Source: Verrucomicrobiota bacterium (GTDB lineage Bacteria; Verrucomicrobiota; Kiritimatiellia; SS1-B-03-39; UBA6053). Taken from it: DNA of 64,000 nt. Positions 1 through 64,000 of the stretch are shown in pieces. The DNA lies in NCBI GenBank assembly GCA_020831625.1, contig JAFIGD010000006.1:62001-126000 (forward strand). Reading direction: 5' to 3'. How positions within the stretch are numbered: position 1 is the stretch's first letter; each line of letters begins with the position of its first letter. The position numbers and the translations under genes are program-made. Below the pieces are notes generated by a model that was given only the letters and a program-made list of their open reading frames with translations, was not told where the DNA came from and ran no database searches.

Positions 1-156
1 TGTGGCAAGGGTTCCGGTGGTGACCCCGTATATCGGAAAGATCCCAACGGTAAAACCCCACGCCGCGGCCCAGGACAGACCCTCCACGCTCCACCCCTGC
101 TTCAAGGCCTGAAGCAGAAGACGTTTGGGATTTGGAAGTTTTTCAAGTACACTCAT
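1..156 (-). CDS. DUF2062-like membrane protein, N-terminal fragment
   Basis: The first 52 codons of a minus-strand gene that runs off the left edge. The ATG is at 156 and the frame is open to base 1. The visible part has a basic amphipathic start (KLPNPKRLLLQALKQG) followed by a hydrophobic, glycine-rich stretch (AWGFTVGIFPIYGVTTGTLA). This resembles the start of DUF2062 proteins, small inner-membrane proteins of unknown function often found beside lipid or glycan genes. A GAGGAG lies about 25 bases upstream, too far for a good ribosome site, so the start is not certain. Only the N-terminus is visible; the family call rests on pattern similarity. Confidence 0.5.
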   Translation of the reverse strand, partial: MSVLEKLPNPKRLLLQALKQGWSVEGLSWAAAWGFTVGIFPIYGVTTGTLAT

Positions 157-260
157 GATTAACCTATCGGATCATCAGCACTCCTCATTACAATTATCTG
201 GACATTACAAGGTAAAGTCGGCATCAAATCGCAAACCCATTTCTTTGCCTGGAGACACTC

Positions 261-680
261 ATGACCGAACCGACACCCGAAACCGAATCCTTCTCGGAAG
301 ACGATCTTTTCTTTACGTGTCCGCATTGCGGCAAAAACATGGCCATCGAAAAAAGGGGAATGGGGCTCACCATTCAATGCCCGGACTGCCGGGGGCTTGT
401 TAAAGTTCCCAAACTTTCCGATACCGAATTAAAAAAACGAAGCAACAGCCATGTGCCGGCCGAAAGCGACCAGCCTGATTCCCTGCCTTATATCGATTTT
501 CTCGAGGAAATTTGCATGCGGCTTCAGGGTATTCAAAAAAAATACAGCGTAATTGAAACGCAGTTCAACCTCCAGCAGGAGGCGGTCTTAACCCTGAAAG
601 ATGAAGTACAGAATCTTCAGGACGCCATGGAGATCCTCACTAAACAAATGAGCGATTCCGCATCAGCCGGGACCGAGTAA
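261..680 (+). CDS. Small zinc-ribbon protein with C-terminal coiled coil
   Basis: A 139-residue cytoplasmic protein. Two CxxC pairs (C20-x2-C23 and C40-x2-C43, CPHC and CPDC) form a classic zinc-ribbon knuckle within the first 50 residues. A hydrophilic linker follows, then a heptad-like segment (about 82-132, rich in L, E, Q and K) that should form a coiled coil and allow oligomerisation. A good ribosome site (GGAGA) lies 7 bases before the ATG. Such zinc-ribbon/coiled-coil proteins can act as adaptors or nucleic-acid binders, but nothing here fixes a partner. The divergent DUF2062 gene shares its upstream region. Function unknown. Confidence 0.75.
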   Translation: MTEPTPETESFSEDDLFFTCPHCGKNMAIEKRGMGLTIQCPDCRGLVKVPKLSDTELKKRSNSHVPAESDQPDSLPYIDFLEEICMRLQGIQKKYSVIETQFNLQQEAVLTLKDEVQNLQDAMEILTKQMSDSASAGTE

Positions 681-691
681 CTTCTCGCTTT

Positions 692-1555
692 TTACGCCTT
701 GGCTGTCTGGTTGAACTCCCGGATTTTCGCCCAGATCTCCTCCGGCTCCTCCGCATATTCAAACAAATTCAGATCATCCGGACTGATCACCCCCTCCTCC
801 GCGAGGGCGGGAAAGTTGACCACCCGCTCCCAGAAGGTCTGACCCACCAGAATAATCGGCACCGGCGGGGATTTGTAGGTCTGAATCAAGGTCAGGGTCT
901 CGAACAGCTCGTCCAGCGTCCCGTATCCCCCCGGAAACGCCACCAGCGCCTTGGCCCGCATCAGGAAGTGCATCTTCCGAATCGCGAAATAGCGGAAATT
1001 AAAGCAAAGCTCCGGGCTCACATACGGATTCGGAGCCTGCTCGAACGGCAGCACAATATTCAGGCCGATACTCTTGCCGCCCACATCATGCGCCCCGCGG
1101 TTTCCCGCCTCCATGATGCCCGGTCCGCCGCCGGTCACCACCACATACTCACACTCGCCGTTTTCCTGACACGTGGACGACACCAGACGGCTGAAATCCC
1201 GCGCCACCTGATAATACCGGGACTGCTCCACTTTCTTTTCCGCCAGAATTTTTTTGGCTTTCAGTCCCGGATCCTCCGGACTTCCGGACAGCGCCTCCTC
1301 CGCGGCGGCCAACTCCGCCTCCGCCACATCCGGCGGCAGGGTCCGGGCGCTCCCGAACACCACAATCGTGGAATGAATCCCCTCCTCCGCCTGGGCAATC
1401 TCCGGCTTGAACAGTTCCAACTGCAAACGCACCGGCCGCATGTCCGCCCGGTCCAACAAATCCTGATCATGATACGCCAGCCGATAGGCGGGCGCATTCA
1501 CCAGTGCCTCCTGTAACCGCGCCCGTTCTTTCATTTCCTCTTCTGACATTTTCAT
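692..1555 (-). CDS. LOG family protein (lysine-decarboxylase-like Rossmann fold)
   Basis: A 287-residue protein of the LOG/TIGR00730 group. The two family signatures are present: GGGPGIMEA at 142-150 and PGGYGTLDE at 208-216, which in studied members build the nucleoside-monophosphate site of cytokinin-riboside-5'-phosphate phosphoribohydrolases. Bacterial members may instead hydrolyse purine nucleotides, so the substrate is open. The ORF extends 22 codons further upstream, but AGGAG sits about 7 bases before the internal ATG at 1555, so that start was chosen. It converges on the zinc-ribbon gene with an 11-base gap. The N-terminal 60 residues are longer than in the smallest family members. 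Confidence 0.87.
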   Translation of the reverse strand: MKMSEEEMKERARLQEALVNAPAYRLAYHDQDLLDRADMRPVRLQLELFKPEIAQAEEGIHSTIVVFGSARTLPPDVAEAELAAAEEALSGSPEDPGLKAKKILAEKKVEQSRYYQVARDFSRLVSSTCQENGECEYVVVTGGGPGIMEAGNRGAHDVGGKSIGLNIVLPFEQAPNPYVSPELCFNFRYFAIRKMHFLMRAKALVAFPGGYGTLDELFETLTLIQTYKSPPVPIILVGQTFWERVVNFPALAEEGVISPDDLNLFEYAEEPEEIWAKIREFNQTAKA

Positions 1556-1653
1556 ATGCAACTCCTGCTTAGCATTGGATTCAATGATCTGAAGCCTGCC
1601 ACAAAAGCCCCGGCCGTGCAAACCCCGATTTCGCGCTTACCGGTCAGAAATTC

Positions 1654-2571
1654 ATGAGCACCGGTATGAAAACCCACAGAATCCTTGCCAATCGTCTCCC
1701 CGCACGTATGACATTCCCTATGGAAACCCTCTTTATCCAACGCATTCAACGTCTGTCCAAACCCCTTGCCGTCCACAAAACAAATGTAGCCCCCCTTCTG
1801 AAACCGCTCAAAGAGATTCAGGCGGTTCTCTTTGATATTTACGGCACCTGCTTCATCAGCGGTTCCGGCGACATCGGGGTGAACGCCGCCGCCCCCAAAG
1901 CGGACGCCCTGTCCGAGGCCCTGCGCGAACAGGGCGTCGAACTCCCCCAGGACCTCGCCGGCCCCGCGCTGGACCGCTTTTACGAACTCATCCAAAACCG
2001 CCATCAGGACCTCAAAGCCGGCGGCATTTCTTTTCCCGAAATCCGGATTCTCGATATCTGGGAGCACTGGCGGCGCGAGGCCGGAATTCACGTCAACGTC
2101 CCCCAGCTTGCCATCGATATGGAATGCCGGCTCAATCCGGTCTGGCCGATGCCCGGCCTCATCCACACCCTCGAACAGCTCCAGGCCGCCGGCATCCGCC
2201 TCGGCATCGTCAGCAACGCCCAGGTCTTCACCCCCTGCCTCTTCCCCGCCCTCACCCGGCACACCCTGACCGATCTCGGCTTCCTCCCCGCGGCCTGCGT
2301 CTGGTCCTGGACCCTCCAGGAGGCCAAACCCTCCACGCGCCTGTACCAGCTCGCCCTCAAGGCCTTTCCCGATCTGCGCCCGGAACAATGCCTCTTTGTC
2401 GGCAACGACATGCGCAACGACATCATGCCCGCCGCCGCCACCGGCATGAGAACCGCCCTCTTCGCCGGCGACGCCCGCTCCCTCCGGTGGCGCAAAGACG
2501 ATCCCGACGTCGGAGCTCTTCGGCCAGACCTCATCATTACCCACCTTTCCCAAATCAATGAATGTATCTGA
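1654..2571 (+). CDS. HAD-superfamily hydrolase
   Basis: A 305-residue HAD hydrolase. Motif I is DIYGT (D61), with Ile in place of the usual second Asp neighbour pattern DxDGT; motif II is SNAQ (187-190); the motif III Lys is near K225; motif IV is GND..ND (250-256). This matches HAD-IA type phosphatases acting on small phosphorylated metabolites; the substrate is not predictable. Position 63 is Tyr where most phosphatases have a second catalytic Asp, so phosphatase activity is not assured; DxYGT also occurs in haloacid dehalogenases. About 50 residues precede motif I and are not obviously conserved; no convincing ribosome site supports the ATG at 1654, so the true start may be downstream (for example 1708). 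Confidence 0.75.
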   Translation: MSTGMKTHRILANRLPARMTFPMETLFIQRIQRLSKPLAVHKTNVAPLLKPLKEIQAVLFDIYGTCFISGSGDIGVNAAAPKADALSEALREQGVELPQDLAGPALDRFYELIQNRHQDLKAGGISFPEIRILDIWEHWRREAGIHVNVPQLAIDMECRLNPVWPMPGLIHTLEQLQAAGIRLGIVSNAQVFTPCLFPALTRHTLTDLGFLPAACVWSWTLQEAKPSTRLYQLALKAFPDLRPEQCLFVGNDMRNDIMPAAATGMRTALFAGDARSLRWRKDDPDVGALRPDLIITHLSQINECI

Positions 2572-2586
2572 AATATTTTCTTTACA

Positions 2587-2620
2587 TTCTTAAAAGACAC
2601 CCTAAATGTTCTTTTAAGAA
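2587..2620. promoter_or_regulatory. Inverted repeat, probable autoregulatory operator of the XRE-cupin gene
   Basis: TTCTTAAAAGA (2587-2597) and its exact reverse complement TCTTTTAAGAA (2610-2620) are separated by 12 bases and end two bases before the ATG of the regulator. The right arm covers the only purine-rich stretch that could serve as ribosome site. It is AT-rich with no T-tract, so it does not look like a terminator. A weak TTTACA (2581-2586) lies 16 bases before TAAATG (2603-2608) and could be a promoter straddling the left arm. The operator role is inferred from placement. Confidence 0.5.
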
Positions 2621-2622
2621 AT

Positions 2623-3144
2623 ATGAGCTTTGATTTTTCCATTGTAAGAGAATTGCGGAAACGCGCGGGAATGACCCTGGCCGACGTCTCGGAACGCACC
2701 GGCATTTCCCCCTCGGTCATTTCCAAACTTGAACGCAACCAGACCTCCGCCGAACTGGACACCCTGTTCCGGCTGAGCCGGGTCTTTGATCTGAACACCA
2801 CCGATCTGATCGCCCTGGCCGAATCCCGCACCGCCCAGCGCGCCACCAGCAAGCAATACGAATCCGGCGGATTTCATTTCCGCCGCATCAGCTACAACAA
2901 CTGCCGGGCCTATCACGCCATCGCCCCCAAAAGCTCGGCGGTCACCCGCCCCGAGATCCATGCCGACAACTTTGAAGTCTGCTGGGTGTTCAAAGGCCAC
3001 CTCCTCATTCAGCTTCCCAAAGAGCGCCACGAACTCCGCCCCGGCGACTCCCTCCAGTTCGACGGTGCCCTCGACCACACCTACGAAGCCCTCGAAGACA
3101 CCGAATTTCTCATCATCCACCTCAAAAAAGGGAAACGATTCTAA
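2623..3144 (+). CDS. XRE-family transcriptional regulator with cupin sensor domain
   Basis: A 173-residue regulator. Residues about 7-60 form an XRE helix-turn-helix (RAGMTLADVSERTGISPSVI, then SKLER); residues about 100-170 form a small cupin β-barrel (ADNFEVCWVFKGHLL..., LRPGDSLQF, DHTYEA). XRE-cupin proteins typically bind a small carbohydrate or other metabolite in the cupin and repress or activate neighbouring catabolic genes. The gene stops one base before the GH88-like gene, so the regulator is the first cistron of the unit and probably controls it. The inverted repeat at 2587-2620 overlaps its translation start, which suggests negative autoregulation. Confidence 0.88.
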   Translation: MSFDFSIVRELRKRAGMTLADVSERTGISPSVISKLERNQTSAELDTLFRLSRVFDLNTTDLIALAESRTAQRATSKQYESGGFHFRRISYNNCRAYHAIAPKSSAVTRPEIHADNFEVCWVFKGHLLIQLPKERHELRPGDSLQFDGALDHTYEALEDTEFLIIHLKKGKRF

Positions 3145-3145
3145 G

Positions 3146-4504
3146 ATGAAAATCAACCAAACCCTCACGCCACAGGACCTGCTCCCCAAACTCAACAACC
3201 TCTGGGAGCTTTCCGCCGCCAAGATTCACGCGATCCAGACCGAATACGATCATTCCAAAGGCTCCCCGGTCTTCACAATCAAAGGAAAATACACCACCCG
3301 CGGCTGGACCGAATGGACCCAGGGCTTCGAATTCGGCTCCGAAATCCTCCAGTACGACGCCACCGGCGATGAACACTTTCTCAAAAGCGGACGCGACAAC
3401 ACCGTCAAACTCATGGCCCCCCACGTCTCACACTTCGGCGTGCACGACCACGGATTCAACAACGTCAGCACCTACGGCAACCTGCTCCGCCTCATGAACG
3501 AGGGCCGCCTCCCCGAAAACGAATGGGAGCGCAACTTCTACGAACTCGCTCTCAAACTCTCCGGCGCCGCCCAGGCCCGCCGCTGGACCCCCATCGCCAG
3601 CGGCGAAGGCTACATCTACTCCTTCAACGGCCCCCAGAGCCTCTTCGCCGACACCATCCGCTCCCTGCGCGCCCTCGCCGTCGGCTATCAGCTCGGCCAC
3701 CCCCTTATGGAGGAGAACGACCGGGCGATTTCCCTGCTCGAACGCCTCGTCCAGCACGCCCGCACCACCGCCAAATTCACCATCTTCTACGGCGAGGGCC
3801 GCGACGCCTTCGACATCCGCGGCCGCACCGCGCACGAAAGCCTCTTCAACGTCAACGACGGCAACTACCGCGCCCCCAACAGTCAACAGGGCTTCTCACC
3901 CTTCACCACCTGGACCCGCGGCCTCGCCTGGTGCATCGCCGGCTATCCCGAAGAACTCGAATTCCTCAAAACGCTTTCCGATGAGGAACTCGCCCCCTTT
4001 GGCGGCCGCGAGGAAATCGAAGGCTTCATGCTCAACGCCGCCAAAGCCGTCAGCGATTTCTACATTCAGCACACCAGCCTCGACGGCATTCCCTACTGGG
4101 ACACCGGAGCCCCCAACCTCCACAAACTCGGCGATTACACCCAACGCGCCGCCGATCCCTACAACGAGCACGAATCCGTCGACAGCTCCGCCGCCGTCAT
4201 CGCCGCCCAGGGCCTCATCCGCCTCGGGCGCTATCTCGGCGACGAGGGCAAAGACTACACCCAGGCCGGCCTCACCGTCCTCAACACCGTCTTCGACGAA
4301 CCCTATCTCAGCACCGACGCCAACCATCACGGGCTCATCCTCCACAGCAACTACCACCTCCCCAACGGCTGGGACCACATCCCCCCCGGCCGCAAAGTCG
4401 CCTGCGACGAATCCTGCATGTGGGGCGACTACCACGCCCGCGAAGCCGCCCTCCTCGTCCAGCGCCTCGCCAAGGATGAACCGTACCTTAAATTCTTCCT
4501 CTAA
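3146..4504 (+). CDS. GH88-like (unsaturated glucuronyl/rhamnogalacturonyl) hydrolase
   Basis: A 452-residue protein with the alternating aromatic and helical pattern of six-hairpin (α/α)6 glycosidases. Markers include HDHGFNN at 100-106, ADTIRSL at about 168-174 (where GH88 enzymes have a catalytic Asp; inference), FNVNDGNYRAPNS at 234-246 and WTRGLAW at 256-262, close to the W.RGQAW block of GH88 enzymes. GH88/GH105 enzymes cleave the unsaturated uronic acid left by polysaccharide lyases. No signal peptide, so it acts in the cytoplasm on imported oligosaccharides. The ATG at 3146 follows the regulator's stop by one base; the frame is open further upstream to 2960, inside the regulator, which was rejected. 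Confidence 0.7.
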   Translation: MKINQTLTPQDLLPKLNNLWELSAAKIHAIQTEYDHSKGSPVFTIKGKYTTRGWTEWTQGFEFGSEILQYDATGDEHFLKSGRDNTVKLMAPHVSHFGVHDHGFNNVSTYGNLLRLMNEGRLPENEWERNFYELALKLSGAAQARRWTPIASGEGYIYSFNGPQSLFADTIRSLRALAVGYQLGHPLMEENDRAISLLERLVQHARTTAKFTIFYGEGRDAFDIRGRTAHESLFNVNDGNYRAPNSQQGFSPFTTWTRGLAWCIAGYPEELEFLKTLSDEELAPFGGREEIEGFMLNAAKAVSDFYIQHTSLDGIPYWDTGAPNLHKLGDYTQRAADPYNEHESVDSSAAVIAAQGLIRLGRYLGDEGKDYTQAGLTVLNTVFDEPYLSTDANHHGLILHSNYHLPNGWDHIPPGRKVACDESCMWGDYHAREAALLVQRLAKDEPYLKFFL

Positions 4505-4510
4505 ATCCGT

Positions 4511-4561
4511 CGGATCGGTCGGATCGGTCGGATCGGTCGGATCGGTCGGATCGGTCGGATC
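4511..4561. repeat. 9-bp tandem repeat (CGGATCGGT), 5.7 copies
   Basis: Five perfect copies of CGGATCGGT (4511-4555) plus six further bases, starting seven bases after the stop codon of the GH88-like gene, in the 105-base gap before the oxidoreductase. Perfect identity of the copies suggests recent expansion or active slippage. The repeat keeps frame (multiple of three) but no gene reads through it. Confidence 0.9.
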
Positions 4562-4609
4562 AAAATCTCAACACCCACCCTACCACAACCCCAAAACCAC
4601 ATTACCCTT

Positions 4610-5788
4610 ATGGAAATCAAACCCATCCGCATCATCATGAACGGCGTCACCGGACGCATGGGAACCAACCAGCATCTGGACCGTTCCATCACCGCCATCA
4701 TCGAACAGGGCGGCGTCAAAGGCTCCAACGACCTCATCCTCATGCCCGAGGTCCTCCTCACCGGACGCAGCGAGCACAAACTCAAAGTCCTCGCCGAAAA
4801 ATTCGGCAAACGCGCCATCGGCAAACCTTACGAATACACCACCGATCTCGACGGCGCACTCGAAGGCAAATTCGGCAAGTTCGACATCTTCTTCGACGCC
4901 TCCGGCACCCTGCAGCGCGCCGGCTTCATCGAAAAAGCCGTCAAAGCCGGCCTCGCCATCTACTGCGAAAAGCCCACCGCCGTCGAAACTGCCGAAGCCG
5001 TCCGCCTCGCCAAACTCGTCGATGAAGCAGGTCTCAAAAACGGCGTCGTCCAGGACAAACTCTGGCTCCCCGGCTTCCGCAAAATCAAAATGCTCAAAGA
5101 ACTCGGCTTCTTCGGCAACATCCTCTCCGTCCGCGGCGAATTCGGCTACTGGGTCTTCACCGGACTCGACACCGACCAGCCCGCCCAGCGCCCCTCCTGG
5201 AACTACCGCTCCGAAGACGGCGGCGGCATGATGATCGACATGTTCTGCCACTGGCGCTACGTCATCGACAACGTCTTCGGCCCCGTCAAAAGCCTCGTCG
5301 CCTGGGGCGCCACCGACCTCCCCGAGCGCCGCTCCGAAGACGGCTCCGTGTTCCCCTGCACCGCCGACGACTCCGCCTACGCCATGTTCCTCCTCGAAGA
5401 CGGCACCATGGTCCAGTTCAACTCCTCCTGGTGCACCCGCGTCCGCCGCGACGACCTCCTCACCGTTCAGGTCGACGGTGTCAAAGGCTCCGCCGTCGCC
5501 GGCCTCCGCGAAGTCGTCGTCCAAAGCGCCGCCGACACCCCCAAGCCCGTTTGGAACCCCGATATTCCCCAGCCCATCGACTTCTACAAAGGCTGGTCCG
5601 ATGTCCCCAACAACATCGAATACGACAACGCCTTCAAAATCCAGTGGGAACTCTTCCTCCGCCACGTCGCCCTCGACGAACCCTGGCGCTACAGCCTGAT
5701 GGAAGGCGCCAAAGGCGTTCAGCTCGCCGAACTTGGCATGCAGTCCTGGAAAGAAAAACGCTGGGTCGACGTTCCCGAACTGAACTGA
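4610..5788 (+). CDS. Gfo/Idh/MocA family NAD(P)-dependent oxidoreductase
   Basis: A 392-residue dehydrogenase. The Rossmann loop is NGVTGRMG (11-18); the family's EKP motif is at 120-122 (CEKPTA), its Lys being catalytic in characterised members; GGGMMIDMFCHW (204-215) is the second-domain signature with the Asp/His pair. Family members oxidise or reduce sugars, inositols and their derivatives. It lies 105 bases after the GH88-like gene, separated by the 9-bp tandem repeat, and is probably co-transcribed. With the hydrolase it would turn an unsaturated-uronate-derived or related sugar into central metabolites; the exact sugar is unknown. Confidence 0.87.
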   Translation: MEIKPIRIIMNGVTGRMGTNQHLDRSITAIIEQGGVKGSNDLILMPEVLLTGRSEHKLKVLAEKFGKRAIGKPYEYTTDLDGALEGKFGKFDIFFDASGTLQRAGFIEKAVKAGLAIYCEKPTAVETAEAVRLAKLVDEAGLKNGVVQDKLWLPGFRKIKMLKELGFFGNILSVRGEFGYWVFTGLDTDQPAQRPSWNYRSEDGGGMMIDMFCHWRYVIDNVFGPVKSLVAWGATDLPERRSEDGSVFPCTADDSAYAMFLLEDGTMVQFNSSWCTRVRRDDLLTVQVDGVKGSAVAGLREVVVQSAADTPKPVWNPDIPQPIDFYKGWSDVPNNIEYDNAFKIQWELFLRHVALDEPWRYSLMEGAKGVQLAELGMQSWKEKRWVDVPELN

Positions 5789-5793
5789 CCCCT

Positions 5794-5842
5794 TTTTCCG
5801 ACCGTCGGAAAACCGCCCTCCGCGTTTTCCGACGGTCGGAAA
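5794..5842. repeat. Paired palindromic element (TTTTCCGAC-N-GTCGGAAAA), intergenic copy
   Basis: Two palindromes facing each other: TTTTCCGACCGTCGGAAAA (5794-5812, 9-bp arms around one base) and TTTTCCGACGGTCGGAAA (5825-5842, 8-bp arms), separated by a 12-base C-rich spacer containing CCCTCC. Each is self-complementary and the two are also inverted copies of each other. The pair lies just after the oxidoreductase stop and before the toxin-antitoxin pair. There is no T-tract, so simple termination is not obvious. Related copies occur at 12603-12618 and 63225-63273. Confidence 0.85.
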
Positions 5843-5924
5843 CACTTTATCAGAAGCACACATCATCACAAAAATTGAAGATACCAATCTTGACCAAGTC
5901 AAAAAGACCTGGTAAAGTTTTTTG

Positions 5925-6182
5925 ATGAAAACCATGTTAATTTCTGACTTCAAAGCCAAAGCGATTCGGTGCCTGAAGGATGTAAACGAAACGCGTGAGC
6001 CTCTGCAAATCTCACTCCGCGGGAAGCCCCTTGCGGTCGTCTATCCCGCTGAACCCGAACAAAGGCCGCAGGTCAGGCTTGGCACGGGTGTGGACTTCCG
6101 GATACAGGATGCCCCGGAGCCGGATTGGTTTGGAACAGGGTTCACCTCCGAATGGGAAAGTCCTCATGGACCTGTTGCTTGA
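5925..6182 (+). CDS. Phd/YefM-type antitoxin
   Basis: An 85-residue protein with the N-terminal Phd/YefM pattern (MLISDFKAKAIRCLKDV, then ISLRGKPLAVVYP), which forms the DNA-binding dimer in this antitoxin family; the C-terminal 40 residues are probably the disordered toxin-binding tail. The ATG at 5925 was preferred to an adjoining TTG at 5922. The gene overlaps the toxin gene by 17 bases, the normal arrangement for a type II pair, and the antitoxin probably represses its own promoter. The 136-base gap upstream holds the paired palindromic element. Confidence 0.78.
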   Translation: MKTMLISDFKAKAIRCLKDVNETREPLQISLRGKPLAVVYPAEPEQRPQVRLGTGVDFRIQDAPEPDWFGTGFTSEWESPHGPVA

Positions 6183-6567
6183 CACGCATGTCTGGATCTG
6201 GGCCCACGAGTCCCCGGACCGGCTGGGAGAAAAAACGAAAGCACGGCTGATGTCCTCAGCAAACCGCCGCATCATCAGCTCCGTTTCCACGCTGGAGATT
6301 GCCCGCCTTGTCACCATGGACCAGTACCGGATTCCCTGTCCCCTGAACACCTGGATCGATAACAGTGCCAGAGACCTGCTCCTGACCTTTTTCGATTTGG
6401 ATCATGCCAGTGCCCGCGAGGCCTATGCTCTGCAGGGAGACTTTCATGCGGACCCTGCCGACCGCATGCTTGTCGCCACGGCACGCGTCCATAACCTTAC
6501 GCTCCTCACCGCCGATGAACGCATCCTCGCTTATCCCCATGCCCGGCATTTTGATGCCCGGCTGTGA
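6166..6567 (+). CDS. PIN-domain toxin (VapC-like ribonuclease)
   Basis: A 133-residue PIN-domain protein. The acidic metal-binding residues are visible: D6 (LLLDTHVW), E44 (STLEIARL), D99 (DPADRML) and D117 (LTADERIL). Characterised VapC toxins cut tRNA or rRNA when released from their antitoxin. The LLLDTHVWIW start is typical of the VapC subgroup paired with Phd/YefM antitoxins. The open frame extends back to 5995 inside the antitoxin gene, but family length and the MDLLLDTHVW start fix the ATG at 6166. Confidence 0.87.
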   Translation: MDLLLDTHVWIWAHESPDRLGEKTKARLMSSANRRIISSVSTLEIARLVTMDQYRIPCPLNTWIDNSARDLLLTFFDLDHASAREAYALQGDFHADPADRMLVATARVHNLTLLTADERILAYPHARHFDARL

Positions 6568-6606
6568 GGAAGATTTAAATTCACCCCCCTGAACGAAACA
6601 AATCCC

Positions 6607-8217
6607 ATGCCCTCTATGACCACACCACATTATTTTCTCCCCGAATGGATTGTTCCCTCCACCGAAACCCTTTCCACCGATCTCTGCATATACGGAGCCA
6701 CCTCCGCCGGCGTGATCGCCGCCAAAACCGCCCGCGAAAAAGGGCTGAATGTGGTGCTGCTTCAGCCCGGAAAATTCATTGGCGGCATGACCTCCGGCGG
6801 TCTGGGCTGGACCGATTTCGGCAAAAAACACGTCATTGGCGGGGCCTCCCGTCAATTCTATCGCGATGTCGGCGCCGAATACGGACTGGATGAAGAGGAA
6901 TGGCTGTTTGAACCGCATGTAGCCGAAAAGGTTTTTCAGTCCTACCTGAACAAACATCAGGTGGACCTCCGGCTGTGTCAGTTCCTGGATACGGTCAAGG
7001 TTGAGAATCAGCGCATCCGCGAGGCCCGTATGCTGGGCGGATTGACCGTGAAGGCGGACTATTTTATGGATGCCACCTATGAGGGCGACCTGCTCGCCAA
7101 GGCCGGCGTGACGCATCACATCGGGCGCGAGGCCAACTCGGTCTATGGCGAAACCATCAATGGTGTGCAAATCCGTCAGGGACATCAATTCACCGCGCCC
7201 GTGGATCCCTACCGTGTCGAAGGCGATCCCCGCAGCGGCACCCTTCCGGGTGTGCGCCAGGAGGATGCGGCGGTGGCCGGGTCGGGCGACAGCCTAATTC
7301 AAGCCTACAATTTCCGGATGTGCATGACCGATGATCCGGCGATCCGGATTCCCTGGGAAAAACCCGGGGGCTACGATCCCGACGAGTACGAGCTGGCCCG
7401 CCGCTGGTTCCGGCATCCCCAGCAGGGCTACAACGCGCTGCTGCTGCCGGACGAAGACGGAGAAACCGTGTTTCCTGGCAAATTCGATTATCTGATCCAC
7501 AAGACCCCCAACGGCTTTTTCAAAACCGACACCAACAACCACGGGCCGCTTTCCAGTGATTTCATCGGACGCAACTGGGCCTGGCCCGCGTCGGACTACG
7601 CCACCCGCGAAAAGATCTTCCAGCAGCACGTCACCTACCAGAAGGGGCTGTACTGGTTCATGGCCAATGACCCGGAAGTTCCTGAAAACATCCGCAAGGC
7701 CCATCACCGCTTCGGTCTGGCGGGCGATGAGTTCGCGGAGACCGGTCACTGGCCGAATCAGATTTACGTGCGCGAGGCGCGGCGGATGGTGGGCGATTAC
7801 GTGCTCAACGAGCACGACACCCAGCATCACCGCTTCGCCGAAGATCCGGTGGGAATGGGCTCCTATCAAATGGACAGCCACAACTGTCAGCGCATTATCC
7901 GGGACGGACAGGTGCTGAACGAAGGCGATGTGCAGCTCAAGCCCGCCGGCCCCTACCCGGTGAGCTACCGATCCATCGTTCCTAAACGGGGAGAATGCGA
8001 AAATCTGGCCGTTCCCGTGTGTATCAGCGCCTCGCACATCGCGTTCGGATCGGTCCGCATGGAGCCGGTGTTCATGGTCCTGGCGGAGAGCGCCTCGCTC
8101 GCGATTTCCATTGCATTCGAGGGAAAACAGCCCCTGCAGGATGTTCCCTACTCCCTCCTGCTCCCCCTGCTTCGGGAAACCAAACAGATCCTCACACAGG
8201 AAGACGCAAAAGTCTAA
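6607..8217 (+). CDS. FAD-dependent oxidoreductase (FAD_oxidored family)
   Basis: A 536-residue flavoprotein of the PF12831 type. The dinucleotide-binding strand-turn-helix lies at about 24-45 (DLCIYGATSAGVIAAKTARE), followed by GGMTSGGLGWTD at 59-70, a block typical of this family. The C-terminal part has the second FAD contact area (SASHIAFGSVRMEPVFMVLA). Such proteins are abundant in PVC bacteria and usually accompany carbohydrate-degradation loci; substrates are mostly unknown. No signal peptide is evident. It starts 39 bases after the toxin gene and converges with mscS with a 4-base overlap of the stop regions. Confidence 0.85.
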   Translation: MPSMTTPHYFLPEWIVPSTETLSTDLCIYGATSAGVIAAKTAREKGLNVVLLQPGKFIGGMTSGGLGWTDFGKKHVIGGASRQFYRDVGAEYGLDEEEWLFEPHVAEKVFQSYLNKHQVDLRLCQFLDTVKVENQRIREARMLGGLTVKADYFMDATYEGDLLAKAGVTHHIGREANSVYGETINGVQIRQGHQFTAPVDPYRVEGDPRSGTLPGVRQEDAAVAGSGDSLIQAYNFRMCMTDDPAIRIPWEKPGGYDPDEYELARRWFRHPQQGYNALLLPDEDGETVFPGKFDYLIHKTPNGFFKTDTNNHGPLSSDFIGRNWAWPASDYATREKIFQQHVTYQKGLYWFMANDPEVPENIRKAHHRFGLAGDEFAETGHWPNQIYVREARRMVGDYVLNEHDTQHHRFAEDPVGMGSYQMDSHNCQRIIRDGQVLNEGDVQLKPAGPYPVSYRSIVPKRGECENLAVPVCISASHIAFGSVRMEPVFMVLAESASLAISIAFEGKQPLQDVPYSLLLPLLRETKQILTQEDAKV

Positions 8218-9092
8218 CCGCCGCTGAGCTTCACGTTGGAGCTGCGCAAATGGAGGTCGCGCTGCGGGAAGGGAATTTCCACGCCGTTCTCACGAAAGGC
8301 TTTGTCGATCGCGTAATTCAGCTCGCTGATGACGAGGAATTTCATATCAGCCCTCGGGATCCAGCAAAGCAGCTCAAAATTCAACGAAGAGTCCCCGAAC
8401 TCGCGGAACAGAACAGAGGGCTTCGGTGCGGCCATCACTTTGGAATTTTTTTCCCCGGCCTCGATCAGCAGCCGGGTCACCCGCTCCACGTCCGATCCGT
8501 AGGCGACCCCGACGGGCACCCGGATCCGGATCCGGGGATTTCCATAACTGAAGTTGGTCACGTATTCATCCAGTAATTTGGAGTTCGGGACAATAATCGA
8601 GACATCATCCGGAGTGTTAATCACGGTCGTGCGCAGATTGATCCGCACCACATCCCCCCAAACTCCATCCAGTTCCACCCGGTCGCCGAGCTTGACCGGG
8701 CGCTCGATCAACAGAATGACACCGCTGGTGAAATTCGCGGCCAGATTCTGCAAGCCGAAACCAATCCCCACACCGATAACGGCGAACAACCCGACCAGGG
8801 CCCCCAGCGGAATGTTTATACTTTGGAGCCCGATGTAAATCCCGATGATCAAAATCACATAGTGCGTGAATTTGAGCAGGGCGTATTCCATGCCTTTGTC
8901 GAGTTTCAGCCGCTTAAAGACCCGTTTTCGGAGGATAGACCGCACCACCGCCGACAGGATCATCGCCACAATCACCGAGAACAACCCCACAACCAAATGA
9001 CTGAGGGTCACCCCGACGTTCTGAATATTAAACAGAACCACCTCGGTGTAAAAATGCCCCAGAGTTTCCCAGATCGATTCATTTTCCGGCAT
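8214..9092 (-). CDS. Small-conductance mechanosensitive channel (MscS family)
   Basis: A 292-residue inner-membrane channel. Three membrane helices are visible (about 28-50, 72-92 and 95-125). The third is the glycine/alanine-rich pore helix ending in GIGFGLQNLAANF, followed by the MscS β-domain (LIERPVKLGDRVELDG at 128-143, then VVRINLRTTVINTPDD, VPNSKLL) and the C-terminal αβ domain. Length is close to E. coli MscS (286). It would open under hypo-osmotic shock. Its promoter seems to sit directly against the ATG (see 9097-9127), suggesting a leaderless or very short-leader mRNA. Confidence 0.92.
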   Translation of the reverse strand: MPENESIWETLGHFYTEVVLFNIQNVGVTLSHLVVGLFSVIVAMILSAVVRSILRKRVFKRLKLDKGMEYALLKFTHYVILIIGIYIGLQSINIPLGALVGLFAVIGVGIGFGLQNLAANFTSGVILLIERPVKLGDRVELDGVWGDVVRINLRTTVINTPDDVSIIVPNSKLLDEYVTNFSYGNPRIRIRVPVGVAYGSDVERVTRLLIEAGEKNSKVMAAPKPSVLFREFGDSSLNFELLCWIPRADMKFLVISELNYAIDKAFRENGVEIPFPQRDLHLRSSNVKLSGG

Positions 9093-9096
9093 AGCA

Positions 9097-9127
9097 ATTA
9101 TAGTACAGACTTTGTGCGGAAATGCAA
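9097..9127 (-). promoter_or_regulatory. Putative σ70-type promoter for mscS
   Basis: On the minus strand, TTGCAT (9127-9122) and a perfect TATAAT (9102-9097) are 19 bases apart. TATAAT ends only four bases before the mscS ATG, so transcription would start at about the ATG and the mRNA would be leaderless. The spacer is 2 bases longer than ideal and no purine-rich ribosome site is present, in keeping with a leaderless start. Confidence 0.4.
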
Positions 9128-9279
9128 CAGGCTCTACCGCATTTCAAGGGATGTGCCCGGCGCACACCCTATACTTCAAATATGGATAATCCCTTGACTT
9201 ATAGGCCGGAATCAAAGAAAGTTGATTTCACAACTTTTATATTTCCCCAACTCAAAACCGTACAGCACAAGGAGCCACC

Positions 9280-9696
9280 ATGACGAACAATTCTCAAACC
9301 TCTGTCTATCCGAAATGGATTCGTGATCTTTCCCGCCTGCTTGTCCTTGTTTTTTCCCTTCAGGCAATGATTCCCCAGGTCTCGGCCGGATTTATCCCCT
9401 CCAGTATGATCGGCGTTCAGGACAGCCGCACCGCGGATCTTCAAACTGTGCAAACCGTGCTGGAATCGAAAATCGTCCGCCACCGGTTGCAGGAAATCGG
9501 ATTCACCGCCGAAGAAATCGAAGACCGGCTGGCTCACGCCAGTGACGAGGATCTGCACCAGTTGGCCATCCATTCCGAGAACGTTATGGCCGGCGGCAGT
9601 GTCGTCGAAGTGCTGCTGGTGGTTGTGCTGGTCCTCCTGATTTTACGTCTGGCCAGCGTTGACAACCCGGCGCTGGATTCCAGCGTGATCGCCTGA
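9280..9696 (+). CDS. PA2779-family membrane protein
   Basis: A 138-residue envelope protein. It has a long signal-like N-terminus (hydrophobic about 19-34, ending QVSAGF), a soluble α-helical middle (LQTVQTVLESKIVRHRLQEI, then TAEEIEDRLAHASDEDLHQL) and a second hydrophobic helix at about 107-124. This matches the layout of PA2779-family proteins from Pseudomonas and others, whose function is unknown. AAGGAG lies 6 bases before the ATG, the strongest ribosome site in this area. The next gene follows after three bases and encodes the partner peptidase that accompanies this family elsewhere. Confidence 0.78.
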   Translation: MTNNSQTSVYPKWIRDLSRLLVLVFSLQAMIPQVSAGFIPSSMIGVQDSRTADLQTVQTVLESKIVRHRLQEIGFTAEEIEDRLAHASDEDLHQLAIHSENVMAGGSVVEVLLVVVLVLLILRLASVDNPALDSSVIA

Positions 9697-9699
9697 CCA

Positions 9700-10251
9700 A
9701 TGAAACCGGCGGTTTGGCGGTTTCTCCGCCTCGGTAAAACAATCGGCGTTGTCCTGCTGGTCAGTCAAACCACCTTTGGCTGCGCCAGCCGGGCTCCGTC
9801 GGGGATCTCGCCAAGCCTGGATCTCAGAAAACAGTCCGACACCACCGATCACTGCGGACCCACCACCCTGGCCTCCGTGCTGATATTTCATGGGGTGGAC
9901 CTCCCGGAGGAAACCATCAGCGCCCGGATTTTCAGCCCCACCGCCAGAGGCGTGCTGATCACCGACCTCGCGCGGGTGGCCCGGGAACACGGGTTTTCAG
10001 CCGACATGCGCACCGGAACCCTCGCAGATCTTGAGGAGACCGTTAACCGTGGACTTCCTCCCATCGTTTTGCTGGATTTAGGCCTGGGCACCCGCCGGGT
10101 CCCCCACTTCACCGCCGTCACCGGAATCACCGAAAACGGTGTCTTTGTCATAGGGCAATCCCCGGCCGATGATTTTATCCCCCTTCGACTGTTTAACCGA
10201 CAATGGAACCGAACCGAAAACCAATTCCTGCTTCTCTCGCCCTCGTCCTGA
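9700..10251 (+). CDS. PA2778-like C39-type cysteine peptidase, lipoprotein
   Basis: A 183-residue protein with a signal peptide and a probable lipobox Cys at C28 (TTFGC). The papain-like core shows the catalytic Cys in DHCGPTTLASVL (C52), an upstream Gln (Q45) as possible oxyanion residue, and the catalytic His in VPHFTAV (H136). The C39-like fold cleaves after double glycine in bacteriocin exporters, but PA2778-type proteins are stand-alone and their substrates unknown. The neighbouring PA2779-like protein is a candidate partner. The next gene, a TPR lipoprotein, overlaps it by 49 bases; as I recall, PA2778-type proteins elsewhere carry peptidase and TPR parts in one chain. Confidence 0.78.
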   Translation: MKPAVWRFLRLGKTIGVVLLVSQTTFGCASRAPSGISPSLDLRKQSDTTDHCGPTTLASVLIFHGVDLPEETISARIFSPTARGVLITDLARVAREHGFSADMRTGTLADLEETVNRGLPPIVLLDLGLGTRRVPHFTAVTGITENGVFVIGQSPADDFIPLRLFNRQWNRTENQFLLLSPSS

Positions 10252-10706
10252 CGGCCACGCTGATCGGCTTCTTCACCGCCGGCTGCGCCACGCGAAGGTA
10301 TACCGACCCCCTGAGCCCGGAGGAGCGGATCAATCTGGGTGTGGCCTATGAGCAGCGGGGAGATTTGCAGCTCGCGCTGCGCGAATATCAGCGGGCCGAA
10401 CAGGGTGGCCTCCGCGCCACCGCCTTGACGTACCAGGGCAATGTGCATGCGGCCCTTGGCAATCCCCGTGAGGCGGAAAAAGCTTACCGCGCGGCGCTCA
10501 AACACGACCCGGAGCAATTGACCGCCCTCAACAACCTGGCATGGCTGCTGGCCTCCGAGTTTGGAAAGGTTGAAGAAGCGCTGCTTCTCATTCACCAGGC
10601 ACTGGCATTCAACCCGGAACCGCCGAATGCTTTCAAACAAACCCTGGAAAATATTCGGTTGATGCTGGACGGAAAAAATTCACCCTCACCCGCTCAAAGC
10701 CAATGA
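10203..10706 (+). CDS. TPR-repeat lipoprotein
   Basis: A 167-residue protein with a signal peptide ending at a probable lipobox (FFTAGC, C28) and about three tetratricopeptide units between residues 40 and 150 (NLGVAYEQRGDLQLALREY, TYQGNVHAALGNPREAEKAY, NNLAWLLASEFGKVEEALLL). TPRs mediate protein-protein contacts, here probably at the periplasmic face of a membrane. Its first 49 bases overlap the end of the C39-type peptidase gene in another frame, and its stop overlaps the next start by four bases, so translation of the four genes is probably coupled. Confidence 0.82.
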   Translation: MEPNRKPIPASLALVLTATLIGFFTAGCATRRYTDPLSPEERINLGVAYEQRGDLQLALREYQRAEQGGLRATALTYQGNVHAALGNPREAEKAYRAALKHDPEQLTALNNLAWLLASEFGKVEEALLLIHQALAFNPEPPNAFKQTLENIRLMLDGKNSPSPAQSQ

Positions 10707-12013
10707 CTCCCGAAAAAAAACCCGCCTCTCCGGTGATACTGAAACGAATCGGCATTATCATCGGCACCGTCGCGCTCACCCTCGCCGGGAGTCTGTTCTA
10801 TTTTAACGCCAGGCCCGAAAGCAAACGGGTACTTATCCTCCCTGAAGATGTTCCACCCGTGCAATCCGAGGCGTTTGAACGTTTGCTGGAGGCTTATGCC
10901 GGCAATCGAATGGTCGACGGAAACAGCATTACCCCTTTAAAAAACGGGGATGAGATTTTTCCCGCGAAACTGGACGCGATCGCGGGGGCGGAAGCATCCA
11001 TCTGCCTGGAGATCTATGAGTTCTGGGGCGAAAACGTCGCCGGGCGGATTACCGATGCCCTTATTGAGCGTGCGGAAAACGGGGTGCGGGTTCATGTTTT
11101 GCTCGATTATTTCGGATCGATCCCGGCCGACCCGGATAAATTCACCCGGATGGAGGACGCCGGCATTGAGCTGTTCCGCTGGCGGGAGGCCTCCTGGTAC
11201 CACAGCGGCCGGTTCAATCATCGAACGCACCGGAAATTAATGATACTCGACGGCCGTGTCGGCTTCATCGGCGGTGCGAATATGGGGGATGACTGGTGGA
11301 AAACCGATGGCGGGGGACGTCCCAAATATCGGGACAACCATTTTAAATTCACCGGCCCCGTCGTCAGTCAACTGCAGGCTGCGTTTATGGACAACTGGCT
11401 GCGGGCCGCAAACGAAATCCTTCTCAGTGACACGTATTTTCCCGAACCTGAGCCCGCGGGCGATCACCGCGCCCAGGTGATCATCAGTTCGCCTTCGGAT
11501 GGACAGAAACGGATTCGCACCTTCCTTCTGCTTGCGTTCGGAGCCGCCCGGGAGTCGATTTTCATTCAAACCGCCTATTTTTATCCGGATCCGATCATAA
11601 AGCAGTCCCTGAAAGACGCGGTGCAAAGAGGCGTTGAGGTAAAACTGATCGTCCCCGGCGAAAAGACCGGAGAAAACATTGTCCGGTTCGCCTCCCGGAA
11701 CCGCTGGGGGCCTTTGCTTGAGGCGGGAATTAAACTTTTCGAATACGAACCCACCCGTTTTCATTCAAAGCTGTTCATTATTGATGATCATCTTGTCTCG
11801 CTGGGCTCCACCAATTTCGACAACCGCTCGTTTCGGATCAATGACGAAGCCAACGTGAATATCCTGTGTTCCGATTTTGGGTCCCGAATGCGGCAACTCT
11901 TCGATCAGGATCTGGAGTCCTCGGAGAAAATCACCTATGAAACATGGAAATCCCGCCCCTGGTGGGAACGGGGACTCGGGATCATCGGAAACGCAATTGG
12001 ACCCCAGCTCTAA
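10703..12013 (+). CDS. Phospholipase D-family enzyme, cardiolipin-synthase-like
   Basis: A 436-residue protein with an N-terminal membrane anchor (about 14-35) and two HKD motifs: H176-K178-D183 (HRKLMILD) and H354-K356-D361 (HSKLFIID), each followed by the GG/GSxN block (GGAN; GSTN). This is the arrangement of cardiolipin synthases ClsA/B/C, which join two phosphatidylglycerols or use PG with PE. It has one anchor instead of the two helices of ClsA, closer to ClsB/ClsC. It starts within the TPR lipoprotein stop (ATGA) and converges with the FGE-like gene by four bases. pgsA, which supplies PG, lies in the next block. Confidence 0.85.
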   Translation: MTPEKKPASPVILKRIGIIIGTVALTLAGSLFYFNARPESKRVLILPEDVPPVQSEAFERLLEAYAGNRMVDGNSITPLKNGDEIFPAKLDAIAGAEASICLEIYEFWGENVAGRITDALIERAENGVRVHVLLDYFGSIPADPDKFTRMEDAGIELFRWREASWYHSGRFNHRTHRKLMILDGRVGFIGGANMGDDWWKTDGGGRPKYRDNHFKFTGPVVSQLQAAFMDNWLRAANEILLSDTYFPEPEPAGDHRAQVIISSPSDGQKRIRTFLLLAFGAARESIFIQTAYFYPDPIIKQSLKDAVQRGVEVKLIVPGEKTGENIVRFASRNRWGPLLEAGIKLFEYEPTRFHSKLFIIDDHLVSLGSTNFDNRSFRINDEANVNILCSDFGSRMRQLFDQDLESSEKITYETWKSRPWWERGLGIIGNAIGPQL

Positions 12014-12681
12014 TCCGCCTCCAACAGCACCCGCATGCCGACATCCGCATCCCGATACGCCTCCGGCGGAAGCACCGAAAAGGAAAGCGCCAAGGTTTCA
12101 GGGTTCCGCTCCGACCAGGCGCTGCCGATGACCCGCCCCTCCCGCGTCCATTCCCACAGCCCCCCGGCCAGATCGCGGAAGCCGTAACCCGTGCGGGGCC
12201 CCGCGTTTCGCGGAGCCCGTTGACCTGCGAAATGAAGGCCCCGGGGAGGATTCTCCAGCCCGAATCCCCAGGGAACCTCCGCGCTGTCGATTCCGCCGCG
12301 GGCAGCGGTCCGCCACTCCTCCAGTGCCGGGAGACGCGCGGAATATCCGCTGAGTTCTGTCAGGCGGTCACATACGGCGCGGGCCTCCGCCAGTGAGACC
12401 GTCGCCGAAATCCCCCGCCCCGAAGTGTTTACCCCCAAAGCCCGGGCCTCCGCGTTTGTCAGCTCACGCTCTCCCAGCCAAAAACGGATGCGTCCCTCTT
12501 CATCCGGCACCCCCAGAAACCGCATGACCGATCCGTCCGGCAGCGGTATGTTTTTCTGCGGAATTAATGCCGCCCCGAGCGGAAGAAAGGTTTTCCAGTC
12601 GGTTTCCGACGGTCGGAATCCAAGGGCCAGGAGGCTTCCGAGAATCGGAAACAGGATCCAGACCGGACGGAAACGGTTCAT
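12010..12681 (-). CDS. FGE/SUMF1-like domain protein with N-terminal anchor
   Basis: A 223-residue protein. A hydrophobic N-terminus (about 5-21) acts as signal or anchor; the rest resembles the formylglycine-generating-enzyme-sulfatase (SUMF1) fold: RELTNAEAR, VSLAEARAVCDRLTELSGYS, ARLPALEEWRTAARGG, GLWEWTREG and GMRVLLEAD. It is shorter than catalytic FGEs (about 280-300), and only one Cys lies in the middle of the domain. The paired active-site Cys near the C-terminus of true FGEs is absent, so it is probably a binding or structural variant. The ATG at 12681 overlaps the preceding stop by four bases. A TTCCGAC/GTCGGAA palindrome lies in its coding sequence near the N-terminus. Confidence 0.68.
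   Translation of the reverse strand: MNRFRPVWILFPILGSLLALGFRPSETDWKTFLPLGAALIPQKNIPLPDGSVMRFLGVPDEEGRIRFWLGERELTNAEARALGVNTSGRGISATVSLAEARAVCDRLTELSGYSARLPALEEWRTAARGGIDSAEVPWGFGLENPPRGLHFAGQRAPRNAGPRTGYGFRDLAGGLWEWTREGRVIGSAWSERNPETLALSFSVLPPEAYRDADVGMRVLLEAD
12603..12618. repeat. Palindromic TTCCGAC-N-GTCGGAA element inside a coding region
   Basis: TTTCCGACGGTCGGAA has 7-bp arms around one base and is identical in core to the element at 5825-5842. It lies inside the FGE-like gene, where it encodes FRPSE just after the membrane segment. It is a single copy; an imperfect TTTTCCAGTCGG immediately before it might be a decayed second arm. Confidence 0.7.
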
Positions 12682-13094
12682 CCCATTTGCGGCGGCTGCT
12701 GGTTCTGCTGCACCTGGGCCACACGCAGGGGATAGCTGAGTCTCAGGCGGTCCTCGAGGTAAATTTCGATCCAATACGTGCCCGGCTCGGTGAATTCCAC
12801 ATTCAGAAACAGTTCCACATTCGTCGCGGTGGCGAATTCATCATTCAGGCGGACCGGTATGGATTTTCCCTGCAAAAGCACAGTCTCCCGGTCGGGCTTG
12901 AGCACTTTGGTGGTCTGGGTGAATTGTCCCTGGCCGCTGCACCAGCGGTTCACGGTGCAAAGCCGCGGATAGCGCAGCGGGAAATTCGGGCTGGCCACGG
13001 CGTCAAACAGACCGATCAGAATAAATTTTCCGTTTCGTTCCTGACGGACATCATCGCAAAGCAGGCTGGACTGGAGGTCGGGTTGTACATTCAT
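12678..13094 (-). CDS. DUF6941-like protein
   Basis: A 138-residue soluble protein of β-rich character. Features resembling DUF6941 are the SSLLCDDVRQERNGKFILIG start, FDAVASPNFP, and a later β-sandwich-like part (VELFLNVEFTEPGTYWIEIY). The function of that family is unknown. The frame is open upstream to 13220, but that extension reads through the tRNA-Phe gene, so the ATG at 13094 was chosen. It overlaps the FGE-like gene by four bases and probably forms a two-gene unit with it downstream of the tRNA. Confidence 0.65.
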   Translation of the reverse strand: MNVQPDLQSSLLCDDVRQERNGKFILIGLFDAVASPNFPLRYPRLCTVNRWCSGQGQFTQTTKVLKPDRETVLLQGKSIPVRLNDEFATATNVELFLNVEFTEPGTYWIEIYLEDRLRLSYPLRVAQVQQNQQPPQMG

Positions 13095-13159
13095 GCGGGA
13101 ACCGCTAACACGTACAAAGGAGGGGTGCCACTTAAAACCGCGTTTCCGGGCAAAAAAAG

Positions 13160-13235
<76 letters not shown>

Positions 13236-13290
13236 ACCTCAAAAGGGGATACTGTTCAGGGTGTACGGCCCTTCAAAATTGAGACGAGCT

Positions 13291-13977
13291 TCATAGCCTC
13301 TCTTGTGGCGGATTGTCAATCTCCTCTTGCGAGTTTTTTTCGGCCTCCGCCTCCCCGGCTTCAGGTGATTCCGTTTCCGGGGGACTTTCCGCCTGGGGCG
13401 GTTTGATCCAGCCCAGTTCAAGGGCCACCTCCTGTTGGACCGCCGCGATCTGATCCAGGGTCAGTTTGGGATCCTGAATCATATACGTTTCCCCGCCGTC
13501 TTTTTTCTCATAAATCCGGATCAGGCCGCCATCCACATCCTGGAGCGTGCCCCGTTCGATAAAAATGCGTTTACGCTCCAGCATTAACGCCAGAATATAA
13601 ATAGTGTTGGCGGTGGCGGCATCCTTGCGCTCCAGCAAATCCTGCAAAAGTTCCTCCGCGTTTTCCTCCCGGAACGGCGGTTCTTTTTTGGGCGCGGGTT
13701 TCCGGTATTTCGTTTTCCAGTGGAACATTGCGGCGGCGGCCAATTCCGGACTCCACTCTTCCCGGCGGTAATCCTCGCGGGCGATCCCTTCCGGATGCCG
13801 GACCAGCCGGGAACAAATCACCTCCCCCTCTTCAAAAGGAACCTGACTGGCAAAGCTGTGATGCGCACGGGCGCGCACCTCCCAGGCGCCCCCGGCAACA
13901 GGAGGTAAAACAGTGGCAACGGATCGGGAGGGGGCGGGCAGGCTCAATTGGATTTCCTTTCGACGGCGGGGGTTCAT
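13291..13977 (-). CDS. Hypothetical protein, basic/proline-acidic tail
   Basis: A 228-residue protein that I do not recognise. There is no signal peptide or membrane helix. The middle (residues about 85-180) looks folded and contains an α-helical part (ATANTIYILALMLERKRIFI) and a β-strand pair (GGLIRIYEKKDGGETYMIQD) resembling a small ligand- or partner-binding module; the last 40 residues are acidic and proline-rich, likely disordered. Its ATG overlaps the stop of the TPR gene by four bases, so the two are translationally coupled. Context suggests an accessory to the TPR/ExbBD unit, but this is inference. Confidence 0.7.
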   Translation of the reverse strand: MNPRRRKEIQLSLPAPSRSVATVLPPVAGGAWEVRARAHHSFASQVPFEEGEVICSRLVRHPEGIAREDYRREEWSPELAAAAMFHWKTKYRKPAPKKEPPFREENAEELLQDLLERKDAATANTIYILALMLERKRIFIERGTLQDVDGGLIRIYEKKDGGETYMIQDPKLTLDQIAAVQQEVALELGWIKPPQAESPPETESPEAGEAEAEKNSQEEIDNPPQERL

Positions 13978-16274
13978 GGCGCTTCGGTTAGATCCGGAAA
14001 ACGGGTACTCAATTCTTCAAGCGCCCTGCGGGCTTCCTCGTTGCGGCCGGCGCGCTGAAACGCGGCGGCGGCGCGCCGCAAAGCGAGCGGACTCAGTTCG
14101 GGATCCTCAAAGAGCACCGCCAGGCCCATGTACATCCGGGCCGCCTCATTCCAGGCCTCCCTGCGGGCGGACAGATCACCCAGCGCCATCATGCTTCGGG
14201 CCTGAAGCCCGGCATCCTCGGACGTCGCCGCCCGGCGCATGGCGGTTTGCAGTGAGCGCTCGGAATCCTCCAGCCGGTCCGCCTCCATCAGCGCCCGTCC
14301 CAAGGCGTAGGCCGCCTCAGCGGATTGACGGCTTCCGCTGACAAACTCCAGCCCGGCGCGCCAGGCCGCGATGGCTTCGTCGGAATTGCCGCGGGACATT
14401 TCAGCCTCCGCCAGGGCGTAATACCCCAATTCCCGGGTCGAATCCGCGCGATGGGATTCCCGCATCCGCTCCGCAATCCGCAAAACATCCGCTTCGGCCT
14501 CCCGTTCACCGGCCCGCCGCAACATCCACACCAGGCGCGTGTCCGACAGCCCCGGAGCTTTTGGCTCCTCCAGAAGGGCCATAAACTCCACCCCGGCCGC
14601 ATCCGGATCGCCTTCTGACTCCAACAACCGCGCCAGACGCATGCGCAGATTCCGCCGGTGATCCTCCGTTTGTTCCCGGTCCAGCGCTTTTCGCAGCAGC
14701 GTTTCCGCATCCGGATCACGATTGTCCGCCGCCAGCACCGCCAGCCAGTAGGCCGACAACGTGCTTTTCGGACCTTCCGGCTCCCGTTCCAGCAGGGCTT
14801 CGAACAAAGTCCGGGCCGCAAGTGAATCCCCCTCCCGAAGTTCCAGCAGCGCCAACGAAAATTCGACTTCCATGCGGTTGGGGTTCCCGGGGTGTTGTTC
14901 CAGCGCCAGCCTCCAGGCGCGGCGGGCGGCGTTTGGCTGCCCCTGCTCCGCCCAAAGCGTTCCGGCGGCGCGCAGCGAACTGAACGCCCGGGAGTCGGCG
15001 GGATAATCGGCGGCAAACTCCGTCAGCGCCTGCGCGGCCGCCCGGGCGTCGGTCCGCCGCAACAGCAGCGCGCGCTGAAAAGCCGCGTCCCGGGACCGGA
15101 CCGTGACCGGCCGCCGGGCCGCCAGTTCCTCATACCGGCGAAGCGCCTCCTCCGTGCGTCCCAGGGCGCGCTGACTTTCCGCCAGCAGCCAGAGCGCGTC
15201 CTCCCGCCGCTCGGGAAGCGCCAACAAATCCTCCGACAACGCAATCACACGTCGGTGGTCCTCCCGCTCTGCATAGATCAACGCCAGATCGAAGGCGGCC
15301 CGGGCGCGGAAACGGGACGAGGGAAAGTCATCCATCAACCGGCGGAAACGATCATAGGCCTCTTCAACTTTCTGAGCATTCCGAAACGAAACCGCCTCCA
15401 AATACACCCAGGAATCCGGTTGCTCCTCTTTCCGGCGTTCCGGCGTTCGGGACGCAACCGACAGGGCGTCCTCAAAACGCTCAGCCATCATCAGGGCCCA
15501 GGCGATGGTCAAACTTCCGGTCTGCACCCGGGGATGATCTGGATGGGAGCGCCAAAGGCGGTCAAACTGTCTGGCGGCCTCCTCTGCGGTGCCGGCATCC
15601 AGTTCCAGCATGCCCAGCCCCCACAGGGCCTCCACCTCCAAATCCGGCGAAGGAGGATTGCGCAACGCGACCGCGTACCACTGCCGCCTTTGTTCCACGG
15701 ATTCCCGGGGCGCGGTCCGGGCCAGCGTCATCGCGGCGTAGGCGGCGTGGGGATCGTCAGGATGATCGCGGATGAGTTCCATCTGCCGTTCCCATGCTTC
15801 GGAGGCATTCCCCAACTGACGCGACGCGCTTGCCAGCGTGTGCAGCGCGGCGGCGGCCAAATCCGGCGGCGGGTTCAGCCCCAAGAGCGCGGCCGCATGC
15901 CCCCGCGCGGCTTCATAATCCTGCTCATCGTACGCCATGTCGGCAAGCCGAAGATGTGACCGGACCGCAAACCCGCCGGCATCCGGCAGATCAAGAATTT
16001 CTCCATACAGACGCCGCGCCAACGCAGGGCGATCCTGTCGCCGGGCGGACTCCGCCGCACGGAAAAGCAGCGCGGCCCGGCCCTCAAAATCCGGATAAGC
16101 CTCCAAAAGCCTCTCGTATTCCCGCAGGGCCATCTGATAAAATCCACGCGCGAAGAGTCCATCGGCCAAAAGCCGCTCGTCCTCGGAAGGGCCTTCCCGC
16201 CCGTGCACGGGGGTCACGAGCGACAAACCAATTGCCAGCCAGAGGATCCAAAAGGGATGTCCACACCGTCTCAT
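13974..16274 (-). CDS. Secreted multi-TPR protein of the ExbBD operon
   Basis: A 766-residue protein with a signal peptide (hydrophobic about 7-24, ending VHG) and an almost continuous superhelix of TPR-like units. Examples are the units at residues about 40-75 (ADGLFARGFYQMALREYERL), the central MELIRDHPDDPHAAYAAMTL and RALGRTEEALRRYEELAA, and the final RRAAAAFQRAGRNEEARRAL. It should be periplasmic and act as a scaffold. Similar TPR proteins follow exbB/exbD in several PVC and δ-proteobacterial loci. The ORF opens 9 codons upstream, but the ATG at 16274 gives a clean signal peptide and starts four bases after the exbD stop. Confidence 0.83.
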   Translation of the reverse strand: MRRCGHPFWILWLAIGLSLVTPVHGREGPSEDERLLADGLFARGFYQMALREYERLLEAYPDFEGRAALLFRAAESARRQDRPALARRLYGEILDLPDAGGFAVRSHLRLADMAYDEQDYEAARGHAAALLGLNPPPDLAAAALHTLASASRQLGNASEAWERQMELIRDHPDDPHAAYAAMTLARTAPRESVEQRRQWYAVALRNPPSPDLEVEALWGLGMLELDAGTAEEAARQFDRLWRSHPDHPRVQTGSLTIAWALMMAERFEDALSVASRTPERRKEEQPDSWVYLEAVSFRNAQKVEEAYDRFRRLMDDFPSSRFRARAAFDLALIYAEREDHRRVIALSEDLLALPERREDALWLLAESQRALGRTEEALRRYEELAARRPVTVRSRDAAFQRALLLRRTDARAAAQALTEFAADYPADSRAFSSLRAAGTLWAEQGQPNAARRAWRLALEQHPGNPNRMEVEFSLALLELREGDSLAARTLFEALLEREPEGPKSTLSAYWLAVLAADNRDPDAETLLRKALDREQTEDHRRNLRMRLARLLESEGDPDAAGVEFMALLEEPKAPGLSDTRLVWMLRRAGEREAEADVLRIAERMRESHRADSTRELGYYALAEAEMSRGNSDEAIAAWRAGLEFVSGSRQSAEAAYALGRALMEADRLEDSERSLQTAMRRAATSEDAGLQARSMMALGDLSARREAWNEAARMYMGLAVLFEDPELSPLALRRAAAAFQRAGRNEEARRALEELSTRFPDLTEAP

Positions 16275-16278
16275 GGTG

Positions 16279-16689
16279 TCACTCTGGAATTCCGGTTGCA
16301 AAACTGATGTTGTAGATATCCGCGCGGCGGCAAAGATCCATCACCCGCATCAGATACCGGAACGGTGTGTTTTCATCGGTCCGCAGCACCACCGCGTGAC
16401 CCGGGAACAAATCGGCGATCCGCACCAGAAACTCCGCCAGCCCCGCTTCATCCAGCGTCCGCTGATTGACCACCACCCGGCCGTCCGGAAATATATTCAA
16501 AATAATCTCCCCCTGCATGCGCTGAGGAACCTGTCCGGAGACCGCTGTGGGCAGCGTGATATCCATTTCGGTTTCCCACTGCGCGAAGAGCGTGGAGGTC
16601 ATGAAAAAACACAGCAAAAGAAACACCACGTCGATCATGGGCGCCAGTTGAAACTGAATAGCCGGAGGCTTGTTTTTTGCGAAATTCAT
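16279..16689 (-). CDS. exbD: ExbD/TolR-family proton-channel subunit
   Basis: A 136-residue single-pass inner-membrane protein. A short cytoplasmic N-terminus leads to a helix (about 15-36) carrying the invariant Asp (D20, in APMIDVVFLLLCFF), the proton-carrying residue of this family. The periplasmic domain (NIFPDGRVVVNQRTLDEAGL, VVLRTDENTPFRYLMRVMDL) is typical of ExbD/TolR. The ATG at 16689 overlaps the exbB stop by four bases; the longer open frame lies inside exbB and was rejected. With ExbB it would power an envelope partner, a role for which the prenyltransferase-fold protein upstream is a candidate. Confidence 0.9.
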   Translation of the reverse strand: MNFAKNKPPAIQFQLAPMIDVVFLLLCFFMTSTLFAQWETEMDITLPTAVSGQVPQRMQGEIILNIFPDGRVVVNQRTLDEAGLAEFLVRIADLFPGHAVVLRTDENTPFRYLMRVMDLCRRADIYNISFATGIPE

Positions 16690-17519
16690 ACCTCGGATTT
16701 CCGATGCGCCAGCAGCGTCACCACATTCGTGGCCGCCAACTCCATGCTGCCAGTCAGTTTCGTGAGCCGCCCCCGGAAGAGCGAATAAAAGACCATGGCG
16801 GGAATCGCCACCATTAATCCGGCGGCAGTGGTGACCAGCGCCTGGGATACCCCGTTGGCCAGTTCCATGGGACGCGCCTTGTGAATGTCCAGAGCCACCG
16901 CGCTGAACGAGGTCAACATGCCCATAACCGTCCCGAGGAGCCCCACCATCGGAGCGATCACTCCGATATCCATCAAATACGAAATCTGAGCCTGAAGCCG
17001 GCCCGCCTGGCGAATACCCTCGCCCTCCACCAGTTGACGCAGCAGATCCGCGTCCGGCTCCCCCACCCGCTCCACATATTGAACCGCGGACTGCACAATG
17101 CGCGCCGCGGGCGAACGGTTGCGCTCGCACAGCGCCAGCGCCTCTTCAAACCGCCCCTGCTCCAACATGACCTCCACATCCCGCAAAAACGAGGAGGGCA
17201 TAATCCGGGACGTGTTCAGCGTGAAAAAGAAATACAAAATAAGCGCGGCGGCCACAACCGACATGACCGCCAGCACGATCACCAGCACGCCGCCGCTTTC
17301 CAGAATCCGGTCCAGGCGCAGCTGGTCGGAGGCGGCGTCCGCGACCGGATCCGACAGCGTGCCGATCGCGTCCGTCACCGCCGAAGTCTGCTCCGAAACA
17401 GTCTGCTCCGAAACGGACGACTCTGAAGGGGTCGGTTCCGGGGCCACGGCCGACTCGGCAGACACCGGCGGCATCCAGGCCATCCAAAGGGCGAACAGGC
17501 AAATCAGGATTCGTTTCAT
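16686..17519 (-). CDS. exbB: MotA/TolQ/ExbB-family proton-channel subunit
   Basis: A 277-residue protein with a cleavable signal peptide (1-21) and a Ser/Glu-rich periplasmic stretch before the first channel helix (about 74-98), then two further helices (about 183-205 and 224-250). The channel signature APMVGLLGTVMGM is at 189-201 and the third helix carries ALVTTAAGLMVAIPA. The N-terminal signal peptide and extension mark the longer ExbB type. It overlaps exbD by four bases and lies 11 bases after pgsA. Together they should form a PMF-driven motor complex in the inner membrane. Confidence 0.9.
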   Translation of the reverse strand: MKRILICLFALWMAWMPPVSAESAVAPEPTPSESSVSEQTVSEQTSAVTDAIGTLSDPVADAASDQLRLDRILESGGVLVIVLAVMSVVAAALILYFFFTLNTSRIMPSSFLRDVEVMLEQGRFEEALALCERNRSPAARIVQSAVQYVERVGEPDADLLRQLVEGEGIRQAGRLQAQISYLMDIGVIAPMVGLLGTVMGMLTSFSAVALDIHKARPMELANGVSQALVTTAAGLMVAIPAMVFYSLFRGRLTKLTGSMELAATNVVTLLAHRKSEV

Positions 17520-17529
17520 AAAAAAACTC

Positions 17530-18135
17530 TCAATCTAAAATCTGTTTATTCTCTCTAAAATATTCCCAGCCCGACAGCACGGTCAACACCGCGGCAACGG
17601 TCATGAAAAACCAAATCAGCCAGCGGGCGGTGAACTCGACATGCTTCAGGGTCACTTCCCCGCTGTTCCGCATGAAATCGCGCATCACCACCAGGCACAG
17701 CAACGTAACCACAATCGCGGTGATTTGCAAAACGGTTTTCCATTTTCCCAGTTTCCCGGCCGCAATGACGGTGCCCTTTTCAACCGCCAGCAACCGCAGA
17801 CCGGTGACCATGAACTCGCGCACCAGAATGATCACCACCAGAAAGGCGGGCACGAGCGGGCGTCCGGGCAGATAATACCGGGTGGTCATGCCCACAAACC
17901 CGACCAGCGCCACCGTGACCAGCACTTTGTCGGCCAGCGGATCCATCAGTTTTCCGAACGAGGTCACCCCGTATTTCGTCCGGGCCAAATGACCGTCGAG
18001 CGCATCCGTGAGGCTTGCCACCCCAAACAACAGCAGCGCCAGGCTTTTGGAAAAGGGAAAATCGAATTGCAACACCACCATCAGGGCGGCGGCAAAGACA
18101 AAACGGCTGCAGGTGAGTTTGTTGGGTAGATTCAT
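17530..18135 (-). CDS. pgsA: CDP-diacylglycerol–glycerol-3-phosphate 3-phosphatidyltransferase
   Basis: A 201-residue integral membrane enzyme making phosphatidylglycerol phosphate. The complete CDP-alcohol phosphotransferase motif is present: D44..D47-G48-x2-A51-R52-x8-G61-x3-D65-x3-D69 (DALDGHLAR...GKLMDPLADK). Five to six membrane helices are apparent. The N-terminal NLPNKLTCSR is typical of PgsA. It supplies PG for the cardiolipin-synthase-like enzyme at 10703. Its ATG overlaps the rodZ-like stop by four bases, placing it in the ftsK-rodZ-pgsA-exbB run. Confidence 0.95.
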   Translation of the reverse strand: MNLPNKLTCSRFVFAAALMVVLQFDFPFSKSLALLLFGVASLTDALDGHLARTKYGVTSFGKLMDPLADKVLVTVALVGFVGMTTRYYLPGRPLVPAFLVVIILVREFMVTGLRLLAVEKGTVIAAGKLGKWKTVLQITAIVVTLLCLVVMRDFMRNSGEVTLKHVEFTARWLIWFFMTVAAVLTVLSGWEYFRENKQILD

Positions 18136-18797
18136 TCTGAGGGCTCCGGAACCGAAAAGCGGACGGGGGAAGGTTCAAGCAAAAAAGGCTGCCGAAGCCG
18201 CACGGCGCCGGCTTCATCCTGAAGCGGGGCCCGGTCGGCGCGCGAACAGGATCGGATGCCCGTGAACAGCAGCACCACAACCAGGAGCACCGCGCCGGCG
18301 GCAGGGGCTTCCCGGTGCCAGAAGGTTTCCGGCAACGTGAACCGCACGTCCGGCATCGGAGGCAGCTTCTCACGAAACGCGGCCAGACGCTCCGACAGGG
18401 GCGGACCCTTCGAGCGCGGGGTGTCAATCGAACCGGAAGGACGCAAACTCCCGGCCCGGCGGCGCAGTTCACCCGGCTCCGGCACTTTTTCCGGAGAAGG
18501 CTCCGGCACCGGAGCCGGACGAAGCACTTTGGTCTCCCGAACCGTCGGTTTGCTCGGCCGTGTCTCATTGATCTGCTGCTCGTACAGGGCCAACAGCGGG
18601 TCCGGCTCCATATCCAACGCCTGAGCACAGAGTTTGATAAACCCTTTCACATACATCGGCGCCGGGATTTTTGAAAAATCATCCCGCTCCATGCCTTCGA
18701 TCTGCTGCGACTTGATCCGGGTAAGCTGCCCCAGTTCAGAAACCGACAGTCCTTTCGCTTCGCGCGCAATCCTGAGTTTTGTTCCAAGCGTTTCCAT
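18132..18797 (-). CDS. RodZ-like helix-turn-helix membrane protein
   Basis: A 221-residue protein. The N-terminal HTH_25 domain (about 2-70: LGTKLRIAREAKGLSVSELG, RIKSQQIEGMERDDFSKIP, YVKGFIKLCAQAL) is the cytoplasmic module that in RodZ binds MreB. A Pro/basic linker and one membrane helix (about 164-181) follow. Only about 40 residues lie beyond the helix, so the periplasmic DUF4115 β-domain of E. coli RodZ is missing. The ATG at 18797 is one base after the ftsK stop. Likely role: cell shape and division. In many bacteria rodZ neighbours ftsK and pgsA, as here. Confidence 0.85.
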   Translation of the reverse strand: METLGTKLRIAREAKGLSVSELGQLTRIKSQQIEGMERDDFSKIPAPMYVKGFIKLCAQALDMEPDPLLALYEQQINETRPSKPTVRETKVLRPAPVPEPSPEKVPEPGELRRRAGSLRPSGSIDTPRSKGPPLSERLAAFREKLPPMPDVRFTLPETFWHREAPAAGAVLLVVVLLFTGIRSCSRADRAPLQDEAGAVRLRQPFLLEPSPVRFSVPEPSE

Positions 18798-18798
18798 A

Positions 18799-21273
18799 TC
18801 AGCTGTCCACATCCGGTTGGGACCCGAGGTCCGTGTCATTTTGGGGAACTTCCCCGTCTAAATCAATCAGAATTTCCCGGGGATCACTTCCCTGCGGAGG
18901 ACCGATCACCCCTTTTTCCTCCAACTGATCCATCAGGCGCGCCGCGCGGTTGTATCCGATCCGCAAACGCCGCTGCAAAGAGCTGGTCGAGGCCCGGCGG
19001 GTTTGCCGGATCACTTCAACCGCCTGCTCAATCAGGTCGTCATCCTCATCCTGCGCGGGCAACTCCGGGGCCGAACTGGTCAGCTTTTCCGTCACCTTGT
19101 TTTCATAATCCGGGGAGCCCTGCGCTTTGATGAAATCCACGATTTGGCCGATTTCCTCGTCCGAAGTCCAGGCGCCCTGCGCGCGCTGAAGTTTCGCGCT
19201 GCTGGGCGCGAGGAACAGCATATCCCCCTTGCCGAGAAGCTTGTCGGCCCCGATCGCATCCAAAATCGTGCGGCTGTCGGTCTTCTGCGCCACCTGAAAC
19301 GCGATCCGGGACGGAAAGTTTGCTTTGATGGTGCCCGTGATCACGTTCACCGACGGCCGCTGCGTCGCCAGAATCATATGAATCCCCACCGCGCGCGACA
19401 ACTGGGCCAGCCGCGCGATGTAGTTCTCGATTTCCGCCTGGGCGACCATCATCAGGTCCGCCAGCTCGTCAATCACCACCACAATATACGGCAGCGTTTC
19501 GGGATGCTTTTCTTTCGGCTCGTCATCCACTCCGAACAAATCCCCCTGCTTCGCCACCACCCGGGTGTTGTATCCGCGGATATTGCGCACCCCGACTTTC
19601 GCGAAAAGCTTGTAACGTTTTTCCATTTCCGTGATCGCCCAGCGCAGGCCCAGCCCCACTTTTTTGGGATCCGTGATCACCGGCACCACCAAATGCGGCA
19701 AATCACGGTACGCCGTGAATTCCACAATCTTCGGGTCCACCAGAATGAGACGAAGCTGATCCGGCGTCCGCGACATCAGCAATCCCGCCAGCAGCGAATT
19801 CATACACACGGATTTCCCCGAACCCGTCGCGCCCGCGATCAGCAGATGCGGCATGTCCGCCAAATCGCCCACCAGCGTGTTTCCGCTGACATCCACGCCC
19901 AGGCAAAGCGGCAGCGCGATTTTGCCCCGCCGCCAGTCTTTGGCTTTTTCCCATTCCGGCCCGCCGATAATCTGACGCGCAAACACCACCGAGGTTTTAT
20001 TGTTGGGCACCTCAATGCCAACCACCCCTTTGCCGGGAATCGGGGCCTGCACGCGGATCGATTCCGCTTTCAGAGCCAGGGCCAGATTGTTACTCAGTCC
20101 GGCGATCTTCTCGACCCGAACACCCGGTGCGGGCAGCACTTCAAAGCTGGTGACCACCGGCCCCCGGTTGACCTCGGTAATCTTGGCCTCCACCCCGAAC
20201 TCATTGAGCGTCCGCTCCAGCAATTGCCGCAGAAATTCATCCCGGGCCGCATCCGGGACCACCCCGCCGGTCACTTCCTGCAGGAACGAAATCGGCGGCA
20301 GTTTCCAGACCTGTCCCGTGCCCGAATCCACATCGGCATCGAACACCTCGCCCGTGTCCTCCGAAGCGGCGGAGGCCGGAGAGACTTTGGCTTTTGGGGC
20401 CGCGTTGGCGGAACGCTTGAAAATGGACGGCTCCGCCTTGGGAGGAACAGGCGCGGGCGGTTCCGGGGGGGGAACCGATTCAGACACAGGCTCATCCCAA
20501 TCCAGGGGCGCGACCGGCTCCGGGAAAAGCGGGTCCGCCAGGGGGTCGGGCTCCGGCTCGGGCTCTTTGCGTTTCTTCCGTTTTTTTGAAGGTTTTTCCA
20601 CAACCACTGATTCGATGGAATCATCGTCCTCCTCACGCCCGGTCCCGCCCGGAGACAGCAGCAACAGCATTTTTTGCCATAAAGGCCCCAGAGTGCCCTT
20701 CGGATCCCGGAAAAACGGCGCGATCTCAAAATCAAAGAGACAAACGGCGGCGATCAGCACCAGAAATGCGATCAGAATGCCCGTTCCGATTTCACCCATC
20801 AGCCGGATCAAGACCAGCGAGCCGAGCAAATGGCCCACCGCGCCGCCCGCGAACGCCAGATTCAATTCCGAAGCCATCCGGCTGACCGGCGTGTGCATCA
20901 ATTCCAGCAAACACGCCGCACACAAAAGCAACAACCCCATCCACCCCAGTTTGTGGCCCAGTTTCAGCCCCGGAACATGCTCGTCGCCCGCCAGACAAAG
21001 AACCCCCTGTGCCGCCAGCACCACCGGAAGCACATACCCGGCCAGGCCCAGCAAGAGAAACAGCAAATAGGCCGACCACGCGCCGGCCAGCCCGATAATG
21101 TTCGCGGTGGGCTGGTTTGGCGGACTTTGAATCACCGAAATGTCATGCGGACGGTACGAAATCAGACTCAGCCCCAACAATACCGAAAAGGCCAGCAGGC
21201 CCAGCCCGATAATTTCCCGACGACCCGTTCGGCGGGACGTGTCAGTTGTGGAGGATGCTTTGGATTTCGGCAT
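18799..21273 (-). CDS. ftsK: DNA translocase FtsK
   Basis: An 824-residue septal DNA pump. Four membrane helices lie between about 20 and 180; a charged and proline-rich linker (about 210-310) follows, then the α/β motor with Walker A GATGSGKS (481-488) and Walker B VVVIDELADLM, and finally the winged-helix γ domain (about 760-815, TSSLQRRLRIGYNRAARLMD), which reads KOPS-like signals. The linker is much shorter than in E. coli (total 1329 aa) and similar to SpoIIIE-size proteins. The first in-frame codon is a GTG at 21282; the ATG at 21273 was chosen. It lies 67 bases after kdsB. Confidence 0.95.
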   Translation of the reverse strand: MPKSKASSTTDTSRRTGRREIIGLGLLAFSVLLGLSLISYRPHDISVIQSPPNQPTANIIGLAGAWSAYLLFLLLGLAGYVLPVVLAAQGVLCLAGDEHVPGLKLGHKLGWMGLLLLCAACLLELMHTPVSRMASELNLAFAGGAVGHLLGSLVLIRLMGEIGTGILIAFLVLIAAVCLFDFEIAPFFRDPKGTLGPLWQKMLLLLSPGGTGREEDDDSIESVVVEKPSKKRKKRKEPEPEPDPLADPLFPEPVAPLDWDEPVSESVPPPEPPAPVPPKAEPSIFKRSANAAPKAKVSPASAASEDTGEVFDADVDSGTGQVWKLPPISFLQEVTGGVVPDAARDEFLRQLLERTLNEFGVEAKITEVNRGPVVTSFEVLPAPGVRVEKIAGLSNNLALALKAESIRVQAPIPGKGVVGIEVPNNKTSVVFARQIIGGPEWEKAKDWRRGKIALPLCLGVDVSGNTLVGDLADMPHLLIAGATGSGKSVCMNSLLAGLLMSRTPDQLRLILVDPKIVEFTAYRDLPHLVVPVITDPKKVGLGLRWAITEMEKRYKLFAKVGVRNIRGYNTRVVAKQGDLFGVDDEPKEKHPETLPYIVVVIDELADLMMVAQAEIENYIARLAQLSRAVGIHMILATQRPSVNVITGTIKANFPSRIAFQVAQKTDSRTILDAIGADKLLGKGDMLFLAPSSAKLQRAQGAWTSDEEIGQIVDFIKAQGSPDYENKVTEKLTSSAPELPAQDEDDDLIEQAVEVIRQTRRASTSSLQRRLRIGYNRAARLMDQLEEKGVIGPPQGSDPREILIDLDGEVPQNDTDLGSQPDVDS

Positions 21274-21340
21274 ACCGCCCACATTAGAGAGGATTCCAAA
21301 CGAGGCAAGCAGAATGGAAGGTTGTCTTTACCGGCATAGG

Positions 21341-22081
21341 CTACCGCGTCATCCAGCGTTTTGCCGCCGCCAGATCCTCCGGCGTGTCCACGCCGGGCGC
21401 GGGCTGCTCCGTCCGGATCACCGCGATCCGGGCTCCCAGCGCCAGGGCGCGCAACTGCTCGAGTTTTTCAAGCGTCTCCAGCATATGCGGCGGCTGGAGG
21501 ACCAGCGCCAATAAAAATTCACGGCGATACGCGTAAATCCCCAAATGACGCTGATACACCCCCCGGTCAAGAACCGATTCCGGGTCCACATCCCGGCAAA
21601 ACGGAATCAGACTGCGGCTGAAATACAGCGCGTGCCCGGCGTCGGAACACACCACTTTCACCACCGAAGACGCGAACAAATCCTCCCGGGCGCGAAGGGG
21701 CGTGGCCGCCGTGGCCATTTCCAGGCCGGGCTCCTCCGTCATCCTCTCCACAAGCTGATCAATAAGATTCGGATCCATAAACGGCTCGTCGCCCTGAACA
21801 TTCACGATCACATCCGCATCCAGATCCGCGACGGCCTCGGCGATCCGGTCCGTGCCCGACGGATGATCTTCACGGGTCATTTTCACCGGAATCCCCTCCC
21901 GTTCAGCCGCTTCCGCAATCCGTTCGTCATCCGTGGCCACCCAAACCTCCGAAAGGCGTTTTGCCTGACGAGCCCGTTCCACCGTCCGGACAAACAACGG
22001 CTTCCCGCCCAGATCCGCCAGCATCTTGCCCGGAAACCGCTGGCTTCCATAGCGCGCGGGAATCACCGCCACCGCACTCAT
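21341..22081 (-). CDS. kdsB: 3-deoxy-manno-octulosonate cytidylyltransferase (CMP-Kdo synthetase)
   Basis: A 246-residue cytoplasmic enzyme that activates Kdo with CTP for LPS inner-core synthesis. The nucleotide-binding start VAVIPARYGSQRFPGK (4-19), the TDDERI block, HPSGTDRIAEA, NVQGDEPF with the metal-binding Asp, and HLGIYAYRREFL are all family signatures. Length fits KdsB (about 248). The ATG at 22081 overlaps the heptose kinase stop by four bases; the longer upstream frame lies inside that gene. It shows that the organism makes Kdo-containing LPS. Confidence 0.96.
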   Translation of the reverse strand: MSAVAVIPARYGSQRFPGKMLADLGGKPLFVRTVERARQAKRLSEVWVATDDERIAEAAEREGIPVKMTREDHPSGTDRIAEAVADLDADVIVNVQGDEPFMDPNLIDQLVERMTEEPGLEMATAATPLRAREDLFASSVVKVVCSDAGHALYFSRSLIPFCRDVDPESVLDRGVYQRHLGIYAYRREFLLALVLQPPHMLETLEKLEQLRALALGARIAVIRTEQPAPGVDTPEDLAAAKRWMTR

Positions 22082-23088
22082 TGCTCCTCCTCCAGAGCCG
22101 CCAACAGCTCCGCCGGCGATGTGGTCGCGGTTCCCAGCTTGGCCACCACAATCCCCGCCGCCGCATTCGCCAGTTCCGCCGCCTCCCGAAAGGTCGCTCC
22201 CGAGCACAACGCCATCAGAATCGTCGCGATCACCGTATCCCCGGCACCGCTGACATCAAACACCTCCCGCGCCCGGGTCGACACATGTTCCGCCTCCGCA
22301 TCCCCGGACTTCAACAGCATCCCCTGAGGCCCCAGGGTGATGGCAAGATGTTCCGGAACCCAAAGGGCCCTCAGCCGCTCGGAAACCGACCGCAGATGCT
22401 CATCCAAAAGAGGCTCCACATCCGGGGACCGGTCCCGGATTCCCGCCACATGAAAAGCCTCCTTGCGGTTCGGCGTCGCGAAAGTGACCCCCTTCACATC
22501 CAGTTCGTGATTGTCCTTCGGATCGTATCCCGACGGCATCCCACGGGCCCGGGCCTGTTCCAGCACCCGGGAAACCACCGACTGCCGTAGAACGCCTTTC
22601 CCGTAATCCTCCAATATCACCCCCTGAGCGCCCCCCAAAACCCGCTCCAACCGGTCCGAAAAATCCGGAAATTTCATTAAATCTCCCAAATCAGGGCTTT
22701 CCCGGTCAACGCGGAGCATTTGCTGACGGTCGGCCAGAATCCGGGTTTTCACCACCGTGGTGAAATTCGCATCCCGGAAGACACCCTCAGTTCCCACCCC
22801 GGCCCGGGACAAATGCCCCAGCAGCTCGTCCCCCATGGCGCAGGTGCCGATCGCGCCGCACAACTCGGCCTGTCCGCCAAGCGCCTGAATATTCAACGCC
22901 ACATTGCACGCCCCGCCCGGCACACTTCGTTCGCGAAGCACCTTCACCACCGGCACCGGGGCCTCCGGGCTGATTCGGTCGACCTGACCGTGCACATAAC
23001 GGTCCAGCATCAAATCGCCGACCACAAGCACACGGCACTCGGAAAAGCGGCCCAACAGATCCCGGGCCCTGGAAAGGGTTAAACTCAT
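22078..23088 (-). CDS. rfaE1: D-glycero-β-D-manno-heptose-7-phosphate kinase (HldE N-domain type)
   Basis: A 336-residue PfkB-family kinase acting in ADP-heptose synthesis for the LPS core. The N-terminal GDLMLDRYVHGQVDRISPEA is the HldA/HldE signature, followed by GGACNVALNI, and the PfkB active-site block DVSGAGDT lies near residues 280-290 with the catalytic Asp. The cytidylyl/adenylyltransferase domain of fused HldE is absent, so the second activity must be encoded elsewhere. It is coupled to kdsB by a 4-base overlap. Confidence 0.93.
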   Translation of the reverse strand: MSLTLSRARDLLGRFSECRVLVVGDLMLDRYVHGQVDRISPEAPVPVVKVLRERSVPGGACNVALNIQALGGQAELCGAIGTCAMGDELLGHLSRAGVGTEGVFRDANFTTVVKTRILADRQQMLRVDRESPDLGDLMKFPDFSDRLERVLGGAQGVILEDYGKGVLRQSVVSRVLEQARARGMPSGYDPKDNHELDVKGVTFATPNRKEAFHVAGIRDRSPDVEPLLDEHLRSVSERLRALWVPEHLAITLGPQGMLLKSGDAEAEHVSTRAREVFDVSGAGDTVIATILMALCSGATFREAAELANAAAGIVVAKLGTATTSPAELLAALEEEQ

Positions 23089-23130
23089 GCGGGGAAATTA
23101 ACCGCTGAATGAAAAGGAAGCGAGCGGAAA

Positions 23131-24639
23131 TTACAGCGTAATCGTGATGATATCATCATCCGCCGCACCGCCTTGAGGCTGCGTCGTCGGCTGTTGCTGA
23201 ATCCGTTCCGCCTGCGTCGTGGGCAGATAACGGTAATACACCATGAGCCCCAGCGCGGCGAGGGTAGTGTTGTAAACTTTGCCCTGTCCGACCCCCCGCT
23301 GACTGAAACATTCCCAGTAGCCTTCGGGATTCTGATTATTCACCAGCGCCGTGGCCATGCCGCGGTTGTACTGCTGGAACGGGCGTCCGTCCGGGTTATT
23401 GTGAAACAAGGCCTGAATGGTGTAATACCAAAGATTAATGGTGCCGCCGTATTCACTGGGATTCGGGGATTCACCCCAGGCCGGGGTTCCGTGACGGGTG
23501 ATGAAATTCAAGGCCGCACGGGTCTGGGAAGCCCGCGGCCGACCCGCAAGATGCAGACACAAGGCCCCGGCGGATGTCAAAATTTCGCGGGATCCCGGAC
23601 TGGTGTAACCAAAACCAAGCATATTATCCCGGGGCTGGGTGAGCCGCAGCATCCCGTCCATGGCTTTTTGGAAGGTGGACTCCAACTCGGGGATATTCAT
23701 ATTGTGAACATCCGCCGCAATCACACAGGCTTTCAGCGCCTGCACATGCCACGCGTTTACCGAGTTGTCACTGCGTCCCCCGCCGCCATAACGGTATCCC
23801 CGGTCGCCACCGGGCCCCGGAAATCCGCCGTCGGCCATCTGCCCGCGGATAATGGCCTGAATCGCGCGCTCCAGGGGCTCCCGTAAAAGGACATTGCCGG
23901 TCATGGTGTACGCCTCCGCCAGCGCATATGTCGCCATCGGATGCGAATAAACTTCCCGACCGCCGCCGGTGATGGCCCCGTCCCGCCCCTGCGACTCCAC
24001 CAAATACCGAATCGCTCTGGAGACCGTCTCCCCGAATTCAGCCGAGGAGGGCGTCTGCCCGTTCGACAAAAACGTCAGCAACGCCAATCCGGTGTATCCC
24101 GCGTTTCCGCTGCCGGTACCCTCTTTATTCCAGGAACCGTTGGAATGTTGTGTGGACTGCAACCAGCGGAGCGCCCGCTGCACGGCCGCTTCCGTCTGAT
24201 CCCCCATTCCTCCGGAATACCGCTGCAACCCCTGCTGACGCATCAAAGCGGTCCGCCCCGGCATCATCCCCGACATCACCACCGGACTTGCGATATCCGA
24301 CAGTAATTCCGTTAATTGATTGATGTCCGTGTCGGTGGGCGCGTTCACAACCTCCTGCTCAGGCTCAAAATCGGTATCGATCTGCGCGTCGAAATCCTGG
24401 AAATCTGTGAAATCCTGCATTTCCTGCATCTCGGTGACTTCCTCCACAATTTCCTCTTCCACCTCGTCAATCACCTCCTGATCCACCGGGTCAATCACCA
24501 TGGTCTGCTGCAGATTCTGATCCTGCTCGGTGTCAAACGTGATGTAGATCAACATCGCAGCAAACAGCCCGCCATTCACAAGCACGGAGATAAAGACACT
24601 GAGATAATGTTCAAGTTTGGTTCTTTTTTGAATGTTCAT
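23131..24639 (-). CDS. Membrane-anchored prenyltransferase/squalene-oxidase-repeat protein
   Basis: A 502-residue protein. A single N-terminal helix (about 15-34, SVLVNGGLFAAMLIYI) with a short basic cytoplasmic start resembles a TonB anchor. A strongly acidic linker follows (about 50-105, many D, E and Q), then an (α/α)6 barrel with repeats such as ALRWLQSTQHSNGSWNKEG, YLVESQGRDGAI and MADGGFPGPGG. This fold is shared by terpene cyclases and α2-macroglobulin thioester domains, but the DxDD/DCTAE cyclase motifs were not seen, so enzymatic activity is doubtful. It is 42 bases upstream of the heptose kinase, same strand, and may start this operon. Confidence 0.78.
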   Translation of the reverse strand: MNIQKRTKLEHYLSVFISVLVNGGLFAAMLIYITFDTEQDQNLQQTMVIDPVDQEVIDEVEEEIVEEVTEMQEMQDFTDFQDFDAQIDTDFEPEQEVVNAPTDTDINQLTELLSDIASPVVMSGMMPGRTALMRQQGLQRYSGGMGDQTEAAVQRALRWLQSTQHSNGSWNKEGTGSGNAGYTGLALLTFLSNGQTPSSAEFGETVSRAIRYLVESQGRDGAITGGGREVYSHPMATYALAEAYTMTGNVLLREPLERAIQAIIRGQMADGGFPGPGGDRGYRYGGGGRSDNSVNAWHVQALKACVIAADVHNMNIPELESTFQKAMDGMLRLTQPRDNMLGFGYTSPGSREILTSAGALCLHLAGRPRASQTRAALNFITRHGTPAWGESPNPSEYGGTINLWYYTIQALFHNNPDGRPFQQYNRGMATALVNNQNPEGYWECFSQRGVGQGKVYNTTLAALGLMVYYRYLPTTQAERIQQQPTTQPQGGAADDDIITITL

Positions 24640-24787
24640 GATTGGACTCTTTCTGTTTGAGAGGATAAAGGAAACATACAAATTGCCGCCGAATTTGTTA
24701 AGGGGAAGATTTATTTTTTTACAAAAGACATACGCATTTGTCTGAATCCTCTCTTGTTTAACCCCGTAAACTTAAAACTCCCGCTTT

Positions 24788-26863
24788 ATGGATATCGATT
24801 TTATGGCCACAAACCCGCTCACAGCCCTCTTGACCCAACATCACCCCCTTCCGTTCGAAAACGTTTGCCCGGCAGACATTCTTCCCGCTCTGAAGAATGC
24901 GCTGGACCGGGCACGCGAAAAGATCGACACCCTTCTCGCCAACCCCGACCCCGCCACCGTTGAAAACACCCTGCTGCCCCTCGAAGCCTGCGACGAGGGC
25001 GCGGACCGCATCGCCTCGCTGTATTACCACCTCCTGAATGTCGACGGCACCCCCGAACTTCAGGCGCTTTCCAAAGAAATCCCCCCCCTGCTGTCCGCAT
25101 TCTCCAGCGATCTTCGCTTCAATCCCGGACTCTTCGCGCGTATCGACGAACTCTGGACCCGCCGCACCGAATGCGGCCTCACCCCGGAGCAAACCACTGC
25201 CCTCGAAAATCACCGCCTGTCCTTCACGCGGAACGGCGCCGCCCTTCCGCCCGAAAAACAGGACAAACTCCGGGAGATCGACCACCAACTCAGCATCCTC
25301 GGCCCCCGCTTCGCTGAAAACGTCCTCAAAGACACTCAGGCCTACCGCCTCTGGATCGAAAACGAAGACATCATTGCGGACCTTCCCGCCGGGGCCAAAG
25401 CCGCCGCCCGAAAAAAAGCGCGGGAGGAGGAACGGCCCGACGCCTGGGCGTTCACCCTGGACATGCCCAGCTTTATCGCCTTTATGACCTACTGTCCAAA
25501 CGCCGACCTGCGGCGGGACATGTATACAGCCTACCAAAAGCGCTGTATTCAGGGCGAAAACAGCAACCTGGACGTGCTCCGGGATCTGCTCTCCCTCCGC
25601 CACCGCCGCGCCCGCCTTTTGGGCTATCCCCACCATGCCGCCTACACCCTCGAACGCCGCATGGCCCATAATATCGAAACCCTCGAGTCCTTTTACGAAA
25701 GTATGATCCCCAAGGTCATGCCCGCCGCCCGCCGGGACCTCGAAGACATCCGCGCTCTCAAAGAACAGGAAACCGGCGAAACTGCACTTCATCCCTGGGA
25801 TTACGCCTACTGGTCCGAAAAGCTCAAGCAAAGCGCTTATCAGCTCGATCAGGAGGCTCTGCGCCCCTATTTTGAATACACCAACACCCTTCAGGCCGTT
25901 TTCGCGCTCTGCAACCGGCTGTTTTCCCTTCGCTTTGTCGAACTGCATGACCTCCCCCTTTACCGCGAAGACGTCACCACCTACCGCGTTGAAGACAGCC
26001 GTGACGACCGCCTCATCGGTCACCTGTACATCGATCCCTTCCCACGCCCCACCAAACGCCCCGGAGCCTGGATGAACAATCTCCTCGGTCAGGGCCTCTG
26101 GAACGGAACCGTCCAGCGCCCCGATGTCGCCATTGTCGCCAACTTCACCCCGCCGGTCGACGGACCCGCCCTCCTGACTCTCGACGAGTCCCGCACCTTG
26201 TTTCATGAATTCGGACACGCCCTCCACGAACTGCTCAGCGAATGCACCCTCCGCAGCGTGTCCGGCGTCAATGTGTTCTGGGATTTCGTCGAACTCCCCT
26301 CCCAGCTCTTCGAAAACTGGCTCACCGAGCCCGAATTCCTCCGCGAACACGCCCGCCATCACCAAACCGGCGAAGCCATCCCCGAAGCCTTCATTGAGCG
26401 CATCCAGGCCGTCCAACGCTTTCAAAAAGGCTACCAGGCCGCCCGGCAGATCACCTTCGGCAAACTCGACCTCGCCTGGCACACCGCCGAGCCCGAAACG
26501 CTGGGCGAGGACCTCATCGCCTTCGAACAGGAGGCCGTTGCCGAATACGCCCTCTTCCCCCGTCAACCCGGCACCGCGCTCTCCCCCGCCTTCCAGCACA
26601 TCTTCTCCGGCGGATACGCCGCCGGCTACTACTCCTATAAATGGGCCGAGGTGCTTGAAGCCGATGTGTTCAGCGTCTTTCAGGAAAACGGACTCTTCCA
26701 CCGCCCCACCGCAGACCGCCTCCGCGAGTCCATCCTCACCCGGGGCGGCAGTCGCCCTCCCATGGACCTCTTCCGCGAATTTCTTGGCCGCGAGCCGGAT
26801 CCCGACGCCCTGTTGCGCCGTGACGGACTCCTGCAGGATTCGCCTCCGGAACCTGCTCCGTGA
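24788..26863 (+). CDS. M3-family oligopeptidase (oligopeptidase A-like)
   Basis: A 691-residue zinc metallopeptidase. The HExxH zinc motif is HEFGH at 473-477, and the third ligand E502 lies in WDFVELPSQL, exactly the M3 spacing. Upstream TPPVDGPALLTLDE and downstream GYAAGYYSYKWAEVLEADVF are also typical of oligopeptidase A/Dcp. These cytoplasmic enzymes cleave short peptides, including signal-peptide remnants. Length matches OpdA (680). No signal peptide. No strong ribosome site is seen; an ATG six codons downstream is an alternative. The EamA gene starts inside its stop (GTGA). Confidence 0.93.
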   Translation: MDIDFMATNPLTALLTQHHPLPFENVCPADILPALKNALDRAREKIDTLLANPDPATVENTLLPLEACDEGADRIASLYYHLLNVDGTPELQALSKEIPPLLSAFSSDLRFNPGLFARIDELWTRRTECGLTPEQTTALENHRLSFTRNGAALPPEKQDKLREIDHQLSILGPRFAENVLKDTQAYRLWIENEDIIADLPAGAKAAARKKAREEERPDAWAFTLDMPSFIAFMTYCPNADLRRDMYTAYQKRCIQGENSNLDVLRDLLSLRHRRARLLGYPHHAAYTLERRMAHNIETLESFYESMIPKVMPAARRDLEDIRALKEQETGETALHPWDYAYWSEKLKQSAYQLDQEALRPYFEYTNTLQAVFALCNRLFSLRFVELHDLPLYREDVTTYRVEDSRDDRLIGHLYIDPFPRPTKRPGAWMNNLLGQGLWNGTVQRPDVAIVANFTPPVDGPALLTLDESRTLFHEFGHALHELLSECTLRSVSGVNVFWDFVELPSQLFENWLTEPEFLREHARHHQTGEAIPEAFIERIQAVQRFQKGYQAARQITFGKLDLAWHTAEPETLGEDLIAFEQEAVAEYALFPRQPGTALSPAFQHIFSGGYAAGYYSYKWAEVLEADVFSVFQENGLFHRPTADRLRESILTRGGSRPPMDLFREFLGREPDPDALLRRDGLLQDSPPEPAP

Positions 26864-27768
26864 TCTTCGCCTTCCTCACCTCCATCCTCTGGGCGTTCGC
26901 CGGCTTCGGCTCCTCCCGTATCGCCCGCCATTTCGGATCCGCACAGGCCAATGCCCTCCGCCTCGTCCTCGCAACACTGCTGCTCATCCTGATCGGGGCT
27001 CTCCTCGGCACCCTGCGCATCCCGCCCGGCGCGGCGATGTTCGCCCTCTCCGGATTTCTCCACCTCGCCCTCGGAGACATCGCCCTCTTCGCCGTGTACC
27101 GCCGCCTGGGCCCGCGCATCGGCGTGCTCGCCGTCTCCAGCCTCGCCCCGCCCACCGCCATGGTCGTCGAATGGCTCCTGCTCGGCACCGCCATCACCTT
27201 CAAAGAACTCGCGCTCGGCACCGGTGTTCTGGTCTGCGTCATCCTCGCGGTCGCGCCCAAAGAACGGCAGCATCTGACCCCCGCCGAACTCCGGACCGGC
27301 ATCCTCGCCGCCCTGCTCGCCACCCTCGGCCAGGGCTGTTCCGCCGCCGTCAGCCGCCTCGGATTCGCGCAGGCGGCGGACGCCGGTGTCCGCCTCGGCC
27401 CCTGGATGCCCACCCTTCTCCGCTGCGCCACCGGCGCCGTCTTCGTCCTTCTCTGGCTCACAGTCCGGCACACCCTCGGCCACAAAATCCATCACCGCCC
27501 CGACGATCTCATCCCCCACCGCCGCATCAAAGGCCATCTCATCGGCTGGCTCGCCCTCTCCACCGTCCTCGGCCCGGTCATCGGCGTCCTCACTCTCATG
27601 ACCGCCCTCGAATCCCATCCCGCCGCCCTCGTTCAGGCCGTGCTCGCCACCCTGCCGGTCATGATGCTGCCCGTCGCCTGGTTCTTCGACGGAAACGCCC
27701 CCAGTAAACGCTCAATCCTGTTCGGCGTCATCGCCGTCACTCTTGCCGTTTGGATGGTGCTGATTTAA
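26860..27768 (+). CDS. EamA/DMT-family membrane transporter
   Basis: A 302-residue protein with about ten membrane helices in two EamA repeats (first IFAFLTSILWAFAGFGSSRI, second GILAALLATLGQGCSAAVSR). The family exports amino acids, nucleotide sugars or other metabolites; no substrate can be assigned. It starts with GTG overlapping the peptidase stop by four bases, so the two are translationally coupled, possibly for handling peptide-degradation products (inference). The coding strand is strongly C-biased, which produces a long unrelated open frame on the other strand. Confidence 0.87.
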   Translation: MIFAFLTSILWAFAGFGSSRIARHFGSAQANALRLVLATLLLILIGALLGTLRIPPGAAMFALSGFLHLALGDIALFAVYRRLGPRIGVLAVSSLAPPTAMVVEWLLLGTAITFKELALGTGVLVCVILAVAPKERQHLTPAELRTGILAALLATLGQGCSAAVSRLGFAQAADAGVRLGPWMPTLLRCATGAVFVLLWLTVRHTLGHKIHHRPDDLIPHRRIKGHLIGWLALSTVLGPVIGVLTLMTALESHPAALVQAVLATLPVMMLPVAWFFDGNAPSKRSILFGVIAVTLAVWMVLI

Positions 27769-27823
27769 ATGTCCTGGAAAATTTCAAGTTGTCGAATCAA
27801 GAAGCCTCCTGTAATGAACCGAC

Positions 27824-28888
27824 ATGATCTTACACCACGACGACACGCGGATCGCCGCCATGCGGCCGCTTTTACCCCCGGCGATTCTTATTGAAGAAAT
27901 CCCGCTTTCCCAACAGGCCCTGGAAGTGGTCGAAAAAGGCCGCGAAGACGCGGAAAGCATCCTCTCCGGCAAGGATGACCGCCTGCTGGTCCTGGCCGGC
28001 CCCTGCTCGATTCACGACCCCGCCGCCGCGTTGGAATACGCGCAACGCCTTAAAATCCTCGCCGAGCGTTACGAGGACGATATCAAAGTCATTATGCGGA
28101 CCTACTTCGAAAAACCCCGCACCACGGTCGGCTGGAAGGGCTTGATCAACGATCCGAATCTCGACGGCAGCTTTCAAATCAACAACGGGTTGCGCCTGGG
28201 ACGCAAACTGCTCGCCGATATCTGTGAACTGGGGATGCCCGCCGGAGCGGAATTTCTCGACACCATCATCCCCCAGTTCATTGCCGACGCCATCGCCTGG
28301 GCCGCCATCGGCGCCCGCACCACCGAAAGTCAGGTCCACCGCGAACTGGCCTCAGGACTCTCCATGCCCGTCGGCTTCAAAAACGGCACCAGCGGCAATG
28401 TGCAAATCGCCATCGACGCCGTGTTCTCCGCCCGCGAACCCCACTGGTTTCCCTCGGTCACCAAACAGGGCGTCGCCGCGATTTTCCAAACCACCGGCAA
28501 TCCGGCCGCGCATGTGATCCTCCGCGGCGGCAGCCGCACCGGCCCGAACTACGGGGCCCCCGCCGTCGCCGCCGTCCTCTCCGACCTGGAGGCCCGCAAT
28601 CTTCCGCCTTACGTAGTGGTCGACTGCAGCCACGGTAACAGCCTGAAAGATTACCGCAAACAGCCCGAAGTCGCCCAAAACCTCGCCGAACAAATCGCGC
28701 GGGGACAGCGGGGCATTGTCGGCGTCATGCTCGAAAGCCATCTTGTCAGCGGCCGCCAGGAGTACCGGCCCGACGGCGAAAACATCTACGGACTAAGCAT
28801 CACCGACGGCTGTATCGACCTCGCCGAAACCGAAAAAATTCTCGCAACCCTCGCCGACTCCGTCCGGGAACGCCGCAAAACCGCCTAA
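27824..28888 (+). CDS. aroG: 3-deoxy-7-phosphoheptulonate synthase (DAHP synthase, class I)
   Basis: A 354-residue enzyme, the first step of the shikimate pathway, condensing PEP and erythrose-4-phosphate. Signatures include LVLAGPCSIHDP, MRTYFEKPRTTVGWKGLIND, NGTSGNVQIAIDA, HVILRGG and VDCSHGNSLKDY, all of the AroF/G/H group; metal ligands Cys (AGPC), His (CSHG), Glu and Asp are in place. Length equals E. coli AroG (350). Which aromatic amino acid inhibits it is not predictable. The symbol marks the type, not strict orthology with AroG over AroF/AroH. Confidence 0.93.
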   Translation: MILHHDDTRIAAMRPLLPPAILIEEIPLSQQALEVVEKGREDAESILSGKDDRLLVLAGPCSIHDPAAALEYAQRLKILAERYEDDIKVIMRTYFEKPRTTVGWKGLINDPNLDGSFQINNGLRLGRKLLADICELGMPAGAEFLDTIIPQFIADAIAWAAIGARTTESQVHRELASGLSMPVGFKNGTSGNVQIAIDAVFSAREPHWFPSVTKQGVAAIFQTTGNPAAHVILRGGSRTGPNYGAPAVAAVLSDLEARNLPPYVVVDCSHGNSLKDYRKQPEVAQNLAEQIARGQRGIVGVMLESHLVSGRQEYRPDGENIYGLSITDGCIDLAETEKILATLADSVRERRKTA

Positions 28889-28906
28889 CCCGCATACCTT
28901 AAGAAT

Positions 28907-28938
28907 CCCGAAAATCCTGTTATCCTGTCCAAATAATC
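28907..28938. repeat. Dispersed ATCCTGTTATCCTGTC-type repeat, copy 1
   Basis: In the 177-base gap after the DAHP synthase gene, ATCCTGTTATCCTGTCCAAA (28914-28933) closely matches ATCCGGTTGATCCTGTCAAA at 61019-61038 in another intergenic gap. The gap also holds a 9-bp inverted repeat (CTGTTATCC 28917-28925 / GGATAACAG 29014-29022) and a weak CCCG-CTTT-CGGG hairpin at 28982-28993. No gene or clear promoter was seen in the gap. Confidence 0.5.
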
Positions 28939-29065
28939 CTTTGCTTGGCACCTTTGCCCCCTCAAATCAGAGAAAGTCCCGCCCGCTTTCGGGTTGTAAT
29001 CCCGGACGGATCCGGATAACAGAATAAATCTCCCTCCCTCCTAAAAACGAACTCGACCCGATCCT

Positions 29066-30094
29066 ATGGACACACTCTCCGGACGCATTCTCGCGGGAAC
29101 CGAATCTGAAGCCCAAACCGCATGGAAAAAGATGCGGACCCTCCCGGTCGATGAAGACCGCTCACAGGAAACGCCCGCCCCCATCCGCGCCAAGCGCAAC
29201 ACCATCGCCAAACCCGTTTCAGTCCAAGGCCCGGGCACCTTTTTCGGCAAAGAAACCCGCACCATCGAATTTCTCCCCACCGAACGCGAAGGCTGGTGGT
29301 TCGACCGCGTGGACCATCCCGAAGCCCTCCGCGTGCAGGTCGGCATTCACAACGTCTGGACCACTGGACAAATCGTGAGCAACATCGTGCTCCGCAGCGG
29401 GCCGCCCAACAATTACATCCGACTCGTGGAACACATCATCGCCCTGAAAATGGGCATGGAGATCGACGACCTGGTCATCCGCATCGACTCCGGCGATCCG
29501 CCCCTCTTCGATGTCGGCAGCATGCCCCTCGTCGAAGCTCTCGAATCCGCCGGACTGTCTGAATCCGGCTATCCGCTTCAATATGTGACCGTCAAAGAAC
29601 CGGTCTACATGAGCGCGCCCAACGGCAAACTGCTGGTGTTCGAACCCGCCGACCCCGCCCGCCCCTCGCTCGATCTCGACTGCGCGGTCGATTTTCCCAA
29701 CGCCATCGGCACCCAGCGCATCCAACTCGCCCTCAACCGCGAAACCTTCCGCCGCGGTGCCCATGCCCGCACCAACACCACCGCACAGAAAAAACTCTAC
29801 TGCCAAACCTTCGGTAAGATTTTCGCGGACATCCGCAATCTCGGCTACACCAATGAAAACGTCCTCATCGCCGGCAAAAAAAAATACGTCAATACCCCCG
29901 GACTGATCCACAACGGCAAATCCCTCGAAGCCGTCTGGCACCGGGCGATTCTCGATCTACTGGCCGCCATCGCCCTCATCGAGCGCGGTCATTTTCTCGG
30001 CAAAATCACCTCCTTCAAAGCCGGACACGGTATGGATGTCGAGGCTGTCAACCTCCTCTACCGCAACGACCTGCTCGAAACGGTCACCCTCTAA
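29066..30094 (+). CDS. Divergent LpxC-family protein (UDP-3-O-acyl-GlcNAc deacetylase-like)
   Basis: A 342-residue cytoplasmic protein of the LpxC fold, the committed lipid A step. Recognisable blocks are KPVSVQGPGTFFG, LVEHIIALKMGMEIDDLVI (general base E122 and zinc ligand H123), FDVGSMPLVEALESAG, CQTFGKIFADIRNLG and SFKAGHGMD (H of the catalytic pair). The third region is unusual: WHRAILD replaces the usual RHKxLD, so aligning on the zinc-binding Asp (D297) puts Arg293 where the zinc-ligand His belongs, with His one residue earlier. The early GxGxHSG His is also Phe. About 55 extra N-terminal residues precede the domain. It may be an active divergent LpxC or a paralogue with altered function. 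Confidence 0.75.
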   Translation: MDTLSGRILAGTESEAQTAWKKMRTLPVDEDRSQETPAPIRAKRNTIAKPVSVQGPGTFFGKETRTIEFLPTEREGWWFDRVDHPEALRVQVGIHNVWTTGQIVSNIVLRSGPPNNYIRLVEHIIALKMGMEIDDLVIRIDSGDPPLFDVGSMPLVEALESAGLSESGYPLQYVTVKEPVYMSAPNGKLLVFEPADPARPSLDLDCAVDFPNAIGTQRIQLALNRETFRRGAHARTNTTAQKKLYCQTFGKIFADIRNLGYTNENVLIAGKKKYVNTPGLIHNGKSLEAVWHRAILDLLAAIALIERGHFLGKITSFKAGHGMDVEAVNLLYRNDLLETVTL

Positions 30095-30103
30095 GGCCCG
30101 GCC

Positions 30104-30586
30104 ATGCATTTCAACTGGCCGGATCCCTGTTTCCACATCGTTCTCGTTGAACCCGAGATCCCCCCCAACACCGGCAACATCGCCCGCACCTGCGCCGCCA
30201 CCGGCACCGCTCTGCACCTGATCGAACCGCTCGGCTTTAAAATTGACGACAAGCACCTCAAGCGCGCCGGGCTCGACTACTGGCCGCATGTCGACATCAC
30301 CGTGCATCCCTCCCTTGACCACTGCCTCGACGGCGTGGACCCCGCCCGCGTCTGGTGGTTCTCCAAAAAAGCCACCAAACTGGTCTACGAAGCCGACTTC
30401 CGCCCCGGCGACTGGCTGGTGTTCGGTCCCGAAACCCGCGGCCTTTCCGAGGATCACCTCCGCAACGCCGGCGATCAACTCCTCTCCCTGCCGATGCGCG
30501 GCACCGCCGTCCGCTCCTACAACCTCGGCACCTCTGTCGGGATTGCCCTGTTTGAAGCCTTGCGCATCGGCGTAAACGGTGAATAA
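30104..30586 (+). CDS. trmL: tRNA (cytidine(34)-2'-O)-methyltransferase
   Basis: A 160-residue SPOUT methyltransferase that 2'-O-methylates the wobble base of tRNA-Leu isoacceptors. The family blocks are FHIVLVEPEIPPNTGNIART (11-30), HLIEPLGF, VFGPETRGLSEDHL and LPMRGTAVRSYNLGTSVGIA, which form the knotted SAM site. Length matches E. coli TrmL (157). It starts nine bases after the LpxC-like gene and its last eight bases overlap the alternative GTG start of queC, forming a small tRNA-modification pair. Confidence 0.95.
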   Translation: MHFNWPDPCFHIVLVEPEIPPNTGNIARTCAATGTALHLIEPLGFKIDDKHLKRAGLDYWPHVDITVHPSLDHCLDGVDPARVWWFSKKATKLVYEADFRPGDWLVFGPETRGLSEDHLRNAGDQLLSLPMRGTAVRSYNLGTSVGIALFEALRIGVNGE

Positions 30587-30593
30587 TAGGGAC

Positions 30594-31286
30594 ATGAACT
30601 CCATTCAACCCAAAGCCGTGGTTCTGGTCAGCGGCGGACTCGACAGCTGCGTCACCGCCGCCATCGCCAACCGCACCCACCAACTCGCCTTCCTGCACCT
30701 CAATTACGGTCAGCGCACCGAACAACGGGAGCGGCAGGCTTTTGAAGATCTCGCCCGCGATTTCGGCGTGACCGAATGCCTCAACGTCGACGTTACCCAC
30801 CTTGCGCGCATCGGCGGCAGCAGCCTCACCGATCCCGGCATGGCCGTGACCGAAGCGGACCTGGAAAACAAAGAAATCCCTTCCAGCTACGTGCCCTTCC
30901 GCAACGCCAACATCCTCGCGGTGGCCGTAAGCTGGGCCGAGGTCATCGGCGCCACCGCCCTCTTTATCGGCGCCGTCGCCGAAGACAGTTCCGGCTATCC
31001 CGACTGCCGCCCGGAATTCTTCGAACATTTCAATCACGTCATCGACGCCGGCACCAAACCCGACACCCATATCCGCATCCACACCCCCATCATTCACATG
31101 AGCAAAGCGGAGATCATCAAAACCGGCATCGACCTCAACGCCCCCCTCGACCAAACCTGGTCCTGTTATCAATCCAACGATGTCGCCTGCGGGGTCTGCG
31201 ACAGCTGCGCCCTCCGCCTCCGCGGCTTCCAACGCGCCGGCCTCCCCGACCCCCTCCCCTACGCCACCCGGCCGGTGTATACCTGA
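30594..31286 (+). CDS. queC: 7-cyano-7-deazaguanine synthase
   Basis: A 230-residue enzyme of the queuosine pathway, converting 7-carboxy-7-deazaguanine to preQ0 with ATP and ammonia. The P-loop-like SGGLDS lies near the N-terminus, followed by VPFRNANIL, GAVAEDSSGYPDCRPEF, and the C-terminal zinc site CYQSNDVACGVCDSCALR with four Cys. The ATG at 30594 was chosen over a GTG five codons upstream, on the basis of N-terminus length and a nearby AGGG. No other queuosine genes are in the window. Confidence 0.94.
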   Translation: MNSIQPKAVVLVSGGLDSCVTAAIANRTHQLAFLHLNYGQRTEQRERQAFEDLARDFGVTECLNVDVTHLARIGGSSLTDPGMAVTEADLENKEIPSSYVPFRNANILAVAVSWAEVIGATALFIGAVAEDSSGYPDCRPEFFEHFNHVIDAGTKPDTHIRIHTPIIHMSKAEIIKTGIDLNAPLDQTWSCYQSNDVACGVCDSCALRLRGFQRAGLPDPLPYATRPVYT

Positions 31287-31344
31287 ATTTCAATTCAAGA
31301 CGCATAGAACTTGTAAGATCCGGGTGATCCAGTAATGTCGGGCC

Positions 31345-32322
31345 ATGATCATGCTCACACGTTCCCCCGGCGATCTTCAGGTGGATCTGATCCCGGAGAT
31401 TGAAAAGCTCAAACGCGAGATGAACGCCATCATTCTCGCGCACTACTATCAGATCGACGAGATTCAGGACGTGGCCGACTTCATCGGCGACAGCCTCGAC
31501 CTGTCCCGCAAAGCCGCCGACAACGACGCCGACATCATCGTTTTCTGCGGAGTCCACTTCATGGCCGAAACCGCCAAAGTGCTCTCCCCCCATAAAACCG
31601 TGCTGCTGCCCGACCTCGCCGCCGGGTGTTCCCTCGCCGAAAGCGCGCCGGCGGACGAATTCAAAGCCTTTATCGACGCCCACCCCGATCACCTTGTCGT
31701 CAACTACGTCAACACCTCCGCCGCCGTCAAAGCCCTCACCGACTACTGTGTCACCTCCTCCAACGCGGTTCAGGTGATCAACAGCCTGCCCAAAGACCGT
31801 AAAATCATTTTCGGACCCGACAAATACCTCGGCGACTGGGTCCGCCGCGAAACCGGCCGGGACCTGCTCCTCTGGGAGGGCTCCTGCGAAGTGCACGAAA
31901 TCTTCAGCGAACAGGCCATCGCCGAAATGAAACAGGAATGGCCCGACGCTAAAGTCCTGGTTCACCCCGAATGCCCCCGCGCGGTCCGCGACCTCGGCGA
32001 CGTCATCGGCAGCACCAAACGCCTGCTCGAAGCCGTGGCCAACGGACCGCCCCACGCCACCTACATCGTCGTCACCGAGCCCGGCATCATCCACAAAATG
32101 CGCGAATCCGCCCCCCACGCCACCTTCCTGATGGCCCCCGCCAACGCCGTCGGCGGCAAAGAAGGCAGCTGCACCTCCTGCAACACCTGCCCGCACATGA
32201 AACGCAACACCCTTGAAAAACTCTACCTCTGCATGAAAAACCGCAGTCCCGAGATCGAACTCCCCGACGACATCATCCAAAAAGCCCGCATCCCCATCGA
32301 ACGCATGATCGAGATTGGCTGA
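31345..32322 (+). CDS. nadA: Quinolinate synthase
   Basis: A 325-residue 4Fe-4S enzyme joining iminoaspartate and dihydroxyacetone phosphate to make quinolinate for NAD synthesis. The start IILAHYYQIDEIQDVADFIG is the family signature; the three cluster Cys lie in VFCGVHF (about residue 68), WEGSCEVH or HPECPRAV, and the C-terminal CTSCNTCPHM. It belongs to the shorter NadA type. The next gene is a cysteine desulfurase, a pairing that suggests dedicated sulfur supply for its cluster. nadB and nadC are not in view. Confidence 0.96.
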   Translation: MIMLTRSPGDLQVDLIPEIEKLKREMNAIILAHYYQIDEIQDVADFIGDSLDLSRKAADNDADIIVFCGVHFMAETAKVLSPHKTVLLPDLAAGCSLAESAPADEFKAFIDAHPDHLVVNYVNTSAAVKALTDYCVTSSNAVQVINSLPKDRKIIFGPDKYLGDWVRRETGRDLLLWEGSCEVHEIFSEQAIAEMKQEWPDAKVLVHPECPRAVRDLGDVIGSTKRLLEAVANGPPHATYIVVTEPGIIHKMRESAPHATFLMAPANAVGGKEGSCTSCNTCPHMKRNTLEKLYLCMKNRSPEIELPDDIIQKARIPIERMIEIG

Positions 32323-32328
32323 ACCCTC

Positions 32329-32408
32329 GTCACGCGTCATTCGCCATTCGCCACTCGTCACTCGACACTCCCCATTCGTCACTCGTCATTCGTCACTCGT
32401 CACTCGTC
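32329..32408. repeat. Degenerate 7-bp tandem repeat (GTCAYTC), about 11-12 units
   Basis: From 32329 the sequence is a ladder of 7-base units: GTCACGC, GTCATTC, GCCATTC, GCCACTC, GTCACTC, GACACTC, CCCATTC, GTCACTC, GTCATTC, GTCACTC, GTCACTC, then GTC. It begins six bases after the nadA stop codon and ends at the ATG of the cysteine desulfurase gene, replacing any ribosome site. Unit length is not a multiple of three, so it is not a coding repeat. Short heptamer-like units (CTCACCT) recur at 60984. Confidence 0.9.
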
Positions 32409-33536
32409 ATGATTTACGCCGACTACAACGCCACCACCCCCTGCCTTCCCGAAGTCGCGGACCTCGTGCGGGACTGTCTGTGCGAGACCTACGGCAATCC
32501 CAGCAACCGCGCCTCCCTGATGGGACGCAAAGCCCGGGCCGCGATCGACACCGCGCGCGAGCAGGTCGCCCGAGCCGTCGGGGCGTCTCCCGATGAAATC
32601 ATTTTCACCAGCGGTGCCACCGAGGCCTGCAACACCGCCATCCTCGGGGTCATGGAACGCCTCCTGCCCACCCGCCCCCGCATCCTCACCAGCGCGGTCG
32701 AGCACCCCGCCGTCTGCATGCCCGCCGAAGCCTGCACCCACGCCGGGGCCGACTGGATCGAACTGCCTGTTGATTCGCAAGGCCGTCTGGACCTGAACGC
32801 GCTCAAATCCTCCCTCAACGACAAAACCGCCCTCGTCTGCGTCATGGCCGCCAACAACGAAACCGGCGTGCTCCAGGACATCCGCGAAGTCGTTCGCCTC
32901 AGCCACGCCGCCGGAGCGCTTGTTTTCTGCGACATGACCCAAATGCTTGGAAAGATCCCCTTCTCCGTTCACAGCGAAGGCGTGGATTTCGCCTGCTTCT
33001 CCGCCCACAAATGCTACGGCCCCAAAGGCGTCGGAGCCCTCTACAAGCGCCGCGGACTCGCCCTCTCCCCCCTGATTCGCGGGGGCGGTCAGGAAAACGG
33101 ACTCCGCAGCGGCACCGAAAACGTCCCCGGCATCGCCGGATTCGGGCTCGCCGCCGATCTCGCCGCCCGCGAAGTCAACGCCCGCCGCGCCCATCTGCAG
33201 CGCCTCACCCGCCTGCTGGAATCCGAGGTCCGCCGCCACCTCCCCAACGTCATCATCCAAAGCGGGGCCGCCGACCGGCTCCCCGGCACCTCCATGTTCA
33301 CCCTGCCCGGCCTCAACGGCAAATGGCTCGCCCAGCTCTCGGACGTGACCGCCAGCTCCGGCAGCGCCTGCGCCTCGCTGCAGGAAAAACCCAGCCACGT
33401 CCTCCGCGCCATGGGGGTGAACGAAACCCTGGCCGCCCGCAGCCTCCGCATCAGCCTCGGCACGCCCACCACCGAAGCCGACATCCGCCACATCGCCAAA
33501 CGCCTCATTGAAGGCGCGCAACGACTGCAAAGCTAA
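32409..33536 (+). CDS. Cysteine desulfurase (NifS/IscS family)
   Basis: A 375-residue PLP enzyme that mobilises sulfur from cysteine. The start MIYADYNATTPCLPEV, the PLP Lys K201 in SAHKCYGPKGVGALY, the GGGQENGLRSGTEN block, and the persulfide Cys C321 in SSGSACASLQEKPSHV are all present. The Cys loop is of the short NifS/SufS-like context rather than the IscS SLEPSYVL form. Its start is preceded directly by the heptamer repeat with no ribosome site. Adjacent to nadA; as in Bacillus, where a nifS-like gene neighbours nad genes, it may serve the NadA cluster (inference). Confidence 0.93.
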   Translation: MIYADYNATTPCLPEVADLVRDCLCETYGNPSNRASLMGRKARAAIDTAREQVARAVGASPDEIIFTSGATEACNTAILGVMERLLPTRPRILTSAVEHPAVCMPAEACTHAGADWIELPVDSQGRLDLNALKSSLNDKTALVCVMAANNETGVLQDIREVVRLSHAAGALVFCDMTQMLGKIPFSVHSEGVDFACFSAHKCYGPKGVGALYKRRGLALSPLIRGGGQENGLRSGTENVPGIAGFGLAADLAAREVNARRAHLQRLTRLLESEVRRHLPNVIIQSGAADRLPGTSMFTLPGLNGKWLAQLSDVTASSGSACASLQEKPSHVLRAMGVNETLAARSLRISLGTPTTEADIRHIAKRLIEGAQRLQS

Positions 33537-33581
33537 AATTTAGTTGGACGAACCCCGCTTTCGCACTATGTTACCCCTGCT

Positions 33582-33791
33582 ATGAAAAAACACACACTCC
33601 TCTGTCTCGCCCCGTCACTGGCTTTCGCGCACCCCGGACATCCCGGACCCGCCGACCACGGCGATATCACCCACGCATTACTCAGCCTCGGAACGGCAAT
33701 CATTTTACTCACGTCCACCTGGCTCATTCTCCGCGCCAACAACCGCCGCAAAGCCCCTGTACCCGTACGGAAAGATTCAAACCATGGTTAA
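33582..33791 (+). CDS. Small membrane protein with His-rich periplasmic start
   Basis: A 69-residue protein. The N-terminus (MKKHTLLCLAPSLAFA) looks like a signal peptide, followed by HPGHPGPADHGDITH, then a membrane helix (about 31-50) and a basic cytoplasmic tail. The histidine cluster could bind metal. It overlaps the following thioredoxin-like gene by eight bases. I do not recognise a family; similar small HPGH-type proteins occur next to redox genes in some Verrucomicrobia (recollection, not checked). Confidence 0.55.
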   Translation: MKKHTLLCLAPSLAFAHPGHPGPADHGDITHALLSLGTAIILLTSTWLILRANNRRKAPVPVRKDSNHG

Positions 33792-34362
33792 AACCGCCTC
33801 CACCATGCTGCCCCTCGGCACCCCCGCCCCCGATTTCACTCTCACCGACACCGTTTCCGGAAAACCGGTCTCCCGCTCCGACTTTGAGGGCTACCCCCTC
33901 GCGGTGTTCTTCATCTGCGCCCATTGTCCATTTGTGCTTCACATTCAGGAAGCCCTCGGAAAACTGGGCAAAGACTATGCCGACACGTCCCTGAAAATCG
34001 TCGCCATTTCCGCCAACAGCGTGGAGTCACATCCGGCCGACGCCCCGGACAAGCTGGCCGAGCAGGCCAAAACCTACGGATTCACCTTCCCCTATCTCTA
34101 CGACGAGACCCAGGAAACCGCCAAAGCCTACACCGCCGCCTGCACCCCCGACTTTTTCCTCTTCGACGAAAACCACAAACTCGCCTACCGCGGACAAATG
34201 GACGACAGCCGTCCCGGCAGCGACATCCCCGTCACCGGCAAAGACCTCCGCGCCGCCATCGACCTCGTGCTGGCCGGCAAAGAGGTCTTCACCGAACAGC
34301 AGCCCTCCATCGGCTGCAACATCAAGTGGAAACCCGGCAACGAGCCGGAGTATTTCGGCTAA
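33784..34362 (+). CDS. Thioredoxin-fold protein (AhpC/TSA-redoxin type)
   Basis: A 192-residue redox protein. The redox motif C45-A-H-C48 (FFICAHCPFV) follows the peroxiredoxin-like start PAPDFTLTDTVSGKPVSRSD; the later CTPDFFLFDENHKLAYRGQM is the family's cis-Pro segment and strand. Members are widespread, cytoplasmic or anchored, and act as thiol-disulfide oxidoreductases or peroxidases of undefined partner. No signal peptide. It overlaps the small His-rich membrane protein by eight bases, suggesting they work together. Confidence 0.87.
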   Translation: MVKTASTMLPLGTPAPDFTLTDTVSGKPVSRSDFEGYPLAVFFICAHCPFVLHIQEALGKLGKDYADTSLKIVAISANSVESHPADAPDKLAEQAKTYGFTFPYLYDETQETAKAYTAACTPDFFLFDENHKLAYRGQMDDSRPGSDIPVTGKDLRAAIDLVLAGKEVFTEQQPSIGCNIKWKPGNEPEYFG

Positions 34363-34367
34363 TCAGA

Positions 34368-34871
34368 CTAAACCAAGACCAAATCCTTCAAAAGTTCCTG
34401 AGCCCAATCAGGGTACCCGACTTCTGTGTGAAGACGGGCGGCCAGCATCCAAATCAAAGGCTCAATACCGCCGGAAGCCTGGCCGATCAAAAACTCCAGT
34501 TCCGTTAACGCCTCCTGCTTGCGGTTCAAACTCAGCAAAGCTGCGGCGTATTCAGCCCTCAGGGAAAGGTTTTGAGGCTGATAATCGAGTCCCAGCCGAA
34601 GATAGTGTGCGGCATGCCCCATGAAACCACTGCGGCCGGCCTCCAAGCCCTCCAGCCATGACAGTTTCACAATCGCTTCCCTGTACACCGCGACATGCTC
34701 TGGATGTTCACGTAAATAAAGGTCCAACTCATCCAATAGTCGACAAATCGCCAGTTTGCCTTCGAAAATAAACCCCAGCGATTTTTCTTTGCGAACCGGA
34801 TAGGCCAAAACAGGCAAATCCAGTTTTTCCGCCAATTCTTCTGACATTTGGTGATAGAAGTATTGATTCAT
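34368..34871 (-). CDS. Hypothetical α-helical protein, TPR-like
   Basis: A 167-residue soluble protein I do not recognise. The second half is helical and TPR-like (HYLRLGLDYQPQNLSLRAEY, AALLSLNRKQEALTELEFLI). No signal peptide, membrane helix or catalytic motif is evident. It is the second gene of a pair, overlapping the upstream 452-residue gene by four bases, and converges on the thioredoxin-like gene with a five-base gap. Possibly a soluble partner of the membrane protein. Confidence 0.65.
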   Translation of the reverse strand: MNQYFYHQMSEELAEKLDLPVLAYPVRKEKSLGFIFEGKLAICRLLDELDLYLREHPEHVAVYREAIVKLSWLEGLEAGRSGFMGHAAHYLRLGLDYQPQNLSLRAEYAAALLSLNRKQEALTELEFLIGQASGGIEPLIWMLAARLHTEVGYPDWAQELLKDLVLV

Positions 34872-36226
34872 TCTCCCTCCTTCAAATATTCCACGGGCAG
34901 CCGATCGCCGAAATATTGCCCCATGGCCTCCGCGAACGCCTCCGGAGACATGTCAGGAGACCATTTATCTCCGCCGCAGGCATGATAAAATGCATCCAGA
35001 TAGACCGGCATGACATCTTTCTCCGGCAGGTCCACCCATGCGGTGTCCCCCTCATTCACCACAACCAGCTCTATTTTGCCAAACGTCCCCGCTTTTTTTC
35101 CGGGTACCCGCTCCCCGGGACGCGCCCGAACCTGATAGGTGACTGCGCGGCCCGGATCAATAAAGTCTTCATCGCAAAGATTCCCCGCCTGATAAAAACG
35201 AAAATCCTCCTCCGGTCGGCCATGCGCCGCCGCCAAACGCCGGATGACCGCCCGATCCGTCTCGTCATACATTTTCCGCATCGCTTTTTTGAACACAATA
35301 CTGCTGTTCCCTTTTCTGCGGTTCATCTCCCACAGGGCCTCATGATCCTGCTGCAACGCCAGCACCGCGCGGGAAAACGAAACGCCCCCTCCATCTGCAT
35401 ACGCCTGTTTAAAAGCCGCCAAGGTGAAATTGCTTTGCTGCCTTAACGCCAACCAGGCGTCCACTTCTTTACAGCGGACCTCGGAATCGTTCGCCATCGG
35501 ATGTGCCGACGAAGAAGTCCGCCGTCGCCGCGAATTCATTTTCGCCAACCCCAACTCCATCGAACCGAAAATGCAGCGGCCCATCCGTTCATTTATCTGT
35601 AAAGAGGTTACAACAGGTTTGCTGTTTCCCTCCATATTCATCAACCCGTTCACCAGTGCCCACGCGTCACACCGTTCCACAATTTCAGGAGCGATCGACG
35701 CGGGAGGGCAGGTGAAATACAAACAGTCCGCATGCTCCCGTTCGTTCGGAATCTGCGCGCGTGTCACAAGCCGCTGCAGGCAATCCCTGTCTGCAGGCGA
35801 CCAGGTGCTCCGTTCCGTGATCAGCTTATACACCGAATGCGTTTCATGATGCAAAACCCTGGACAGCGAAAAAAAGGGCTCGGCGTTAAACGCGGGATCC
35901 TGAAGCGCTGTGGGCCAAAGCGATGACAAAAAGCCATCCGGCCGTTTCGGGATAAACGGCGGCGGTGGCGGAACCACGGGTTCATTCTGAGAGTCACGCA
36001 ATCCCGGCTTGGGCCGAAAGCTCCAAATATCAGGCACGTCCGCCAGCGTTTCCCTTCCCGCAGGTCCGGGAGGAGGCGGCACAGAGTCCGGCTCTTCGGC
36101 GGAAAATCTTCCTCGCAGAAGATAATATGCGCATAAAAGCACCAGTGCCCCGAACGAGCCCCCGGATAAAATGAAATTCCACCCGGGGTTCCCGATGAAA
36201 AAAAAGACTTCATAAGTAAAGCTCAT
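34868..36226 (-). CDS. Hypothetical membrane-anchored protein
   Basis: A 452-residue protein of unknown function. One N-terminal helix (about 14-38, WNFILSGGSFGALVLLCAYY) is followed by a Pro-rich stretch (PPPPGPAG, VVPPPPPFIPKRP) and a large soluble region that is probably cytoplasmic, since no signal cleavage is apparent. The soluble part has helical segments and several conserved-looking Trp/Cys/His residues (CDAWALVNGLMNMEG, HACGGDKW) but no recognised motif. It is coupled to the 167-residue helical gene by a 4-base overlap. Codon use here is less C-biased than in neighbouring genes. Confidence 0.68.
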   Translation of the reverse strand: MSFTYEVFFFIGNPGWNFILSGGSFGALVLLCAYYLLRGRFSAEEPDSVPPPPGPAGRETLADVPDIWSFRPKPGLRDSQNEPVVPPPPPFIPKRPDGFLSSLWPTALQDPAFNAEPFFSLSRVLHHETHSVYKLITERSTWSPADRDCLQRLVTRAQIPNEREHADCLYFTCPPASIAPEIVERCDAWALVNGLMNMEGNSKPVVTSLQINERMGRCIFGSMELGLAKMNSRRRRTSSSAHPMANDSEVRCKEVDAWLALRQQSNFTLAAFKQAYADGGGVSFSRAVLALQQDHEALWEMNRRKGNSSIVFKKAMRKMYDETDRAVIRRLAAAHGRPEEDFRFYQAGNLCDEDFIDPGRAVTYQVRARPGERVPGKKAGTFGKIELVVVNEGDTAWVDLPEKDVMPVYLDAFYHACGGDKWSPDMSPEAFAEAMGQYFGDRLPVEYLKEGE

Positions 36227-36424
36227 TTGGAAACCTGCAGATTCCTGTTTTCAAGCACATTTACGTTTATTGAATTTTGAAGGAAGCCCATGACATGAGA
36301 ACTGATAATGAAAAAAACATAATAGTCCAATCGTTAATCAACCCTAAAACTCCCGGATTTCACAAATGAACGGAAATGTCGAACATTTGATGTCTTTTTT
36401 CCCCAAGGCCGCGACGGCACACAA

Positions 36425-36458
36425 AAAAACCCCGAAATCATCTGATTTCGGGGTTTTT
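36425..36458 (-). terminator. Rho-independent terminator after tRNA-Asn
   Basis: A perfect 16-bp stem (AAAAACCCCGAAATCA, 36425-36440, against TGATTTCGGGGTTTTT, 36443-36458) with a TC loop. On the minus strand it ends in a run of seven T (opposite A at 36423-36429), eight bases beyond the tRNA-Asn CCA end. The stem has A/T flanks on both sides, so it may work in both directions. Confidence 0.9.
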
Positions 36459-36465
36459 AGAAAAT

Positions 36466-36540
36466 TGGCTCCAGCGGCAGGACTCGAACCTGCAACCTAG
36501 TGATTAACAGTCACCCGCTCTACCATTGAGCCACGCTGGA
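36466..36540 (-). tRNA. tRNA-Asn (GTT)
   Basis: A 75-base tRNA on the minus strand with an encoded CCA. The acceptor stem is TCCAGCG (36540-36534) against CGCTGGA (36476-36470), discriminator G; the D-arm is TGGCTCAATGGTAGAGC, the anticodon loop CTGTTAA carries GTT, and the TψC loop is GGTTCGAGTCC. A strong terminator follows at 36425-36458. The 267 bases between it and the next gene are AT-rich, with no feature I can support. Confidence 0.97.
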
Positions 36541-36807
36541 ACGTTAAGTGGGCGTAGAGATAATGGCATTTTTGTCCGGAAGCAAGCTGTAAGTTGTTAT
36601 TTTTTTGTCACCGCTCTCCAACACGGGGCTTTGCCACGCCGCGCTTCAAAACCACAGGAGAAACTACGAAATTGTACTTTACAGAATAAAAAGATACATA
36701 ATCGTACTTCATTAAAAAAATCATTTCAAAAGCGTGGATTCCAAGTGGATTATTTTCACGGGGCGTTGAAAGAGGAAAAAGAGTTTTAACCCGCATGTTT
36801 CAAATTT

Positions 36808-37302
36808 ATGATTCGTCCATTTTTCATTCTCAGTATGATTTCGGCCCTAACCTGGGCTCAGCCCTCTTCCATCGACACCTTTCCGCTTCCCGATCCGCCG
36901 TCACGGCGTTTTGACATCGAAGTCGAGGAGGTCTCCCGTCCCGATGAATCCGTCTGGTATCAGCAGACCCGCACCTTCCGTTCCAGTGACGGCCCGGTCC
37001 GGCACGGTATTTATATCGAACGGATCCGCACCCGCGACCGGGAACAGCGCCACACCCACTTTAAAGAGTATCGTTATCTCTACGAACAGGGCGAGCGTCA
37101 GGACGCGCATATCATTTCCACCTTCGAGAACGGAGTTCTCCGCACCCGGGAATATGTGGCCATGCCCGGACTGGTCCTGAGCGTCGAGTTCAATGAGCAG
37201 GGGCAGGAAATCCAACTGCCGGGCCGAACCGCCCGCGGGGCGCTGCGCAAGCGCGAACGCATCACCTCTTTTTTTGACACCCTTTTTGAAATCAACACCT
37301 AA
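36808..37302 (+). CDS. Hypothetical secreted protein
   Basis: A 164-residue protein with a signal peptide (MIRPFFILSMISALTWAQ). The mature part alternates charged β-strands (RRFDIEVEEVSRPDESVWYQ, FKEYRYLYEQGERQDAHIIS, ENGVLRTREYVAMPGLVLSV, FNEQGQEIQLPG), suggesting a β-sheet fold of the type that writes and reads strands around an Asp/Glu-rich edge. No family recognised. It lies 20 bases before the Amt-sensor fusion and may share its transcript. It is the only gene in the 500 bases before the fusion, so the promoter is probably in the AT-rich gap upstream. Confidence 0.65.
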   Translation: MIRPFFILSMISALTWAQPSSIDTFPLPDPPSRRFDIEVEEVSRPDESVWYQQTRTFRSSDGPVRHGIYIERIRTRDREQRHTHFKEYRYLYEQGERQDAHIISTFENGVLRTREYVAMPGLVLSVEFNEQGQEIQLPGRTARGALRKRERITSFFDTLFEINT

Positions 37303-37322
37303 ATAAGAAACCGGAGCCTCCC

Positions 37323-40208
37323 ATGGATGCTGAATTAATTGATATGTTGTGGATCCTGCTGTGCGCGGGATTGGTTTTCCTCATGCAGGGAGGTTTTCTC
37401 TGCCTGGAAAGCGGACTCACCCGAAGTAAAAACTCGATTAACGTGGCCTTTAAAAACGTGGTGGACTTCGGGGTCGCGGTCGCGCTCTACTGGGCGGTTT
37501 CCTATGGGCTGATGTTCGGAAGCTCGGTCGGCGGCTGGTTCGGGAACAGCGGGTTCTTTTTCCGTCCGACCGGCTTTGACGCGCCCATGCTCTTCAGCGT
37601 CTTTATCTTCCAGGCGATGTTCTGCGCCACCGGGGCGACAATTATCTCCGGTGCCACTGCGGAACGCCTGCGGTTCTACGCATACGTGGTGATTACCGTC
37701 ATCTTCTCCATTCTCGTTTATCCCTTCGTCGGCCACTGGGTCTGGGCATCGGACGCGCTGGGCGAACCCTCCGGCTGGCTGGCACGCCAGGGCTTTCATG
37801 ATTTCGCGGGCTCCAGCGTGGTCCACAGCACCGGCGGCTGGGTGGCACTTGCGGTTGTCATCATTGTCGGCCCCCGTCTGGGCCGCTTCAATTCTGAAGG
37901 CAAACCCGTCGAAATCCCCGGCAGCAACATGCCCATGGCCATGTTGGGCACCATGATCCTGATCTTCGGCTGGTTCGGATTCAACGGCGGCTCGGTGCTG
38001 GGCTTCACCGATGGCGTCCCCCTCATCATGATGAACACCCTGCTCGGCGCAGTCGCGGGCATGGTGGCGGTCATGTGTCTGGCGCCTTTTTACAAAAAAC
38101 TTCCCGATCCGGGTCTGGTCATGAATGGAGCCATCGCCGGCCTGGTGGGGGTGACCGCAAACTGCGACATCACCGGCCCGTTGGCGGCGATCATCATCGG
38201 CGCCGTCGGTGGACTGATCATGTTGGTGACCACCCGGGTCCTGGAACACTTCAAGATTGATGACGCGATTGGTGCGGTTCCGGCCCACTTAACTCCCGGC
38301 ATCTGGGGAACACTGGCTGCAGCTCTCTTTGCGGATCCGGAGATCATCGGAGCCGAAGTGGACCGCGTGGCCATGTTCCAGACCCAGCTCACGGGCGTTG
38401 TCATTATCGGCTTCTGGTCCTTTGTCCTCGCCTTCGCATTCCTTTGGGCCATCAACAAAAAATTCCCCTTCCGCGTCACCGCTGAAGAGGAACATGCGGG
38501 CCTGAACATCAGCGAACACGGTGCCCGCACCGAAACGGTCTTCCTCATGGAGGACATGGAACGCCACGCCCGTACCGGAGACCTCTCCAAACGGGTACGT
38601 GTCGAACCCTTCACTGAAGTCGGTCAGATCGCACAGCAGTACAATAAAGTGATCGATGTGCTGGACCTGACCATGAGCCGGCTCACATCCATTTTCCGCG
38701 ATCTGAATGACGGGATCATCACCTTTACGAAAGAGGGTCTCTTAACCTCCGTCAATCCCAAGGCTGCAAAGCTGCTGGGCCTGCAGACCGCCAGTGCCTC
38801 TGGTCTGGATATCTGGGATGTCGTCACCGGCTCCCACCTGGAATCTGTTGAAGCCCATCAGCCTGCCGATCAGGAACCGGTTGACGTCTTCCGGACCGGA
38901 TCTGTGCAGGAAATTCATCTCAAACAGACCGATACCCGCAAGGACATCATCTTTGAGTTCCTTAGTTCAGAAGGCCGCTTCGCCGATGATGTTGTCTACA
39001 CCGGCCTCATCCGTGATGTCAGCGAAAGTTATCACACGCGACGCCGCCGTCATCGGGTCATGTCCAAACTCTTCGGAGCCCAGAAGCTTCAGTTGTATGC
39101 GCTGATGTGCAAGGAGGCGCTGCCGGAAATCCGAACCGCCGCAACCGACATCCAGAAGCGCATCGTTCAGAGCACACTCAGTCTCGAAGACGCACAGAGC
39201 CTTGATGTCGAAACCATGGACCTCTCCCTTATGCAGGTCTCCGCCAGTGCCCGCTCTATCGACCAGCTCACCCGGGATCTGCAGCACCTGGAGGAGATGA
39301 ACCGACTCCCCGGAAAGCCCGTCTATCTCGACAAACTCATGGAAGCCTTGTTGACGGACAAAGACTTCCGTGCCAGCAGCGCGAGTTTGAAAGCTCTGGA
39401 AATCGAGTGGATCCCCGGCGGACTGGATTTTATGACCCAGGCCTCCGAAAGGTATCTGATTCAGGCCCTGCGTACGCTCTTCCGCTACGCGGCACTTCAG
39501 AACACCCCCGGAACCCCCTTGGAGCTCAGCACCAAACCCGTCTATCTGGACCAGCCCTTTCACGGATCGGAAATGGTGCCGGTCGGTGAATATATGGTCC
39601 TGACCCTCCAGGATACCGGAAAAGGACTGACTGAAGATCAGGTGGATAAACTGTTTGCCTCCGGGAAAGACGACTCGAATTTCCCCATGGTATTGGCGGA
39701 AGCCATTGTCCACTACATGAGCGGATACCTTCTGGTGGATTCCACCCTGGGCAAAGGGACGGAATTCAGTATCTACCTGCCTCTGGCCCGTCCGCCGGTT
39801 TCAATCATCACCGACATTCCCTCTCCCAAAGCCTCCGTTTTGGTGGTGGATGATGATATGCAGCAGTTGAATCAGCTCGCCTCCACCCTGCGACAGGAAA
39901 AGTTCCGGGTCGTCAGTGCCGAAAGCGAAAAAGAAGCCGTCGAGATGCTGAAAACAGAAAAAGTGGACCTTGTTCTCTTGGATCTGGTGCTCGGTCGTGA
40001 TGCGCGGCCGGATGCGGGTGTCTTCCACCGGCTCCGCAAAGCCTATCCCGACCTCCCCATCCTCGTCACCTGCGGAAACCCTGACAAAGAGGTGCTCGCG
40101 GATGTCATTCAGGACGGAGCGGCCGGCTATGTATCGAAACCCTTCGTTGCCACCACGCTTGTTCGACAGGTCAGTAAAGAAACGGCGTCAAAGCTGGCTG
40201 CGGTCTAA
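37323..40208 (+). CDS. Ammonium transporter–PAS–histidine-kinase-like–receiver fusion
   Basis: A 961-residue protein. Residues 1-~380 form an Amt/MEP/Rh channel: eleven helices, D160 and the twin-His equivalents H168 (FAGSSVVHST) and H322 (PAHLTPGIWGT), so the pore is probably functional. A HAMP-like linker (about 410-445), a PAS domain (about 455-565), a helical dimerisation region (about 575-690) and a HATPase-like domain follow, with G-boxes DTGKGL (764-769) and GKGTEF (810-815). A C-terminal receiver has D843-D845, phospho-acceptor D887, T916 and K939. The usual His of the H-box is not visible (MCKEALPEIRTA region) and the N-box Asn is missing (YLIQALRTLFRYA). A GGAG sits six bases before the ATG. 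Confidence 0.88.
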   Translation: MDAELIDMLWILLCAGLVFLMQGGFLCLESGLTRSKNSINVAFKNVVDFGVAVALYWAVSYGLMFGSSVGGWFGNSGFFFRPTGFDAPMLFSVFIFQAMFCATGATIISGATAERLRFYAYVVITVIFSILVYPFVGHWVWASDALGEPSGWLARQGFHDFAGSSVVHSTGGWVALAVVIIVGPRLGRFNSEGKPVEIPGSNMPMAMLGTMILIFGWFGFNGGSVLGFTDGVPLIMMNTLLGAVAGMVAVMCLAPFYKKLPDPGLVMNGAIAGLVGVTANCDITGPLAAIIIGAVGGLIMLVTTRVLEHFKIDDAIGAVPAHLTPGIWGTLAAALFADPEIIGAEVDRVAMFQTQLTGVVIIGFWSFVLAFAFLWAINKKFPFRVTAEEEHAGLNISEHGARTETVFLMEDMERHARTGDLSKRVRVEPFTEVGQIAQQYNKVIDVLDLTMSRLTSIFRDLNDGIITFTKEGLLTSVNPKAAKLLGLQTASASGLDIWDVVTGSHLESVEAHQPADQEPVDVFRTGSVQEIHLKQTDTRKDIIFEFLSSEGRFADDVVYTGLIRDVSESYHTRRRRHRVMSKLFGAQKLQLYALMCKEALPEIRTAATDIQKRIVQSTLSLEDAQSLDVETMDLSLMQVSASARSIDQLTRDLQHLEEMNRLPGKPVYLDKLMEALLTDKDFRASSASLKALEIEWIPGGLDFMTQASERYLIQALRTLFRYAALQNTPGTPLELSTKPVYLDQPFHGSEMVPVGEYMVLTLQDTGKGLTEDQVDKLFASGKDDSNFPMVLAEAIVHYMSGYLLVDSTLGKGTEFSIYLPLARPPVSIITDIPSPKASVLVVDDDMQQLNQLASTLRQEKFRVVSAESEKEAVEMLKTEKVDLVLLDLVLGRDARPDAGVFHRLRKAYPDLPILVTCGNPDKEVLADVIQDGAAGYVSKPFVATTLVRQVSKETASKLAAV

Positions 40209-41315
40209 GCCACAAGCTTTCCGCAACACCTGGAGCGTTCCCCCTGCAGTCCGCTCCCAGGTGAACGCTTGCGCGCGGTGCAATCCGGACTGGATGCACC
40301 GCGCGCGTTTTTCTTTCGACATCGCCACACACTGCGCCAAGGAATCGGCAAAAGCAGGAATGTCCTCAGCGTCTGCATAAAAAACAGCATCTCCCCCTAC
40401 CTCGGGAATCGATCCGCAGCGGGTGGTGAGCACCGGAACACCGGATTGCATCGCCTCCAGGACGGGCAATCCGAATCCTTCGTACAAACTGGGGAAAACA
40501 AAAACATCCGCGGATTGATAAAGCGTGATTAATTGCTGTCGGTTCAATCCGGCGAGCCGTTTCACTCGCCCGGGTTGCTTCAGCCCCCGCAGGGCAGCCT
40601 GCACGGCCGCCTCCCCCAGGCGGGCTTTGCCAACGACCACCAGATCATGTGGGATACGGTCCTCCAAGCGCCCAAACGCGGCGACAAGTTTATCCACGGC
40701 TTTGTGAGGATAACTGTTAGCAACACAGAGGAGATAAGGGGTTGGCGGTTCTGTCGCGGAGACTGGAGGCCTGAAATTGGCATCCGCTGCAAGCGGGGTC
40801 ACATGAATTCGCTCTGCGTGCGCCGAGGTAAACCGAAGAATATCCTGCTTGGAAAATTCAGAAATCGTCAGGACCTGTTTGCGACGATCCAGCGCGCTCG
40901 CCTGAACCAATATATGGGTGGTCAACCGCGCCAGTCCGGTCAAATCCTGAGGGAAGCGCTTGTACTGCATATCCAGCAAACTCACAACTTGCGGACATCC
41001 GCCCAACACCGGAGCCGTATATCCCGGCGACCACAACACATCCAATTTTGCACGCCGAACCCGATACGGCAATTCCACCTGCTCACGGGCGATCCGCGCA
41101 AAACGATTGACCGCACGAAAGGGACTCAGCACACAGGACCAGCCCTCCCCGTCAAATTCAGCCGAAAGCTTTTCATGGTTCTCGATCTGTGTAAACAGCA
41201 CCACCTCCTCCGGGACCGCCGCCCGTTTCCACTGACGCAAGATTTCCAGTAAATAGGTTTCACTGCCCCCGACCTCTCCGGGCAAATAAAACAAAGTGTT
41301 CACACCCACCCTCAT
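40188..41315 (-). CDS. GT4-family glycosyltransferase
   Basis: A 375-residue GT-B enzyme. N-terminal GVNTLFYLPGEVGGSETYLL with the glycine-rich acceptor loop and the C-terminal GT4 signature DVFVFPSLYEGFGLPVLEAM (about 280-300, E-x7-E) are clear. The PYLLCVANSYPHKAVDKLV block is typical of WbaZ/RfaG-like transferases, which use nucleotide-activated sugars. The substrate is unknown. Its end overlaps the Amt-fusion stop by 21 bases in convergent orientation. It is the first gene of the glycan locus, coupled to the next GT2 gene by four bases. Confidence 0.9.
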   Translation of the reverse strand: MRVGVNTLFYLPGEVGGSETYLLEILRQWKRAAVPEEVVLFTQIENHEKLSAEFDGEGWSCVLSPFRAVNRFARIAREQVELPYRVRRAKLDVLWSPGYTAPVLGGCPQVVSLLDMQYKRFPQDLTGLARLTTHILVQASALDRRKQVLTISEFSKQDILRFTSAHAERIHVTPLAADANFRPPVSATEPPTPYLLCVANSYPHKAVDKLVAAFGRLEDRIPHDLVVVGKARLGEAAVQAALRGLKQPGRVKRLAGLNRQQLITLYQSADVFVFPSLYEGFGLPVLEAMQSGVPVLTTRCGSIPEVGGDAVFYADAEDIPAFADSLAQCVAMSKEKRARCIQSGLHRAQAFTWERTAGGTLQVLRKACGLDRSQL

Positions 41316-42115
41316 CCGTCATGCCCTCCTGAAGCAGACCGCCGGGTCATCAGCGAATACATCCCGATGATCCCCCATTTCACACCCCAATGCATCAGCG
41401 TTTGCAAACGCCACTTCCCCGCATCAGCTTTGGCCGCCTGATATTCCTCGTCAAACTGAAGGCGAAAGTGCTGCCCGCTGATCGATCCCGCCGTCCACCT
41501 GAACGAGGCCAACGGCGGATCCGGGATCGCCACGCCTTTTCCCTGCCGCCACAAGCGCAACAAAAATTCATAATCCCACGCCGCTTTCAGGTCCAGGCGC
41601 AAGAGTCCCGCCTGCTCCTGAGCCGCCTTGCGAAAAAACATCGCCGGCTGCGAAATAAAGTTAATGCACTGAAACGTAAACCGGCTTGAAATCGGATAAC
41701 ACGCCCGCTTCACCCGCGTCACACCTTTGCGAATCTCCTGGCCAGATTCATCAATTATGGGGCAATGTCCAAAGCAAAACGGAGCCTCGGGATGACGCGT
41801 CATCACCTCCGCCACCCGCGCGAGGGCTCCCGGCGCATACTCGTCATCCGCATTCAGCCAGGCCACAACATCACCCGTTGCCAGTGCAAAGCCTTTATTG
41901 ATGGCATCCGCAGGTCCTTGATCCGGCTCTGAAACCACGCGATCAATAGCGGTGCCATGCCCCCGAAGAATCTCCAGGGTTCCGTCCTTGCTGCCGCCAT
42001 CCATTACAAAATATTCCACATCAACGCCTTCCATGCGCTGAGCCAGCACACTTTTCACGCAACGGTCCAAATAGGCCGCCGAATGGTAGGAAGGTGTGAT
42101 CACAGTAAATTTCAT
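41312..42115 (-). CDS. GT2-family glycosyltransferase
   Basis: A 267-residue GT-A enzyme. MKFTVITPSYHSAAYLDRCV, FVMDGGSKDGTLEIL, and VVAWLNADDEYAPGALA (the DxD-like ADD metal site) are standard GT2 blocks; CINFISQPAMFFRKAA and AAWDYEFLLRLWRQG are the acceptor-side segments. The open frame extends to 42166, but the conserved N-terminus begins at the ATG at 42115. It is coupled to the GT4 gene by a 4-base overlap and diverges from the GT2/DUF2304 pair at 42197, so the 81-base gap between holds both promoters. Confidence 0.92.
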   Translation of the reverse strand: MKFTVITPSYHSAAYLDRCVKSVLAQRMEGVDVEYFVMDGGSKDGTLEILRGHGTAIDRVVSEPDQGPADAINKGFALATGDVVAWLNADDEYAPGALARVAEVMTRHPEAPFCFGHCPIIDESGQEIRKGVTRVKRACYPISSRFTFQCINFISQPAMFFRKAAQEQAGLLRLDLKAAWDYEFLLRLWRQGKGVAIPDPPLASFRWTAGSISGQHFRLQFDEEYQAAKADAGKWRLQTLMHWGVKWGIIGMYSLMTRRSASGGHDG

Positions 42116-42196
42116 AGGATGTGCAAAACATGTAGATAGAAAGAAAGACGTGCAAAACGCTTGCATCCTTCAGGTGAAAACCTGAAAAAGGAGACG

Positions 42197-42946
42197 ATGT
42201 CGAATCTATTTTCTCATTCGGTGCTCCTGATCCCCGCCTTCAACGAGGAGGAAGCCTTGGGTCCACTCCTGGCGGAGGTCCGTACCCATTGCCCGGGCCT
42301 CAAAATCGTGGTCATCAACGACGCCTCTCAGGACGCCACCTCCGCCGTGGCCCGCAAGGCGGGAGCCGTGGTTCTGGACTTGCCCGTAAACCTTGGCGTT
42401 GCCGGCGCGATGCAAGCCGGATTCCGCTGGGCGATTCATCACGAATACACCTATGCAATCCGTTGCGACAGTGATGGACAGCATCCCCCTGCGTCTATTT
42501 CTGATCTCTGCGCACACATGGAAGCCACAGGTGTAGACCTTGTCATCGGTTCGCGGGCTCTCTCCGAGAACTCCTTCGACAACAGTTTCCTCCGACGCCT
42601 GGGCATTGGATATCTCAGCCGCTTTCTCAGCCTGATCTGCCGACACCGCGTCACCGACCCCACCTCCGGCTTCCAGATGGTCAATCACCTCCTGATGTAC
42701 TATTTCGCTCACGAATATCCCTCCGACTATCCCGAACCCGAATCCCTGGCCCTCCTCCGCCGACAAGGATACCGCTTCAGCGAAGTTGCCGTCCCCTTCC
42801 GGGCACGACAAGGCGGCACCTCCTCTCTCCATGGCTTCAGCAGTCTTTACTTCGCTTTCAAAGTCACCTTTGCCCTCCTCATCGACCGCGCCCGTGGGGT
42901 GGACCTCCGCTATTCCCGCAAAGAATTGGAGGAAAAACTCTCATGA
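42197..42946 (+). CDS. GT2-family glycosyltransferase, DPM/DPG-synthase-like
   Basis: A 249-residue protein of the dolichol/undecaprenyl-phosphate sugar transferase group: VLLIPAFNEEEALGPLLAEV, VVINDASQDATSAVARKAG, AIRCDSDGQHPP (DxD) and VIGSRALSE. Without a C-terminal membrane pair it is probably a soluble, membrane-associated enzyme that may charge undecaprenyl phosphate with a sugar for the GT-C transferase at 43563. AAGGAG lies six bases before the ATG, one of the strongest ribosome sites in the window. A longer open frame begins at 42161. Confidence 0.9.
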   Translation: MSNLFSHSVLLIPAFNEEEALGPLLAEVRTHCPGLKIVVINDASQDATSAVARKAGAVVLDLPVNLGVAGAMQAGFRWAIHHEYTYAIRCDSDGQHPPASISDLCAHMEATGVDLVIGSRALSENSFDNSFLRRLGIGYLSRFLSLICRHRVTDPTSGFQMVNHLLMYYFAHEYPSDYPEPESLALLRRQGYRFSEVAVPFRARQGGTSSLHGFSSLYFAFKVTFALLIDRARGVDLRYSRKELEEKLS

Positions 42947-43464
42947 GTCCATGGATCACCTACGGATTGCCGGGAGTGCTGCTGCTGACAACCGCAATCG
43001 TCCTGTTCGGTCAAACCCGACCGGCGCGCCTGCCCGCGATGTTTCTCACCTTGATCGGCATCCTGTTACTGCTTGTCGCCGTCTTCCCGGGCCTCGAACG
43101 TGCCGTCCTCCCCAATAAAATACGCCTGTTCATGGGCGTGGTCAGCCTCACCCACCTTTTCATCACCCTCGAAGCGGTGCGGAGGAACACCCTCAAAGAA
43201 CGGTATGCCCTCCTGTGGATCGGAACCGGACTGGCCCTGCTGGTGTTCGCCATTCAGCCCAACGTCATCGGCTGGCTCGTGCAGGTCACCGGGATGCACT
43301 ACACCTCCGCGATCATGCTGGTGATTTTCAGCTTTCTGATCCTCATTGCCTTCCACGTGTCTCTGGTCCTCTCCCAATACGAGACCGACCGCCGGAAACT
43401 GGCGCAGAAAATCGCGCTGCTGGAGGAACAGATCCGGCGGCTTGAAGACAAACTTCAACCGTAA
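42943..43464 (+). CDS. DUF2304 membrane protein
   Basis: A 173-residue protein with about four membrane helices and a C-terminal coiled coil (TDRRKLAQKIALLEEQIRRL). The pattern LKERYALLWIGTGLALLVFA and LVLSQYETDRR is that of DUF2304. These proteins commonly sit next to GT2 glycosyltransferases like the gene before it, which it overlaps by four bases. It may anchor the transferase or flip its lipid-linked product; this is inference from recurring neighbourhood. Confidence 0.85.
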   Translation: MSPWITYGLPGVLLLTTAIVLFGQTRPARLPAMFLTLIGILLLLVAVFPGLERAVLPNKIRLFMGVVSLTHLFITLEAVRRNTLKERYALLWIGTGLALLVFAIQPNVIGWLVQVTGMHYTSAIMLVIFSFLILIAFHVSLVLSQYETDRRKLAQKIALLEEQIRRLEDKLQP

Positions 43465-43474
43465 TTGAAGAGCG

Positions 43475-43549
43475 TCAGGGCTCGGTTCGCACGCGAAACA
43501 TTGCACAGCTCATCAAAAGGAAGAGAACAGCAAAAAGAATAGTCTTCAT
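43475..43549 (-). CDS. 24-residue lipoprotein-like peptide
   Basis: A 25-codon ORF (ATG at 43549, stop TGA at 43477-43475). The product MKTILFAVLFLLMSCAMF plus six more residues looks like a signal peptide ending in a lipobox (LMSC). The mature part would be only ten residues, as in entericidin-like peptides. GGAGG lies seven bases before the ATG, a strong ribosome site, directly downstream of the GT-C gene (13-base gap). Size class is at the limit of what can be trusted; the ribosome site and lipobox favour a real gene. Confidence 0.5.
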   Translation of the reverse strand: MKTILFAVLFLLMSCAMFRVRTEP

Positions 43550-43562
43550 TGCATCCCTCCGG

Positions 43563-46178
43563 TCAAGGCTGTGGATCCACAACGAACTGATGCATGCGAA
43601 TCCCCAAATCAGAGGGGAAATTGGATAATCCGGGATCATACGCGGGAAGGGTCTGCAGCTTCATCCACGCAAACACCCCCCGGGCATCTTCGGGATGTTC
43701 GACGGCAACGGGATGCCAGGCCCATTCCGCAGTGACGCTGAGATCACCCAGTGTGGAGCCGTCTTCTTTGAACAGCGTCACACGAACCGGCTCCGGATCG
43801 GATCGGCTGTGTTGCGCATAGATCCAGATCCATGACAGGCCGGGATGTTCCGGGACCAGCAACGCGGCTTCCGCGCGCACCCATTGGGAATCCAGATCAT
43901 CGATCCCGAAAGAAACGGCTTCCGCCGGTAAAACAGCGGGATTCAATGTGCTCCCCTGACGCTCGAAGAGCTGCACGAGAAACGAAAAGTGCTCACTCCG
44001 CATCGAAAGGACGTCGGAGCCTTCCGCCTGAACCCAGAGTGCTTCCCAGTGCCGTCCCATCTTCACCCGGTGCACGGTGCCCCCGTTGATCTCCGGAAGA
44101 GCCCCGGGCACACCGTGCGGATAGGCGATCAGAAGGACAAATTCTTGCGTATCCCCCCATGGAATCCGGACCGGCTCGTCGGTGTCCAGCCGGTTCCCGC
44201 GGAGTTCGGTGGCCCGGGGACCCATCCGGTTTGCGCCCCCCTGAATCCCGAGGCGGCTGCCATGAAATTCGCGGACATACGGGATCCGGGGCGCAACCTC
44301 GCCGGGGGGCAGCAACCGGTGCGCATGCAGGGTTCGCGTCCACCGGTGCACCGGTTGCGGCACATCCCGCCGGGCGCGTCCCAAGGTCTTGGTGCGGACC
44401 GATTCCGTCCATAAGGGCTCCATCGCAACCCCCGGTATCGCGGAGCCGGCAAAGGGGGAGATCAACACATGACGCCGCTCCGGATGATCGGAAACCGTGT
44501 CCCGCCAGATCGACTGAATCCGCTCAATCTCATCCTCGCTGCGGTACTCCCAGGCCAGGGGCAGCAGAGGAAGTCCCGTCATTTTTTCAATGGGCACCGC
44601 GGTTTGCGTGTATTCAGCAAAGAGGAAATCCGCCTCCGGCTGAATGCGGGCGGAAAGGGTCCGGTAAAATCCGTGTATCCCCTTCAGGTTCCATGTCGAA
44701 TAAATCTGTGTGCGCCCCCGCACCGCGAACGCGGCCAGCATCAGCGAAACCCATACCGCTCCGAAGGCGGGTGCTCTGGTTTTCAGCGCATTGCGCACGG
44801 GCAAGCGGCGGGCGGCGGCATGAACACCCCAATCCAGCAGACTGACGGTCCCCAGGATCAGCAACGGAACCAGAAACGTCACCATCCGCCGGGTTTCGAA
44901 CATGTAATTCACCACCCAGCCGATGGTCATGGAGGCCGGTGCCAGCAGGAAAAAGATCCAGCGGCCCAGCGCGCTGCGGAGGCAGAGGACAGGCAGCCCC
45001 ATCAAGGCGAACAGGAACCAGACCCGGGACATGGTTCGCAGGACCCCTTGAAAGTCCGTGAGGCTGATGTAGGCCACCGTCCACGCCGGCAATAACGGGA
45101 TATGCCCGTGCTCATCCCGGAAACGCAGCGTCAGCAACACCACGGCCAACACCGCGAGACTCATCAACAGCCCCATGCCCAGTTGCACCGCCTTGAAGCG
45201 GGAAAAGCGGTGATAGATCCATCGCGCGCCGAAAGAGAACACCATCAGAGCTCCCAGACCCGAAAGCAGCAGCCCGCGGCGTCCGGGCGCCATGAGATTG
45301 TCGGCAATCCAATAGGGATCTGTCACCCAAACCGTCTGCGCCGCGAAGAGGGCGAAACCGGCCGCAAGTCCCGTCCACCACCCGGCCCAGAAGCAGTCCC
45401 GCCGGGTGAGGATGATTCCCGCGATCAGGGCGGGAATCACGACGTACACGGCGGTCATGTGGAAGAGCACCGCGCCGCTGAGCGCCAGCCCCGCCAGCAG
45501 GCCGTTGGACCATGATGCCGCACGCTTCTCCAACACAACGGGCAGCCACAGGACCAGACCGCAGAGCACCAGCAGGGAGGCCGGCCATTCCGCGCGCAGC
45601 GCCCGGGCATTCCATGCCACCGCCGGATGAAGCAAAAACAGTCCATACGTCAGCCAGCCGGCCCAGCCCCGTCCGGTGAGCTTCACCGCCAGACCCGCCA
45701 GCAGCACCCCGCATCCGACCGCCACCAGACTGGAGAGCCAAAAGGCGCCGTACGGGAAGCCCAGCATCATGGGGAAGCCCAGCAGGAAGGAATATGCCGG
45801 AAAGAAAAAGACGGAGACCGGGTCCATGCCCAGATCCCGGGCCCAAAGGGTGTGGTCCTTGGTGATCATGAAGCGGTGATCCCCGTATCGGAAGAGCGGG
45901 CGGTCCTCCGGACGCAACTCCGCCAGCGCCGGATCGGAAAGGTGGAGAGCGCCCGTGCGGAGGTACTGTTGGGCCGCATTGAAATACGCCGCCGCGTCCT
46001 CCCCGGCCTCAAGCTCCTCGTCGGGACGGAACAGGAGCAGGACTGTCACGAAACTAAACCCCGCCAGCAACAACCATCGGCGTCCGCAAACGGGACGTCC
46101 AACACCCAGCGAGCGACATGCGGCAAGCGTCAATCCTGCCGGGAAAAGAAATGCAATGAGACAGGCGAGGTAAATCAT
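43563..46178 (-). CDS. Large polytopic GT-C-type glycosyltransferase
   Basis: An 871-residue membrane protein. About a dozen hydrophobic helices fill residues 1-~515, then a ~350-residue extracytoplasmic part rich in β-strands. The first loop holds the acidic GEDAAAYFNAAQQYL, where GT-C enzymes (PMT/ArnT/PglB-like) keep their catalytic Asp/Glu, and a later helix has NARALRAEWPASLLVL. It probably transfers a sugar from a polyprenyl-phosphate donor on the periplasmic side. The upstream open frame reaches 46280 inside the previous gene; ATG 46178 gives a membrane helix start. No ribosome site is evident. Confidence 0.72.
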   Translation of the reverse strand: MIYLACLIAFLFPAGLTLAACRSLGVGRPVCGRRWLLLAGFSFVTVLLLFRPDEELEAGEDAAAYFNAAQQYLRTGALHLSDPALAELRPEDRPLFRYGDHRFMITKDHTLWARDLGMDPVSVFFFPAYSFLLGFPMMLGFPYGAFWLSSLVAVGCGVLLAGLAVKLTGRGWAGWLTYGLFLLHPAVAWNARALRAEWPASLLVLCGLVLWLPVVLEKRAASWSNGLLAGLALSGAVLFHMTAVYVVIPALIAGIILTRRDCFWAGWWTGLAAGFALFAAQTVWVTDPYWIADNLMAPGRRGLLLSGLGALMVFSFGARWIYHRFSRFKAVQLGMGLLMSLAVLAVVLLTLRFRDEHGHIPLLPAWTVAYISLTDFQGVLRTMSRVWFLFALMGLPVLCLRSALGRWIFFLLAPASMTIGWVVNYMFETRRMVTFLVPLLILGTVSLLDWGVHAAARRLPVRNALKTRAPAFGAVWVSLMLAAFAVRGRTQIYSTWNLKGIHGFYRTLSARIQPEADFLFAEYTQTAVPIEKMTGLPLLPLAWEYRSEDEIERIQSIWRDTVSDHPERRHVLISPFAGSAIPGVAMEPLWTESVRTKTLGRARRDVPQPVHRWTRTLHAHRLLPPGEVAPRIPYVREFHGSRLGIQGGANRMGPRATELRGNRLDTDEPVRIPWGDTQEFVLLIAYPHGVPGALPEINGGTVHRVKMGRHWEALWVQAEGSDVLSMRSEHFSFLVQLFERQGSTLNPAVLPAEAVSFGIDDLDSQWVRAEAALLVPEHPGLSWIWIYAQHSRSDPEPVRVTLFKEDGSTLGDLSVTAEWAWHPVAVEHPEDARGVFAWMKLQTLPAYDPGLSNFPSDLGIRMHQFVVDPQP

Positions 46179-46203
46179 AGGGGGTGTAAAGACGGGAATG
46201 AAC

Positions 46204-47232
46204 CTATGTGATACGGGACACCACATCCGGATCCCGGAGGGGATGCTCCAGCGTCCGGCCTTCGGCAATATGATGAACAATGGAGGAGTTAAAACTGAAT
46301 TTCAGACGGTCTCCGGCGGCATCCTTTGGAAGGGTAAACCCCATGGGTTCGGTGATGTCACTGAACGACAGGGGCTGCGCTTCGCCCCTGCCCTCAAAAG
46401 CGGACGCCTCCTGAATCCGGTAATAAAACGTCCCCTCCGGCGGCGGCATGTAGTCGCCGAAACGGTAAGGCCCCCGCACTTTGGCTTTGCAACCCAGCGT
46501 GTCCGTCACAATGTCTGCGGCCACCGGCCTGTACAAATGCCCCATTTGCAGAGGTCGTCCGGATCGGTAAAACGTCTCCACCATCTGGTCCTCCGCCCCC
46601 AGCGAGGAATCGATCAATCCCCCGGTGGCTTTGCCGGTCTTCCATCCTCCCAACTCCCGCCACAGGGATGTGCGGGTCAGGGTCGGGATCCCCGAACCGC
46701 AAACCCCCGGCGCGGCCCCGCCCAGCGTGAACAGCTTCAGCCCGCGCTTCGATTGCAGCGTCCGCAGCGTCCGCACTTTCCGGAAGGCCTTGAGATCCCG
46801 CGCCGCCCACTGCACCTGATGAACCCGTGAAGGGCGGAAGTAGCCGTTCAAGGTGCTGCGCCGCTGACCGTCCACACCGACGGATCCGATGTCAGGATTG
46901 GCCTCCATGATTTCGACCAGATCCTCCAGCCAATCGCCCTTCACCACAAACTGCACGTCCTCCGGCCAAATGAAAATATACTCCCCCTGCGCCACCTGAA
47001 TCAGCTCATTCATCGCATCGGCGTGGGTTTGCTTTTTCCGAAGCACCCGGTCCAGACGCGGATGCGCGTCCAGATATTCCGCCAATCCGGGCTCATCCGA
47101 TTCGTTATCGGAAACCATCCATTCCATATTGGGATACTGAAGGCATGCCAACGCGGATTCCAACGTCGCCTTCAGATAATGAAAGCGGTTCCAGCTTAAA
47201 ATTGCGAATGTGATTTTCGGGTAAGTATCCAT
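46204..47232 (-). CDS. GT2-family glycosyltransferase
   Basis: A 342-residue protein. The start ITFAILSWNRFHYLKATLES and MVSDNESDEPGLAEYL are a GT2 nucleotide-sugar block; GEYIFIWPEDVQFVVKG carries the DxD-like PED. The second half (GGLIDSSLGAEDQMVETFYR) matches the later GT2 helix with a conserved ED. The C-terminal 100 residues are less conserved. The acceptor and sugar are unknown. It is 25 bases upstream of the GT-C gene and probably in the same transcript. Confidence 0.83.
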   Translation of the reverse strand: MDTYPKITFAILSWNRFHYLKATLESALACLQYPNMEWMVSDNESDEPGLAEYLDAHPRLDRVLRKKQTHADAMNELIQVAQGEYIFIWPEDVQFVVKGDWLEDLVEIMEANPDIGSVGVDGQRRSTLNGYFRPSRVHQVQWAARDLKAFRKVRTLRTLQSKRGLKLFTLGGAAPGVCGSGIPTLTRTSLWRELGGWKTGKATGGLIDSSLGAEDQMVETFYRSGRPLQMGHLYRPVAADIVTDTLGCKAKVRGPYRFGDYMPPPEGTFYYRIQEASAFEGRGEAQPLSFSDITEPMGFTLPKDAAGDRLKFSFNSSIVHHIAEGRTLEHPLRDPDVVSRIT

Positions 47233-47314
47233 GGAAAAGCAATAACATATTTCAGCTATTTAAAAAGAAGAATTGCGCCATTGCCGGGAAGAATGTTGCC
47301 TCTCCGAGGCACCC

Positions 47315-48502
47315 CTATGAAATTTTGTCTTTCGAGTCTTGGATCACACGCAGGATTGTACGAACCGTCTTCTCCCAGGAATAGTTGAGCCGCACATAAT
47401 TGCGGGCCTTCTCGGATAGTACATCAAGCTCCTCCATGCGGGAAATCGCAAGCATCATGGTATCTGCAACGGACGACGAAGTCCATTCGGGAATCCCCCA
47501 CCCGAATGTGCCATTCCGAGTAATCTCGGGAAATGCGTTTTCATTCAGACCGATTACGGGAAGTCCCATTGCCAGCGCTTCGAGGAAGACATACCCCCAC
47601 GCCTCATTTCGGGCGGGCAGGACAAAGTGGGTGTGCCGGGAATAAAGCTGTCGGATTTCCGGGCTTTTCGGAGTGAAGTACCCAAGTCCGGTCACACCGG
47701 ACTCGTGGCCAAAACGCTCCGCGTAGGCCTCATTTCCCGCCAGCGTCAGTGTCGCATTCGGAAATGCGGATCTTACATGCCGGAAAGCTTCCACCAGCAA
47801 ATCAGCGCCCTTTTCTTCGGAAAGGCTTTTTGAGAGAAACAAAAATTTTGGCATCGAAAAATCTTTTGGCGCAGTGGTGCGCAAAAAGGTTTCATCCAAC
47901 GAGATTCCGCTGCCCACGGCCGAGATCCTTTCAGGAGGAAGCTGAAAAGTTTGGATGATCTCATCCCGCACATATTCCGCAAACGTAAAGACATGCGTGG
48001 CGGCATGATAGACCTGACGCTCCTGAATCCACATGTTTTTTTTCTGCTTGGGGGAAAGACGTTGGTAGGCGTCCTTCATTTGCGTTTGCATCCATTGGTG
48101 CCATACCGCATCCACAAGCACAAACGTGTTTGGAATCGGTTTTTGAGCGGGAAACCGACTGATCCCCATGAAAATAACCGGCCCGGTGGCACATAAGCTT
48201 TTCGTAAGCGACGCCATGTATTTCCAATCCAGTATTTCCGCGAGGATTTTTGCAACACCCGCATATGAAACCCCCGAGGACATTTTACGAGACAACTGAT
48301 CGAATTTCTCAACGTAGGGTGGCGGTTTGGGGTGGATGGCCTTGCCGGCAAGCCCCATATCATTTAGCGTTTCATATAGGCGCAACGGAGTGCCCGACCA
48401 AGCTTTCGGGTCCAGTGGATCCCGTGTCGGACAAACAATATGCACCGGGAAGCCGAAAGGACATTCGGAAAATGCGGAATTGTTGAAACTTGACGTTTTC
48501 AT
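47315..48502 (-). CDS. GT4-family glycosyltransferase
   Basis: A 395-residue GT-B enzyme. The C-terminal donor domain has KFLFLSKSLSEEKGADLLVE, GLGYFTPKSPEIRQLYSR, and HFVLPARNEAWGYVFLEALA (the GT4 E-x7-E analogue). The N-terminal domain is poorly conserved (HIVCPTRDPLDPKAWSGTP). Base composition is less GC-rich than in the 59-63 kb genes, consistent with a mosaic locus. It is flanked by 82- and 49-base gaps, with no overlap with its neighbours. Confidence 0.86.
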   Translation of the reverse strand: MKTSSFNNSAFSECPFGFPVHIVCPTRDPLDPKAWSGTPLRLYETLNDMGLAGKAIHPKPPPYVEKFDQLSRKMSSGVSYAGVAKILAEILDWKYMASLTKSLCATGPVIFMGISRFPAQKPIPNTFVLVDAVWHQWMQTQMKDAYQRLSPKQKKNMWIQERQVYHAATHVFTFAEYVRDEIIQTFQLPPERISAVGSGISLDETFLRTTAPKDFSMPKFLFLSKSLSEEKGADLLVEAFRHVRSAFPNATLTLAGNEAYAERFGHESGVTGLGYFTPKSPEIRQLYSRHTHFVLPARNEAWGYVFLEALAMGLPVIGLNENAFPEITRNGTFGWGIPEWTSSSVADTMMLAISRMEELDVLSEKARNYVRLNYSWEKTVRTILRVIQDSKDKIS

Positions 48503-48551
48503 CTCTCATCGACCTCCTTCGCTTCGCGTTCCCGGAAAGCTCAGGGTGAAG

Positions 48552-49181
48552 TTACCCCCAACTCAAATCAATGTGATTGAATCCTTTCTCCGCGAACGCC
48601 TCCTTCAGCGCATCAAGCTTGGGGGCCAATTCCGGGATTTTAGTTTCATGTGTTTCAACAAACACATGGCCGATCTCCCCCAGAACCCCCTCGTCCAACA
48701 GGTGCTTCAACACCACACATTCCGCACCCTCCACATCCATCTTCAGAACCCGGGGCGGCTTGGGGAGGTCCCGGATAAACACGGCCAGATCCACGACCGG
48801 AACCTCTAAAAAATGGTGCGCGGAGATATTCGGCTTTTCCGACAGCAGGGATCCACCCGTGGAATGAGCCACCGGATCCTCATCGTTCCGCTCATGCACA
48901 TAGAGCCGGAGAATGTCCTCCCGGCACCAGACTCCTTTGGGGATGCAGGTCACATTTCCTCTGTCGCGGAATTTTCTCTGCAGCACCTCGAACGCATGGC
49001 GGTTGGGCTCGAAGGCATAGACCTGCGCGCCCCTTCGCGCCAGAATTTCGGTAAACACGCCCACATTCGCCCCGCAATCAACGGCTGCATCCTCCGGACC
49101 CAGCCGAATCCGCCGCAGGGCCCGGACCGCGGCGTCCGCCTGAAAAAAGTGGGCATACAGATTCTGGAGTTTTTTCAGCAT
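48552..49181 (-). CDS. FkbM-family methyltransferase
   Basis: A 209-residue SAM-dependent methyltransferase. SAM motif I is AAVDCGANVGVFTEIL; AFEPNRHAFEVLQRKF is motif II (acidic E); LKMDVEGAECVVLKHLL and VFVETHE are the FkbM-family blocks. These enzymes O-methylate sugars in glycans and natural products. GGAG lies eight bases before the ATG at 49181; a GTG at 49187 overlapping the preceding stop (GTGA) is an alternative. It follows the interrupted GT2 gene. Confidence 0.9.
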   Translation of the reverse strand: MLKKLQNLYAHFFQADAAVRALRRIRLGPEDAAVDCGANVGVFTEILARRGAQVYAFEPNRHAFEVLQRKFRDRGNVTCIPKGVWCREDILRLYVHERNDEDPVAHSTGGSLLSEKPNISAHHFLEVPVVDLAVFIRDLPKPPRVLKMDVEGAECVVLKHLLDEGVLGEIGHVFVETHETKIPELAPKLDALKEAFAEKGFNHIDLSWG

Positions 49182-49183
49182 GT

Positions 49184-50020
49184 TCACCACTCCGGGGATT
49201 CATATACAAAAAAAGGTTCCGTGCTCCGCGTCACGGAAGGTCCCTTGCGATACGCCCGGTGCTTTCCCGAGCGTCCGGTCAGTACACGCAAATTCTGATA
49301 CACAAAAAAATTAAGCCGTTGAATAAAATTCGCGCACAGCAGCTCCTTATGGATTTCATCCGCCGGGCATCCCCGGAAAACGCCGGTGCTTCGGGCGGAT
49401 GTCCGTTTTATAAAGACCATATGCAGGCACCGGAAACAACTTTCCTCCCAGGACTGCTTATGGAAAAAAGCCAGCACGGATTCCGTAGGCCCCCGTTCGT
49501 CTTTGAGTCGCAGCTCTCCCCCGTGCAGCCGTTGCGGACAGCCTTTCCAACTTTCAATCCACTCCAGATTGAACAGTTTTGTCATCGGGCGCGCGGGCGG
49601 TGAAGAATACCCCGTCACCTGATTCCGTTTTTGATCCCAGCTCTTCACATTTAACACATGGCCATACACACGCCAAACGTCATCATACGTTCCATTTCGC
49701 AACGGTTCCCGCAGTTCGGCCAACCCTTTCGGGTCATAAATCTCATCTCCGTCCACCGCAAACAGCCAGATTCTCTTTCCAAAAAACGGGGTGAGAAATT
49801 CGTGACTTTCCTACAGCCTGACGATGCGTTGCACATGGACTTTGTCCGGAAAGCGGCTCGCCACCTGTTCAACGCGCTTTCGGGTGTCATCGGTGGACCC
49901 GTGGTCCAGCACATAAACCCTGTCCACAAAAGCCAGCATATTCCGCAACGCCACCGAAACAAATCGGTCGTCATTCCGAACCAGCATCATTCCCACGATT
50001 TCATTGGTATATGCCATCAT
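49184..50020 (-). pseudogene. GT2-family glycosyltransferase interrupted by an in-frame TAG codon
   Basis: One continuous frame of 279 codons from ATG 50020 to TGA 49184, broken only by TAG at 49813-49811 (codon 70). Before it: EIVGMMLVRNDDRFVSVALR, VYVLDHGSTDDTRKRVEQV. After it: ESHEFLTPFFGKRIWLFAVD, then GDEIYDPKGL, i.e. the AVDGDE metal motif expected next in GT2 proteins, without any shift of frame. The context (VRL-stop-ESHEF) fits Gln CAG changed to TAG. SD AGGGGG precedes the ATG. So it is a nonsense mutation, a sequencing error, or a read-through gene; without further data it is best treated as inactive. Confidence 0.85.
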
Positions 50021-50029
50021 GAAAACCCC

Positions 50030-51139
50030 CTATGAAGATTCTCCCGGGTTTTCCATAAGAATCGTCCTGAAAATTCCCTCCCATTCCTTCAGAAACAACC
50101 GCCAGTTCAAATCTTCCGCGGTATGTTTTCTGGCCTGCGCTCCGATTGCGCCCCGCAGTCTCTCATCCTCCAGCAGTCGCGACAACGCCTCGGCGAACAA
50201 CGCCGGCGCGCCGGGCGGAACCAACGCGCAGGATTCCTTTTCCCGGAAATGATAGCCGTTCCGGATCGCCCCCACCTCGCTCACCACCACCGGCAAGCCC
50301 ATCGCCATCGCCTGCAACAGCGTGGTCGTCGCCCCGGAATAGGTGTTCTCCTTCACCGGTAGCGCCACCACCCGCGCCGAAGCCATCTCCTCCGGAATCC
50401 TTGTCAACGGGACCGGATCACACAGTTCCACATTCTCGGGGACCGCGCCCAAGGCCGACTGAAGATGGCGGCTGGTGATGATTTTCACCCTTTTATCCGG
50501 ATGCGCCCGCGCAAAGGGCAACAGACACCCGAAGTCCCGTTGCCAATCCATCCCCAGCGAAAGCACATCCACCGTCTTGGGGCGATCCAGCGGCTTCCAG
50601 CGTTCCGTGTCCACGCCGTAGGGAAGAAAATGCACCGGACATTCCGGAAACCATTGTTTCAAGACCTCCGTCTCCTCCCACCCGTACCCCACAAACGCGG
50701 CGCAGCGGCCCAGCGCGCGCAGCTGACGCCGCTTCCAACGGCTTTCCGGCATGGCCCGGAAGCGCTCGACCAACCCAATGCTCGTATACACCAAGGGGGG
50801 GCGCAACAAGCCGCACGCCTTGAACAAACTCAGCGGGATCCCCAGCGTGTCCGCGTGAGACCACACCACATCCGCGGAATTTGCCCGCCGGAATGTCGCC
50901 AAACAACTCGCGAAATCTCCGCCATACCCGCCATGCCGGTGCAGATACGACGATATCCATGCTCCCGCATGATGCGGGACCGTCCCCGGAGTCTTACGCA
51001 AATTGATGTCCGTCTCCCATCCCCTTGCCTCCAAATCATAGAGACCGGCAAAGAGATCCCCGCCGACTCTCCGGCCAGAGACGAGAGCCTCCTGCCGCGC
51101 CTCCGTGTCCCGGAAATAGGCATACACCTTCGGCATCAT
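50030..51139 (-). CDS. GT4-family glycosyltransferase
   Basis: A 369-residue GT-B enzyme. The donor domain has DVLSLGMDWQRDFGCLLPFA, VKIITSRHLQSALG and VALPVKENTYSGATTTLLQA, then MAMGLPVVVSEVGAIRNGYH (GT4 helix). The N-terminal half (GGDLFAGLYDLEARGWETDI, VVWSHADTLGIPLSLF) matches the acceptor side. The ATG at 51139 overlaps the methyltransferase stop in a TAATG junction; an ATG one codon later is possible. It is followed after nine bases by the interrupted GT2 gene. Confidence 0.86.
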   Translation of the reverse strand: MMPKVYAYFRDTEARQEALVSGRRVGGDLFAGLYDLEARGWETDINLRKTPGTVPHHAGAWISSYLHRHGGYGGDFASCLATFRRANSADVVWSHADTLGIPLSLFKACGLLRPPLVYTSIGLVERFRAMPESRWKRRQLRALGRCAAFVGYGWEETEVLKQWFPECPVHFLPYGVDTERWKPLDRPKTVDVLSLGMDWQRDFGCLLPFARAHPDKRVKIITSRHLQSALGAVPENVELCDPVPLTRIPEEMASARVVALPVKENTYSGATTTLLQAMAMGLPVVVSEVGAIRNGYHFREKESCALVPPGAPALFAEALSRLLEDERLRGAIGAQARKHTAEDLNWRLFLKEWEGIFRTILMENPGESS

Positions 51140-51837
51140 TACCACACACACTTCGGATACACGTAGGTCTGCCGGCCGATTCGGGCATCACCGCCCCAGG
51201 GCGACGGCGGCAGATCCGGATATCTCCCGGGATTCCGTACCCCGACCGCAGTCAGATACACCGGATACCAGGGAGTGTCATTCGCGGAACAATACACCAT
51301 TTCAAATCCGTGCTGCGCATACAGGGCCTGCAATCCCATGGGGGTGTACCGCCAGTAGTCCCCGAAAATCCCGGGCCGGTAATGCTCGTCCTGCAAAAAA
51401 GGCACCACCAGGATCAGCGCGTCCCGGGTGAGATGCGACAGATTGGCGAAGGCGGGCTGTATCTTTTCAATATGCTCCAGCACCGTGTGACACAGCGCCA
51501 CGTCAAATTTCTTCTCCAACGCCGGATCCGGCTCCGCCTCCAAATCCAGATAAATCGAACCCGGAGCCCCGTCTCCAATCACCCCCGACCCAGCGTAATT
51601 CGTAATCGTGTAGGACTCCGCCTTGGGAAAATAGTCCCGGTAATGCCCGTTCTCCTTGTCCTCGTCCATAAAGCCCGACACATTCACAACCTCCCCCGCG
51701 AAGAACGCGCAGAGTTTTCGGAGCTCCCCATTCGACCAGCGCCGGGGATTCATGTGCAGACAGCGCCGCCGGGCGATGTTCAGGATGCAGCGCCGGGCTT
51801 TTTCCATGCAACCAAGGGTGAAGTCAGGTGGGATCAT
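51139..51837 (-). CDS. Class I SAM-dependent methyltransferase
   Basis: A 232-residue protein. Its core contains FAGEVVNVSGFMDEDKENGH and SIYLDLEAEPDPALEKKFDV followed by ALCHTVLEHIEKI, the usual post-motif-I and motif III segments, and ALILVVPFLQDEHYRPGIFG. The glycine-rich motif I is less canonical (AGSGVIGDGAP). It may methylate or otherwise modify a sugar in the glycan. The ATG at 51837 overlaps the upstream GT2 gene by 14 bases; the longer open frame reaches 51954. It meets the GT4 gene in a TAATG junction. Confidence 0.78.
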   Translation of the reverse strand: MIPPDFTLGCMEKARRCILNIARRRCLHMNPRRWSNGELRKLCAFFAGEVVNVSGFMDEDKENGHYRDYFPKAESYTITNYAGSGVIGDGAPGSIYLDLEAEPDPALEKKFDVALCHTVLEHIEKIQPAFANLSHLTRDALILVVPFLQDEHYRPGIFGDYWRYTPMGLQALYAQHGFEMVYCSANDTPWYPVYLTAVGVRNPGRYPDLPPSPWGGDARIGRQTYVYPKCVW

Positions 51838-52723
51838 GTTGTTTCGCCATCGAGGGGTTGAATACATAACGCAACTGACTGCGCCATTCCGCGTGCCGCC
51901 AGTTCGTACGTGAAAAAACCAGAAAGTCACGCCATCGCTCCGGGAAAGACGCATCCGCGGATCGGTTGTGTATCAGGGAGACCAGCGTCCGGTTTTTGGC
52001 GTCCGCCAGCGCGCGGGCCGCCAGCTCCGGCGTATACAAGCTTGGAAACACCTCCATCAGTTTCCGCTGAATCTCCACCTGAGCATAGCGGCGGCGAACC
52101 GATCCGGTGATGCTCCCGCCATGCACCCGGTAGTGCAGCAAGGGCTCGTCCAGCCGTTTCCCAGATATTCCCTGCTCCGCAAGCTTCAAAAAAAAGGCAT
52201 GGTCTCCACAGCCCCGGTTAAACCGCTCGTCGAATCCAAACCGCTTCACATGCTCCATCCGGATCAGAGAGCCCATATCCACATAATTCTGCAACAGCAG
52301 CTGCTCCAGATCAAATTCCGGAAAAGAGGATTGCCCCTTCCGGTCGCCGAAATAGGATCTCTGCGTGTACACATACCCCACCTCCGGCGGACTCGACTGC
52401 AGCAGCGCCAGCGTCTTTTCGAGAAACGCCGGGTCCAGTTGATTGTCCGCATCCACATTCAGAAAAAAATCTCCGGTGAGAAGCGGCAGACTGTCATTCC
52501 GCGCCCCATACGCCCCGCGTCCCTCCAGCCGCTTTGACCGAATCCGGTCGCCGTACCCTGCAATCACCGCCGGGGTTTCATCCGTCGACCCGTCGTCCAT
52601 CACCCAGACCTCATACGGCTGCACCGTCTGTGCAAACACGCTCTCCAACGTTTCCGGCAGAAAACGAGCGTAGTTGTGACAGGGAATCACGACAGACACC
52701 TTTGATTTGCTCGCGTTATGCAT
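51824..52723 (-). CDS. GT2-family glycosyltransferase
   Basis: A 299-residue GT-A enzyme. VSVVIPCHNYARFLPETLES, VWVMDDGSTDETPAVIAGYG, and FFLNVDADNQLDPAFLEKTL (VDAD, the DxD metal site) are textbook GT2 blocks; RFNRGCGDHAFFLKLAEQG is the acceptor-side helix. It has no membrane helix. It overlaps the methyltransferase gene by 14 bases and is divergent from the sulfotransferase-like gene at 52843, with a 119-base gap that probably contains two promoters. Confidence 0.92.
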   Translation of the reverse strand: MHNASKSKVSVVIPCHNYARFLPETLESVFAQTVQPYEVWVMDDGSTDETPAVIAGYGDRIRSKRLEGRGAYGARNDSLPLLTGDFFLNVDADNQLDPAFLEKTLALLQSSPPEVGYVYTQRSYFGDRKGQSSFPEFDLEQLLLQNYVDMGSLIRMEHVKRFGFDERFNRGCGDHAFFLKLAEQGISGKRLDEPLLHYRVHGGSITGSVRRRYAQVEIQRKLMEVFPSLYTPELAARALADAKNRTLVSLIHNRSADASFPERWRDFLVFSRTNWRHAEWRSQLRYVFNPSMAKQHDPT

Positions 52724-52842
52724 GGGCTTCCGATAGCAGATGTCCGGCTAAGATACCAGCTTTCAGCTCTTTCCCCGGTTCAAAACCTTGATTCCAAGGC
52801 AGAAACCTTGACGGAGAGCGCTTTTCAAAATAAGGAATTTGC

Positions 52843-53658
52843 ATGCAACATGATGCTCCACAGCGCTCGCTCATGACCCGATTCCGCGAATATCCGGGCC
52901 ACCTGAAAAATCTCTATATTTGGAAAACCGGTTTTTGCAGAAGGCTTCGGGCCCATGATCCGGTTTTGGTCTATCAGATGGGCAAAGTCGGATCCCGCTC
53001 GATACATGAGCCGCTTCAGGCCTGTTATCCTGGAGTTGTGGTGCATGCACACCGGTTTGCCGCGGATTATCCGCAGGGAGAAGTCCAGGAACTTTACCGC
53101 TACTGGCACAGCGCGTCCCCCCCGAAACGCCTCCACCTCATCAGCCTGGTCCGGAACCCTGTGGACCGCAATGTTTCCGCTTTCTTCCAAAATTTCAAGA
53201 CCTACACCGGGTATACCCCCGAACAGTCCCCTCTCTCTCTGCAGGAACTCCTGAACTGTTTTCTTGAAACCTTTCCCCATCATATTCCCGCCGTCTGGTT
53301 CGAGAATCAGTTCCGCGCCCAGTTCAACATTGATGTTTTTTCAAAACCATTTCCTGAGGAAAATTTTCAGGTATTCCCCTCCGAACGAACCCCGGCTTTG
53401 CTTCTGAAACTTGAAACCCCGGATGACTTGAAAACCAAAGCGGTCCGTGACTTTCTCCATCTGGCCGATTTCCACGTGATCCGGGCAAATGATTCGGAAG
53501 GGAAAGACTATTCAGAAATATACAAATCTTTCAAAGCGTCCGTTCGGCTCCCGGAGCGCTATGTGAAAGATATGATCTCTTCGGACTATTTCCGACATTT
53601 TTACAGCGATGCGGATGCGGAGAAAACGATGAGAAAATGGTGTGGAGCCCCACACTAA
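52843..53658 (+). CDS. Putative capsular-polysaccharide/sulfotransferase-like protein (PF10364-like)
   Basis: A 271-residue protein. LVYQMGKVGSRSIHEPLQAC resembles the 5'-phosphosulfate loop of sulfotransferases, and LISLVRNPVDRNVSAFFQNF the 3'-phosphate-binding helix (R/S spacing). These two sites place it near the putative capsular polysaccharide synthesis family. The sulfated target would be a sugar in the exported glycan (inference). It is the only plus-strand gene between 43.5 and 58.9 kb. Composition is lower in GC than the 59-63 kb genes, suggesting a separate origin. Confidence 0.78.
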   Translation: MQHDAPQRSLMTRFREYPGHLKNLYIWKTGFCRRLRAHDPVLVYQMGKVGSRSIHEPLQACYPGVVVHAHRFAADYPQGEVQELYRYWHSASPPKRLHLISLVRNPVDRNVSAFFQNFKTYTGYTPEQSPLSLQELLNCFLETFPHHIPAVWFENQFRAQFNIDVFSKPFPEENFQVFPSERTPALLLKLETPDDLKTKAVRDFLHLADFHVIRANDSEGKDYSEIYKSFKASVRLPERYVKDMISSDYFRHFYSDADAEKTMRKWCGAPH

Positions 53659-53696
53659 GCTGTCACTGCGGGACCGCGGCGGCCGCCCCCCTTGTT

Positions 53697-54785
53697 TCAC
53701 CGGGACGCCGTACGTAACTTCTCATACAGCGCGTGATGAGACTCTGCTATCTTTTCCGTGGACCAATGGAGGCGCGCATAGGTATGGTTTTGTTCTCCAA
53801 GCCCATCCAAGACGCCTTGCCAGGCTTTTTCCAAGGCGATACGAACTGATTCCTGATTGTTTGGATCAAACACAGGGTTTCCCAGCTCCCGCAACCAGGC
53901 CCCCATATTTCCGGTTGCCGGGCCCAGCAGCACTTTCCGGAACAAACAGGCCATGGGGAGGTTCCCGGAATTCAGTTCCTCCGTCCGCTGCAGGAACACC
54001 AGATCAGAGGCCGCAAAACAGTCCGCGACCTGAGCATCCGTTATCCGTTTCCAATCTCTGGCAAGAATGCCCTGCCGCCGAACCTGCAGGCGGGTCCTGA
54101 AGGACCGCAGGGTGTAAAGCGGCTGAAACATCGAATATCCCGCCTGCCCGGGCCGAAACCACATCGGGGCAAAGACCTCAAACCGCTGCGCGCCTGCGGA
54201 GGATCTCAGTGCCCGTACCAGGTCATATTCCCGTGGATACCTGAAATTCCCAAACGCCAGCACTAGACGCCCCTTTGCGGGCAAGCCCAGACGGGCCCGC
54301 GCATCTGCCTGGGAAACCCCCGTATACGGTTCATACAACTGGTCATAAATCGGGACGGGAATCACCACATGTCGTTTTTCTTCCCAGCCCGGGGTTTGTT
54401 TTGCCTCCTCCAGGCTGACCGGTCCTAGATGAACCACCACATCGCAGAAATCCGCGATCAGTTGATACAGCCGCATCAGCCTGGCGTGCGTCTCGGGTTT
54501 GCAATGGTGGGACACCCGGTTGTGCCACGTGTACACCATCGGAATGATTCCCTTCAATGCTTTCAACCTTTCTTCCAAGAGTATCAGTTCGATGTCTGAA
54601 GGCACTCGCCAGTCGAACAAGGTCTCCGGCCACTGAAAATGAATGACATTAAATTCGCGCCCACGGTTCTCCCAGAAGAGATCGGTCCGGCTCACCACCT
54701 CCACTCCCCGTTTACGCAAGCCCTCCTGGACCGCAAACACATACGGGTTCGGATCCTGATGAAACGGGTACAGAATCTTGATCAT
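53697..54785 (-). CDS. GT-B-fold glycosyltransferase
   Basis: A 362-residue protein. The first half has MIKILYPFHQDPNPYVFAVQ and FNVIHFQWPETLFDWRVPSD, then MVYTWHNRVSHHCKPETHAR; the donor half has LVLAFGNFRYPREYDLVRAL and FAASDLVFLQRTEELNSGNL, an analogue of the GT4 EGFG helix ending (N-S-G-N). I consider it a GT-B transferase of GT1/GT4-like character; the sugar is unknown. It is coupled to the next GT2 by a 4-base overlap. Confidence 0.75.
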   Translation of the reverse strand: MIKILYPFHQDPNPYVFAVQEGLRKRGVEVVSRTDLFWENRGREFNVIHFQWPETLFDWRVPSDIELILLEERLKALKGIIPMVYTWHNRVSHHCKPETHARLMRLYQLIADFCDVVVHLGPVSLEEAKQTPGWEEKRHVVIPVPIYDQLYEPYTGVSQADARARLGLPAKGRLVLAFGNFRYPREYDLVRALRSSAGAQRFEVFAPMWFRPGQAGYSMFQPLYTLRSFRTRLQVRRQGILARDWKRITDAQVADCFAASDLVFLQRTEELNSGNLPMACLFRKVLLGPATGNMGAWLRELGNPVFDPNNQESVRIALEKAWQGVLDGLGEQNHTYARLHWSTEKIAESHHALYEKLRTASR

Positions 54786-55630
54786 TTCAGAGCCTCCCGG
54801 GGTTTACGCGCTTTTTGAAGCGACCATTTCAAAACCATTGTCATATTCACCAAAACATTCCGGCTGCGGACCTGCTTTACCCATTGGTCAAGCTCCCGCA
54901 AGCGATGGTTCTCTTCTCGCGCCAGCATCAAATTCCTCATATCCCGGTCCACCGCCGGAGGGACAGACTCCGCATACATCCGGAGTTTTTCTGTCTCGCG
55001 CAGCTCCACCTGTTTCTGACTCAGACCTCCGCCTTCATAATACACGATTGGAAACGGCACATGCTCGGTGGCCACACCGGCCAGAAGCATCCGCACCAGC
55101 AATTCCCAGTCACCTCCAATGCGGTAAGTCTCATCATAGCCTGAAAAACGCTCTAGCACCTGTCTCCGGAAAAATTCAGTCTGGTGGCACAATCCGCCGG
55201 AATAAAACTGCGAGAGATTGAGCGGGTCCGGATACCGAACCTCCACCCATTCCTGCCGGCTGTTTCTTCGAAAGGCGTCCCCGTAATATAGATCCGCCCG
55301 GCCGTCGCGCAGACGTTCCCGCATTTTTCCGAGCACCTCTCCGTCCGCAAGGACGTCCCCACTGTTCAAAAACAGCACAAAATTTCCCTTCGCCAGCTTC
55401 CAGCCTTTGTTCATGGCTTCATAAACACCCGAGTCCGGCTCGGAGATCCAGCGTGTGGAAGGATGATCTTCCGCCCGCAGCAGATCCACACTGCCGTCTG
55501 TGGATCCTCCATCCACAACCATCCACTCCATATCCGGGCCGATGTGCGTCAGCACACTGTCGCGTGTGCGCTGCAGTCCGTCACGATGATTCAAATTGAT
55601 GGTGACAATCGACAGAAGCGTTTCGGTCAT
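54782..55630 (-). CDS. GT2-family glycosyltransferase
   Basis: A 282-residue GT-A enzyme. LSIVTINLNHRDGLQRTRDS, WMVVDGGSTDGSVDLLRAED and GNFVLFLNSGDVLADGEVLG (NSGD, the DxD analogue) and ADLYYGDAFRRN are the family blocks. HQTEFFRRQVLERFSGYDE and GGDWELLVRMLLAG mark the acceptor part. The open frame extends to 55798, but the ATG at 55630 overlaps the sulfotransferase stop by four bases and starts the conserved region. The next gene in the run also overlaps by four. Confidence 0.9.
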   Translation of the reverse strand: MTETLLSIVTINLNHRDGLQRTRDSVLTHIGPDMEWMVVDGGSTDGSVDLLRAEDHPSTRWISEPDSGVYEAMNKGWKLAKGNFVLFLNSGDVLADGEVLGKMRERLRDGRADLYYGDAFRRNSRQEWVEVRYPDPLNLSQFYSGGLCHQTEFFRRQVLERFSGYDETYRIGGDWELLVRMLLAGVATEHVPFPIVYYEGGGLSQKQVELRETEKLRMYAESVPPAVDRDMRNLMLAREENHRLRELDQWVKQVRSRNVLVNMTMVLKWSLQKARKPREALK

Positions 55631-56619
55631 GGTCCGCGCCTTTCCAAAAACCTTGCGAACAAAATGAGGCAGGGCTTCAGCAGTTTCCCCGGCAAGGAGG
55701 ACGGAACCTGCAGCAGGAGATCCCAAGGCAGGCGGCGACTCCACCACCGCTCCCCCGCGGCTACCGCCGACCACATTTCTTCCGGCGAATATCCCCATTT
55801 CAGCAACAGCCCTTCATCCAGCTCTTTCAGATACCCCCGGGCCACACCGGCGACCACCACCGAAGAGCCGATGCGCGCCTTCCATTGCTCTTTCCGGTGT
55901 TGTACCGGGGCCGTCTCCCGGTCCACCCCCACCGGATCCCCCAGCTCTCCTGCGGGTTTTTGGTAATGTCCATACCGCAGCATTCCCGGTTCGAACACGA
56001 TGCCCATACGCTCACAGATCCGCTGCAAATCCACCTCCGGCTGATCGACAAAATCCTCATACCTCACTGTCATTACCCCGGGCACCTGCTCGCAGATGCT
56101 TTGCAGATAGCCAGGCCCTTCGAATAGATCCCGTTTCAGAGGTGGATTCGACAGAAGCGCCCAATCCTCTTTCACCCAGGTATCCAAAACCGACACGAGC
56201 ACCGCCATCGGATTTCGAATCAACACGATCATGAGCGCATCGGGAAAAAGTCGGTTTATCTCCTTACCGATGAGATAATATCGGGGGGTCTTATCAATAA
56301 AAATTGGTTTCCCTGCCGTCGCCGCGGCTTTTGCATACAGAGTGCTCCACATCTGCCGGAGCGCCTGATAGTATTCCTCTTCCCCGTCTTCAAACACACT
56401 CAGAAACCCCATGAGCCCGCGATATGCGGTGGCTTCAGAGTACTTGGCTTTCAGACCTCTCGGACGCAGGGCATATATGGGATGCAACAACACCCAGGGT
56501 TCCGAAGTCGTCATACACTGCGAATGGGAACCCAGGACACGCTGCAGCATGGATGATCCACTCCGCGGCTGGGAAAGGATAAAGATCAGGGGCGGAGTCA
56601 GCACCGAATTATCCGCCAT
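55627..56619 (-). CDS. Sulfotransferase (PF13469-like)
   Basis: A 330-residue cytoplasmic protein. The 5'-PSB loop is FILSQPRSGSSMLQRVLG (about 13-30), and the 3'-PB segment LMIVLIRNPMAVLVSVLDTW (about 130-150) has the conserved Arg/Ser; FIDKTPRYYLIG is another family block. Such enzymes use PAPS to sulfate sugars or other acceptors. Together with the gene at 52843 it indicates that the locus makes a sulfated glycan. It is coupled to the downstream GT2 and lies 48 bases after wzt. Confidence 0.87.
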   Translation of the reverse strand: MADNSVLTPPLIFILSQPRSGSSMLQRVLGSHSQCMTTSEPWVLLHPIYALRPRGLKAKYSEATAYRGLMGFLSVFEDGEEEYYQALRQMWSTLYAKAAATAGKPIFIDKTPRYYLIGKEINRLFPDALMIVLIRNPMAVLVSVLDTWVKEDWALLSNPPLKRDLFEGPGYLQSICEQVPGVMTVRYEDFVDQPEVDLQRICERMGIVFEPGMLRYGHYQKPAGELGDPVGVDRETAPVQHRKEQWKARIGSSVVVAGVARGYLKELDEGLLLKWGYSPEEMWSAVAAGERWWSRRLPWDLLLQVPSSLPGKLLKPCLILFARFLERRGP

Positions 56620-56667
56620 GAGTCACCCGCCCCTCAAATTGCAAACGATGACGCACCGAAGCTTGTA

Positions 56668-57954
56668 TCACACATCGCATCCTGAAAACTCCCATTGAAC
56701 AGGAAAAAACACCACCGCGTCTTTTTGCGGTGTGACATTCACACCGTGAACATCTCTGGGCACAACCTCAAAGCTCAACACCTTCTCCAGAAGGAACGAG
56801 TTTCCTTTCAGCACCAGGTCGGAAACCCCAAGATTCACAAAATAATTTCCGCTGTTCAGATTCATGGACGCAATCGTCGCCCTCACCTCCACCGGAGTTC
56901 CTTTTTTCAGCGACAAAGACTCCAGATGCGTAAATTGGGAATGCAACGCGGCGATTCGATTCCCACTCTCATCAAACAGTGCGAACTGAATCGAAGCCAC
57001 CGGCATATCGACCTTGGAACAAACCACCATCCGCAGCCCAATCCCTTCCCCCATGTTCACCCGGTTCGTCCGCCCGCCGTTTCCATTCACTAGTTCAATT
57101 TCGCTCAAGACCATATGTTCTTTTTCCACCCGGTCGACCCGCCCGCCCACGGCCAGGGCCCCTTCATGGCTGGCGTGCAGGTACTCCTCCACCACCGACA
57201 CATCGCCCGTCCGGGCCACCTTGCCGTCGATGAGCCATAAACAATTCGAACACAAGCGCCTCACCGCCGCCATATTGTGACTCACAAACAACACCGTTCT
57301 TCCCGCATTCGCCACTTCGCCCATCTTCCCCAGACACCGCTTCTGAAACTCCGCATCCCCCACCGCCAGCACCTCGTCCACAACCAGAATCTCCGGCTCC
57401 AAATGTGCCGCCACCGCGAAGGCCAACCGCACATACATCCCGCTCGAATACCGCTTCACCGGCGTATCAATAAATTTCTCAATTCCGGAGAAGGCCACGA
57501 TCTCATCGAACTTCGCCGCCACTTCCCGACGCTTCATCCCCAGAATGGTCCCGTTCATGAACACATTTTCCCGCCCCGTGAGCTCCGGATGAAAGCCCGT
57601 GCCCACCTCCAGCAACGATCCCACCCGCCCCCGAATCGTCGCGCCGCCCGCCGTCGGCTCCGTAATCCGGCTCAGGATTTTCAGCAACGTCGACTTCCCC
57701 GCCCCGTTCCCGCCGATCACCCCCAGCACCTCCCCCGCCCGCACCTCAAAACTTACATCCTTCAAGGCCCAAAACTCCTTGTCCGAGCGCTGCGAAACCG
57801 CTGAACTGAAGACCTTCCCCATCACCGCGCTCGGGTCCCGTCCCCGTATTTTACACCACAAATGCTGCATTTCGTCCACCAGCGTGTGGCGTCCGATCGC
57901 GCCCAGCTGATAGCATTTCGACAAACCCTCCACTCGAATCGCAGGCTCACTCAT
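56668..57954 (-). CDS. wzt: ABC transporter ATP-binding protein, polysaccharide export (Wzt-like)
   Basis: A 428-residue ATPase. Walker A is GNGAGKST at 82-89; signature YSSGMYVRLAFA; Walker B ILVVDEVLAVGD; switch His in LFVSHNM. The ~140-residue C-terminal extension (about 285-428, β-rich: VLSEIELVNGNGG, GEGIGLRMVVCSK, NSGNYFVNLGVSD) matches the carbohydrate-binding domain of Wzt, which recognises the non-reducing end of O-antigen chains. It starts within the wzm stop (4-base overlap). This points to the ABC-dependent (not Wzx/Wzy) route for the glycan. Confidence 0.94.
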   Translation of the reverse strand: MSEPAIRVEGLSKCYQLGAIGRHTLVDEMQHLWCKIRGRDPSAVMGKVFSSAVSQRSDKEFWALKDVSFEVRAGEVLGVIGGNGAGKSTLLKILSRITEPTAGGATIRGRVGSLLEVGTGFHPELTGRENVFMNGTILGMKRREVAAKFDEIVAFSGIEKFIDTPVKRYSSGMYVRLAFAVAAHLEPEILVVDEVLAVGDAEFQKRCLGKMGEVANAGRTVLFVSHNMAAVRRLCSNCLWLIDGKVARTGDVSVVEEYLHASHEGALAVGGRVDRVEKEHMVLSEIELVNGNGGRTNRVNMGEGIGLRMVVCSKVDMPVASIQFALFDESGNRIAALHSQFTHLESLSLKKGTPVEVRATIASMNLNSGNYFVNLGVSDLVLKGNSFLLEKVLSFEVVPRDVHGVNVTPQKDAVVFFPVQWEFSGCDV

Positions 57955-58829
57955 AGCGTATCCACAAACGTGCGTTGAACTCGGTTAAACAGCAACAACC
58001 CGCTCACTAACATAAACAACGTCACACCCCAGCTCAACGCCAGGCCCCCGAGATACACCGATCCCTGACCCGTAAATCCGTGCCGCCCGAACTCCACCAC
58101 CGCCGTCATCGGATTCAGCCAGAGAATTTTTCGGTACAGCGGCGTCACCACCAGCGCCGCCGGATACACAATCGGCGTCGCATACATCCACAGTTGAATC
58201 AGAAACGGCAGCGCAAATTTCAAATCGCGGTATTTAATCGTCAGAGACGACACCCACAACCCGAACCCCAGCCCCATCAGCGCGCACTGCAAAACCAGCG
58301 CTGGCAGCAGGAGCAGCCACCGGTTCGGTTCCAAACCAGCCCCCTGCCAGAGATACCAAACATAAAACCCCAAAAAGGTCAGGAAATTCAGACCCAAATG
58401 AGCCAGCTGAGTGATCACCCCTGAGATTGGAATAATCAGTCGCGGAAAATAGACCTTCTTCAAGACATTCGAATTGCTGATCAACGATCCGGCCCCGTGA
58501 TTCAGAATCCCAGCGAAATAATTCCAAAACACCAGTCCGCTCATGTAAAAGACAAAGTGCGGCACCTCCCCCACATCAATCTGCGCCACCGTCCCGAAAA
58601 TCACCGTGAACACCACCGTCGTCACCAAGGGCTGGATCACAAACCACAGCGGCCCCAGAATCGTCTGCTTGTACACCGCCGTCAAATCCCGCTTCACCAG
58701 CAGCATCAGCAGATCCCGGTACTCCACCAGCTCCCGCACATTGATCTTCCACCACGGCTGACCCGCGCGAATCTCCGTGACCATCAGGCCATCGGATTGA
58801 GAAACGGAATTGACAACAGGTGAAGACAT
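57951..58829 (-). CDS. wzm: ABC-2 type permease, polysaccharide export (Wzm-like)
   Basis: A 292-residue inner-membrane permease with about six helices. YRDLLMLLVKRDLTAVYKQT followed by ILGPLWFVIQPLVTTVVFTV is the Wzm/ABC-2 entry motif; AGILNHGAGSLISNSNVLKK and VYFPRLIIPISGVITQLAHL are also typical. Partner of Wzt; together they carry the lipid-linked glycan across the inner membrane. The ATG at 58829 gives the family's normal size; the longer open frame upstream encodes an unnatural G/A/E-rich extension and was rejected. A hairpin and T-tract lie immediately before the ATG. Confidence 0.95.
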   Translation of the reverse strand: MSSPVVNSVSQSDGLMVTEIRAGQPWWKINVRELVEYRDLLMLLVKRDLTAVYKQTILGPLWFVIQPLVTTVVFTVIFGTVAQIDVGEVPHFVFYMSGLVFWNYFAGILNHGAGSLISNSNVLKKVYFPRLIIPISGVITQLAHLGLNFLTFLGFYVWYLWQGAGLEPNRWLLLLPALVLQCALMGLGFGLWVSSLTIKYRDLKFALPFLIQLWMYATPIVYPAALVVTPLYRKILWLNPMTAVVEFGRHGFTGQGSVYLGGLALSWGVTLFMLVSGLLLFNRVQRTFVDTL

Positions 58830-58830
58830 C

Positions 58831-58857
58831 AAAAAAAGAACTCCCGGAAGTTCCGGG
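58831..58857 (-). terminator. Terminator-like hairpin in the wzm leader (possible attenuator)
   Basis: On the minus strand CCCGGAACTTCCGGG (58857-58843) forms a stem of six G/C-rich pairs with a three-base loop, followed by AGTTC and seven T (58837-58831), one base before the wzm ATG. No minus-strand gene lies upstream, since the next gene is divergent, so a terminator here would act only on the wzm leader. Confidence 0.5.
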
Positions 58858-58958
58858 TTAAAGGGGTTGTGAATTGACAAATGGGAAGGTATCCCTAAGC
58901 AAAAAGGTCTGACATGTAAACGAGAAAATACCCCGCCCATCCGTCTAAAGCCCTCCAC

Positions 58959-60008
58959 ATGCGCATTCGCCTTTACGAACCCCCTCTCCTTGCCAAAGGA
59001 GGTTTCTTCAGCTTCGTCTATCATGCCCTCATCACCTGCCGGGGCGCGGTACTCACCGACGCCCCCCGCCCTCTCCCGCCGCTCACCCAACCCCGTGAAC
59101 ACCTCGGTGCCTGGCTCGAGGTCGACGAAAAACGCGTGTTCATCGACATGAGCGACCACGTCTTCCTCTTCGACCTTGACGCCCTCCGTCTCTGCGACCT
59201 CTACTTCAAAACCAACCTCAACCGCGGCAGTCTCCGCGCCGTCCTCGCCGCGAACCGCGCCGAACCCCTCGAAGCCAAAATCCGCCCCTTTTTCTCCTTC
59301 GCCGGCTATCTTCAGGAATACCTGCACCCCTCCCTCCCCCGCCGGCTCTACGAAACCTGGAAGGGCCGGACAGAGGACATCTGTCACATCGTCGGCGTCT
59401 ACGAACACCTCCGCCGCGACGGGGAAGCCTCGGTCTACCGCCCCGACGGCCCCGACATCACCCCCAACCGCGCCCACTACTGGGCCCGAGTCCACACGCG
59501 GGAGGCGCTTCAGACCGTCAGCCTCACCGGCACCTGCCGCCTCACCAGCCGCTGCAACCCCTCCCTCGAAGACCACACCCTCATCTTCCCCAATCTCTCC
59601 CAACGCGCCTACCGCCGCGCCATCCTGAGATCCAAATTCCCCGTCATCAACACCCTCCCCCACGCCCTCCTCCCCTGGAAAGCCACCGAAGCCCTCGCCC
59701 TCGGACGCCCCTTCATCGTCGATGTCCCGCCCCTCACCGAATTTCCCGAACCCTTCCAGCTCCGCGAAAGCGAACACTACCTCAGCCTCCTCCCGCCCCA
59801 GCCCTTCGATTCCCCCATAGAAGGCCGCGTTCTCCACCGCTACACCTCCGACGACTTCCAAGCCGGTGCCGAACGCATCGCCGCCATTTTGCGCGACCCC
59901 GACCAGCTCGCCCGCATGAACCGCGCCGCCTCCGCCTTCCGCGACACCGCCCTCAACCCCGAAACCGTCGCCGCCTACCTCTGCGACACCGTGGAGGCCC
60001 TCTCATGA
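58959..60008 (+). CDS. Hypothetical glycosyltransferase-like protein
   Basis: A 349-residue protein with a GT-B-like second half: DHTLIFPNLSQRAYRRAILR, LLPWKATEALALGRPFIVDV and SDDFQAGAERIAAILRDPDQ resemble the donor side of GT4/CgeB-type transferases. The first half (KGGFFSFVYHALITCRG, VFIDMSDHVFLFDLDALRLC) is like proteins that bind glycan or peptide acceptors. No catalytic motif is certain. It overlaps the next gene by four bases and is divergent from wzm. Very strong C-ending codon preference. Confidence 0.65.
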   Translation: MRIRLYEPPLLAKGGFFSFVYHALITCRGAVLTDAPRPLPPLTQPREHLGAWLEVDEKRVFIDMSDHVFLFDLDALRLCDLYFKTNLNRGSLRAVLAANRAEPLEAKIRPFFSFAGYLQEYLHPSLPRRLYETWKGRTEDICHIVGVYEHLRRDGEASVYRPDGPDITPNRAHYWARVHTREALQTVSLTGTCRLTSRCNPSLEDHTLIFPNLSQRAYRRAILRSKFPVINTLPHALLPWKATEALALGRPFIVDVPPLTEFPEPFQLRESEHYLSLLPPQPFDSPIEGRVLHRYTSDDFQAGAERIAAILRDPDQLARMNRAASAFRDTALNPETVAAYLCDTVEALS

Positions 60009-60937
60009 TCTGTCTCCGCCGCCCGCCCCCCGCCGACATCGCCGTCTTTCACGAGTTCGCCCCCCCGCCCACCGGCGGCGGCCACCAGTTCATGCGCGCC
60101 CTCTGCCAGGAATTCGAGCGCCGAGGACTCCGCCTCGCCTGCAATGAACTCCCCAAAGGCACGTCCGTCTGCCTCTGCAACTCCTACAACTTTAATCTCC
60201 GCAAGCTCGAACGCGCCCTCAAAAAACACCCCGCCACCCGCTGTGTCCACCGCATCGACGGCCCCCTCCAAACCTACCGCGGCTTTGACGACGGCACCGA
60301 CGCGCTCATCTCCGATTTTAACCGGAAGCACGCCGCCGCCACCATCGCCCAGTCCCGCTTCAGCCTCGAAGCCCACCAATCCCTCGGCCTCTCCGCCCGC
60401 GATCCCCGCATCATCCCCAACACCCCCGATCCGGAAATTTTCCACCCCCGCGGCCGATCATCCCCCGGGCCAACCGACAAACTCCGCGTCATCTCCGCCT
60501 CCTGGTCCGACAACCCCAACAAAGGCCTCGACCTCTACCAATGGCTCGACACCCACCTCGATCACACCCGCATCGACTACACCTTCGTCGGCCGCATTCA
60601 AACCACCCTCAAAAATATCCGGCACATCCCCCCGCAGGATTCCCCCGCCCTCGCCGACCTCCTCCGCCAACACCACGTATACCTCACCGCCAGCCGAAAC
60701 GACCCCTGCTCCAACTCCGTCCTCGAAGCCCTCGCCTGCGGCCTCCCCGTTCTCTATCTCAACAGCGGCGGCCACCCCGAACTCGTCCAAAACGCCGGCC
60801 TTCCCTTCGACACCCCGGAACAAATCCCCGCCCTCCTCGAACACCTCGCCCAAAACCTCCCCGCCGTTCAGGCAAACATCCGCGTCCCCACCCTCACCGA
60901 AACTGCGGATCAGTACCTCCAGATCCTCATGGCTTAG
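60005..60937 (+). CDS. GT4-family glycosyltransferase
   Basis: A 310-residue GT-B enzyme. The acceptor side shows FHEFAPPPTGGGHQFMRALC and HRIDGPLQTYRGFDDGTDAL; the donor side LRVISASWSDNPNKGLDLYQ, FVGRIQTTLKNIRHIPPQDS and ASRNDPCSNSVLEALACGLP (GT4 helix with conserved Glu). It is short for a GT4 enzyme but all core blocks are present. The ATG is within the previous gene's stop. Strong C-ending codon use as in its neighbours. Confidence 0.88.
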   Translation: MICLRRPPPADIAVFHEFAPPPTGGGHQFMRALCQEFERRGLRLACNELPKGTSVCLCNSYNFNLRKLERALKKHPATRCVHRIDGPLQTYRGFDDGTDALISDFNRKHAAATIAQSRFSLEAHQSLGLSARDPRIIPNTPDPEIFHPRGRSSPGPTDKLRVISASWSDNPNKGLDLYQWLDTHLDHTRIDYTFVGRIQTTLKNIRHIPPQDSPALADLLRQHHVYLTASRNDPCSNSVLEALACGLPVLYLNSGGHPELVQNAGLPFDTPEQIPALLEHLAQNLPAVQANIRVPTLTETADQYLQILMA

Positions 60938-60983
60938 CACCCTGTCCGTCCACCACTCACCTTGCGGAAATCAATTCTGTCCC

Positions 60984-61083
60984 CTCACCTCTCACCTCTC
61001 ATTACACCCATCCCGTCCATCCGGTTGATCCTGTCAAACATTCACTTCTCCCCATCCGTGTCCATCCGAGTTCATCCATGGTT
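60984..61083. repeat. Low-complexity gap with heptamer, ATCC and 10-bp tandem motifs
   Basis: The 211-base gap before wecB holds three repeat types. CTCACCT, CTCACCT, CTCATTA (60984-61004) are heptamers recalling the 32329 array. ATCCGGTTGATCCTGTCAAA (61019-61038) matches the 28914 copy. Three 10-bp units follow: CCATCCGTGT, CCATCCGAGT, TCATCCATGG (61052-61081). No gene or certain promoter was found in the gap. Confidence 0.6.
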
Positions 61084-61148
61084 GATTCTTCCCGGTTGAA
61101 AGGCCGAAAACATTGACCTTTCCGCCCCCAAAAGGCATAAAGCGTCCA

Positions 61149-62258
61149 ATGCAAAAAATTCTCATCCTCTTCGGAACCCGCCCCGAAGCCATTAAACTCG
61201 CCCCCCTTGTGCTCGCCCTCCGCGCCCGCCCCGATGCCGACTGCCGCGTCTGCCTCACCGCCCAGCACCGCGAAATGCTCGATCAGGTTCTCAACTTCTT
61301 CACCCTCCGGGCCGACTACGACCTCGACCTCATGACCCCCGGCCAAAGCCTCGCCGCCCTCAGCGCCCGCATCCTCCAGCACCTCGAACCCGTCCTCGAA
61401 GACTTCCGCCCCGACACCCTCATCGTCCAGGGCGACACCACCACCAGCATGATCGGCGGCCTCCTCGCCTTCTACCACCGCATCCGCCTCTGCCACATCG
61501 AGGCCGGCCTCCGCACCGGCGACAAAACCGCCCCCTTCCCCGAAGAAATCAACCGCCGCATCACCACCGTCCTCGCCGATCTCCACATCGCCCCCACCGA
61601 ACGCAACCGCCAGGCCCTCCTCCGCGAGCACGTCCCCGACGGCCACATCCACGTCACCGGCAACACCGTCATCGACGCCCTCCTCCTCGCCCGCGAACAG
61701 GTCCGCAAACAACCGCCCCCCGGCATTCAACCCCTCCTTCACACCCTCGGCGACCGGCGCACCGTCCTCATCACCGGCCACCGCCGTGAAAGCTTCGGCG
61801 AAGGCTTCGAGCACATCTGCCAGGCCATCGCCGACACCGCCGCCCGCTTCCCCGACACCGCCTTCGTCTACCCCGTTCACCTCAACCCCAACGTCCAGGA
61901 ACCCGTCCACCGCCTCCTCGGCCCCCTCCCCAACCTCCATCTCATCGCCCCCCTCGCCTACCCCGAATTTGTCGCCCTCATGGACCGCGCCCACCTCATC
62001 CTCACCGACTCCGGGGGCGTCCAGGAGGAGGCTCCCTCCCTCGGCAAACCCGTCCTCGTCATGCGCGACACCACCGAACGCGAAGAAGGCGTCACCGCCG
62101 GCACCGCCCGCCTCGTCGGCACCCAACGCCACACCATCGCCGCCGCCCTCACCGAACTGCTCACCGACGCCGGCACCCACACCGCCATGGCCAGCGCCCA
62201 CAACCCCTACGGCGACGGACACGCCGCCGAACGCATCGTCAAACTCCTCCTGGACTAA
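61149..62258 (+). CDS. wecB: UDP-N-acetylglucosamine 2-epimerase (non-hydrolysing)
   Basis: A 369-residue enzyme producing UDP-ManNAc. Family residues: RPEAIKLAPLVLAL near the N-terminus, the catalytic Asp and Glu in QGDTTTSMIGG and HIEAGLRTGD, PFPEEINRRI, TGHRRESFGEGFEHI (His in the active site) and TDSGGVQEEAPSLGKPVLV. Length matches E. coli WecB (376). ManNAc (or its uronic acid, by other enzymes) should be a component of the glycan or a precursor. The open frame extends to 61113. One base separates its stop from the next gene's start. Confidence 0.96.
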   Translation: MQKILILFGTRPEAIKLAPLVLALRARPDADCRVCLTAQHREMLDQVLNFFTLRADYDLDLMTPGQSLAALSARILQHLEPVLEDFRPDTLIVQGDTTTSMIGGLLAFYHRIRLCHIEAGLRTGDKTAPFPEEINRRITTVLADLHIAPTERNRQALLREHVPDGHIHVTGNTVIDALLLAREQVRKQPPPGIQPLLHTLGDRRTVLITGHRRESFGEGFEHICQAIADTAARFPDTAFVYPVHLNPNVQEPVHRLLGPLPNLHLIAPLAYPEFVALMDRAHLILTDSGGVQEEAPSLGKPVLVMRDTTEREEGVTAGTARLVGTQRHTIAAALTELLTDAGTHTAMASAHNPYGDGHAAERIVKLLLD

Positions 62259-62259
62259 C

Positions 62260-63354
62260 ATGCCGCCCCCCGACCTCCGCGAACCCGTCCGCCGCCTCCT
62301 CCGCGGCCATACCCGCCGCTGGGCGCCCCACAGCCGCCTCTTCCTCATCGAAGACCGCTCCACCTGGGTCATCCACTGGGAAATGCGCGAACTCGCCGCC
62401 GCCGCCCGCCGCCTCCACATCCGCCGCGCCCCCCCCCTCCTTCACCCCCACGCCGCCGGCCAGGCCGTCTTCTACGGCAGTCAGTTCTTCCTCCTCGCCG
62501 ACGACTGGATCCGCTCCCCCCACCGCATCGCCACCGCCTACTTCCACGGCAAACCCGGCACCGGCCACCCCGAATTCGACCAGCTGTACGCCCGGATCCT
62601 ACAGCACCACGAGCACATTCACCGCCTCCAGGTCAGCCACTCCGAAATGGAGCACATCCTCCTCGAAACCGGCATCGCCCCCGAAAAGCTCCACCGCATC
62701 CCCATCGGCATCAACCTCGATCTTTTCCCGCCCCAAACCCCCGAAACCAAACGCCGCGCCCGCGCCGCCCTTGGCATCCCCCCCGACGCCTTCGTCATCG
62801 GCTCCTTCCAAAAAGACGGCGAAGGCTGGGGCGACGGCCTCAAACCCAAGCTCATCAAAGGCCCCGACATCTTCGCCCAAACCCTCGCCCGCCTCCGCCA
62901 CGACATCCCCTCCCTCCACGTCCTCCTCAGCGGACCCGCCCGAGGCTACCTCAAAGAAGAACTCCGCAAACTCAACATCCCCCACACCCACCGCAACCTC
63001 AAAGCCTACCCCGACATCGCCAACTTCTACCACGCCCTCGACGCCTACCTCGTCGCCTCCCGCCAGGAAGGCGGCCCCAAGGCCGTCCTCGAATCCATGG
63101 CCGCCAGCATCCCCCTCGTCACCACCCGCGTCGGACAGGCCATGGACCTCGTCCGCGACGGCCAAAACGGCTACCTCGCCGACATCGAAGACACCGCCGC
63201 CCTCGCCGAACGCCTCCTCCACATTTTCCGAAGTTCGGAAACCCTCCCCCCCCTCCTTTCCGAAGCTCGGAAAACCGCCGAAGCCCACGCCTACCCCCGG
63301 CTCGACCCGCTGTGGAAGACCTGTTTCGAAGGCTTCGTGGAGGCGGCCCCCTGA
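62260..63354 (+). CDS. GT4-family glycosyltransferase
   Basis: A 364-residue GT-B enzyme. The N-terminal half includes SRLFLIEDRSTWVIHWEMRE and IRSPHRIATAYFHGKPGTGH, then IPIGINLDLFPPQTPETKRR; the donor half has VIGSFQKDGEGWGDGLKPKL and AYLVASRQEGGPKAVLESMA, the GT4 E-x7-E signature. It starts one base after the wecB stop, suggesting that it adds the sugar made by WecB (inference). Two palindromic TTTCCGA elements lie near the 3' end of the coding sequence (63225-63273). Confidence 0.88.
   Translation: MPPPDLREPVRRLLRGHTRRWAPHSRLFLIEDRSTWVIHWEMRELAAAARRLHIRRAPPLLHPHAAGQAVFYGSQFFLLADDWIRSPHRIATAYFHGKPGTGHPEFDQLYARILQHHEHIHRLQVSHSEMEHILLETGIAPEKLHRIPIGINLDLFPPQTPETKRRARAALGIPPDAFVIGSFQKDGEGWGDGLKPKLIKGPDIFAQTLARLRHDIPSLHVLLSGPARGYLKEELRKLNIPHTHRNLKAYPDIANFYHALDAYLVASRQEGGPKAVLESMAASIPLVTTRVGQAMDLVRDGQNGYLADIEDTAALAERLLHIFRSSETLPPLLSEARKTAEAHAYPRLDPLWKTCFEGFVEAAP
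63225..63273. repeat. Paired palindromic TTTCCGA...TCGGAAA element inside a coding region
   Basis: TTTCCGAAGTTCGGAAA (63225-63241) and TTTCCGAAGCTCGGAAA (63257-63273) are separated by a 15-base all-pyrimidine spacer (CCCTCCCCCCCCTCC). The same architecture as at 5794-5842, including the CCCTCC spacer core. They lie within the C-terminal part of the GT4 gene, read in different frames (FRSSE and LSEAR), so the DNA rather than the peptide is conserved. Confidence 0.8.
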
Positions 63355-63387
63355 ACCAGAACCTCATAACCGCCAGGCCGCCTCACT

Positions 63388-64000
63388 CTAACACCACGGC
63401 GCCGTCGCCTGATTCACAGGGCACCCCGGCTTCTGTTCGATGGATTCAGCCCGCAGCACAAACGGTTTCGGGGAATCGGACACAACCCTGATGGATTCAA
63501 ACCCCACGTGATCAAGCATGGCGATACACGCGGTCGCATTAAACAGCCAGAATACCGTGGGATCAAAATTTTCATTGTTTGAACCGGACATGAGCCCGTA
63601 GGGATTATATTGCGCCCAGGCCTCGCCCTGAACTTTGGGGTCTTCGTGAACATAGGTTTGAAACAAAAGCGTGCCTGTGCAGACATCCCGAATCGCTTCA
63701 AGCGCGAGTTGAGGATGCTTCAAGTGATAAAAAACCCCGTAAAAGAGCACCAGATCGAAGGTTCCAAACTGCGCTTTGTTTAAGTCATAGACATTGCACA
63801 AATAGGCATTCGCGTTCGACTGCCTTGCGTTCTTTACGATATTGAATCGCCGGATCGAATCCGGAAATGAATCAATCGCCACCACTTCCCGGGCACCGCG
63901 TTTTTCCGCTTCAAACGAAAAATACCCCTCCGCACAACCGATGTCCAACACCCGGAGGCCGCTCAAATCCTCCGGCAACCCATAATAAGGAAGCTTCTCG
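63388..64000 (-). CDS. SAM-dependent methyltransferase (DUF1698-like), N-terminus missing
   Basis: A methyltransferase that runs off the right edge. The frame stays open through 64000 with no start visible (...EKLPYYGLPEDLSGLRVLDI, a typical run-in to motif I). Motif I is LDIGCAEGYFSFEAEKRG, then VVAIDSFPDSIRRFN, FDLVLFYGVFYHLKHP (post-III), and GTLLFQTYVHEDP. This resembles the CmoB/DUF1698 group, which acts on tRNA or small molecules; in a glycan locus a sugar methyltransferase is as likely. It converges on the GT4 gene with a 33-base gap. Confidence 0.8.
   Translation of the reverse strand, partial: EKLPYYGLPEDLSGLRVLDIGCAEGYFSFEAEKRGAREVVAIDSFPDSIRRFNIVKNARQSNANAYLCNVYDLNKAQFGTFDLVLFYGVFYHLKHPQLALEAIRDVCTGTLLFQTYVHEDPKVQGEAWAQYNPYGLMSGSNNENFDPTVFWLFNATACIAMLDHVGFESIRVVSDSPKPFVLRAESIEQKPGCPVNQATAPWC

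Follow-up and report, generated by a model that had tools for sequence, protein, structure and literature searches.

Genome-wide pairs of short palindromes at three-turn spacing in Kiritimatiellae, a candidate DNA signal

Several described systems place short DNA motifs throughout bacterial chromosomes. The DNA uptake sequences (DUS) of Neisseriaceae and the uptake signal sequences (USS) of Pasteurellaceae occur hundreds to thousands of times per genome, both in genes and between them. They form clade dialects with a conserved core, are short and non-palindromic, and a single motif suffices (PMC12616744). The highly iterated palindrome HIP1 of cyanobacteria is a single contiguous octamer at very high copy, tied to cognate methyltransferases and replaced by alternative versions in some lineages (PMC4390886). 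REP/BIME/REPIN elements, with their RAYT transposases, are palindromes in pairs at high copy, enriched near gene ends, and REP families carry GTAG or CGTC tags (PMC3733652). The matS, SBS and NBS sites of MatP, SlmA and Noc are single palindromic dimer sites scattered through the chromosome, including inside genes, with regional bias and known proteins.

The repeat described here compares differently with each of these. With DUS/USS it shares copy number, clade dialects and presence in coding and non-coding DNA, and a link to ComEC is possible, while the unit is a pair of palindromes with fixed three-turn spacing. With HIP1 it shares palindromy, high copy and alternative versions, but HIP1 has no paired geometry. 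Compared with REP/BIME/REPIN it shows no GTAG or CGTC tag in the flanks of its copies, its spacers are not homologous, its coding sites arose in situ, and a Y1 transposase is not required. Compared with matS, SBS and NBS it occurs as obligate pairs without ori/ter bias. No earlier description was found in the open-access papers searched, in which Kiritimatiellota or Kiritimatiella gave no hit with palindromes or inverted repeats. We place it among genome-wide DNA signal sequences, with an architecture not seen in any of those compared.

The window analysed is a stretch of 64,000 nucleotides from a Verrucomicrobiota bacterium (GCA_020831625.1, contig JAFIGD010000006.1, positions 62,001 to 126,000, forward strand). 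The original prediction had noted two palindromes facing each other across a C-rich spacer, with matching architecture inside a glycosyltransferase gene 57 kb away. This observation is correct, and the family is larger than had been stated. The palindromes are TTTCCGACCGTCGGAAA at 5795-5811 and TTTCCGACGGTCGGAAA at 5826-5842, with a start-to-start period of 31 bp. The glycosyltransferase copy is present with a period of 32, and a third pair, also of period 32 and inside a minus-strand gene, had been missed. The three pairs (A, B and C) and their neighbours are as follows; the palindromes are given without strand.

5796-5810, palindrome unit 1 of pair A, TTCCGA-CCG-TCGGAA, 7 bp after the oxidoreductase stop codon
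5811-5826, 16-bp spacer of pair A, not conserved in sequence, only in length
5827-5841, palindrome unit 2 of pair A, TTCCGA-CGG-TCGGAA, period 31
12604-12618, palindrome unit of pair B, period 32, inside a minus-strand gene
12636-12650, second palindrome unit of pair B
63226-63240, palindrome unit of pair C, period 32, inside the glycosyltransferase gene
63258-63272, second palindrome unit of pair C
4610-5788, plus strand, GFO/IDH/MocA oxidoreductase gene that pair A follows
5922-6182, plus strand, Phd/YefM-like antitoxin gene downstream of pair A (28.8 bits, just under the Pfam cut-off of 29.8)
12010-12681, minus strand, host gene of pair B, FGE-sulfatase-like domain
62260-63354, plus strand, host gene of pair C, glycosyltransferase (Glycos_transf_1)

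The antitoxin gene belongs to a small two-gene module (5922-6567), whose overlapping second ORF has a start (MDLLLDTHVWIWA) that looks PIN-like by eye. The window also holds a tandem array of 9-bp units (ATCGGTCGG) at 4496-4567, at the end of the gene before the oxidoreductase, and a degenerate 14-bp tandem repeat (CATTCGTCACTCG-like) at 32323-32420.

The units are far above chance. With up to two mismatches the window holds 6 units against 0.52 expected, and no shuffle reached 6. The whole genome (4.89 Mb, 111 contigs) holds 269 units of TTCCGA-N3-TCGGAA and 122 pairs, against zero for the reversed control pattern. Thus the condition set beforehand as a refutation, that only the listed copies would occur, is not fulfilled. 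In 51 listed pairs the period is 31 (42 pairs), 32 (8) or 30 (1), although periods of 20-45 were allowed, and no other palindrome family pairs at 31/32. Units also occur three and four in a row at the same period, for example at position 2102 of contig C15. The spacer, of 16 or 17 bp, has no conserved sequence beyond an A next to the first unit and a T before the second in some species; the CCCTCC of pair A is particular to that copy and not a family feature, as spacer sequence varies freely. In 855 kb of this genome 23 pairs match all 24 fixed bases, 4 have one mismatch and none has two, while the background at other spacings is zero for 0-1 mismatches. The four units that appear single each have a one-mismatch partner 30-32 bp away, so the pair is the unit of function. 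The rule is not strictly all-or-none: a relaxed pattern finds 28 further pairs in this genome (150 against 122), and two related genomes (G005 and G009; genomes compared are labelled G and families f) keep about 40 pairs each with looser inner bases and more mismatches.

The pairs sit both between and within genes, a third or more of them inside genes. Among 14 intergenic loci sampled in this genome, 7 (including pair A) lie within 15 bp after a stop codon against 1.65 expected for interval-matched placement (P 1e-4). In-gene pairs are more often at period 32 (31 against 17 at period 31) and intergenic ones at 31 (65 against 13 at period 32, the latter mostly from one species, UBA6056). Host genes are functionally unrelated: carA, amine oxidase, GH20, SMC-like, NifU-like and amylase genes, as well as alaS and PBP2, which were recognised from sequence. 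On two complete chromosomes (G008 and G090, mean spacing 90 kb and 61 kb) the sites are spread all round without ori or ter polarity (Rayleigh P 0.33 and 0.85). G008 is somewhat more even than random (P 0.02), which is not repeated in G090 (P 0.94).

Comparison of orthologues indicates that the sites are conserved at the DNA level, and inside genes the pairs sit without insertion at the same codons in orthologues of several genera. In carA the pair is present at the same codons (at most two bases off) in seven of twelve genomes of the order and absent without indel in five, and the site is the most synonymously conserved 16-codon window of the gene. Orthologues from G003 and G004, fetched by protein homology, behave in the same way. 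Among orthologues fetched by homology alone, 12 have 0-1 changes in the 24 fixed positions and 8 have 6-14, with none between. In the pool of all orthologues with a conserved site, 298 of 299 synonymous codons in sites are identical against 5416 of 11036 (49%) elsewhere in the same genes; part of this pool was found through the pattern itself, so it is the homology-only set that carries the weight. Pair B keeps all 24 fixed bases in G003, G004 and G008, with a third unit in G003 and G004. Pair A is absent after the orthologous oxidoreductase in G003 and G004, so sites also turn over. The intergenic site at C15:185958 is kept between G000 and G004 with a wholly different spacer. The bases at the center of each unit are free but species-biased (TCA in G002, CGC in G003, AGG/AGC in G008) and can switch at a conserved site. 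A frame-preserving insertion of 51 bp, considered as a reason for the preference of in-gene pairs for period 32, is rejected, since carA, alaS and other genes show no indel at the site. In a methyltransferase gene G002 has three units (31+31; locus L132:1501-1577) where G005 has two (32; L144:1501-1547), a net in-frame difference of 30 bp, equal to one unit.

The same geometry extends across the class in other dialects. The TTCCGA form is confined to one family (f1) among 388 genomes sampled from the phylum, and the hits from an incomplete scan of 85,000 species were all Kiritimatiellota, Verrucomicrobia or PVC-group records. A relaxed pattern finds the geometry in 101 of 193 genomes of the class, mostly and in most other families as TTCCAA-N3-TTGGAA, with up to 1358 pairs (G408) and 1048 (G023) and a reversed control near zero. 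De novo search of G030, which scored zero with the relaxed pattern, recovered TCCAA-N3-TTGGA pairs at 32 bp, while G129 gave no pairs. In G129, repeated TCAGA-N5-TCTGA palindromes (loci L283, L285 and L286) lie in a longer conserved repeat with shared flanks, possibly an insertion-sequence family. Family f12 was examined as a hidden dialect and this was rejected: its adjacent TCCGCC-N3-GGCGGA palindromes (L263:12296-12325 and other G375 loci) pair at 15 bp with shared flanks (AGGAATTTT...CAATCC) and are a different, REP/MITE-like element. A few viral contigs carry in-gene pairs of period 31-32 (L328:8129-8175, L327:3967-4013, L332:650-726), in both dialects and several inside very long ORFs (about 2200 and 3110 aa); phages of these hosts may carry the host signal.

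ComEC proteins of the class fall into a long form (about 630-900 aa) and a short form (about 510-600 aa) that split mostly by family, as seen in the class-wide hits and at loci L287-L298 and L303-L306; frames were checked. In a domain search of six of these proteins, only that of the genome under study also passes for the lactamase domain. Families with ComEC frames of 620 aa or more have pairs in 12 of 16 cases and short-ComEC families in 1 of 28 (Fisher P about 1e-6), a comparison that is not corrected for phylogeny and has exceptions: family f7 has pairs with short ComEC, f12 has long ComEC and no pairs, and G126 has 122 pairs and no ComEC hit. The ComEC match of G129 (family f18; C1:1409676-1410500) is read through three in-frame TAG codons, which may reflect stop-codon reassignment or a pseudogene.

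We propose that each pair is one recognition site. In this model a symmetric, homodimeric protein would read TTCC(G/A)A-N3-T(C/T)GGAA, with two dimers on the same face of the helix, as 31.5 bp is three turns of B-DNA. The pair geometry, the conservation at the DNA level, the in-situ position inside genes, the clade dialects and the spread round the chromosome are established by the analysis, whereas the protein, its two-dimer binding and the job of the site, including any enhancement of DNA uptake, are inferred. We hold with good confidence the core of this reading, a protein-read DNA signal rather than a mobile repeat or an RNA structure; the explanation as a whole is about as likely as not. 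For the job, our choice is a self-DNA mark used when DNA is taken up or recombined, working like uptake signal sequences in that sites would be multiplied and kept perfect because DNA carrying them is favoured. The dialects, in-gene conservation and turnover, together with the uncorrected ComEC association, favour this view, but it remains tentative, as known uptake signals are non-palindromic and work singly while these units occur essentially only in pairs. Chromosome organisation is the main rival, with a nucleoid, segregation or bridging protein anchored at the pairs as SlmA, Noc or MatP are at their palindromes. The palindromic paired geometry and coverage of the whole chromosome would suit it equally well, and the fixed three-turn spacing, arrays in register and lack of regulon logic also speak for it. 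Against it, the regional distribution relative to ori or ter seen for matS, SBS, NBS and parS is absent in G008 and G090, and a copy number from 0 to 1358 among related genomes is odd for a core chromosome function. We regard it as possible though somewhat less likely, and keep the two jobs close.

The original prediction was only partly supported: it correctly named a genome-wide repeat family that is not a local terminator, and its alternative of binding sites for a structuring protein remains viable, but its first-named reading, REP/BIME or MITE-type elements spread by a transposase acting in trans, is not supported. This and the remaining explanations are all unlikely. In favor of the REP/BIME or MITE reading are the high copy, the paired palindromes, the lineage-specific expansion, the enrichment after stop codons and a weak positive correlation of pair count with Y1_Tnp count (rho 0.39; 0.30 by family). 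However, mobile copies are ruled out for the in-gene sites, which align without indels to orthologues lacking them, and are disfavoured for the family by unshared spacers and flanks; the conserved interior of a MITE is likewise missing. Y1 transposases are neither necessary nor sufficient: G390 (86 pairs), G159 (102), G062 and G428, with 19-102 pairs, have no Y1_Tnp hit, and there are genomes with 10-15 Y1_Tnp hits and no pairs. Terminators or stabilisers of mRNA 3' ends could account for the many intergenic pairs 7-14 bp after stop codons, and pair A can fold strongly as one long hairpin. But T-runs precede and A-runs follow the stem, no terminator-like site is found at pair A, many pairs are inside genes, and spacing precise to 1 bp has no reason in RNA. 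RNA or single-stranded DNA structure is further disfavoured because the centers of the two units do not in general covary as base pairs; they are not complementary more often than chance in G008 and G002, with a weak excess in G000 (P 0.01). Operators of one global transcription factor would fit the tight palindromic dimer site, but not its location inside genes and after stop codons rather than in promoters, in functionally unrelated genes and in numbers up to 1358.

A more far-reaching reading is compatible with the evidence, although we hold it only tentatively: a new kind of genome-wide DNA signal, an obligate pair of palindromes multiplied and kept perfect in place by a drive, such as biased recombination of incoming DNA, that writes it even into conserved protein genes, with reader and dialect coevolving across a bacterial class, and also carried by some phages of that class.

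A signal of 46-47 bp with 24 fixed bases, repeated 50 to over 1000 times, conserved inside genes such as carA and alaS and changing dialect between families, implies an abundant and highly specific DNA-binding system, inferred from sequence, in a bacterial class with very little genetics. It offers a clean case to separate selection from drive as makers of genome-wide motifs, and the gain and loss inside single genera (0 to 75 pairs in genus g10) makes the putative reader findable by comparative genomics.
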